The position numbers were made by a program, and so were the translations under genes. A stretch of DNA of 32,201 bases from a virus. Positions 1 through 32,201 of the stretch are shown piece by piece. The stretch spans positions 1-32,201 of IMG/VR virus record IMGVR_UViG_3300009488_000046, one strand, 5' to 3'. Numbering within the stretch: position 1 is the stretch's first letter; each line of letters opens with the position of its first letter. The notes below the pieces were generated by a model. The model did no database searches. It was given only the letters and a program-made list of their open reading frames with translations, and was not told the origin of the DNA.

Positions 1-89
1 CTTTGCAGGAGCTTACGACCAGGGAATTGCAGATCGCCAATCTACATTTTACGATCATGAACGACATGGAAATTGAGGAGCCACCATAA
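1..89 (+). CDS. C-terminal end of an upstream protein (partial)
   Basis: An open frame enters from the left edge (first full codon at position 3) and stops with TAA at 87-89. About 28 residues are visible. They are polar and helical in character and end in an acidic, proline-tipped tail (MEIEEPP). The stop shares its last base with the ATG of the next gene, the same one-base coupling seen at other junctions in this block, which supports a real gene. Too little is present to name a product. Its position suggests a virion protein. Confidence 0.6.
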   Translation, partial: LQELTTRELQIANLHFTIMNDMEIEEPP

Positions 90-640
90 TGGGCATAGAA
101 ATTGAAAGTGCAGCAGATGGCAATAAGCTGCTTATAGACAGTACGGGCAGGGCGCTTGTTGACGCGCAATCCCGCGCACGAAGTTTTTACGTGTCGCGAG
201 ATGACCAGCGGGTTTTCAACACGATCTTTGAGGATGCTACTGCGGTAGCCGGAGAGTTCGTAGGGTATTTCAGAAATACCTCACAGAGCAGAATCTTCGT
301 CGTCGAACTCGCTCGTCTTGGAGGCGATGTGGCATCAGTCTGGAAGATCCACAAGGTCACTGGCGCTGCGCCAGTATCTGATGGTGGGGCTGTGATTCCG
401 GTTAATTTGAATTTCGGCTCAGGTATCCTGGCCGAAACCGAAGCCTTAGAGGAAAACGTGACCGGAATAACGTCAACAGGTGAAACTGCGATAGCCAGTC
501 ATGGTGCTGGTGGTGGAGTGCTTGTCGTCCTGGACGATGCAGTAATCTTGCCGCCTGATACCGCCATCGCTTTCCAGAAAGTGACCGGCGCAACGGACGT
601 AGCAAACGTGGGAATGCGGGGCTACTACGAGGAGCTGTAA
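89..640 (+). CDS. Small putative virion protein, beta-rich
   Basis: This 183-residue protein starts at ATG 89 with a GAGGAG ribosome binding site 8 bases upstream. The start overlaps the previous stop by one base. The composition is rich in Val, Gly, Ala and Thr with alternating hydrophobic residues, as expected of a mostly beta-sheet protein. No signal peptide, membrane segment or catalytic motif is visible. The next gene begins directly after its stop. I do not recognise the family. Its place at the head of a chain of virion genes suggests a capsid decoration, head-completion or fibre-type structural protein, and this rests on context only. Confidence 0.7.
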   Translation: MGIEIESAADGNKLLIDSTGRALVDAQSRARSFYVSRDDQRVFNTIFEDATAVAGEFVGYFRNTSQSRIFVVELARLGGDVASVWKIHKVTGAAPVSDGGAVIPVNLNFGSGILAETEALEENVTGITSTGETAIASHGAGGGVLVVLDDAVILPPDTAIAFQKVTGATDVANVGMRGYYEEL

Positions 641-1300
641 TTGCTCAAAACCAAGTTAATCGGCGCAGGACCTGAGCGAACTGAAGCGCGAGTTGAAAGA
701 TCGGGCGCGATAAGCACCGTCGAGCGGCCATTTCCTCCGTTCGGCGTGAGGCAGAATGTCCGTCCGTTTCGTCAGTTCCTGACTCTCGATGGAACACCAG
801 GCGGATCATCCGACATGCTGGTTGATGGTAGCGTGACGCCAGTCGATTTTTTTGTGACAGCACCACAGGAAGCGGATCTCTACATCATCAGGTTGTCGTT
901 CATCATCGTCGATCAGAACATGACGTTGAATCAGTTCGGAAATATAGCTGCGCTGACCAATGGAGTGCGGCTGTTTTATACGGACGAGCTGGGAGAAGTA
1001 GATATTGCGGAGTCTTTGCAAACCAACTTCGATTTCATTCGCTTATGCTCCGGATTGCCAGGCGTGGGTGATGGAACCAGTGCATTCATCGCTTTCAACG
1101 TGTCTGGTAATTCTGAAGGCATCATTCCAGTTCTGGATCTCAAGGATACTTTCGGATTCAGGTGGGGCCTGGAATTACGGAACGGATCGATGCAAAAGGT
1201 CGTATTGACGATTAGGGACGACATTACCGGCATCGATGCGATGAATGTTATTGTGTATGGATTCTTGAGGTTGGAGGACCAATCGCTACCGAAGGTATAG
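641..1300 (+). CDS. Putative virion structural protein
   Basis: This 219-residue protein starts at TTG 641, immediately after the upstream stop, with AGGAG at 630-634 giving a 6-base spacing. No ATG lies nearby in frame. The start and end show alternating hydrophobic patterns (YIIRLSFIIVD near residue 80, VVLTIRDDITG near 190) typical of beta strands. No enzyme motif or membrane segment is seen. With the 183-residue gene before it, it forms a tightly coupled pair, so the two products probably act in the same particle. The exact role is unknown. Confidence 0.7.
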   Translation: MLKTKLIGAGPERTEARVERSGAISTVERPFPPFGVRQNVRPFRQFLTLDGTPGGSSDMLVDGSVTPVDFFVTAPQEADLYIIRLSFIIVDQNMTLNQFGNIAALTNGVRLFYTDELGEVDIAESLQTNFDFIRLCSGLPGVGDGTSAFIAFNVSGNSEGIIPVLDLKDTFGFRWGLELRNGSMQKVVLTIRDDITGIDAMNVIVYGFLRLEDQSLPKV

Positions 1301-1335
1301 TTTTTTTGGAGTCGGAATCATAGGAGACAGCCATC

Positions 1336-1881
1336 ATGAAGAAGGTGAAGATTCGCAGGGCAACACCCTGGGATGTGATTAAGGTCGCGCATTTACTGAA
1401 GCGAGCGGCTAAGGAACAACGAGAGGATATTTGGTATTCGACGATCAGCATCAATGAAACGAAGCAGATCTTCCACATACTGAGCCTGATTGATCAGGGT
1501 TTTGTCGTTGTCGCTGAGACGCACGACCAGAAACAGATCGTAGCAGCGATGGGCATGTCGATCGCGAGAGATGACTGGAGCGACGACTGGGTAATGCAGA
1601 ACGATTGGACATACGTTTTGAGAACTTGGAGAGACACGGATGTTGCCGACCAGCTTATGAAAGCGGTCGAGAGATTTGCGGATAAAAGTGGAGATCCGGC
1701 GACAGGGAAAGGGTTGCCAATCATTATCGGAATGATGACTGGCCGCGACACCGACTTGAAAGACAAGTTGATGGAGCGCAAAGGCTACCAATATGGTGGC
1801 GGCAACTTTGTGAGGGCACCAAGAGATGTCCAAAAAGAAAAAGACAACGACTCAAGAACGGAAGATCCCGCAGTGGCTTGA
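1336..1881 (+). CDS. GNAT-fold acetyltransferase-like protein
   Basis: This 181-residue protein starts at ATG 1336 after AGGAG. The N-terminus (KIRRATPWDVIKVAHLLKRAA) has the beta strand followed by a 'D..K...L' helix typical of GNAT N-acetyltransferases. A central strand with VVVAETHDQKQIVAAMGMSI fits beta strands 2-4, and an 'ADQLMKAVERFAD' helix follows. The late segment KDKLMERKGYQYGGGNFVR resembles the usual GNAT ending in which the family describes an altered residue in 'lekkGF'. The acetyl-CoA loop (Q/RxxGxG/A) is not clear, so activity is uncertain. GNAT-fold proteins sit among virion genes in several podoviruses. It lies between structural genes and overlaps the next by 56 bases. Confidence 0.6.
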   Translation: MKKVKIRRATPWDVIKVAHLLKRAAKEQREDIWYSTISINETKQIFHILSLIDQGFVVVAETHDQKQIVAAMGMSIARDDWSDDWVMQNDWTYVLRTWRDTDVADQLMKAVERFADKSGDPATGKGLPIIIGMMTGRDTDLKDKLMERKGYQYGGGNFVRAPRDVQKEKDNDSRTEDPAVA

Positions 1882-2923
1882 GGCAGGTAGTCAGCAAGCG
1901 GTAGCGATGGGTCGGCGTATTGCCGATCGTCCCTACCAGGAATATGAAGGCCAACGATTCGCTGAACTCGATCCGAATGAGCAGGCAGCGATGGAGATGG
2001 CAGCTACCGAAGGTGGCGCGTACCGAGCTGATGTAGAACGGTCGCGAGAATTTGCTGAACGGGGAGGGCAGTCTTTCCTCGACGCCGATATTCAGGCGTA
2101 CATGAATCCCTATATCCAGAGCGCATTAGAGCCTGCGGCTCGTGAGATGCGTGAGGAAGGAATGCGCCGGCAGGTCGCGGCAGGTCAGGAGGCTGCCATG
2201 GCTTCGGCCTTTGGTGGATCCAGGGCTGCCATCATGACATCCGAGGCCAGCGGCAAGAGCCTGGAAGCAATCTCAGATCTGTATGAGCGCGGCTATGCTT
2301 CGGCATTCGAGTCCGCGGCGAATCGATTCGAGCAAGATCGTGTAGCGGCACGAGCCGCTTCAGATCAGTTCCGAGCAATCGGAGCAGAGGGCCAACAGAT
2401 GCTCTCCAACGAGATGAACAATCTCCTGGTCACAGGCGGACTGCGCCGGCAGTTGGAACAGGTGAATCTCGACTTCGATTACATGGAGTTCGTTGAAGCC
2501 AGGGACTGGGACATCACCAATCTGCAACCGCTCCTGGCTGCACTCAGCACCGTACCCTACAGCGAGACCCAGACCACCACCGAACAGACCAGTGGTGGCA
2601 CATTCCAGGCAGTCCTGGGTGCGGCGACCACGGTGGCCGCGGCCTACTTCACTGGCGGCCTGAGTACGATGATTAAGGCTGGAGCCGATAAGGGCGGAGA
2701 CGAATCCGACATCCGGTTGAAGGATAACGTCGAACTGATTGGAAAGTATGGTGAGTTCAACTGGTACAGGTGGGATTGGAACGATGCAGCCAAAGCAATC
2801 GGCTGTGACGAAAACATATCTGAAGGCGTGATGGCTGATGAGGTGATCGTTACCAGGCCAGATCTCGTGGGGCGCAGGAATGGCTACTTAACCGTTGATT
2901 ACGGGAGGATCAGTCATGGGTAG
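1826..2923 (+). CDS. Putative internal virion/ejection protein with S74-like C-terminal segment
   Basis: This 365-residue protein starts at ATG 1826, 56 bases inside the GNAT-like gene. Residues 1-12 are Lys/Thr rich. Residues 40-220 are Ala/Glu/Arg-rich helices (for example AAREMREEGMRRQVAAGQEA) with a FGGSRAA turn. A short hydrophobic Ala/Gly stretch lies near residues 255-280 (AVLGAATTVAAAYFTGGL). The end carries SDIRLKDNVELIGKY, then GVMADEV and LTVDYGRI. This resembles the start and end of the peptidase S74 intramolecular chaperone, but in compressed form. That pattern recurs in phage internal or ejection proteins next to very large polyvalent proteins. The role in genome ejection is inferred from context and composition. 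Confidence 0.6.
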   Translation: MSKKKKTTTQERKIPQWLEAGSQQAVAMGRRIADRPYQEYEGQRFAELDPNEQAAMEMAATEGGAYRADVERSREFAERGGQSFLDADIQAYMNPYIQSALEPAAREMREEGMRRQVAAGQEAAMASAFGGSRAAIMTSEASGKSLEAISDLYERGYASAFESAANRFEQDRVAARAASDQFRAIGAEGQQMLSNEMNNLLVTGGLRRQLEQVNLDFDYMEFVEARDWDITNLQPLLAALSTVPYSETQTTTEQTSGGTFQAVLGAATTVAAAYFTGGLSTMIKAGADKGGDESDIRLKDNVELIGKYGEFNWYRWDWNDAAKAIGCDENISEGVMADEVIVTRPDLVGRRNGYLTVDYGRISHG

Positions 2924-4250
2924 ATTGCTTGAAGAATATATCGCCACAAACGTCCCAGCATTAGAGGACATCGTTCGTGGCGGCATCCAGCAACCTGAAG
3001 GAGCGATGACCTTTCCAGGGCCACAGGAGCCAGAGGCACCCTTACAGGGCCAACCTATCGGCCCAGGTGGTGCGCCAACAGGGCCTATGGCGGCATTGCC
3101 AGGACCAGGTGGCATCAATCCAGCAGCAGCAGCAACTCCTACCTTTGCAGGCGCACCAGATCCAGGAGGTACGCAACCAGCGATTCCACCTGTGCAAGCT
3201 CAGCAACAGCCAGATAGAAGTGGTGAGTTCGAGCCTGGGCCTGACAGCTTTGCCGGTATGTCTGAGACCGCTAATCCAGAGGACATAAATAGCGCGACCG
3301 CCGCGCTGGAAAAAGCCCTCAATGAGAAGGGCTCGTCAATCGATGAGGAGCATGCCAAGACCACAGGCGGCGAGGTCGAGGAATCTGAGGACGATCCGGA
3401 AGGCAAGTCCAAAGGCGAGGGCCTGACCAGGCAGGAGAAGGGCCTGATTCTGATGGAGTTCGGCTTGAACCTGATGGCTCAGTCCGGTACGGGAGAAGGC
3501 ACCCTGGGCGGCGACATCGGCATTGCTGGTGGAGCTGCACTCAAGGGTCACGTAGGTCGCAAGCAAGCTGCAAAACAGGCCGCGATCGACGCTCAGGAGC
3601 GTGAGCAAAAGCGGCGTCTCACAGAGGCGCAGATCAAGAAAGCCGAAACTCCAACCGCAACGATCAAGACCGACAAAAGCGGAAACTACATAAGCATCTC
3701 GGAGGGTGTATCGACTCCGATCCTGGATGCAAGTGGTGAACCAGTTAGTGCGGAAAACGCCGAGAAATTTGCTTCTGAGGTTGATCGTCAGGCTTACGAA
3801 GAATTGGAGTGCGAAGGTCTATCAGGATCTGCATTGAAGGCATGTAAGCGTCGTGCGCTTGCCTATGGGACAGGCGGAGGAGCGAAGGTTGCATTCCCAG
3901 AATTAGAAGCGGCTGACCAGGTTGATCGAGTCAGAAAGGATCTTGACGATCCTGATCGTAAGAGTCAGAAACATCATGTGCCAAGCGCCAACAGAAAGAT
4001 TAAATGGAAGGATATGACTCCTGAGCAGCAGGATGAAGTGGCGAATACTCGTGTCGATAAGAGAATGGAAATCGTCCGTCGCTATGCCACTCAAGGTGGT
4101 GAAGGTGCTGGTGCCGCGAAGGATACAACCGGAATCCTGGAGAAACTGTCTCCTGACGATCGTGCCAGGATCAAACCAGGCAAGGTCTATACGTTAGAAG
4201 ATGGCAGGAAATTCAAGATGGTCAATGGTGTGCCTCAGATTGTAGAGTAA
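2916..4250 (+). CDS. Putative virion protein, Pro/Gly/Gln-rich N-terminus
   Basis: I place the start at ATG 2916 (MGRLLEEYI), because GGGAGG at 2903-2908 is correctly spaced. A TTG at 2895 would extend it by seven residues but has no such site. The protein is 444 residues. Residues 30-110 are low-complexity Pro, Gly, Ala and Gln. Residues 150-180 are acidic. A hydrophobic helix (GLILMEFGLNLMAQ, about residues 178-192) is followed by a Gly-rich patch and an Ala/Lys/Gln coiled coil. It overlaps the previous gene by 8 bases, and its stop shares one base with the giant gene. No enzyme motif was seen. By position it is probably an internal or ejection protein acting with the giant protein. Confidence 0.65.
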   Translation: MGRLLEEYIATNVPALEDIVRGGIQQPEGAMTFPGPQEPEAPLQGQPIGPGGAPTGPMAALPGPGGINPAAAATPTFAGAPDPGGTQPAIPPVQAQQQPDRSGEFEPGPDSFAGMSETANPEDINSATAALEKALNEKGSSIDEEHAKTTGGEVEESEDDPEGKSKGEGLTRQEKGLILMEFGLNLMAQSGTGEGTLGGDIGIAGGAALKGHVGRKQAAKQAAIDAQEREQKRRLTEAQIKKAETPTATIKTDKSGNYISISEGVSTPILDASGEPVSAENAEKFASEVDRQAYEELECEGLSGSALKACKRRALAYGTGGGAKVAFPELEAADQVDRVRKDLDDPDRKSQKHHVPSANRKIKWKDMTPEQQDEVANTRVDKRMEIVRRYATQGGEGAGAAKDTTGILEKLSPDDRARIKPGKVYTLEDGRKFKMVNGVPQIVE

Positions 4251-7200
4251 TGGCAGAGCTTTCAATCATATCCGAAGAAGACGAGGAGGAGCAGGAGCCT
4301 TTAGCGGCAGCTCCGAAGCCAGGGCTTTTATCGATTGTTGATGAAGCCGACGAACCAGAGATTCAGGCTCCACCTCCGGCTGCAATTCCAAAGCCAGAGC
4401 CCTTGTCGATTGTTGCGGAAACCGAAGATATAGCGTCTCCGGTGAGTCGTATTGATATTGGATCAGACGAGGAGCCTGGTTTCCTGACTCGTGCATTCGA
4501 TTCGTTCCAGGCGTGGCGTGATGAAACGAAAGCCGAGATGAAGCGAAACGCTCCTACTCGTGAAGAACGCCAGCAGATCACCAAGGACAACATCAAGCTC
4601 AATCGTGAGCTGTTCAGCAACAAAGGTGGTGGTCAGTTTAGCTTTGGCAGTTCCAGGCCGGCACCGCATTCTGCCCTGGTACGCGCCGGCTTGGAGGAGC
4701 CACCAGAAAATGAAGTAGAGAACGCACTGAATGATTATCTGCGCCCGAATGCAGATACTCCAGGCAGGCCATCTCCCGAAGGCCGGCTGAAGAAAGAGCG
4801 AGAGCAATGGGCCAGGTATCCAAAGGATCAAGCAGGTTTCCTGATCGATCCAACCAGGCCGATTGTTCAAAATCCAGATGGCAGTTCGTCCAGCGAACTC
4901 AGCATAACGATCGACGCTGATGGCCGCTGGTTCAATATCCCATCCATGGTAAATGGCAAGCAGGTTTCCCAGGAGGAGGCGATCGAGAGCGCCCGTAGCT
5001 GGGCGAAGAAAGGTTGGATCCATCCGAATTTTGCTACCCAGGAAGAAGCGGTGGCGGCGGCTGGGGCCCGTTCAGATTACCTTCCGACAGCCAGGGAGGA
5101 GTGGGCAAACCGCAAGCCTGACGAGCCGAAAGAACCGAGGGAAGAAAAGCCGGAAGATCCATGGGGTTTGGTGCTATGGGACACACTGACCAACGTACCA
5201 GCGGGATTCAAGCGGCAATATGGTGGCGCGAAGATGTTCCTGAATGCGCCACGAGATCTGGCATACATTTTGGAGGCTGCTTCAGACCAAGGTGTTGCCC
5301 CGGAGGATAGCTTTGCCCTTGAGGTAGAGGCTTACGTCCAGGGCAAGGAGCCGGCTGAGTATTACGGTGAGATGCTGAAAGAAGCGGAGAACAACGCCGA
5401 CCTTCAGGAAGGTCTGCGGATCCACCAGGAAGCGACTCAATACCTACAGAACTATCAACCGAATGTCCGGGAGGATTCGGCCAAGTATTACGCTGGAGCC
5501 ATCATCGAAGGCGCGATCAATATGTCTCCGATGCTGATCACGACTGCTGTAACCAGGAGCCCAACTCTTGGCCTTGCCGTTATGGGCGGCCAGGTATTCG
5601 CTGATCAGTACGCTGAGTCAATAAGCCGAGGTCGATCGCACAGTGAAGCAACGCTGGATGGCACCGTGTTTGCTGCTGCGGAGATGCTGACTGAGAAAAT
5701 ACCGCTTGGGATTCTGACCAAAGGAGGTGGCACCTTACTGAAGCGATTCTTCAAGGCTGGAGGCGCTGAGGCGATTCAGGAGCCTGTGACCCAACTTATT
5801 CAGGAAGCCTACACCATGGGCATCATCGAGGATGAGATGACCTTCGGTGAAGCCCTTGTTGAGATTGTCACAACCGAAGAAGGCAGGGCCATGCTGAGGC
5901 GATCAGCCATCATCGGTTTCGGTGTTGGTGGCACCCTGGCTACTGCGGTGCATCCACTCTACAAGGATGTGGTCGATGAAGGGGATGTTGATCCAGATGG
6001 TGGTCCTGGTTGGATTGATCTTCCTGAGACAGGGCCTGGTGGTAAACCACTGAAGAAAATGCCATCCGAGATGGACCGAGAAATCTCGAAGGAGGAGGCC
6101 GACGAGCTTGGTCTGTCTGAGGTGGATGTTGATGTGGATCTGTTGGAGCGTGTTGCTGCCGGCGACCCCCTGACAATCGATGAGCAATACACCCTGACCA
6201 ACGGGAAATACGGCATGTTTGTTGGTGCCGAGGAACGGGTGATGCTGCTGCCGAAGGGCCTCAAGGAACTCAAGAATCTGCGAGAACGGGCTGCCGGCGA
6301 AGAAATCATCATGGAAGGTGAGGAGATCACCATCAGGAGAACCGGCGAAGCGATCGACATTGCTGAGCCAGTTGAGCCAGGCGTGGTTCGACGAGCGCAG
6401 CGAGTGATGGAGGAATACGCCAAGGTCCAGGAAGCTCATCCAAAGGCCATGACAGCGATGACTCCGGCGCTGAAAACGAAGATCGATAATCGCTGGAGTA
6501 CCTTAACTCCTGAGCAGATGGACGAGATCATGACGGTCTTCGAGGAGTTTGAAAAGCTGCCAGCAGGAGACGAAGCAAAACTTAGGAAAGACCTCGAAAT
6601 CTTGTTGAAGCAATTCCAGGAGGCAGCGAAGGGCGAGCCAGACGAGGACGAGGAGTTGGTTCGATTCAAGAGACGAACCAGGCGCTTGTTTGCCGGCGAG
6701 CAAGTAACGAAAACGGAGCATGACACTGACAGGGTGACAGTCCCTGAGCGATTGAAAGATCTCGTGGGCCCGTTACCTGAACTACAAACGCATCCATTGG
6801 CCAAGGAACCAACAGCTCCGAAGCGAATGGTCAGTAATGAGTGGGGATCTGGTGTGCGGCAGCGACTCAGGATGGCCTATCCAGGCGTCACCGATATGGC
6901 AATCGAGACCGCTTTCCAGGAAGGTCAGGGCATTGAGGGCCTGCTTGTCAATTTACGCAACAAGCCTGCCTCTGTGACAGCCGTGCAGAATATCAATGCG
7001 ATGCTGGGAGCGATCGACAAGCTCGTCGAAAAGTACGACATGCTCAGGTCAGAGATCGTGGCAGAAGAAGACGAGATCAGCCCGATGGAAGTCTTCAGAT
7101 CTGATGTCGTTGAATCTCGCAGTTCCGTCAGGGCTCGCCTGGATGCCGTTCAGCGTCGAGTAGAGGAACCAAAGAGCCCAGAGCAGGCCGAGGCCGGCAA

Positions 7201-10200
7201 CTATCCGAAGGGGCATCTGCGAGTCGATTCAATTCCTGGAACGATTGAGACCAAGAAAGGCGGAACCAGGAAGGGTATTGATCGAAAGGGTAAGCCATGG
7301 CAATTCAAGATGAAGGATGCCTACGGCTACCTGAAGGGCACTGAGAGCAGGGAGCCTGATGGTCGAGGTGGCTTCGATCAGATCGATGCGTTCTTTGGTC
7401 CATACCTGGATTCAGGCCATGCGGTGATCATCAACCAGAAGAAGGATCCAGCGAAACCGATGTCCCTGGAGAACTTCGACGAGCATAAGATCATGCTCGG
7501 TTACCGGGACACCGAGGAGGCACAGGAGGCGTACCGTCGCAACTACACCGATGGTGGCGCACAGATGGGCTCAGTGGTCGCGATGACGACTGAGGAGCTG
7601 CGTGAGTGGCTGGAGACTGCCAATACGAAGACACCTGCCGTTCTATCGGAGGTGGTATTCGTGCCTGGCAGAGGTGAGGTGGACTTCCGTCCATTCCAGC
7701 CGGCCATTGACGCAGCTCAGGCGTATGCCGATGCCAATGACATCGAGTACGAACCAGCAAAAGAGCGAGCCAAGATCGACGTTCGCCGGGCTTCGATGAT
7801 TGCCAGAGAGTTCACCAGGATGGAGCATGATCCGAGTGATCCGGCTGTCGCGGCAGCTTACCAGGCAATGATCGATGAGACCCTGGCACAGTATGAGTAT
7901 GTCCTGGAGAGCGGCCTGGAGGTCGAGTTCGTCAAGGGCAAGGATCCGTACAGGAGCCCCAGAGATGCCATCCTGGACATCCGTGAGAACAATCACCTGT
8001 GGGTCTTGCCAACACGAGAAGCCTTTGGCACTAGGGCTGAGTTCGAGGCGATCGATAATCCCCTGCTGAACGAGACCAAGTACAAGATCTCTGGCAAGGT
8101 AGCTCTGGCGAACGACATATTTCGAGTGGTCCACGATTACTTCGGCCACCTGGCGAATGGCTTTGGCTTCCGCGCCAGGGGCGAGGAGAACGCTTGGCAG
8201 CACCACGCAGCAATGTATTCACCGCTTGCCAGGCGAGCCATGACCGTAGAGACCAGGGGCCAGAATAGCTGGGTCAATTACGGGCCTCATGGTGAGACGA
8301 ACCGCACAGCATCAGCCGCGGATACCGTGTATGCTGACCAGAAGATCGGACTCCTGCCTGTTTGGGTGTCCGAGGAGGGTAGATTAAGTGCCAAACGACC
8401 AACTCCTGAAAGCCGCCCAACAGAGGGCGGAGAGCTTGTTGCTCCGCCAGTCTCAGCAGAAGGGCGCATCACCCTCACGCACTACAGCCGGCGAGCCGAC
8501 ATCGACCGGATCGATCCCAGCTTCTATGGCCAAGGGATCCGCGGAGCCGAAGGGCAAAGGGCGCAAGCGTTCCCGGAAACCTGGATCGACCGCACGTACT
8601 ATGGTATCTCACCGGAACTTCCGGGTGGGTATCGGAAGGAATCGGGACTAGGGCCTGAGACCTATGAGACGAGCATCGACGCTCGTCTGTTGTATGACCT
8701 CCAGGTTGATCCTGAAAACCTGGCAGCAACTCCAGATCTGAATGAATCCGAGGCAGCCATCCGTGACGCCGGCTATTCCGGCTATTGGCTGAAGCACCCA
8801 AGTCTCGGCCTGGTGTCGGCTGTCTTTGATCCACTCGAAGTCGAGACGAAGAAAGGCCCATCAGCGAGAGCCAGGCGTAAGACGAATGCCGGCAGAGGTC
8901 AGTCCGTTGATGATGTGCAACAGATCCTACAAAAGATCTATCGGATGTTCCGCACTGTGCCTCCGGTACGAGTGGTCGAGTCCATCGAGGACCTGCCGCG
9001 GCATCTCCAGGTGTCTATGGAGGACGAGCATTCCAAGAAAAACACCACCGGGATGTATGACCAGGGTGCCTTCAACGATGACATTTACATCATTGCCAAT
9101 AACGTCAGCTCCATGGCGGAAGCGGTCGAGACCCTACTGCATGAAGTGGTTGGTCACTTCGGCCTCCGGCAAGTCATTCCGCCATGGCGATTCGATGAGT
9201 TCATGGACATGGTGGCCAAGTCGTTCCCGAAGCAGGTCAGAGAAGCAGCGCGGAGTTACGAGCTGGACTGGAATGATGTTGAGGAGCGCCGGATTGCTGC
9301 GGAGGAATACATAGCTCACATCGCACAACGAATCTTGGCTGGACAGACCGTATCGCAGAGAGCCAGGGAGATCTTGGATAGGATCGTCGAGGCTCTACAG
9401 AATGTAGTTCGCTGGATGACTGGCCAGGAGCAGATGTTCACCACTGGGCAGATCATGTCGGTCATTGCTCAGTCGAGCGACTTCGTGCAACGACCAGGTG
9501 GTTATCAGAGATCCAAGCGGCGAGGCCGGCTGCGTCATGTCAGTGCCCCATACTTCTTCTCCCAGGTGTGGACTGCATTCAACGAGACCGATACTAAAGC
9601 CACCTCTGTCGATGGCTGGTATCAGTTTATGAAGGGCCAACTCAAAAATGGAAAGATAAAGCAGGCCGAACTCGATTGGCTGGGCCTGGGTGATGCAAAG
9701 AATCCTGGTTGGCTGGCCGAGGCTACCTGGGGCCAGATGTATCAGCTCACATCAGACCACAGCTATGGACGACGCACCAACTTCGAGGATGTTGAGAAGC
9801 TGTTCCCACCACCAATGTTTGCGGTCTTCAAGGAGCAGCGTGAACTGGGCGCTGAGATTCAAGGGATTGCAGAGAAGGCCAAGGCTGCTCAGCAGCAAGC
9901 ATGGGAGGAAGCCTTTCCGACCACGGAAAAACAGGCCAAGAAATATAACCGCGAAGCTCAACAGTTCAAGGATGACTGGAAGAAAAATCCTGAAAACGAT
10001 CCGATGCAATTCCTTTCTGTCAATGAGCAGCGCGATGCTGCTTTGATGGATGAGCGGCACGAGGAGTTGACCAACCAGCTCCAAGAGTTTGGTCGCACAA
10101 AACCGAAGAAGATCCCAAGGCATATCATTCAATCGTATATCGAGCGCAATGGTGTGGACATCGAGGTCAAGGAACCTGGTAATCCAGAAGAAGACTACGG

Positions 10201-13200
10201 CCCACCTGACTGGAGCGAAGACTATCCGGATGAGGAGGATTCACCGGAGGAGGATACGTGGTACGACCATTGGGAGCCCATCGAATCAGAGAACTGGGGA
10301 TCCTATTTCGATACTCAGCAAAGAGAGGTCTGGGCAGAGCATAACTGGAATCCAGATCTTGAAGCTGATCCGGACATTCCGGAAGAAGCAGACATGGACA
10401 CCGAGGAGCTGAACGAAGCTCTCGGTGCCTGGGATGGGACCAGCGAAGAAGACATGGAGGAGGAAGCCAACGATAAAACCAGAGAGGCAATCGAACTAGA
10501 TTTCTACGACGAGGCGCGAGAGGAGTGGGAGAAAAAGAATACCAAGAGACGATGGTACTCCGGCAACTATCAGATGATGACGGATGACGATGGCGACTTC
10601 CGAATCTATGACGATCAGGGCGGTGACCTCGGTTATTACAGCACCTGGGAGGAAGCAGCGGACGCTGCCGAGGAGCATTACAACGAACAGACTCATGCCT
10701 GGGCAAGCTACATGCTCAAGCCTGCCGGCAAGGATTACGGGGTGCTGCTATTCCGTTGGGAAAATCCAGACAAGCAGTTGTTCACAGAGACCGCTCACTG
10801 GGAGGAGGACGACAATTTCGTAGCTCATGTTCGCTTCGATATTCGCAAAGATCCTGATGGCAACGAGGTTTTCTACATCGATGAGATGCAGTCCGATTGG
10901 CATCAGGAGATTCGAGATACGATCAAGGCCAAACTGAAAGAGATTCACGCTGAGCATGGTTTCGATAAGGATTACGACAACAGAGATGGCACCTTTGGTG
11001 GTGGCGAGGAATACGATGGCACACCTCCAGAGGTCATGTACGAGAAGGCCAGGGCTGAATCACTTGATAATCCAAGACTGAAGCAACTGCACAAAGATCT
11101 AGCTCAACAGGATTTTAAGGCCCTCGCTAAGTCGAGAGAGACGATCGTCGAAGAACTGAAATCCTGGCCAATGACGAAGGATATGTCAAAGCGTCTCCAG
11201 GCTGTCCTTACTGGCGAATACTCAAATAACTCAATCGATCTACTTGCTGGCTATAGAGCGGATCTGGCCTCAAGACAAGCGTCCGCTGACACTGCTTTGG
11301 AACAACAGGAAGGAGAGATTCAAGCCAAAGTATTTGAGGACCATGGCTTCTACCATTCTCTCGGTGAGGCGAGCAACAAACTGTTCGCGGCCTATCGAAA
11401 GATGCGAAAAAGTGAGCGCGGTGAACAGTATAACGCTGAGCTGATTTCCAGAGAGGAGTTCGATCAGTATGTGAATCAACAAGCCAGGGAATACGGTTTA
11501 ACCACTCGTTTGATCTATGCGACCAGAAATACAGGCGTGACTGCTGGTGTCGATTTTTCTGAATGGATGGAGAGACAGTGGGCAGCAGGCAACGCTCAAA
11601 CGATTGACCGTAAAGCTATTAACTCACCACGAGTTATATCTGAATGGGACGGAACGCCGCAGAAGGAAATCGAGGCCGAGCGGGAAGAAACGGCTATTGC
11701 CCAGCTCATGGATGAGACGCGAGATGAGACTGATCTGCCGGCAGGAACGAGGAGGCAAGGCAAGATATACAGGACCGCTCAAGCGAGAGATTTTAGTCAA
11801 GCGACCTGGACGAAACTAATCGAAGATGCAAGCGGCGATTCGTCTAACTGGGATCGACACAACGCATCTGAGTTGTGGAAGGTCTGGTCGAGTTTGGCTG
11901 ATGCGATGCACAAGATTTCGGCTGCTGACCGTCAGCCATTGCCTGGGCGTGGACCAGTGCCAGGCTTCTTTGATTACGATGCGCCGAGAGGTTTGCAAAC
12001 TACTGTCCGCGCTCAAATTCTGAGCTTTGATGAGAACATCGGGAAGTATCAAAGATATGCAGATGGCCAGAGCTTCGCGCCATTCGAGAAGGATTGGCAG
12101 CTACTGGTCATCAAACACATGATCGCTGAAGCGGCCAGGCGTGGCATGCCACGGATCTACTTTTCCAAGGGCGAGGTTCATGGGGTTCGCTGGTCAGGGG
12201 CTGAGTCGGTTGAATCACTTGAGTTTGTTAAGCATCCAATCCCTGAAGTTGAGCAAGATCCAACACCAGATCTTTTCACCGGAGAGATCACGCCGGTCAA
12301 ACGTGGAGATGCTTTCACGATCGATCTGTTAGTACCTGGAGCGAATCAACTCGACATGAAGACGACCAACAAGCAGCTTCGGAAGAATGTTGGTGATCGT
12401 GTAGCCAGGCTCATCCTGGGATCTGAAAAAGATAGAGGAACCATTCGAGCGGAAGACGCCGGTCTAAGGGGCATCCTGGTTCCACGAGGTAGTAGCAGGA
12501 CGTTGAGTGGATCCAGGACCACGTACAACGAGGTCGCAGTCAACAGCATCAACAAGTTCCTGAAGAAATTCAAAGGCAAGGTGAAGGATGTCTGGGTGCC
12601 TGGTGATAACAGTCAATCGTCCAGGGATGAGGCGGAACGGTTAGGTGTTGCCACTCTTGGTCAGCCTGGCAACGAATACGAAAAGTGGGATAACGCACGG
12701 CTCAGGCGACTGACGACTCCTGAAATCCATCGGTTTATCGAAGGTGGTCTCGACTCTGATCTAGTGAAACAAGGCCGGGAGATGTTTGACCTGGAAGATA
12801 GAGGCGTCTGGGGAATCGAAACACGAGCCGAAGATGGCTTTTACGAATTTAATACTCATGCCGGCTTCTTGCCAGGAAAACCAAGAGCGGTTGAGCGCCT
12901 GCACAATCTCATGCGACAAGAAGGCGAGAAGGACTGGGGTTACGAAGCCTGGGAGATTGAGATCACGCCGAAGCTGGAGGAGACCGCGAAGAAAGGATTC
13001 CCGCTATTCCACAAACGAGGCAAGCCGAAGACTGGCGACACTGGTCTGGACAATGCGCTCGAATGGGCGAGGAAGAATATCGGTCCATCAGGACCACGAT
13101 CGCTTGAGCGACTGCAAAGACAGATCAGCGAAATCATCAACATCGAACGTAAACAGATGAAGTTGGAGCAAGCTCTGATCGATCAGTTCGCCGGCCTGAA

Positions 13201-15985
13201 GTGGGCAATCAGACAAACGCATGGTCACGAGCTGCCGGCACAGATGTCAGCGTACAAGCAGGCTCACTTCACCACCAGCATGGATTCGCAAATGTACGTG
13301 TTCCTGACCCACGGCATTCCGGTGTGGGAGACGGTAACGACTGCCGAAGGTGAGGGCACGATCACTGGCATCAAGCCAGGCAGCAAGGGTCTCCTGGAGG
13401 TCCTGGAGCCGGTTGCTGACAAGATCACGTACTGGGGCTATTGGATGGCTGCCAGGCGAGCCGATCGTCTGCTGAAGGAAGGTAGGGAAGCTCTGTTCAC
13501 CCAGGAGCGTGTGGACGAGCTGCTGAAGTTAGGCGAGCGATTTCCTGAGTTCCAGGATGTGGCTGACGCATACAACGACTGGAAGACGCAATTCCTGGAC
13601 TGGGCATCAGAGGCAGGTGTCATCAACGAAGACACCAGGCCGCTGTGGGATCAGGCAGATTACGTGCCGTTCTACCGCATCAAGTCCGACGAGTTGGGCG
13701 GATCCTTTGCCAAGCGAGCCGGCATGGGCGGCCCAGGAATTGCGAACGTAGCACAACCGATCAAGCGTCTCCGTGGAGCCAAGCATCCGCTCGGTGACAT
13801 CCTGGAGAACATCATCGTCAACTTCCAGCACATCGCGACGACGACGATGAAGAACAAAGCTGCTCAGCTTGCAGTCGAAAATCTCAAAGATTCTGGGCTG
13901 CTCGTGCCGGCACCACCAACTGCTTTCCTGAAGGAGGAGTTCATCCCTATGGATGAGCTGAAGCGTAAGCTCAAGCAAGCTGGTGTTGACTGGGAAGCTA
14001 TGCCCACCGAAGCACTGGAGAGCATGCAGAAGATGTGGACCTTGCAGCGACCTGTTGGAGATGACTACATCTCGGTGCTGTACAACGGAAAGAAAAAATG
14101 GTTTGAGGTCCGAGAAGAAACGCTGCTGAGATCTCTCACAGCGATCAATGAGAAGAAATTTTCAAGCGTGATGGGCCGATTTTTCATGTGGCCATTGCGA
14201 AAGGTTAAGCGCCTCGGCACCACCTTGATCACGCTCGCTCCAGATTTCATGGCGGCGAACTGGTTCCGAGACATCTTTTTGGCATTCGCGAACTCGCGTC
14301 ATGCGAAGTTTCCCAAGCCATGGTCGGCAGCGACCGGAGCCTGGAAAGCGTTCACGAAGTCGCCTGAGATGGTGGCCATGATGGCTGCCGGTGGCGCTTT
14401 TTATTCTGGCTACATCAACGCCAACGATCCGGTATCAACGGTCAAGGCGATGAAGCGAGCCTTGCGTCAGACAGGATTCAAAAACCGAATCCTGGATGCA
14501 CCATGGAAGCTGTTCCACCTGTACAACGACATCGGTGCAGCATCCGAGAATGCCAATCGAATTGGTTCTGGCTACATCCCTGCGATGAAAGCTGGTGCCG
14601 GCAAGGCCGAGGCAATCTGGGAAGCCAAGGACTTGATGAACTTTGCCAAGCATGGTGATCATGCCGCGGTGCAATTCTTCGTTCAGTCCGTGATGTTCCT
14701 CAATGCCAGGGTCCAGGGCCTGGTTAGATACGGACAGCGATTCACGGAAGCCCCAGGACTGACGTTTGCCAAGTCAATGATGTATGCCATGGCTGTACTG
14801 ATGATCTGGCTGAAGAACAAAGACGATGATAGATACAAGGCACTACCTCCAGACGACAAGGATATGTACGTCCATTTCTGGACCAATGGCAAGCACTGGC
14901 GTCTCCCGAAATCCTTCGAGCTGGGCATGATCTTTGGTGTCGGCATCGAGCGCACGTTTGAGTATTACTACTCCAATGAAGATGACGCCGGCAAGGTAGC
15001 GATCGATCGAATGTGGTGGGTCATGGGTGAAGTTTTCAATATCCTGGGTCCGCGGTTCCCGTTTGTTCCTTTACCGCAGGCCATCACTCCGTTGTATGAA
15101 GCGACGAACAACTGGAACGCTTTCTTCCAATCACCGATCGTTCCTGAGTACATGCAGGACATAGCCGAAGTGAAGCCGGAGATCGTCTTTCGTCCTACCA
15201 CCAGTCCGACAGCTCGCGAGCTTGCCAGGGGATTACCGAAGTGGGCCCCAGCGACGTTAAGGAATCCAATACTTCTTGAACATCTGGTTCGTGGATATTT
15301 TGGGACCTTGGGCGCTTACGTGATGATGATGAGCGACGACTTGGTTCGGAAGTCGTTCGATTATCCAGCCAGGCCAGACCTCAGATGGGACAAGATGCCT
15401 GTAGCAAGGCGCTTCTATACTGGCGATGATCCGCCATCGAGGACTTCGTTCGAGGAGGTCATTTATCAGGTACGCCAGAATGCCAGGGAGATCGAGCGAG
15501 CTGTCAGCCAGATGGAGAAGCTGGAGATGGAGGACGAGATCGATGCGTTCATGGAGCAGCCATCAAAATACGATTCAACCTTCACCAACGAGCAGGTCGT
15601 CGAAGCATCCAAGGCAATGAAGCCCAGCTACAACGAGATGAAGCGTATTCGCAAGGAGATCACGGAGCTGTGGGAAGACGAGGAGATGAGCGGCGAGGAG
15701 AAGGGCATAGAGCTGAATAATCTTCTTCGGGATAAGTTGGAGGAAGCCAAGGAAGGTTGGTTGGAGCGACCAGGATCTTCGGAAAATAAAGAGGATGAGC
15801 CACCGAATGCTGGAGCTGTTATCCAGTTCGAGGCATTGCAGGACACCCTCATAGATCTATCGCCAGAAGACCGGGTTGATTATTTGGCTGAGCAAGGTCT
15901 GGATAAAACTGCGGATCTGTTGGTCTCATTGCCGACGAAGCCGAGCAGCAGGCTTCGCAATATCATGCGGGAGAACTCAGTCTGA
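4250..15985 (+). CDS. Giant polyvalent virion protein (3911 residues)
   Basis: A single frame of 3911 residues starts at ATG 4250, sharing one base with the preceding stop. Approximate modules are as follows. Residues 214-281 hold a 'NIPSMVNGK...' segment common in podovirus internal proteins. Residues 412-570 hold Ala/Gly-rich hydrophobic helices. Residues 983-1121 are pyrophosphatase-like (GNYPKGHLRV, KDAYGYLKGTE, FDEHKIML). Residues 1215-1380 are His-rich (HDYFGH at 1295-1300, ENAWQHH at 1313-1319). Residues 1406-1533 are ADP-ribosyltransferase-like. Residues 1555-1725 are a zincin metallopeptidase (HEVVGH at 1631-1636). Residues 1980-2085 are strongly acidic. A module with DEMQSDW at 2211-2217 resumes at PFEKDW from 2611. 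From about 2935 the C-terminal region resembles LPD38-type polyvalent domains, with NWFRDIF near 3335. Such proteins are thought to be delivered into the host with the genome. That role is family knowledge, and the domain edges are estimates. Confidence 0.85.
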   Translation: MAELSIISEEDEEEQEPLAAAPKPGLLSIVDEADEPEIQAPPPAAIPKPEPLSIVAETEDIASPVSRIDIGSDEEPGFLTRAFDSFQAWRDETKAEMKRNAPTREERQQITKDNIKLNRELFSNKGGGQFSFGSSRPAPHSALVRAGLEEPPENEVENALNDYLRPNADTPGRPSPEGRLKKEREQWARYPKDQAGFLIDPTRPIVQNPDGSSSSELSITIDADGRWFNIPSMVNGKQVSQEEAIESARSWAKKGWIHPNFATQEEAVAAAGARSDYLPTAREEWANRKPDEPKEPREEKPEDPWGLVLWDTLTNVPAGFKRQYGGAKMFLNAPRDLAYILEAASDQGVAPEDSFALEVEAYVQGKEPAEYYGEMLKEAENNADLQEGLRIHQEATQYLQNYQPNVREDSAKYYAGAIIEGAINMSPMLITTAVTRSPTLGLAVMGGQVFADQYAESISRGRSHSEATLDGTVFAAAEMLTEKIPLGILTKGGGTLLKRFFKAGGAEAIQEPVTQLIQEAYTMGIIEDEMTFGEALVEIVTTEEGRAMLRRSAIIGFGVGGTLATAVHPLYKDVVDEGDVDPDGGPGWIDLPETGPGGKPLKKMPSEMDREISKEEADELGLSEVDVDVDLLERVAAGDPLTIDEQYTLTNGKYGMFVGAEERVMLLPKGLKELKNLRERAAGEEIIMEGEEITIRRTGEAIDIAEPVEPGVVRRAQRVMEEYAKVQEAHPKAMTAMTPALKTKIDNRWSTLTPEQMDEIMTVFEEFEKLPAGDEAKLRKDLEILLKQFQEAAKGEPDEDEELVRFKRRTRRLFAGEQVTKTEHDTDRVTVPERLKDLVGPLPELQTHPLAKEPTAPKRMVSNEWGSGVRQRLRMAYPGVTDMAIETAFQEGQGIEGLLVNLRNKPASVTAVQNINAMLGAIDKLVEKYDMLRSEIVAEEDEISPMEVFRSDVVESRSSVRARLDAVQRRVEEPKSPEQAEAGNYPKGHLRVDSIPGTIETKKGGTRKGIDRKGKPWQFKMKDAYGYLKGTESREPDGRGGFDQIDAFFGPYLDSGHAVIINQKKDPAKPMSLENFDEHKIMLGYRDTEEAQEAYRRNYTDGGAQMGSVVAMTTEELREWLETANTKTPAVLSEVVFVPGRGEVDFRPFQPAIDAAQAYADANDIEYEPAKERAKIDVRRASMIAREFTRMEHDPSDPAVAAAYQAMIDETLAQYEYVLESGLEVEFVKGKDPYRSPRDAILDIRENNHLWVLPTREAFGTRAEFEAIDNPLLNETKYKISGKVALANDIFRVVHDYFGHLANGFGFRARGEENAWQHHAAMYSPLARRAMTVETRGQNSWVNYGPHGETNRTASAADTVYADQKIGLLPVWVSEEGRLSAKRPTPESRPTEGGELVAPPVSAEGRITLTHYSRRADIDRIDPSFYGQGIRGAEGQRAQAFPETWIDRTYYGISPELPGGYRKESGLGPETYETSIDARLLYDLQVDPENLAATPDLNESEAAIRDAGYSGYWLKHPSLGLVSAVFDPLEVETKKGPSARARRKTNAGRGQSVDDVQQILQKIYRMFRTVPPVRVVESIEDLPRHLQVSMEDEHSKKNTTGMYDQGAFNDDIYIIANNVSSMAEAVETLLHEVVGHFGLRQVIPPWRFDEFMDMVAKSFPKQVREAARSYELDWNDVEERRIAAEEYIAHIAQRILAGQTVSQRAREILDRIVEALQNVVRWMTGQEQMFTTGQIMSVIAQSSDFVQRPGGYQRSKRRGRLRHVSAPYFFSQVWTAFNETDTKATSVDGWYQFMKGQLKNGKIKQAELDWLGLGDAKNPGWLAEATWGQMYQLTSDHSYGRRTNFEDVEKLFPPPMFAVFKEQRELGAEIQGIAEKAKAAQQQAWEEAFPTTEKQAKKYNREAQQFKDDWKKNPENDPMQFLSVNEQRDAALMDERHEELTNQLQEFGRTKPKKIPRHIIQSYIERNGVDIEVKEPGNPEEDYGPPDWSEDYPDEEDSPEEDTWYDHWEPIESENWGSYFDTQQREVWAEHNWNPDLEADPDIPEEADMDTEELNEALGAWDGTSEEDMEEEANDKTREAIELDFYDEAREEWEKKNTKRRWYSGNYQMMTDDDGDFRIYDDQGGDLGYYSTWEEAADAAEEHYNEQTHAWASYMLKPAGKDYGVLLFRWENPDKQLFTETAHWEEDDNFVAHVRFDIRKDPDGNEVFYIDEMQSDWHQEIRDTIKAKLKEIHAEHGFDKDYDNRDGTFGGGEEYDGTPPEVMYEKARAESLDNPRLKQLHKDLAQQDFKALAKSRETIVEELKSWPMTKDMSKRLQAVLTGEYSNNSIDLLAGYRADLASRQASADTALEQQEGEIQAKVFEDHGFYHSLGEASNKLFAAYRKMRKSERGEQYNAELISREEFDQYVNQQAREYGLTTRLIYATRNTGVTAGVDFSEWMERQWAAGNAQTIDRKAINSPRVISEWDGTPQKEIEAEREETAIAQLMDETRDETDLPAGTRRQGKIYRTAQARDFSQATWTKLIEDASGDSSNWDRHNASELWKVWSSLADAMHKISAADRQPLPGRGPVPGFFDYDAPRGLQTTVRAQILSFDENIGKYQRYADGQSFAPFEKDWQLLVIKHMIAEAARRGMPRIYFSKGEVHGVRWSGAESVESLEFVKHPIPEVEQDPTPDLFTGEITPVKRGDAFTIDLLVPGANQLDMKTTNKQLRKNVGDRVARLILGSEKDRGTIRAEDAGLRGILVPRGSSRTLSGSRTTYNEVAVNSINKFLKKFKGKVKDVWVPGDNSQSSRDEAERLGVATLGQPGNEYEKWDNARLRRLTTPEIHRFIEGGLDSDLVKQGREMFDLEDRGVWGIETRAEDGFYEFNTHAGFLPGKPRAVERLHNLMRQEGEKDWGYEAWEIEITPKLEETAKKGFPLFHKRGKPKTGDTGLDNALEWARKNIGPSGPRSLERLQRQISEIINIERKQMKLEQALIDQFAGLKWAIRQTHGHELPAQMSAYKQAHFTTSMDSQMYVFLTHGIPVWETVTTAEGEGTITGIKPGSKGLLEVLEPVADKITYWGYWMAARRADRLLKEGREALFTQERVDELLKLGERFPEFQDVADAYNDWKTQFLDWASEAGVINEDTRPLWDQADYVPFYRIKSDELGGSFAKRAGMGGPGIANVAQPIKRLRGAKHPLGDILENIIVNFQHIATTTMKNKAAQLAVENLKDSGLLVPAPPTAFLKEEFIPMDELKRKLKQAGVDWEAMPTEALESMQKMWTLQRPVGDDYISVLYNGKKKWFEVREETLLRSLTAINEKKFSSVMGRFFMWPLRKVKRLGTTLITLAPDFMAANWFRDIFLAFANSRHAKFPKPWSAATGAWKAFTKSPEMVAMMAAGGAFYSGYINANDPVSTVKAMKRALRQTGFKNRILDAPWKLFHLYNDIGAASENANRIGSGYIPAMKAGAGKAEAIWEAKDLMNFAKHGDHAAVQFFVQSVMFLNARVQGLVRYGQRFTEAPGLTFAKSMMYAMAVLMIWLKNKDDDRYKALPPDDKDMYVHFWTNGKHWRLPKSFELGMIFGVGIERTFEYYYSNEDDAGKVAIDRMWWVMGEVFNILGPRFPFVPLPQAITPLYEATNNWNAFFQSPIVPEYMQDIAEVKPEIVFRPTTSPTARELARGLPKWAPATLRNPILLEHLVRGYFGTLGAYVMMMSDDLVRKSFDYPARPDLRWDKMPVARRFYTGDDPPSRTSFEEVIYQVRQNAREIERAVSQMEKLEMEDEIDAFMEQPSKYDSTFTNEQVVEASKAMKPSYNEMKRIRKEITELWEDEEMSGEEKGIELNNLLRDKLEEAKEGWLERPGSSENKEDEPPNAGAVIQFEALQDTLIDLSPEDRVDYLAEQGLDKTADLLVSLPTKPSSRLRNIMRENSV

Positions 15986-16443
15986 TGGAACTACTTAATC
16001 GACGCATCTCATCTGGAGATGAAGCTACCCTGGGTACGATGTTCGAGGTGAGCAATCAGCCTGCGTTCATCTGCTACGTGCTAGAAGATCAGTTCAACGA
16101 ACCAAAGATCAAAGGCGAGACTCGAATCCCACCTGGTAGATACCAGATCAAGCTGCGAACTGAGGGCGGCATGACCGTGAGATACGGCAATCGATTTGAT
16201 TTCCACAAGGGAATGCTATGGCTCCAGGACGTACCTGATTTCCAGTTCATTTATATCCATGTCGGCAACAAGGACGACGACTCCGAAGGCTGTCTCCTGG
16301 TTGGCGACGGTCAAGTATCGAATGTGATTGAGCGCGGCCAGGTGACCAGCTCAGTGGTCGCGTACACACGTTTGTACAAGACGATCGTCGATGCCCTGGA
16401 TGCCGAGGAACAGGTCTGGATCACAGTGGAGGATTACGCATGA
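15985..16443 (+). CDS. DUF5675 family protein, lysis-cassette member
   Basis: This 152-residue protein starts at ATG 15985, overlapping the giant gene's stop as TGATG. The core carries GETRIPPGRYQIKLR, GMLWLQDVP, YIHVGN and DDSEGCLLVG, which match the DUF5675 pattern. No signal peptide or membrane helix is present. The family's activity is not established to my knowledge. The conserved 'EGCLLVG' with one Cys and an upstream 'H' (FIYIHVGN) recalls the active-site layout of L,D-transpeptidase-type enzymes, but this is only a resemblance. It is followed within bases by a holin candidate and spanins. No lysozyme, amidase or other endolysin is visible in the window, so it is the candidate wall-acting enzyme here. 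Confidence 0.7.
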   Translation: MELLNRRISSGDEATLGTMFEVSNQPAFICYVLEDQFNEPKIKGETRIPPGRYQIKLRTEGGMTVRYGNRFDFHKGMLWLQDVPDFQFIYIHVGNKDDDSEGCLLVGDGQVSNVIERGQVTSSVVAYTRLYKTIVDALDAEEQVWITVEDYA

Positions 16444-16625
16444 ATAAATATCAAGGCAAGAGATTCCTGAGTTTCCTGGTGGCTACTGGCGCATTGTGCA
16501 TGGGCTTTTTCTTTGGCAATCCAATCGTTTTCGGAGCATTCGCAACGTCGCTCGGTGTTCTGTATGGAGCGTATTTAACAGGCCAGTCAGCGACGGACTG
16601 GCAGAAAGCAAAAAACGGGGGCTAA
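16440..16625 (+). CDS. Putative holin (two membrane helices)
   Basis: This 61-residue protein starts at ATG 16440 after GGAGG with a 7-base gap, and it overlaps the DUF5675 stop (ATGA). Two hydrophobic helices are clear: about residues 10-26 (FLSFLVATGALCMGFFF) and 29-48 (IVFGAFATSLGVLYGAYL). A short positively charged N-terminus and a polar tail (TDWQKAKNGG) flank them. The size and topology fit a small class II-type holin that would permeabilise the inner membrane at lysis. Its place between the DUF5675 protein and the spanins supports this. No sequence family is recognised, so the call rests on topology and context. Confidence 0.65.
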   Translation: MNKYQGKRFLSFLVATGALCMGFFFGNPIVFGAFATSLGVLYGAYLTGQSATDWQKAKNGG

Positions 16626-16627
16626 TT

Positions 16628-17035
16628 ATGGCCATGAATTTATCGAAGTTAGGCGAGACCAAGGTCACTGTGCCAGTGATCCTGATTGTTGCCGTGGCAG
16701 TGATCGGCTTTCGGGCTCAGAGCTTCACGGTAAAAGTCTTGGATGAGTTTTTCTTCAGCGAAGCACAAGGCCAGGAGCTGGCCGAAGCGGTGCAGGAGAA
16801 TACCGAGGTGCTTTACAAGTTCATCTCGAAGTCAGAGATCCGGGATCTCAACAATGAAATCCAGGCAGTGACTGAACAGATCACCGAGACCCAGTTGTGG
16901 ATCGCTGCCAACGGCTCGAACGACATTGCGACTGCCAGGTTGCAGGACCTGGTAAGCCGGCGTGATGATCTCACGGAGACGAAAGCCTGTCTCCTGGATG
17001 ATGACATCGACGACAAGGACTTTTGCTATGAGTAA
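16628..17035 (+). CDS. Membrane-anchored coiled-coil protein of the lysis cassette
   Basis: ATG 16628 follows a GGGGG run at 16617-16621 with a 6-base gap. A longer reading to 16496 would overlap the holin almost entirely and lacks support. The product has 135 residues. Residues 14-30 (VTVPVILIVAVAVIGFR) form one membrane helix near the N-terminus. Residues 50-120 are predicted coiled coil (ELAEAVQENTEVLYKF, IRDLNNEIQAVTEQI). Two Cys lie in the acidic tail (KACLLDDDIDDKDFCYE). It overlaps the i-spanin gene by 8 bases. The topology is that of an N-in, periplasmic-out protein. It could be an antiholin, an extra spanin-like protein or a virion-linked membrane protein. I do not recognise the family. 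Confidence 0.65.
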   Translation: MAMNLSKLGETKVTVPVILIVAVAVIGFRAQSFTVKVLDEFFFSEAQGQELAEAVQENTEVLYKFISKSEIRDLNNEIQAVTEQITETQLWIAANGSNDIATARLQDLVSRRDDLTETKACLLDDDIDDKDFCYE

Positions 17036-17477
17036 AGGATTGATGATTGCCGCAGGGATCATGGCTGTCATTGCTCTACTGCTGTGGCGAGAGAACTCAA
17101 GCCTGCATGACAAGCTGGGCCAGGCGAAAGCCGCGGTGACTCAGGCCAAACAAACCAATGACAACAACCTGGTGGCAATTACTGACCTGGGAGACCGGCT
17201 GGATAAGTGCGTAGCCGATCGCCTGGTTGATGAAGCAGCGAACGTCGCTGTGGTATCAGAACTGAAAGCGGACATCCTGGAACTGGAAGAAGAAGGAATC
17301 GGTATCCGGATTGAGCGAGAGGAGATATTCCGTGAACCATCGTGCGAGGAGTTGGGGAATTTGGACATCAATGCTATTTGCCCTGCTTTGGCTACAGGGC
17401 TGCGAGACAGCGCCGACAGTCTTAACCGAAGTGGAGATCCGGGAAGTGCCAGTCCCGGTGCGGACACCTCTCCCTGA
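17028..17477 (+). CDS. Putative i-spanin (Rz-like inner membrane lysis protein)
   Basis: ATG 17028 overlaps the previous stop by 8 bases and gives 149 residues. The N-terminus MSKGLMIAAGIMAVIALLLW is a single membrane anchor, followed by a periplasmic helical region (SLHDKLGQAKAAVTQAK, VVSELKADILELEEE) suited to a coiled coil. Cys residues occur mid-chain and in [15 protein letters not shown] frame with a lipobox starts inside its 3' half (17332), the classic nested Rz/Rz1 arrangement. By family knowledge, i-spanins join o-spanins to fuse the inner and outer membranes at the last step of lysis in two-membrane bacteria. The assignment rests on architecture and the nested partner rather than on sequence identity. 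Confidence 0.75.
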   Translation: MSKGLMIAAGIMAVIALLLWRENSSLHDKLGQAKAAVTQAKQTNDNNLVAITDLGDRLDKCVADRLVDEAANVAVVSELKADILELEEEGIGIRIEREEIFREPSCEELGNLDINAICPALATGLRDSADSLNRSGDPGSASPGADTSP

Positions 17478-17808
17478 CGATTGCTTTGAGCAGCACGAGG
17501 TTAGCCCACAGGCAGAGATGTCTGCGGAAGGTTCATTGACTGTTGAAGATTACGTGACCTGGGCTGATGGCCTGGTCGTCGTCACTCGTCGCTATCAGGC
17601 TCAGGCTGATCGGTGCGGGATTGAATCAGAAGGAGCCCGATCCAACAGCTCCGAGCGAAGAACCTTGATCTGTTTAGGTGCCTGGATCCCCAGTCTCACC
17701 TGGCCTCCCTTCGTGCCCAGTACCGTCACCGTCACCGCTTCCCCGATGTTTATCGACTCGCCCTGGTTCCTCGTCAGAATCAGCATCCCTTTTCTCCGTT
17801 TTCCGTAA
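17332..17808 (+). CDS. Putative o-spanin (Rz1-like lipoprotein) with an extended C-terminus
   Basis: GTG 17332 lies about 8 bases after an AGGAG and starts inside the i-spanin gene in another frame. A basic N-terminus (VNHRARSW) leads into a hydrophobic stretch ending in the lipobox LWLQGC. The lipidated Cys is followed by a Pro/Val-rich segment ([11 protein letters not shown]) typical of Rz1. The frame stays open to 17808, giving about 158 residues, which is long for an o-spanin. From about 17601 the coding sequence is exactly antisense to csrA, and its residues there look unlike the rest ([18 protein letters not shown]). The functional o-spanin is probably the first 100 residues, with the rest being readthrough into the opposing gene. 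No stop intervenes to prove that. Confidence 0.7.
17601..17786 (-). CDS. csrA: CsrA/RsmA-type RNA-binding translational regulator
   Basis: This 61-residue protein starts at ATG 17786 with a GGAG upstream. A longer frame to 17948 exists, but homology begins exactly at MLILTR. The match to CsrA runs through residue 50: [47 protein letters not shown]. The RNA-contact residues known in enterobacterial CsrA (L4, R6, V42, R44) are all present, while H43 is replaced by Leu. CsrA dimers bind GGA motifs in mRNA leaders and block or alter translation. It is the last gene of the leftward operon. It lies wholly antisense within the o-spanin frame and overlaps the upstream gene by 113 bases. Targets could be host or phage transcripts, and none is shown here. 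Confidence 0.93.
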
Positions 17809-18021
17809 GTCATCGATGGCGGCGATAACGGTGGCAAGTGTATCTGCTTTTTTCTGGTCGAGTGGAAGTTTTTTTGATGAGGCAAGCATGACCAAAAGAT
17901 CTTCCAACTCATTCCATGCAGCGGGAAGATCTTTGCTCTCAGCCTCACCGATCGGCCTGGTGAGATGTTTCAACCGATCGATGAGGTCTTGGGCCCTGGC
18001 GATAGGATGCGTGTGACTCAT
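17674..18021 (-). CDS. Hypothetical helical protein overlapping csrA
   Basis: This 115-residue protein starts at ATG 18021. Residues 1-75 are helical with heptad-like spacing ([47 protein letters not shown]). From about residue 78 the chain turns into a low-complexity Gly/Asp/Glu tail ([16 protein letters not shown]) exactly where the DNA is shared with csrA in another frame. The tail is therefore probably a by-product of the csrA sequence. The ribosome binding site is weak. The overlap couples it to csrA, so the two are probably translated together. I do not recognise a family. It could modulate CsrA or be unrelated. Confidence 0.6.
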
Positions 18022-18043
18022 GGTTGAGCGGATCCTGGTAGAA

Positions 18044-18565
18044 CTACTCCTCGGAGCCCTCGTCCTGCTCCTCGGATTCAGCCTCTGGATCCTCGAATAG
18101 ATCTGTCTGCTCGATGTGGATGGCCAGGTCGAATGACTTGTTCATCAGCGCATTGATGCGGACGAGTTCGTTGTCGTTGTACTGCGAGTATTGAATCAGC
18201 CCGGTCAGGACAACATGGTTGGGAGTTTGCAGCTCAGCCTTCAGTGACTTCAGGTTGCACGGTTTTAGTTGCAGCGGATCCCCGAAGTCTTCCTGATCCC
18301 AGATGTTGACAACCGCGCCTTCTGGTTTTCGATTGATGACGATGGGATTGATCGATGGCCTGGCAACGTGACCCTCCTGGGTAAACATTACGCTGGCCAG
18401 GGCCTCGTCTTTTTGATCGACATCGTTGGTGGGTGCGAGCATGGCCAGGACCTCAGATCCCAGGGTTACTGAGAACGGGAGGTCGAAGGCATTGCCTTTG
18501 TTCTTTTCTTCTCGTGGATTGAATACGCCGAACTTGGCGGTCGTGCGAGTCAGCTCGAATTGCAT
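18044..18565 (-). CDS. Conserved early phage protein with an acidic tail
   Basis: This 173-residue protein starts at ATG 18565 with GGAG 9 bases upstream. The N-terminus MQFELTRTTAKFGVFNPREE and the body (LPFSVTLGSEVLAML, VVLTGLIQYSQYNDNEL) suggest a mixed alpha/beta protein. The last 20 residues are almost all acidic (EDPEAESEEQDEGSEE). Acidic tails of this kind occur on phage single-strand DNA-binding proteins, but a canonical SSB gene is present elsewhere in this operon, so that reading is weak. It is the first gene after a roughly 190-base non-coding stretch and may be translated from the same transcript. No catalytic motif was seen. Confidence 0.7.
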   Translation of the reverse strand: MQFELTRTTAKFGVFNPREEKNKGNAFDLPFSVTLGSEVLAMLAPTNDVDQKDEALASVMFTQEGHVARPSINPIVINRKPEGAVVNIWDQEDFGDPLQLKPCNLKSLKAELQTPNHVVLTGLIQYSQYNDNELVRINALMNKSFDLAIHIEQTDLFEDPEAESEEQDEGSEE

Positions 18566-18593
18566 GATGGACTTCTCCGGTTATTGTTGTAAT

Positions 18594-18752
18594 GGGAGCG
18601 TCCCAGGAGTCGAACCTGGGCGTGAGCCTAAAATCTAACGGGGTCCGTCGATTCAGCCAGGCTCACTGGTCGCTGGGAGTTGGTACGTCTTTCCACAACA
18701 GAGGTTGTGTCTAATCTCCCTACCAGCACGGCTGCCGCTTCGTCACCGCTCC
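18594..18752 (-). ncRNA. Candidate structured RNA with a tRNA-like T-arm
   Basis: The 18566-18757 gap holds no gene on either strand, but its minus strand folds well by eye. A closing stem pairs GGAGCG (18752-18747) with CGCTCC (18600-18595). An arm has GCTGGT/ACCAGT, then GGGAG/CTCCC, capped by the perfect hairpin CACAAC-CTCT-GTTGTG. Another stem is GTGAGCCT/AGGCTCAC. A T-arm CCCAGG-TTCGACT-CCTGGG carries the tRNA consensus loop and is followed by ACGCTCCCA. No standard cloverleaf of 70-95 bases can be drawn: the D and anticodon arms do not fit, and CCA is off by one. It resembles a four-way, tRNA-like or tmRNA-end-like RNA. The fold is inferred by eye and no energy was computed. Confidence 0.4.
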
Positions 18753-18757
18753 ACTGT

Positions 18758-19012
18758 TTACTTCTTGCGCCAGATCCTGACGAACTCACCAGTCTTGCCA
18801 TCCGGCTTCTTGGGGTCCACAGGTTCCTTTACCTTGTTGACCACGAACCGCTTCTCGGTTCGCTTATTCATATTGCTGGCTGCATTGCGGAGTGAAGTCC
18901 AGTATTCCGGATCGACACGAAACGAGTCTCCGACTTCCATCGTATCGATGTAGCTTTTGAAGTTCGGTCGTTCCTTTGGGACTGGGATTCCCTTGTCGAT
19001 TGTGATGTCCAT
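18758..19012 (-). CDS. Small conserved early phage protein
   Basis: This 84-residue protein starts at ATG 19012 (MDITIDKGIPVPKERP), one base after the stop of the exported-protein gene and with AGGA upstream. A longer frame to 19051 overlaps that gene and lacks a suitable ribosome site. The middle DTMEVGDSFRVDPEYWTSLRNAASN and the end TGEFVRIWRKK resemble small single-domain phage proteins in which a helix binds nucleic acid and a basic tail follows. No known motif allows a firm name. Its stop is followed by the non-coding stretch that holds the candidate RNA. Confidence 0.65.
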   Translation of the reverse strand: MDITIDKGIPVPKERPNFKSYIDTMEVGDSFRVDPEYWTSLRNAASNMNKRTEKRFVVNKVKEPVDPKKPDGKTGEFVRIWRKK

Positions 19013-19013
19013 A

Positions 19014-19496
19014 TTATTCCTCTCCGCTCCTGTAGTAGTAATGGACCTCATGACGGTCGTCTTCTACGTCCAGGTTGTGAACTATCTGAGCATTGGTCCC
19101 TCTCGGCCACATCTCGGCCTCGATCCAGTCGTCGCCTTTGACTGTCATCTCGACGTTGGTGCTGTACGTGTTCTGAAGGAACTCACTCACCTGCCAATAC
19201 GATTCATAATCTACGTCATCGAAGATCCAGATACCACTGGTGAGCATCCCATCCTCGAATAAGTAAACGAGCCTGAGCTTTTCGTTCAGGAGCTTGCCGC
19301 GATACCAGAGATCCTTGCAGCTTGCGCTGATCAGATCGTAGTCTTCGCCTTCCATGTGATTGGTGACGAACTCGATGCCGGCTCCCCAAGCGTATCCGCT
19401 GAAGCCAGACAGATCTTTCGGCGGCTGTGCCGAGTCCTGGCCGTATGCCAGGGCAGCCATGACCAGCATGGCTATTGGAAAGAAGAACTTTTTCAT
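19014..19496 (-). CDS. Sec-exported protein of unknown function
   Basis: This 160-residue protein starts at ATG 19496 after AAAGGG. The N-terminus MKKFFFPIAMLVMAALAYGQ is a standard Sec signal peptide (two Lys, hydrophobic core, small residues before a likely cut near AYG-Q). There is no lipobox Cys. The mature part begins with a GFSGYAWGAGIEFVTNHM segment like the 'F.G..WG....V' opening of small secreted bacterial proteins, then alternates strands and helices with a highly acidic character. It lies between a DnaQ-fold exonuclease and small cytoplasmic proteins. A periplasmic product in an early recombination operon suggests action on the host envelope, perhaps against superinfection. This is inference only. 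Confidence 0.75.
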   Translation of the reverse strand: MKKFFFPIAMLVMAALAYGQDSAQPPKDLSGFSGYAWGAGIEFVTNHMEGEDYDLISASCKDLWYRGKLLNEKLRLVYLFEDGMLTSGIWIFDDVDYESYWQVSEFLQNTYSTNVEMTVKGDDWIEAEMWPRGTNAQIVHNLDVEDDRHEVHYYYRSGEE

Positions 19497-19497
19497 G

Positions 19498-19548
19498 ACT
19501 GTACCCTTTATGCTATTTACACATAATCAATTAGACCACAGGATTGCA
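19498..19548 (-). promoter_or_regulatory. Internal promoter/regulatory candidate before the exported-protein gene
   Basis: The gap between the exonuclease and the exported-protein gene contains three blocks that also occur in the main divergent intergenic region. Written on the plus strand they are ACTGTACCC (19498-19506), CACATAATCAA (19520-19530) and ATTGCA (19543-19548). On the minus strand, AATAG followed 6 bases later by GGGTACAGT has the same spacing as at 26945-26962. This suggests a shared promoter or regulator site giving the exported protein its own transcription start. No start site is proven. Confidence 0.4.
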
Positions 19549-19552
19549 CCGA

Positions 19553-20128
19553 TTACAAGGTCGTCTGTGGCTTTTTGACGAATATCCTGGTGCCAGTATT
19601 GCCTGGATCTATGATGGGCTGCTTCATGCACAGCTCCAGGAGCTTCATTTCCAGCATGATGTCACGCAGCGCATAGTCCACGACCGCTCCAATGCGGCCC
19701 AGTTGCCATAGCTTGGGAGCCAGGGCACCATCTCCGGACTTCTGATAGCCCAGGTTCACCAGGCAGCAGTTGTCCAGGTTGTATCCCTTGGCGAATTTGT
19801 GGGCCCCGGCAGCCTCTTTAATCTCCAAAAAGAGATCGAATGTCTTCTCGTCCGGGACCGTGTATCCGTGTGCAGCGATGAGCTTGTTATCGAAGTGCTT
19901 GCTGTTGAAGCCGGCAATGATGTCGGTCTTCTCCATCATCTCGAACAGCTCGTCCAGGTTGTCTTCCATGAAGATCCTGGGGAAGCCCTCCTCGAAGTCA
20001 TAGGCCGAGACCACAGAGATGCCCATGCCCAGGTGATCTCCCCAGCCTTCGCAATACTCGAAGCCTTCTTCCCTGGGCTCGTCTTTCGGCGGGATCAGCT
20101 TGGCAATTTCGCAGTCATAGATCAGCAT
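19553..20128 (-). CDS. DnaQ-like 3'-5' exonuclease (RNase H fold)
   Basis: This 191-residue protein starts at ATG 20128 after AGGAG with a 7-base gap. Motif I is IYDCEI near the start (D5, E7). Motif II is IIAGFNSKHFDNKLI (N75, D80), and a further Asp lies in KTFDLFLEI (D98). Motif III is DYALRDIMLEMKLL (D151, D156). This spacing fits the DEDD exonuclease superfamily, in which two metal ions held by the acidic residues hydrolyse DNA or RNA from the 3' end. No polymerase is fused and none is visible in the window. In a recombination operon it could trim 3' ends during annealing or degrade host nucleic acid. Confidence 0.8.
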   Translation of the reverse strand: MLIYDCEIAKLIPPKDEPREEGFEYCEGWGDHLGMGISVVSAYDFEEGFPRIFMEDNLDELFEMMEKTDIIAGFNSKHFDNKLIAAHGYTVPDEKTFDLFLEIKEAAGAHKFAKGYNLDNCCLVNLGYQKSGDGALAPKLWQLGRIGAVVDYALRDIMLEMKLLELCMKQPIIDPGNTGTRIFVKKPQTTL

Positions 20129-20330
20129 TGCGTAGCTCCTGTAATGTTTCCAAAACGGCTTCCATCAGTTTGATTTGTTGGTCAGCGAATATCTCGCTCA
20201 TGCGTCCCTGGGAAACGCGCCTGGCATAGACTCGACGCCGGAACGTGATCTCACGCTCGACGCATTTGATCTGGGCTTCCAGGGGAATCTCTGCCTGGGG
20301 AAATAGATCGCGAGGAACATCATCAGCCAT
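20115..20330 (-). CDS. Small helical phage protein (EREI..RRRVY..RV family pattern)
   Basis: The protein has 71 residues if started at ATG 20330 (MADDVPRD). The longer frame would overlap the zinc-finger gene far more. The core is one long amphipathic helix pair: AQIKCVEREITFRRRVYARRVSQG, then FADQQIKLMEAVLETL. This pattern, in which Arg-rich and 'QI..MEAV..TL' helices follow each other, is common in small proteins of proteobacterial phages and has no assigned function that I know. It overlaps the exonuclease start by 14 bases and the upstream gene by 8, so it is probably translated by coupling. The ribosome site is weak. Confidence 0.7.
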   Translation of the reverse strand: MADDVPRDLFPQAEIPLEAQIKCVEREITFRRRVYARRVSQGRMSEIFADQQIKLMEAVLETLQELRNADL

Positions 20331-20571
20331 GCTTGTCGGCCCAGTGCTGAGCAGCAGCTTGCCGGCTGCGGAACATTCGCTCACAGCTCGGAGCATTCGG
20401 ACAGGCCACCGTCTTCGGAGGCTTGTAGTTCACCGGCTGGCTGTCGTCAGGTTCCTCGCTGCAAGCAGCGCATCGAACCGGATAGCCTGGGGGCTCGCCG
20501 CCAATATCCATGAACTCACCGCAGCCCTCGCACATGGTTCCGTCCAGCATCATCTCTGCTATTTCACCCAT
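20323..20571 (-). CDS. Small zinc-binding protein
   Basis: The start is ATG 20571 (MGEIAEMMLDG), set by an AAGGA site 7 bases upstream. The product has 82 residues. Two metal sites are suggested. The first has CEGC near residue 14 and CAAC near residue 34, a four-Cys ribbon. The second, at the C-terminus, has CPNAPSC followed by QHWADKH, a C2H2-like finger of the pattern C-x5-C...H-x4-H. The 'MGEIAEMMLDGTMCEGCGE' opening is frequent in short phage proteins. It probably binds nucleic acid or a protein partner. It overlaps the next gene by 8 bases. Confidence 0.75.
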   Translation of the reverse strand: MGEIAEMMLDGTMCEGCGEFMDIGGEPPGYPVRCAACSEEPDDSQPVNYKPPKTVACPNAPSCERMFRSRQAAAQHWADKHG

Positions 20572-20626
20572 GACGATCCTTCCCGAATACTCTCTCGAAT
20601 ATCGACTTCTCATCGACAGCGGTCAT

Positions 20627-20800
20627 CTACGCGACCACCAGCTCCTGACGCTGGACCAACTCCTCGTAACGTCGCAGGAACATCTCCAGGGTGTGATCGA
20701 TCGATGATGCAGCCTGGGTCATCTGCTCGGCAGCAGCCCTCATGTTGCTGGCAGCGCGAGTCACTTCCTCAGCGCCGACCAGGTGGACGTATTCATTCAT
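20627..20800 (-). CDS. 57-residue helical phage protein
   Basis: ATG 20800 gives a 57-residue protein ending at TAG 20627-20629. It starts MNEYVHLVGAEEVTRAASNM and continues as an almost continuous helix (MRAAAEQMTQAASSIDHTLE, FLRRYEELVQRQELVVA). A GGAG lies about 10 bases upstream. Its ATG is embedded in the end of the preceding gene read in its corrected frame (ATGAATGA). This 'GAEEV..A..N...A' pattern is familiar from short proteins beside zinc-finger and recombination genes in phages. The function is unknown. Coiled-coil oligomer formation is likely from the heptad pattern. Confidence 0.75.
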   Translation of the reverse strand: MNEYVHLVGAEEVTRAASNMRAAAEQMTQAASSIDHTLEMFLRRYEELVQRQELVVA

Positions 20801-21748
20801 GGACGCTGTACTCCTTCTCGACTGCGCCGGCAGTGGGCTTGCCGACGATCATGTTGCGGACCCAGGTGGTCCTGCCGGAGCGTAGCCGGCGTATGTGGCC
20901 GCGGCGTTTGTGCATCCTGGGGCTGGCATGGTGCCTCCCTGGTGTGGCTTGGCAGCCGGAGATGCCTGGAGGATGTCAGCCACGATGTCCAGGACTTTGT
21001 ATTCATAGAATGGCGTTCGGCTTTTCTTCGCTCGTTTCTTGTTGAGCTTCGTGGGTGCTGGCAACGTCTCGTAGCGGCCATGGTCGATTGCCAGAGCTGT
21101 CAGCAGATGGAGCGTAGCGAACACCTCGTCAGACAGGTCTCGCATGACCCTGGTGGGGCGCTCCTCCTCCGGATATTCCTTGTAGGCAGAGAAGCCCAGG
21201 GGCAGGACCGCGGTCAGGCCATGCTTCGACATCGCTTTCATGGTCTCGTTGCCGCCACGAGGAAAGAACATCCCAGCCGGTGGTGGTATCCAGAGATCCA
21301 GATCATCCGAGTACGAGATCGGGAACACGTAGAAGCCCTTCATGTCGCCAGTGTGGACCTGGTGGATGTGAGCAAGCATTTCGGTTTGCTCATCCAGCAC
21401 CTCGGTCTCGACGCATAACGCGATGCGCTTCGAGCATTGTCGTTCCTGCGGCATCATCGGCTCGCATCGAGGGTCGTCATAGGGGCAAGGAAATTCAAGC
21501 GCCACGATTGGATACGGGAGACGAGTCGGGATTTGAACCTCGTCGCACATCTCCATCTCGTGTTGCTCAAAGATCTTGCCCCATGACGGTAATATGAATT
21601 TCTCCGCCTGTTCCAGCAGGATGATGCACTCCATGGCCGAAGCCAGGATCGCTCTGCCTACTTTTTTGGTCTCGTTCCTGATGATCGCATCATCGAGAGC
21701 CTTCATGTTCTCGCAGGCATGGGTGCAGTAGTTAAGTGGCTGAGTCAT
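20793..21748 (-). CDS. Conserved phage protein interrupted by a -1 frameshift
   Basis: ATG 21748 opens a frame that stops at 20849 (299 residues), but its last 25 residues look like noise. In the -1 frame, from about 20930, the sequence reads HASPRMHKRRGHIRRL, then SGRTTWVRNMIVG, and stops at 20793. This is the Arg/His-rich 'R.H.RRGH.R.L.SG...WV' ending I associate with phage proteins whose body carries 'FYEYKVLDI', as here. The joined product would have about 318 residues and would overlap the next gene by 8 bases, like its neighbours. The body has Cys-rich stretches (CPYDDPRCEP) and no recognised catalytic motif. There is no classic slippery heptamer, so a one-base deletion or sequencing error is likelier than programmed slippage. 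Confidence 0.65.
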
Positions 21749-22254
21749 GGCGGACTATCCTTCATCAATTCTTGATAGTGGAATGGTCTCCCCAGTGCAT
21801 CTGAGATGGTGATTCGTTTTTTCTCGCGGAATCCCTGGATGATCTGGTTGTATTCAATTACATGAGACCAGACTGAGATGCGGTTCTCGACAAAGGCGAT
21901 CCCTCGATCAGTGATTTTCCAGTAGCCACTTTTGTTTTTTGCTGGATTATCTGGATTTGGCTGCGCTATCGCCATGCCCCAGAACACCAGCTTGCCAACC
22001 TGGTTGTCTTTCAGAATGTGTCGTGTACCAGTCGATGGCAGATGAATGAATCCTTCATCCTTGTGTCGATAAAGGTTAATCACTTGCATGGCCATGCCTG
22101 AGTTGAATTTTCTGGCATACACTTTGCCGAAGCGTTTACAACATGGACAGATGACACCTTTTGGCTTCACGGCTTTTTCAAAGTACCTCCGATGAGCTTC
22201 CGATAGCGTCTGCCCCTCTATCTCAGGTCCGAATGTGTATGCGTTTTTACCCAC
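21745..22254 (-). CDS. Hypothetical protein with CPCC and winged-helix-like end
   Basis: I start this at GTG 22254 (VGKNAYTFGPEIEG), which sits in the stop of the preceding 71-residue gene (GTGGGTAA) with GGTGGAG upstream. Extending to 22332 would overlap that gene fully. The product has 169 residues. A CPCC pair (VICPCCKRFGKVYARK) suggests half of a zinc site, though a matching second Cys pair is not obvious. The later segment SGYWKITDRGIAFVENRI looks like the recognition helix and wing of a winged-helix fold ('W.iT..G..F'). A DNA-binding role is plausible but unproven. It overlaps the next gene by ATGA. Confidence 0.65.
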   Translation of the reverse strand: MGKNAYTFGPEIEGQTLSEAHRRYFEKAVKPKGVICPCCKRFGKVYARKFNSGMAMQVINLYRHKDEGFIHLPSTGTRHILKDNQVGKLVFWGMAIAQPNPDNPAKNKSGYWKITDRGIAFVENRISVWSHVIEYNQIIQGFREKKRITISDALGRPFHYQELMKDSPP

Positions 22255-22462
22255 GGAAGTTCTCCACCAGGACCCATCCGTCACCGCACTTGCGGTACAC
22301 GGTGCCCAGGTTCGGTGAGCCCCAGATTCCACCTTCTGCCATGTGATTGTGCAGGCTGGTCAACCAGTGCAGGTTTATCTCGCGCTGCCATTCCGGCAGG
22401 TTCTCACTGAAGCTGTCTCGTACATCCTTTATCGACAGCACTTCGTCCGCTTCGGTGTTCAT
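22247..22462 (-). CDS. Small hypothetical protein
   Basis: This 71-residue protein starts at ATG 22462 behind a strong AGGAGGTG site with a 6-base gap. The N-terminal half is acidic and helical (DEVLSIKDVRDSFSENLPEW), the middle is His-rich (INLHWLTSLHNHMAEGG) and the end is GWVLVENFRG. No known motif is present. The good ribosome site and the tight fit between ssb and the next gene (11-base gap, 8-base overlap) support expression. The function is unknown. Confidence 0.65.
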   Translation of the reverse strand: MNTEADEVLSIKDVRDSFSENLPEWQREINLHWLTSLHNHMAEGGIWGSPNLGTVYRKCGDGWVLVENFRG

Positions 22463-22473
22463 TCGTCACCTCC

Positions 22474-22938
22474 TCAGAATGGTATGTCGTCGTCGAAGTC
22501 GTCAGGTGGAGCTGAGTCATCAGCATCCGTGCGTGACTGAGGTGGCAGACCATCCTGGTCAGTGTCAGGATCTTTGCCTTCGCCAGCAGGGTGCGGCGGT
22601 CGGCCTTCGCCTTCCTTCTTATCCAGGAACTCGAAGTTGTCCACACGGATCTCGGTCGTGTACCTGGTGACGTTATCCTTGTCGTCCCACTTCCTGGTCC
22701 GCAGCTCACCTTCGATGCAGACCTTGGATCCCTTTCGCAGGTACGTGGTCATGGTCTCGGCTCGTTTGCCGAACGCCACGCAGCGATGCCACTCGGTATG
22801 TGACTTCTGCTCGCCGCTCTGCTTGTCTTTCCAGCGACGGTTGGTGGCAATCGAGATCGTGGTCACGGCATCACCGTTGTCCATGTACCTCGTGTCTGGG
22901 TCAGAGCCCAGGTTGCCGATCAGTATTACTTTGTTCAT
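22474..22938 (-). CDS. ssb: Single-stranded DNA-binding protein
   Basis: This 154-residue protein starts at ATG 22938 ([14 protein letters not shown]) after GAGGAG. The longer frame lacks homology. Residues 1-110 match the bacterial SSB OB-fold: [57 protein letters not shown] Pro/Asp-rich linker ends in DDDIPF, the C-terminal tip that bacterial SSBs use to recruit repair and replication partners such as exonuclease I, RecO and PriA. It would coat single strands made by the operon's exonuclease and work with RecT annealing and DnaB replication. The tip suggests it recruits host factors too. Confidence 0.97.
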
Positions 22939-22961
22939 AGCGGTCTCCTCAAATTTGTCAG

Positions 22962-23264
22962 CTATGGGTGATACGCTTCCGGAAGCTCCAGGAGCGTGAA
23001 TATGTGCCACACCAGGGGAACAGGATGGTAGTTCACCGTGGCTACCCAGATCCAATTCTCCCAGCCATCGATCTGGTGACCAGTGCCGACGACATGGAAC
23101 GAGTATTCAGCCTGTTCCTTCTCATAAATATCTACCAGGGCCCATATGCAAATGATGTTCGGATCTCCCTGGTGTCCGTAGTGCAAGATCTGAGCGCCTT
23201 TTGGCAGCAGCATTTTCAGCACACCGGCATGGACGGTCAGCTCGTACTTATAGACCTTCTTCAT
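22962..23264 (-). CDS. Conserved phage protein (DUF7352-like)
   Basis: The protein has 100 residues, starting at ATG 23264 (MKKVYKYEL). The pattern [40 protein letters not shown], then VVGTGHQID is the hallmark of a small protein common in phage early regions, recently grouped as DUF7352. It is likely an all-beta fold and no activity is known. It lies just before ssb in transcription order, suggesting co-expression. The ribosome site is weak. Confidence 0.75.
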
Positions 23265-23269
23265 AATCG

Positions 23270-23998
23270 TTATCGAACTGATAGGCTCACATCCTTGTTG
23301 ACGGTCAGGCCATGATGCTTGCCGGTCTTTTGATCTTCCGGCCATTCAGCGCCGACTCGTTTGGCGACTGCGTTCATCACGGTCTTGTTCCAATCCTTGA
23401 TGATGTTGGTCGGGAGATGGTCGTCGATGATGCCCTGACATACGGCTTTGATGTCTTCGTACTGAACTTCGCCCTTCCAGTTGGTTCTGGTGCTTCCGGT
23501 TGCGCCCGTAAGCGAGCCCCTGGCAGCCGGAGCCTTCATCACTGGAGCTGGCGTTTCCGCGGCGACATCTAGTATCGCTTCAGCTCGCTCGTCGTCACCG
23601 GCTTCTGAGGCCGCCTCAGCGTCTCTCAGGGCCTGCTCATCAGCCAGGCGCTGTTCTTCTATCGCGGCCTGGCGGACACGCTCATCCTCCTCAGACTTCC
23701 ACTTGGCAGCCTTGGTGGACACGATCTGCTTGGCCTTCTTCACAGCATCGGTGATCGGGCGGAACTGATCGTTGATCCATCCGATGTGATCGTTGAGCGG
23801 TCCAGTGATTGCCTTCCTGGCATCCTCGGCCTGGTTGATCTGGCCCTGGCAGATTCGCACGAAATCGGTCGCAGTGGCGAACTCCTCGGTGGTCGAGACC
23901 ACAGCCTTGTTGGCCTGCTCCGTCAGGTTGTTCGCATTGTCGATGAGCGGTTGCGACTGCGTGAGCAGAGTGGCTGGCGTCTGTATCATTGGTCTCAT
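23270..23998 (-). CDS. Coiled-coil protein of the recombination operon
   Basis: This 242-residue protein starts at ATG 23998 with AGGAG 8 bases upstream, overlapping the previous stop (ATGA). Residues 15-150 form long helices and a charged coiled coil (VKKAKQIVSTKAAKWKSEED, RVRQAAIEEQRLADEQ). A small C-terminal domain begins at GSTRTNWKGEVQY and ends HHGLTVNKDVSLSVR. This layout, long helix plus 'TR..W..EV' domain, is frequent in phage operons beside RecT and exonuclease genes. It resembles Gam- or DUF1351-like helpers in shape, but I cannot assign it. It may protect DNA ends or organise the annealing complex. Confidence 0.7.
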   Translation of the reverse strand: MRPMIQTPATLLTQSQPLIDNANNLTEQANKAVVSTTEEFATATDFVRICQGQINQAEDARKAITGPLNDHIGWINDQFRPITDAVKKAKQIVSTKAAKWKSEEDERVRQAAIEEQRLADEQALRDAEAASEAGDDERAEAILDVAAETPAPVMKAPAARGSLTGATGSTRTNWKGEVQYEDIKAVCQGIIDDHLPTNIIKDWNKTVMNAVAKRVGAEWPEDQKTGKHHGLTVNKDVSLSVR

Positions 23999-24354
23999 GC
24001 GGTGTTCTCCTGTTGGTATGACGCGGCGGCTGTCCTGATCATCTCGATCGCTTCAATGCAGCGTTTGTCAGGGATCGAGTTGTCGCCTTTGTTATGACTG
24101 ATGTGGTCGAAGATCTTTTCAGCTTCGCTGGTGCTGGGTAGATTGGTGTTCCAGTCTTCCTCTTGCTGGAAGCCGATACCGATCTGCATAAATTTCGGGA
24201 ATCCGACGATCGCCTGGGTATCAGACACCATGACTTTGAATAACCAGTAGTCTTCATCGCCAACTGGTGGCGTGATCATGACGTTCAGGTCGCCGGCCTG
24301 GAATATGCAGGGGTCTGTGATGTCTTCGCTATTCGCTTGTAACTGTAGGTCCAT
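23995..24354 (-). CDS. Hypothetical early protein
   Basis: This 119-residue protein starts at ATG 24354 (MDLQLQANSEDITDP), 26 bases inside the preceding gene, and ends with a 4-base overlap onto the coiled-coil gene. The first 70 residues look like a beta-rich domain (LNVMITPPVGDEDYWLFKVM, AIVGFPKFMQIGIGF). The rest is helical (CIEAIEMIRTAAASYQQ). No known motif was recognised. Its place between the YqaJ exonuclease and the coiled-coil protein suggests an accessory role in recombination or host takeover. Confidence 0.65.
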   Translation of the reverse strand: MDLQLQANSEDITDPCIFQAGDLNVMITPPVGDEDYWLFKVMVSDTQAIVGFPKFMQIGIGFQQEEDWNTNLPSTSEAEKIFDHISHNKGDNSIPDKRCIEAIEMIRTAAASYQQENTA

Positions 24355-24514
24355 CTGGTCTAGCTCCTCTCAAATTTTCCTTTAGCGTGTCGAGAACTGA
24401 TTGAACATGCGTGTACATTGTTCTCCACGCTTTCAGGTTGTGTTCGTTGATCGCATCGTGATTGATTCTGTATTTCGCATAGATGGCTCCCTGCTCAACG
24501 GTCATCGGTTTCAT
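24329..24514 (-). CDS. Small protein directly after the exonuclease gene
   Basis: ATG 24514 lies one base after the exonuclease stop at 24516 and gives 61 residues (MKPMTVEQGAIYAKYRINHD). A longer frame to 24676 runs inside the exonuclease gene and is rejected. The chain is helical and basic (EHNLKAWRTMYTHVQSVLDT, KENLRGARPDG). No strong ribosome site is seen, so translation probably depends on re-initiation after the exonuclease. The function is unknown. Confidence 0.6.
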   Translation of the reverse strand: MKPMTVEQGAIYAKYRINHDAINEHNLKAWRTMYTHVQSVLDTLKENLRGARPDGPTVTSE

Positions 24515-24515
24515 C

Positions 24516-25211
24516 TTAGAACATTGAGGGGATGCCATCCGTTGCCTGGGCAATGGCATGCTCGTAAAACGTCCCATTTCTGAAGTGGTCATCGAATGCC
24601 TCCATCTTCTCCCGGAACAGCTTCTGCCAGGTAAGATCACGTTCGATCGTCTGGACATAGATCTGCTGTTCTTCAATAGGGTGCCGTGGATCGTAGCTCA
24701 CGAACTTGCCCTCGTCCAAGTCATGGACTTCCATGTGACCCTGGGTCTGGTTGTGATGCCAGACTGCCATTCCGAATCGCAATGTCTTCTTGTGATTGTC
24801 TGGATTGAACGGGCACTTCACCTCGCAGGCGAACTTCGGCTCGCCTTCCAGGGTGCCATCGATGCACTCGATGAAGTCGGTTGAGTCTCCTACCAGGTTC
24901 GGCCAGAGCGGATGTACCTTGAATCCACAACGGATGACCTGGACGTTCCTGGTCAGCTCGTAGTGGGTGATCGCTTCCTCCTCAAGACGCTTGCCCCAGG
25001 ACATAGCCGGGCTCGCGTCACCGATCCTGGTCTCTGCCTCGAAGGCTTGCCGGATCTCATCAGGCCCAGCCTCGAACTGCTCCCACCTCATGGTCTTCAG
25101 CAAATTATTCAGCTCATGAACATGCCCATTCAGCAGGGCATCGATGCGCTTGGACATGGTGAGCTTGCCCCAGCGATCAGCGAACCACTCGTATGTTCTT
25201 TGCTCAGCCAT
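24516..25211 (-). CDS. YqaJ-type recombination exonuclease (PD-(D/E)XK)
   Basis: This 231-residue protein starts at ATG 25211 after AGGAG. The N-terminus WFADRWGKLTMSKRID has the 'R.G.lT.S' entry typical of YqaJ/lambda-exonuclease-like nucleases. Helix residues are SWGKRLEEEAITHYE (E77-E79). The catalytic Asp is in LVGDSTDFIE (D109 or D112) and the E-x-K is FACEVKCPF (E130, K132). YQ-like helices follow in MAVWHHNQTQGHMEV. These enzymes resect double-strand ends 5'-3' to leave 3' strands for a partner annealase. RecT is encoded upstream in the same operon. All expected motifs are visible. Confidence 0.9.
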   Translation of the reverse strand: MAEQRTYEWFADRWGKLTMSKRIDALLNGHVHELNNLLKTMRWEQFEAGPDEIRQAFEAETRIGDASPAMSWGKRLEEEAITHYELTRNVQVIRCGFKVHPLWPNLVGDSTDFIECIDGTLEGEPKFACEVKCPFNPDNHKKTLRFGMAVWHHNQTQGHMEVHDLDEGKFVSYDPRHPIEEQQIYVQTIERDLTWQKLFREKMEAFDDHFRNGTFYEHAIAQATDGIPSMF

Positions 25212-25398
25212 CTCGTCTCCTGCATTCCAGAACTATCTGACAGACGCCGCACAGGTGCAGGTCGTCCGAATAAATAACGATCTTTCCCAGGACTCCAGGA
25301 TACGTTCGACCGCAAAGCGTTTTGCTGAAGTTGGCATCTGACTTAGGCAGCAGATGGGCAGCTCCAGGTCGAAGCCGATTGTAAATAACCAGCCTCAT
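25204..25398 (-). CDS. Small putative metal-binding protein
   Basis: This 64-residue protein starts at ATG 25398 and overlaps the exonuclease start by 8 bases. The sequence HLLPKSDANFSKTLCGRTYP and later LHLCGVCQIVLECRR carries one CGR Cys and a C-x2-C pair, plus nearby His residues. That is a plausible single zinc site, as in many small phage and plasmid proteins with 'LCG...D...C..C'. The ribosome site is weak, but the tight packing supports it. The function is unknown. Confidence 0.65.
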   Translation of the reverse strand: MRLVIYNRLRPGAAHLLPKSDANFSKTLCGRTYPGVLGKIVIYSDDLHLCGVCQIVLECRRRDG

Positions 25399-25401
25399 TG
25401 C

Positions 25402-25578
25402 TCAGCCATCGTTGCACTTCCCACACTCTGGGCACTGCCATGATTTTGGATTGGCGCAAGTAAGGCCGCTTAGATACTGGCAAAACTTACACGTTAATCG
25501 GCTCAGATAGTGTTCGGCGTCGAGACGCAGTGTCGGATCTTTTGCGATCTCGCTGAACGGTACGATGCGATGTTTCAT
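25402..25578 (-). CDS. 58-residue zinc-knuckle protein
   Basis: The ATG at 25578 opens a 58-residue frame (MKHRIVPFSEIAKDPTLRLD) ending at TGA 25402-25404. It overlaps the upstream stop by ATGA and sits 3 bases before the next start. The C-terminal half has CKFC (30-33), C41 and CPECGKC (49-55), enough ligands for one zinc ribbon or two close sites. The N-terminus 'DAEHYL' is helical. It may bind nucleic acid. The perfect packing into the gap between two genes makes it very likely real. Confidence 0.75.
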   Translation of the reverse strand: MKHRIVPFSEIAKDPTLRLDAEHYLSRLTCKFCQYLSGLTCANPKSWQCPECGKCNDG

Positions 25579-25877
25579 GCAGCTTCACCGAGTACATATT
25601 CCAGGTACTCGATGAGATAGCGACCATAGGTCACCAGGTACTCGTTCCCATCGAACGTGAACGACTCCTTCTCGGCGTCGTCGGCGGCCTTCCAGGCTAC
25701 CTTGAATTTCTCCAGCTTGGCTGGAGTCCAACTTACTGTCGTGCCGGTATCGTCGGCCATACGTTGTACCTCCCTGTGAATCAGGGCCAACTTCAGCTCC
25801 TGAAACTTGGCTGCGGCTGCGACGAACTTCTCGCCCAGCTCTCCGATTAAATCCCATTCCTCAAATTTCTTACTCAC
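25575..25877 (-). CDS. Hypothetical protein downstream of recT
   Basis: This 100-residue protein starts at GTG 25877, overlapping the recT stop by 8 bases. It begins MSKKFEEWDLIGELGEKFVA with amphipathic helices (AAKFQELKLALIHREVQR), then a SFTFDGNEYLVTYGRYLIEYL segment that may form a hairpin and helix. No catalytic motif is present. Start by overlap rather than by its own ribosome site implies translation coupled to RecT, so it may be a RecT partner. This is inferred from position only. Confidence 0.7.
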   Translation of the reverse strand: MSKKFEEWDLIGELGEKFVAAAAKFQELKLALIHREVQRMADDTGTTVSWTPAKLEKFKVAWKAADDAEKESFTFDGNEYLVTYGRYLIEYLEYVLGEAA

Positions 25878-26925
25878 TGATCACTGCCTTCGTTTTGTAT
25901 TCTGCACCCATCGCTTCCAGGTCAGGGTACGTCATGCCCCAGGCTTTAGCTGAGACAGTTACCTTCGGTTCATCCTCCGCGGTCTTCAGGATGTGGATCA
26001 GACCAGCGGTGTTGATTCGTTTCATGCAGGTCGCGAACTTGTCAGCCGGCAGCTCCTCCATCTTGTCGATGTTGAATGCCTTGTAGATCCGCTCGACCCT
26101 GAGCTTCGCCTTACGGGCCCCGGAGCGCAACTCTTTGGCCTGCTCCTCGGTGATCAGCTCGACCGGCTTCACATCGATCGGTGCATCCTTGTCCGCGTAG
26201 CCATCGGCAATGTGCGCCAACTGGACAGCATGCTCCAGGCGGCCAGTGCCCTTTGGCCAGGTCTTCTGCGCTCGCTTGATGACAGTCTTCTTCGCCATCT
26301 CGACGAACCAATCTTTCCATGGCCCAGCCTTATTCTTCTTCCACAGCTCGGACTTGTCACGGACGTTCTCGATCTCCTCGATCGACATGAACGTGATGTG
26401 CGGGAACTTGGAGCCGGAGATCTCAGCGATGGCATACGCGCCGATCACTTCGCCGCGCTGCTCCTCTTTCATGAACGGATCTGGCTCGTGATGGAGATGC
26501 GGATCACTTCCTGCTCGATACCAGAAGCGCCGGTCTTCTCGATCCATCTCTCGAACGACATCAGCTCGAATGCTGATGACTGCTCCACTGTCGGTCGCGA
26601 TAGCGATCAGACCCTGGTACATCGGATCACAATGGCACTCGTAAATCTTGAGCTGATTGTTGTATCGGGGAATCAGGGCGCAGTGCTTGAGCGCCGGATT
26701 GAGCGACAGTCCGATCGAGGCGATGTTGACCACTGCATCTCGAATGGAATGCGGCTCGCACTTCTGGAGCAGCGTGTTCCTGGCCAGGGCCTGGAGTGCG
26801 AACATCGACTCCTTCTCCCAGGTAACCAGGTGGCCTCCCTGTCCGGAGATCTTCTCAAACGGACGACGCGCACCAGTAACAGCATGCTGAACAACGGCAG
26901 GAAGTCGTGGCTTGTCATTTGACAT
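25870..26925 (-). CDS. recT: RecT-family single-strand annealing protein
   Basis: This 351-residue protein starts at ATG 26925 after GGAG. The RecT core is clear: IRDAVVNIASIGLSLNPAL, HCALIPRYN, CDPMYQGLIAIATDSGAV, VGAYAIAEI-like (GEVIGAYAIAEISG), HITFMSIEEIENVRDKSE, and GPWKDWFVEMAKKTVIKRAQ with K(T)WP. RecT proteins form rings or filaments that anneal complementary single strands and promote strand invasion. It is the first gene of the leftward operon, followed by a YqaJ exonuclease and SSB, the usual partners. The C-terminal 90 residues (VERIYKAFNIDKMEELPADK) form a helical extension also seen in larger RecT proteins. Confidence 0.95.
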   Translation of the reverse strand: MSNDKPRLPAVVQHAVTGARRPFEKISGQGGHLVTWEKESMFALQALARNTLLQKCEPHSIRDAVVNIASIGLSLNPALKHCALIPRYNNQLKIYECHCDPMYQGLIAIATDSGAVISIRADVVREMDREDRRFWYRAGSDPHLHHEPDPFMKEEQRGEVIGAYAIAEISGSKFPHITFMSIEEIENVRDKSELWKKNKAGPWKDWFVEMAKKTVIKRAQKTWPKGTGRLEHAVQLAHIADGYADKDAPIDVKPVELITEEQAKELRSGARKAKLRVERIYKAFNIDKMEELPADKFATCMKRINTAGLIHILKTAEDEPKVTVSAKAWGMTYPDLEAMGAEYKTKAVISE

Positions 26926-27062
26926 ATATGTCGCTCCAATTTCAACTGTACCCAGCCGCCTATTCTGACGACTTGACTACCAGATTGCAAGGGATTTGAC
27001 CACATAATCAAGGCCATATACCATGCGTAGTGTGGGTATGGTATGGAGTTAGGGAGAGGGGA
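26926..27062. promoter_or_regulatory. Divergent promoter region between the recT and replication operons
   Basis: This gap of 137 bases separates the leftward and rightward operons and must hold both promoters. On the minus strand TTGCAA and CAGAAT are 17 bases apart, a fair sigma70-type pair reading toward recT. On the plus strand TTGACC (26997-27002) is followed by TATACC/TACCAT boxes at 15-17 bases, reading toward the replication gene. Two TTGAC boxes occur in tandem. It also holds the three blocks shared with 19498-19548 and 30699-30763, and an inverted repeat. Promoter strength and start sites are not determined. Confidence 0.55.
27014..27046. repeat. Inverted repeat, possible operator
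   Basis: The left half CCATATACCAT (27014-27024) and the right half ATGGTATGG (27038-27046) are complementary apart from a two-base bulge, separated by 13 bases. The repeat overlaps the putative -10 of the rightward promoter and ends 16 bases before the start codon. It could be a repressor site or an mRNA hairpin near the ribosome site. No repressor gene is recognised nearby. Confidence 0.4.
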
Positions 27063-27809
27063 ATGAGTGAGAAATCGGATAAGGGCTCAGCCAATCTGAG
27101 CATGCCTTACTATCCCCTGTTCCACCGTGACTTTCATTTCGACACCATGCTCTGGCCGCTTGATGCGGTCGGCGCGATGATCCGCCTGATGAACTGGCAA
27201 TGGGAGACAGGATCCCTTCCGGCTAACCAAAAAGATCTGGCGAAAATCTGCCAGTGCGACGATTCGGAGAGGTGGTCACGCATCTGGATTGATCACCTCA
27301 GCGAAAAATTTCCGGAGTCAGAGCCTGGCAAGCTGAGGAATGATCGACTGCATCGGGAATACGTTCGCATATGCGACAACAGTGCAAAGGCAAGAGCGTC
27401 CGCAGAAGCTCGTTGGTCCAAACGCAATGCTAATACAGAGACAGATACAGATACAGAGACAGATAACAAACACACCAAGGGACCTGTCCCATATCAGAAG
27501 ATCGTCGATCTCTACCACGAACACTGCCCTCAACTGCCAGCAGTGAAAGTCCTCAGCGACAAACGAAAGAAGACCCTCAGAGCCAGGTGGCACAGCTTCG
27601 AGTTCTACCGCGGCGGACCAGGCAGCAAGGAGCTACACAAATTCGATGAGCTGGATACCTGGGAGCGATACTTCAAATTCATCACCGAGCGATGTCCGTT
27701 CATGAATGGCGAGAACGATCGAGGCTGGGTCGCCAACTTTGATTTCGTGATCCGTGAGTCAGGAATGATCGGAGTCATGGAGAACAAGTACGTGAGCAAA
27801 GGCAAGTGA
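27063..27809 (+). CDS. DUF1376-type replication protein (putative helicase loader/initiator)
   Basis: This 248-residue protein starts at ATG 27063 after AGGGAGAGGGG. The N-terminus YYPLFHRDFHFDTMLWPLDA, AMIRLMNWQWETGSLP and DLAKICQC match DUF1376, a winged-helix-like domain of phage replication proteins. The centre is an Arg/Ala segment, then a Thr/Asp repeat (TETDTDTETD). The C-terminal part (KIVDLYHEHCPQLPAV, KRKKTLRARW) is the conserved helical end seen in O-like proteins next to DnaB genes. The dnaB gene follows with a GTGA overlap, so a role in loading the helicase is likely. Origin binding is not shown. Confidence 0.85.
   Translation: MSEKSDKGSANLSMPYYPLFHRDFHFDTMLWPLDAVGAMIRLMNWQWETGSLPANQKDLAKICQCDDSERWSRIWIDHLSEKFPESEPGKLRNDRLHREYVRICDNSAKARASAEARWSKRNANTETDTDTETDNKHTKGPVPYQKIVDLYHEHCPQLPAVKVLSDKRKKTLRARWHSFEFYRGGPGSKELHKFDELDTWERYFKFITERCPFMNGENDRGWVANFDFVIRESGMIGVMENKYVSKGK
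27436..27470 (+). repeat. Short ACAGA-type tandem repeat within the replication gene
   Basis: Degenerate six-base units of the form (A/G)ACAGA and TACAGA repeat about six times, coding for an alternating Thr/Asp/Glu linker between the two domains of the replication protein. Such a repeat can change length by slippage without breaking the frame. It may also mimic iterons, but no origin is shown. Confidence 0.6.
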
Positions 27810-29182
27810 GCCGGCTCGCAGCGATCGATGCCGAGCAGTCTGTCCTGGGAGGCATCATGCAGTCCGGTGGCAAGGCCATGATGGACGTTCAGGACATCCT
27901 GGGCCGCGATGATTTTGCCAGGGCCGATCACAAGGTTCTGTGGGATGCTTTCTCAGATCTGGATGAGATGGACAGCCCGATCGATATGGTCACCGTGATG
28001 GACTGGCTGAAGAAAAACAGCCTCACAGACGAGGCAGGTGGCCAATCTTACGTTGGGAGCCTGGTTCTCGATGTGCCAGGAGCGGCGAATATCCGGTCCT
28101 ATGCCAGCCTGGTGAAGGAACGATCGACCAGGAGAGAGATGGTCCAGGCAGCCAACGATATTAGTGAGCTGGCCCAGGATACCAGGCCGATGGATGATGT
28201 CCTGGCTGAGGCGCAGACCAGGGTCATGGACATCGGTATCGATCATTCACAGCAGGGCCCGGTGCCGGTCAAGGAGATGATGCCGGCCTGGATGGATAAC
28301 CTGGATACGATGTTCAACATGGAACAATCGATTCCAGGTCTCTCGACTGGCTACCGGGATCTCGACCGGAAGATCAACGGACTTCAAAAGCAGAACCTGG
28401 TGGTGATCGCCGGCAGGCCATCGATGGGCAAGACTGCCCTGGCGATGAACATTGCGAACGCAGTAGGTGAGAGCAGGACGGTCCTGGTGTTCTCGATGGA
28501 GATGTCGATGATGGAGATCGTCACCAGGTCGGTGGCGCAGCACTCGAAGGTGCCGCTCGATCGCCTGCTCTCCGGGAACATCAACGACGAGCAGTGGGAC
28601 AGTGTGGGGAAAGGTGCAAGCCATGTCACGTATTCAAAGATAATGATCGACGAGTCGCCGGCAATGCTGATGGCTCAGATCCGCGCCAGGTCCAGGAGAG
28701 TGATGCAGCAGCATCCGGATCTGGCTGTGATCGTCGTGGATTACCTCCAGCTCATGAGCGGTGATGCCAAGATCCACCGGGCCCAGCAGATCTCAGACAT
28801 CACCAGAGGACTCAAGGCACTGGCCAAGGAACTGAACCTCCCGGTGATAGCACTCAGTCAGCTCAACCGGGATGTGGACAAGCGAGATGACAAGCGACCC
28901 AGGCTCTCAGATCTCAGGGAGTCAGGGTCGATCGAGCAGGACGCAGATGTGATCCTGTTCATCTATCGGGATGTGGTGTACGACGAGAAGACCAAGTGGA
29001 AGAAGGTCGCAGAGATCATCGTCGGCAAGCAACGCAATGGGCCCACTGGCACCGTGCTGATGTACTACTTCGGTGAGTACACCATGTTCGGCCAGATGGA
29101 AGGTGACGCGCAGCAGGAGTTCTGGCATGACCGGCACAGCCGTAGAAAAACCAGAATCGACGACTTCGACGACAAGTTCTAA
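27806..29182 (+). CDS. dnaB: Replicative DNA helicase, DnaB family
   Basis: This 458-residue protein starts at GTG 27806, overlapping the loader stop by 4 bases. The N-terminal domain opens AEQSVLGGIM, as in DnaB. The RecA-like domain has Walker A GRPSMGKT (203-210), FSMEMS with catalytic Glu (E232), and Walker B VIVVDYLQLM (308-317). The later DnaB motif ALSQLNRDVDKR is followed by PRLSDLRESGSIEQDADV. Length and motif order match full-length bacterial DnaB, which unwinds the fork 5'-3' as a hexamer. No primase gene is visible, so the phage may use host DnaG or encode one outside the window. Confidence 0.96.
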   Translation: MSRLAAIDAEQSVLGGIMQSGGKAMMDVQDILGRDDFARADHKVLWDAFSDLDEMDSPIDMVTVMDWLKKNSLTDEAGGQSYVGSLVLDVPGAANIRSYASLVKERSTRREMVQAANDISELAQDTRPMDDVLAEAQTRVMDIGIDHSQQGPVPVKEMMPAWMDNLDTMFNMEQSIPGLSTGYRDLDRKINGLQKQNLVVIAGRPSMGKTALAMNIANAVGESRTVLVFSMEMSMMEIVTRSVAQHSKVPLDRLLSGNINDEQWDSVGKGASHVTYSKIMIDESPAMLMAQIRARSRRVMQQHPDLAVIVVDYLQLMSGDAKIHRAQQISDITRGLKALAKELNLPVIALSQLNRDVDKRDDKRPRLSDLRESGSIEQDADVILFIYRDVVYDEKTKWKKVAEIIVGKQRNGPTGTVLMYYFGEYTMFGQMEGDAQQEFWHDRHSRRKTRIDDFDDKF

Positions 29183-29894
29183 GCAGCTACCGATCATCGC
29201 GCACCAGGGCGGCCTCGAACTCCTGGACGCGAAGTGGGAGTTGAACTCAGGACGCACCGTCAAGTTCCGCCTGGTCAGCTCGGAGGAGACGCCGATGGTG
29301 CTGCATCCGTTCGCACAGTTTGTCAGACGCCGCGGCAATCGAGTCGGCACCAGGTTCCATGTTGCCATTACCAGGGTCGGTGACGAGCAGGTCTTCTACC
29401 AGGGCGAGCTGATGCTGGCTGGTGGAGGCAATCCCCTGGGCCAGGGTATGTGGGTCCGCTTCTGGATGGACGAGGAGGCGACCAGCCATCCGTTCTCAGG
29501 TTGCGCCGGCAGATCCAGGAATGAGCCAGGCGATCTGTTCGAGGCGGCCTTCGTGGAGCTGGATGATGACGATGAGCCGATCAACCAGGAGAAGCGAGCC
29601 AGGATCGAAAGGGCGAACGGAGCGCCGAAAGGTGGGCCGCTGTGCAAGTGGGCTGCGACCAAAGGGCACGACAAGCTATTCCATCAGTGGCTGAGTGAGA
29701 AGATGCCATTGCCTGACAGGAAGCTGCGACCAGTGGAGTGGTGGGCCAGGGAAGACCATGTGGCCAGGTGGATCCGCTGGCTCTGTGGCGTAGAATCAAG
29801 GGCAGATCTCGATAACAATCCAAAGGCAGGGGAGATCTTCCATGAGCAGATCAGAAGACCCTACTCAGAGTGGCGATCGACATCGGAAGATTAG
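29127..29894 (+). CDS. Unknown protein of the replication operon
   Basis: I start this at ATG 29127, which has AGGAG 8 bases upstream and lies 56 bases inside dnaB. The product has 255 residues. Residues 20-150 look like a beta-barrel-type domain: ELLDAKWELNSGRTVKFRLV, GTRFHVAITRVGDEQVFY, GQGMWVRFWMDEE. A linker with DDDDEPINQEKRA leads to a helical, Trp-rich end (KLRPVEWWAREDHVARWIRW). No catalytic motif was found. The position between helicase and nucleases suggests a replication or recombination accessory. It overlaps the HNH gene by 53 bases. Confidence 0.7.
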   Translation: MTGTAVEKPESTTSTTSSKQLPIIAHQGGLELLDAKWELNSGRTVKFRLVSSEETPMVLHPFAQFVRRRGNRVGTRFHVAITRVGDEQVFYQGELMLAGGGNPLGQGMWVRFWMDEEATSHPFSGCAGRSRNEPGDLFEAAFVELDDDDEPINQEKRARIERANGAPKGGPLCKWAATKGHDKLFHQWLSEKMPLPDRKLRPVEWWAREDHVARWIRWLCGVESRADLDNNPKAGEIFHEQIRRPYSEWRSTSED

Positions 29895-30258
29895 CGTCAG
29901 CCGGCATGAGAAGAACCTGCGTCAGATGCGCTGCGTCGTGACCATGCAGCAGCCGGTGACCCTGCACCATTGCCATGGTGGATCCATGAAGGAGCTGGGC
30001 CCAGGCATTCGGAGTCCTGGCATGGGTGAGCGCAACAATCCGTTCTTCCAGATCCCATTGCTGTTGAAGTATCACAGTGGTCCGTTCGGCATCGACGGAT
30101 CCATGGGAGTTGCCAGATGGGAAGGCGTATTCGGAAGCCAGGTCGGTTTCCTGGACGAGGTAAATGGACAGCTCGACTACGATCTATGGGAGCAAGCAGA
30201 CAGATGGAGCAACGAGAACTGGAAGTCCAGGCATCAGGTGAGAAGCCACCTGGATTGA
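29842..30258 (+). CDS. HNH endonuclease (NinG/Ref-like)
   Basis: This 138-residue protein starts at ATG 29842 after GGGGAG with a 7-base gap. The core is CVVTMQQPVTLHHCHGGSM (Cys31, His42-His43, Cys44, His45), followed by ERNNPFFQIPLL with Asn66 or Asn67 and KYHSGPFG (His78), then VARWEGVFGSQ. This is the layout of phage HNH proteins related to NinG, DUF968 and Ref that cut recombination intermediates. It lies between a DNA helicase operon gene and RusA, the same neighbourhood as in many lambdoid-type late replication blocks. Substrate and Cys-zinc ligands are not certain. Confidence 0.8.
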   Translation: MSRSEDPTQSGDRHRKISVSRHEKNLRQMRCVVTMQQPVTLHHCHGGSMKELGPGIRSPGMGERNNPFFQIPLLLKYHSGPFGIDGSMGVARWEGVFGSQVGFLDEVNGQLDYDLWEQADRWSNENWKSRHQVRSHLD

Positions 30259-30638
30259 GGCTGGAGCTACCCTGGCCGCCAACTGCCAATCACTACACTG
30301 GTTACCGAGTTGCCGGCCCATTCATTAAGGGCAAGCAGTTCGTCCAGGCATATCCGACCAGCCAGGCCAAGGAGTTCCATCGCAATGTCCAGGCTATCGT
30401 GATGCGCGATCGGGCAGCGAGGGGCTGGAGCTGTCCGCTGAAGTTGTCGGTCTGGACCTACCCACCGGATCGCAGGAAGCGCGACACATCGAACCTGTTC
30501 AAGATGCTGGAGGATGCCCTGCAACGGGCTGGAGTTTTCGAGGATGACTACCAGATTGCCGAGCATCACGCATGGCGGACAGGACAGGTGGTAAAGGATG
30601 GAATGGTTGTTGTCGAACTGGAACCTATGGTATCGTGA
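30204..30638 (+). CDS. rusA: RusA-family Holliday junction resolvase
   Basis: This 144-residue protein starts at ATG 30204, 55 bases inside the HNH gene, with GGAG 11 bases upstream. It has the RusA opening LRLELPWPPTANHY, the core RRKRDTSNLFKMLEDALQRA and the end GVFEDDYQI. By comparison with E. coli RusA (RRDLDNLPK...DD), D94, N97, K100 and the D114-D115 pair are kept, while the second core Asp is Ser96. RusA dimers cut four-way junctions made by recombination or replication. It closes the rightward operon and is followed by a strong terminator. Activity may differ because of the Asp-to-Ser change. Confidence 0.88.
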   Translation: MEQRELEVQASGEKPPGLRLELPWPPTANHYTGYRVAGPFIKGKQFVQAYPTSQAKEFHRNVQAIVMRDRAARGWSCPLKLSVWTYPPDRRKRDTSNLFKMLEDALQRAGVFEDDYQIAEHHAWRTGQVVKDGMVVVELEPMVS

Positions 30639-30698
30639 TGACCATGAAATAACCGACCCCTGGCGACCCGGAAGCTCCAATCCTATCCTGGCTCCGTG

Positions 30699-30763
30699 AC
30701 TGTACCCACTTTCTCGATGGCCTATTCTGGCAAGTGATTTTCCGGTCGCCTTTATTGCAAAGG
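30699..30763. promoter_or_regulatory. Third copy of the shared three-block motif
   Basis: Downstream of rusA, ACTGTACCC (30699-30707), GCCTATTCTG (30720-30729) and ATTGCAAAGG (30754-30763) repeat, in the same order and orientation, the blocks at 26945-26953, 26958-26967 and 26984-26993. Spacings differ (12 and 24 bases here against 4 and 16). The two copies flank the replication operon on both sides. No gene reads leftward from this copy, so it may be a duplicated boundary, a remnant promoter or a protein-binding site. Confidence 0.45.
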
Positions 30764-30788
30764 GCCCTCAATCGAGGGCCCTTTTCTT
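30759..30788. terminator. Rho-independent terminator after the replication operon
   Basis: A perfect 11-base stem, AAAGGGCCCTC / GAGGGCCCTTT, with loop AATC is followed on the plus strand by TTTTCTTT. It would stop the rightward replication operon. On the minus strand the stem is followed by TTTGC, a weaker tail, so it may also stop the convergent genes from the right. It lies 120 bases after the rusA stop. Confidence 0.85.
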
Positions 30789-30795
30789 TGGTCAC

Positions 30796-31026
30796 TCAGC
30801 TATGCGTATGACCATCCTTCTCAATGCCTAGCCACATGCCACACCAGGGAACCAGTGCGGCACCGTATCCGCAAAGCTCAGGTATTACGGTCTTGCGAAA
30901 TTCGCGATAGGTCATGGGCTTGTCACCCTGATGCCAGATGAGAGCGCCAGTCTCACCACGATATAAAGGCTTGCGGTCAAAAACGGCTTTGAGCGCGACA
31001 CGTTGCTGTCTGGTGAGGGTTAGCAT
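30796..31026 (-). CDS. Small conserved phage protein (RQQRVALKAVF family pattern)
   Basis: This 76-residue protein starts at ATG 31026 (MLTLTRQQRVALKAVFDR) after GGAG. It contains MTYREFRKTV and ALVPWCGMWLGIEKDGHTHS. This combination is widespread in short proteins of proteobacterial phages and has no known role. It is the last gene before the terminator in its direction and overlaps its upstream neighbour by 7 bases. The basic N-terminus and Trp-rich end suggest a compact fold. Confidence 0.75.
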   Translation of the reverse strand: MLTLTRQQRVALKAVFDRKPLYRGETGALIWHQGDKPMTYREFRKTVIPELCGYGAALVPWCGMWLGIEKDGHTHS

Positions 31027-31355
31027 GGCTGTTCTCCGTGATAGTTGGGATGACAATAAAGGTCGTCGTAGCCATTACGCTGACCGTTTGAGAAACGGAT
31101 CCTGACGATGCAGTGGTCGAGCATTGCAGACCCACAAATTGATCGTCTGTCGTACAGCAGTAGTGGAACTTTGACCGGGCCCATCGAGCGACCGATTCTG
31201 CCGGTCACATCGTACCGCTCATTCCAGTCTCGACCGATGAGTGGATTACCGTAATGGATCCGAAGCCGCCACTGCCTGGCACGAGCCCTCTCCAGGACAT
31301 CGATGACATCCTGGGGAGTCTTGTCGTGGTAGTGGGTGCCGTTGATGATGTTCAT
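31020..31355 (-). CDS. Conserved small phage protein
   Basis: I start this at ATG 31355 (MNIINGTHYHDKTPQDV), which overlaps the preceding stop as ATGA. A start three codons upstream is possible. The product has 111 residues. The pattern VLERARARQWRLRIHYGNP, GRDWNERYDVTGRIGRSMGP, VKVPLLLYDRRS and LDHCIVRI is common in phage and plasmid small proteins and probably forms a beta-rich fold. The function is unknown. The family is often found beside the other small genes seen here. Confidence 0.75.
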   Translation of the reverse strand: MNIINGTHYHDKTPQDVIDVLERARARQWRLRIHYGNPLIGRDWNERYDVTGRIGRSMGPVKVPLLLYDRRSICGSAMLDHCIVRIRFSNGQRNGYDDLYCHPNYHGEQPC

Positions 31356-31522
31356 ATCTTGCACCCTGCTGACCTGGCCCAGTTGTACAGGCCCTCATCA
31401 TTGAGGACCCACAGGCGAAGCTCATCGATCGTCTGGGACTCGGCCTTGTCGTTACCGAGAGCCTGGTTGACATGAGCTGTCAGCTCGTCACGGTTGGCTT
31501 TGATGAAGTCGCGGATGCCCAT
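31352..31522 (-). CDS. 56-residue phage protein
   Basis: ATG 31522 (MGIRDFIKANRDELTAHVNQ) shares one base with the upstream stop and gives 56 residues. A longer frame to 31780 lies inside the neighbouring gene and is rejected. The pattern 'IRDFI..NR.EL..H' followed by DELRLWVLNDEGLYNWARS is a frequent short phage protein. It is helical and likely oligomeric, with unknown function. It ends with a 4-base overlap on the next gene. Confidence 0.75.
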   Translation of the reverse strand: MGIRDFIKANRDELTAHVNQALGNDKAESQTIDELRLWVLNDEGLYNWARSAGCKI

Positions 31523-31863
31523 TACTGCACCTGCTTGAACTTCTGGAGGTAAGCCTGGAACTGTCCCTGCTGGGTGAACGCATAACCCCGACCAACTTCT
31601 AGTTTCTCGAAAAGCTGGGGCAGCGTCAGCGCCGACTCGCCAGGAGAGCCCATGCCGGAGGTGTCCACGAACAGAGCTTCGCCATCGGCTTCCCAGCCTT
31701 CCGGCACATAGTCTCCGATCATCGGGAACGGAATCGGGAATCCTTCGCCGCGCTTCCAGGCTTCGAGATCCTGGGGCCATATCAGATAGGGCTTTTGCTG
31801 TTGCTCGCAGGCTTCGAGCCCTGCTTCCCTGGTCATCTGGTCAATCGTTTCTAGTGACATCAT
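31522..31863 (-). CDS. Hypothetical phage protein
   Basis: This 113-residue protein starts at ATG 31863 with AGGAG upstream. A second ATG follows at once. The sequence has EQQQKPYLIWPQDLEAWKRG, a Pro-rich region FPIPFPMIGDYVPEGWEADG, then LFVDTSGMGSPGESALTLPQ and an 'AFTQQGQFQAYL' end. It looks like a single mixed fold and no motif is recognised. One-base overlap with the next gene implies coupling. Confidence 0.7.
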   Translation of the reverse strand: MMSLETIDQMTREAGLEACEQQQKPYLIWPQDLEAWKRGEGFPIPFPMIGDYVPEGWEADGEALFVDTSGMGSPGESALTLPQLFEKLEVGRGYAFTQQGQFQAYLQKFKQVQ

Positions 31864-31880
31864 GTCGTCTTACTCCTATG

Positions 31881-32201
31881 TTATTCATCGAGATCGTCGA
31901 TGATTTCTTGAAGCTGGAATCTATGGTTCTCCCGCTCCTCCTCTTGATCCGACCAGAGGGCCGGATCGCGATGTTGTCGCACATGCTGGCGAATCAGATC
32001 TGTCATGACGCTGGGCTCCAGCGCATCCAATTCCCAGCTCTCGTCTCCATACTTGCTGACGTAGCCGGCGAAGCGGCTGTCTGTCATCTTGGCCGGGTTA
32101 GGCGGAGGATTGAACTCCTCGACCTGATCCCAGTTGAGCGCCAGACGTTCGACCTTCACAGCTTGCCAGCCCATGAACATATCGAGCCTGTCCTGGTTGT
32201 C
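31881..32201 (-). CDS. C-terminal part of a larger phage protein (partial)
   Basis: The frame is open to the right edge and stops at 31881. About 106 residues are visible (DNQDRLDMFMGWQAVKVERL at the edge). An internal ATG at 32180 exists, but the coding sequence upstream is continuous and in register, so this is probably the end of a longer gene. The motif ALNWDQVEEFNPPPNPAKMT, DSRFAGYV, then SWELDALEP is a common C-terminal module of phage proteins. The rest of the gene lies outside the window. Confidence 0.7.
   Translation of the reverse strand, partial: DNQDRLDMFMGWQAVKVERLALNWDQVEEFNPPPNPAKMTDSRFAGYVSKYGDESWELDALEPSVMTDLIRQHVRQHRDPALWSDQEEERENHRFQLQEIIDDLDE

What the first reader, a model, noticed from the sequence alone, without database searches (positions are those of the whole stretch)
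26945..26993. Three-block motif repeated at three operon boundaries
ACTGTACCC, GCCTATTCTG and ATTGCAA(A/G)GG occur in order at 26945-26993 and 30699-30763. ACTGTACCC, ATTGCA and CACATAATCAA recur at 19498-19548. On the minus strand the spacing AATAG-N6-GGGTACAGT is identical at the first and third sites. Repeats of this length by chance in such gaps are unlikely. They may mark a phage promoter class or a regulator site, and two copies flank the replication operon.
Basis: seen in the sequence. Interest (0 to 1): 0.6.

Follow-up and report, generated by a model that had tools for sequence, protein, structure and literature searches.

The report
Phage small RNA silencing early genes
The repeated motif is most likely the two halves of an RNA control circuit: one copy sits in the loop of a small phage RNA at the end of the replication operon, and the others sit at the ribosome-binding fronts of the phage's early messages, where that RNA can pair with them and probably switch them off.

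Summary
The motif is real: ACTGTACCC occurs three times in the window, against 0.08 expected. It recurs in all 12 related uncultivated phage contigs found, 35 exact copies against 0.8 expected. It is not one kind of site. On the other strand, GGGTACAGT starts the 5' leaders of the recT operon (26953) and a secreted-protein gene (19506), just after promoter-like hexamers. A diverged copy, GGGTATGGT, starts the replication operon leader (27034). The third exact copy (30699) is the reverse complement, inside a conserved ~125-nt structured RNA between rusA and an intrinsic terminator. There is one such 'hub' in each related phage whose sequence covers the place. The hub arm GCUCC-n2..3-ACUGUACCC can pair with leader GGGUACAGU and also with the Shine-Dalgarno GGAG. 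Across 41 leaders in 8 gene classes, 12 of 13 substitutions in motif positions 1-8 are exactly those that keep pairing through G-U wobble, which a DNA operator does not predict. Best reading: a phage small RNA, ending at the replication operon's terminator, that occludes ribosome binding on early messages. Not shown: transcription, processing, sign of regulation, host.

The parts
30662..30789 (+). Hub RNA: outer stem GGCGACC (30662-30668) with GGTCGCC (30744-30750), inner hairpin carrying the seed in its loop, then intrinsic terminator
   Evidence: Conserved in 8 phages; 95.3% of pair cells standard, covariation 0.147 vs 0.096 shuffled, 0/500; covariance model finds one per phage
30699..30707 (+). 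Seed ACUGUACCC, antisense to the leaders, in the apical loop
   Evidence: Invariant in 8 hubs; mean unpaired probability 0.58-0.70
30691..30695 (+). GCUCC, anti-Shine-Dalgarno half of the pairing arm
   Evidence: Invariant in 8 hubs; pairs with leader GGAG in the predicted duplexes
30760..30789 (+). Intrinsic terminator AAGGGCCCTCAATCGAGGGCCCTTTTCTTT
   Evidence: Sequence; conserved; helix 4
26945..26953 (-). Leader motif GGGTACAGT of the recT operon, 19 nt before ATG (26925)
   Evidence: predicted duplex with hub -27.5 kcal/mol, 0/500 shuffled leaders as good
26962..26990 (-). recT promoter: -35 TTGCAA (26985-26990), -10 CAGAAT (26962-26967), spacer 17
   Evidence: Sequence reading; the hexamer arrangement recurs in relatives
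26933..26937 (-). recT Shine-Dalgarno GGAGC, second half of the target
19498..19506 (-). Leader motif GGGTACAGT of the secreted-protein gene 19014-19496, 1 nt before ATG
   Evidence: predicted duplex -24.9 kcal/mol covers the start codon, 0/500
27034..27042 (+). Diverged leader motif GGGTATGGT of the replication operon (start ATG 27063); both changes keep pairing by G-U wobble
   Evidence: predicted duplex -27.0 kcal/mol, 0/500; relatives G002, G004, G008 and G010 have GGGTACAGT here
26996..27024 (+). Replication-operon promoter: -35 TTGACC (26996-27001), -10 TACCAT (27019-27024), spacer 17
   Evidence: Sequence reading

Best explanation
The 30662-30789 region encodes a phage regulatory RNA, probably the 3' end of the replication-operon transcript, released or stable up to its intrinsic terminator. 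Its apical loop exposes ACUGUACCC, preceded by GCUCC. This arm pairs with the 5' leaders of the phage's recT operon, replication operon, secreted-protein gene and, in relatives, several right-arm genes. These leaders begin with GGGUACAGU followed by Shine-Dalgarno GGAG (or the motif itself abuts the start codon). Pairing covers the ribosome-binding site and most likely blocks translation, giving negative feedback on early genes as replication-operon transcripts accumulate. Shown by sequence: conservation, the structured hub, the sense/antisense arrangement, and the wobble-preserving changes. Inferred: transcription, processing, translational repression, timing, any chaperone.
For: 1) Arrangement: each related phage whose sequence covers the place has one antisense copy, always in the hub before a terminator; the other exact copies are sense and precede a start codon, nearly all by 1-21 nt. 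Distant relatives with 32-35% DnaB identity have none. 2) Hub: conserved structure with seed in the loop, above shuffled and slid controls; the covariance model finds one strong hit per phage (80-161 bits; next 22). 3) Leaders: motif positions 1-8 diverge 4.1% within leader classes against 27-30% in flanks. 4) Of 13 substitutions at positions 1-8, 12 are A5G, C6T or A7G, the only three that keep pairing with ACUGUACCC; P = 7e-5 even if every change were a transition; flank transitions:transversions are 89:147. 5) The hub arm pairs with motif plus SD at -21 to -34 kcal/mol in 24 leaders of 4 phages, 0-2 of 500 shuffled leaders as good. Against predicted gene starts, motif leaders rank at or near the top.
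Against: No transcript data and no cultured relative. No conserved promoter directly upstream of the hub, so an independent RNA is not certain. The seed is invariant in all 8 hubs, so no compensatory seed-target swap was seen. One T6 leader (G008) has a pair-breaking change (G8T), and position 9 varies. Some leaders without the motif reach similar duplex energies in G008 (-23.8). Duplex energies were computed without accessibility costs. Counts treat leaders as independent; some changes may share descent.
Confidence: 0.72

Rival explanations
1. DNA operator: a phage transcription factor binds GGGTACAGT at about +2 to +12 of several promoters, and the 30699 copy is a further binding site.
For: The motif sits at a fixed place after the -10 hexamer (7-10 nt), where repressors can act, and is shared by unrelated genes.
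Against: The 9-mer is not palindromic; its orientation is fixed relative to genes except in the one antisense copy; that copy lies in a conserved RNA fold before a terminator, not at a promoter; tolerated substitutions are those allowed by G-U wobble; the hub also carries an invariant anti-SD GCUCC.
Confidence: 0.12
2. Same RNA pairing, but the outcome is not repression: pairing at the 5' end protects or activates messages, or the many leaders act as sponges that titrate the hub.
For: The motif lies at the 5' end of the transcript, where pairing could shield it from decay; the hub is made with the replication operon that it would also target.
Against: The predicted duplex covers SD or start codon in the leaders tested, which favours repression.
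Confidence: 0.13
3. The hub works only in cis, as a 3' UTR that pairs with the leader of its own replication mRNA (5'-3' bridging), and the other copies are incidental.
For: The replication-operon leader carries the motif or a near variant in the phages where it could be read.
Against: The motif is also constrained in seven other leader classes, on other transcripts.
Confidence: 0.02
4. Chance or simple promoter duplication without function.
Against: 35 exact copies against 0.81 expected in 12 contigs, at orthologous places, with flanks diverged 27-30%.
Confidence: 0.01

Closest known systems
C4 RNA of phages P1/P7 and related immunity RNAs (Rfam RF01695; Citron and Schuster 1990, cited in PMC2864571; mechanism from own knowledge)
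   Same: Phage-encoded structured antisense RNA that pairs with short sequences in phage leaders at or near ribosome-binding sites.
   Different: No match to the C4 covariance model; hub lies at the 3' end of the replication operon, not upstream of its target; many target operons; no lysogeny genes seen in what was examined.
P22 sar and lambda OOP RNAs (listed in review PMC12197685)
   Same: Small phage RNAs that inhibit phage genes by pairing.
   Different: Each acts on one main phage target; the hub has a common 9-nt box in up to eight leader classes.
VpdS of phage VP882 and PreS of lambda (PMC12197685)
   Same: Trans-acting phage RNAs, Hfq-dependent.
   Different: Reported targets are host or mixed; no repeated leader box in the phage's own operons is described in the passages read. 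Hfq binding of the hub is unknown.
Bacterial sRNAs with C-rich loops that bind Shine-Dalgarno sequences, such as the Staphylococcus UCCC-motif RNAs (own knowledge)
   Same: Loop with CCC and anti-SD pairing on many targets.
   Different: Here a specific 9-nt seed plus a separate CUCC, in a phage, with co-conserved target boxes.

Membership tests
C4 antisense RNA (RF01695) | Match to the family covariance model | tested here: not met
   Not among hits at E<=10 in the window hub; no hit in six phage records
C4 antisense RNA (RF01695) | RNA lies upstream of its target in the same operon | tested here: not met
   Hub follows rusA at the 3' end of the replication operon
Trans-acting base-pairing sRNA | Short seed complementary to several mRNA leaders near the RBS | tested here: met
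Trans-acting base-pairing sRNA | Seed unpaired in a conserved RNA structure | tested here: met
   (prediction; mean unpaired 0.58-0.70)
Trans-acting base-pairing sRNA | Ends in an intrinsic terminator with a U run | tested here: met
   30760-30789; conserved
Trans-acting base-pairing sRNA | Own promoter or processing site at the 5' end | tested here: inconclusive
   No conserved sigma70 site upstream; processing cannot be seen from sequence
Trans-acting base-pairing sRNA | Chaperone binding (Hfq/ProQ) and expression | not testable with these tools
   No transcript data; host unknown
DNA operator of a transcription factor | Substitutions without regard to RNA wobble | tested here: not met
   12 of 13 changes at positions 1-8 are wobble-preserving
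Any Rfam family | Match at gathering score | tested here: not met
   no match in the window

The most novel reading that the evidence does not exclude
A previously undescribed phage RNA family acts as a single post-transcriptional master regulator: one 3'UTR-type RNA pairs with a common box placed at the 5' end of most early operons (recombination, replication, accessory genes and possibly a gene next to the terminase), so that timing of the infection programme is set by RNA-RNA pairing instead of a repressor protein.
Probability: 0.5. Interest if true: 0.8.

Novelty: new variant of a known kind. Interest (0 to 1): 0.7.

Why it matters
Known phage regulatory RNAs mostly control one phage gene or host genes. 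A single RNA with a dedicated target box in up to eight leader classes of its own phage would be an RNA counterpart of a repressor regulon, visible from sequence in uncultivated phages. It would offer a way to look for similar hub-and-box circuits: a repeated leader word whose reverse complement lies in a loop before a terminator.

Tried and rejected
Collection scans for AATAG-N6-GGGTACAGT (111 hits) and TTGCAAT-N-GGGTACAG (119 or more) returned mostly unrelated contigs but added G011 and G012. Scan for GCTCCNNGACTGTACCC: 12 hits, 8 of them in this phage group, the other four without sense copies or the surrounding hub sequence. tRNA and Rfam searches gave nothing above cut-off. recT profile against genome contigs: no relative, so no prophage or host. 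Hub DNA against cultured phages: none. The three-block reading was rejected because blocks 2 and 3 at 30699 have other identities. A conserved promoter directly upstream of the hub was sought and not found. Base preceding GGAG against the hub base (CUCCG versus CUCCU in G007) suggests intermolecular co-change, but by my own count it is too few to be significant.

Full report
Setting. The window is the whole of one uncultivated virus record of 32,201 bases. It is a tailed phage by gene content: RecT (25870-26925 -), SSB, a YqaJ-type nuclease, a replication initiator, DnaB helicase, RusA, a DNA ejection-like protein and a 3,911-residue protein. No close cultured relative was found: the best RecT matches in the phage collection are 31-38% identical, and hub DNA has no match there. 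Related contigs in IMG/VR are 70-79% identical in DnaB and 75-88% in RecT. I refer to them as G001-G012. G008 and G009 are identical at these sites and counted once. G001 and G012 overlap at both ends (233 and 144 bp, 98-99%), so they look like two parts of one phage of about 71.7 kb.

Observation. ACTGTACCC is at the three stated places and nowhere else in the window. Shuffles give 0.08 on average, none of 100 reaching three. Twelve contigs (the window included, G009 left out) hold 35 exact copies where 0.81 are expected. The wider three-block motif does not hold up: in relatives the third block at 30699 reads ATTCGAGAAGG and is the foot of the terminator, and CACATAATCAA near 19498 is not conserved.

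Anatomy. Read on the coding strand, the motif is GGGTACAGT. In front of recT it follows TTGCAA-N17-CAGAAT by 8 nt, and the recT ATG is 19 nt further on with GGAGC between. In front of gene 19014-19496 it ends 1 nt before the ATG. In front of the replication initiator the window has GGGTATGGT, 9 nt after TTGACC-N17-TACCAT and 20 nt before ATG 27063, while G002, G004, G008 and G010 have GGGTACAGT there. In relatives, further copies lead right-arm genes and a gene just after the small terminase subunit. The window ends before the right-arm copies, and the class next to the terminase (T8) was not located in the window. Since transcription usually starts about 7 nt after a -10 hexamer, the motif should be the first stretch of the mRNA (inference).

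The antisense copy. At 30699 the plus strand carries ACTGTACCC between the end of rusA (30638) and a strong terminator (30760-30789). All eight phages that cover this place conserve GCGACC...GCTCC..GACTGTACCC...GGTCGC and the terminator, though the DNA just upstream is not conserved. The predicted fold puts the motif in an apical loop in all eight. On the RNAalifold structure 95.3% of pair cells are standard, against 35-57% for slid versions; five pairs change on both sides, and the covariation score exceeds all 500 shuffles. The structure was derived from these sequences, so the cells-paired control favours it; the covariation is modest, because the outer stem hardly varies. The covariance model built from it finds one strong copy per phage.

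Test of RNA against DNA. I aligned 41 leaders of eight classes on the motif. Within classes, positions 1-8 differ from the majority in 4.1% of cells, flanks in 27-30%. The changes are A5G three times, C6T three times, A7G six times and G8T once, with five more at position 9. Opposite ACUGUACCC, A-to-G at 5 and 7 and C-to-T at 6 are the only changes at positions 1-8 that keep a pair. Chance gives 12 of 13 with P = 8e-10 at the flank transition rate, and 7e-5 if all changes were transitions. Allowing more generously for shared descent (for example W and G003), 8 of 9 would still give 1e-6 to 2e-3. A protein that merely tolerates change at positions 5-7 remains possible but does not explain the antisense copy in a structured RNA.

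Extent of pairing. The hub arm GGCUCCGUGACUGUACCC pairs with the motif and then, across a short internal loop, with the Shine-Dalgarno GGAG. W recT gives -27.5, W replication -27.0, W 19014 -24.9 kcal/mol. Across 24 leaders of four phages the range is -21.4 to -34.5, with 0-2 of 500 shuffled leaders as good. Among crudely predicted gene starts, motif leaders come at or near the top in each phage, though in G008 a few others come close. These are duplex energies without the cost of opening structure.

Mechanism. The simplest account is occlusion of the ribosome-binding site by a trans-acting RNA made from the 3' end of the replication operon, or from a promoter inside rusA. The result would be feedback that turns down recombination, replication and other early genes. 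Repression, timing and a chaperone are inferred. Activation or sponge effects are possible and listed as a rival.

Relation to known systems. The hub works like base-pairing regulatory RNAs and resembles in logic the C4 RNA of P1/P7, but it is not a C4 RNA by the covariance model or by position. A 2025 review of phage sRNAs, searched by keyword (PMC12197685), showed phage RNAs with one phage target or with host targets. I found no description of a phage RNA with a repeated box in many of its own leaders; the searches covered only the open-access library.

Noticed in passing
26973-26990 - and leaders of relatives: A second conserved block, TTGCAATCnTGnnGTCA, overlaps the -35 of most of these promoters, and a version lies about 10 bp further upstream in the 19014 class; it may be a DNA site for a phage regulator.
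   Followed up: partly
L178 (G001) and L310-L312 (G012): Two IMG/VR contigs of one metagenome overlap at both ends and look like one circular-map phage of about 71.7 kb; G007 is of similar size (72.8 kb).
   Followed up: partly
30690-30731 +: In the hub, GCC(A/T) can pair either with the upstream GGC that closes the seed loop or with the downstream UGGC, so two conformations may compete.
   Followed up: no
L010 12919 region (G007 hub) and G007 leaders: The G007 hub reads CUCCU where others read CUCCG, and four of five of its leaders examined have A before GGAG; suggestive of intermolecular co-change but too few to test.
   Followed up: partly
4250-15985 +: A 3,911-residue ORF matches several giant phage protein families (DarB-like, virion structural, endolysin matches).
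   Followed up: no
19014-19496 -: Target gene with a signal-peptide-like N terminus and no family match, conserved in relatives at 50-63% identity.
   Followed up: no
L174 11413 + (G008 30413), G007 33110 -, G012 47713 -: A leader class (T8), just after the small terminase subunit gene in G008, carries the motif or wobble variants, so control may reach beyond early genes.
   Followed up: partly
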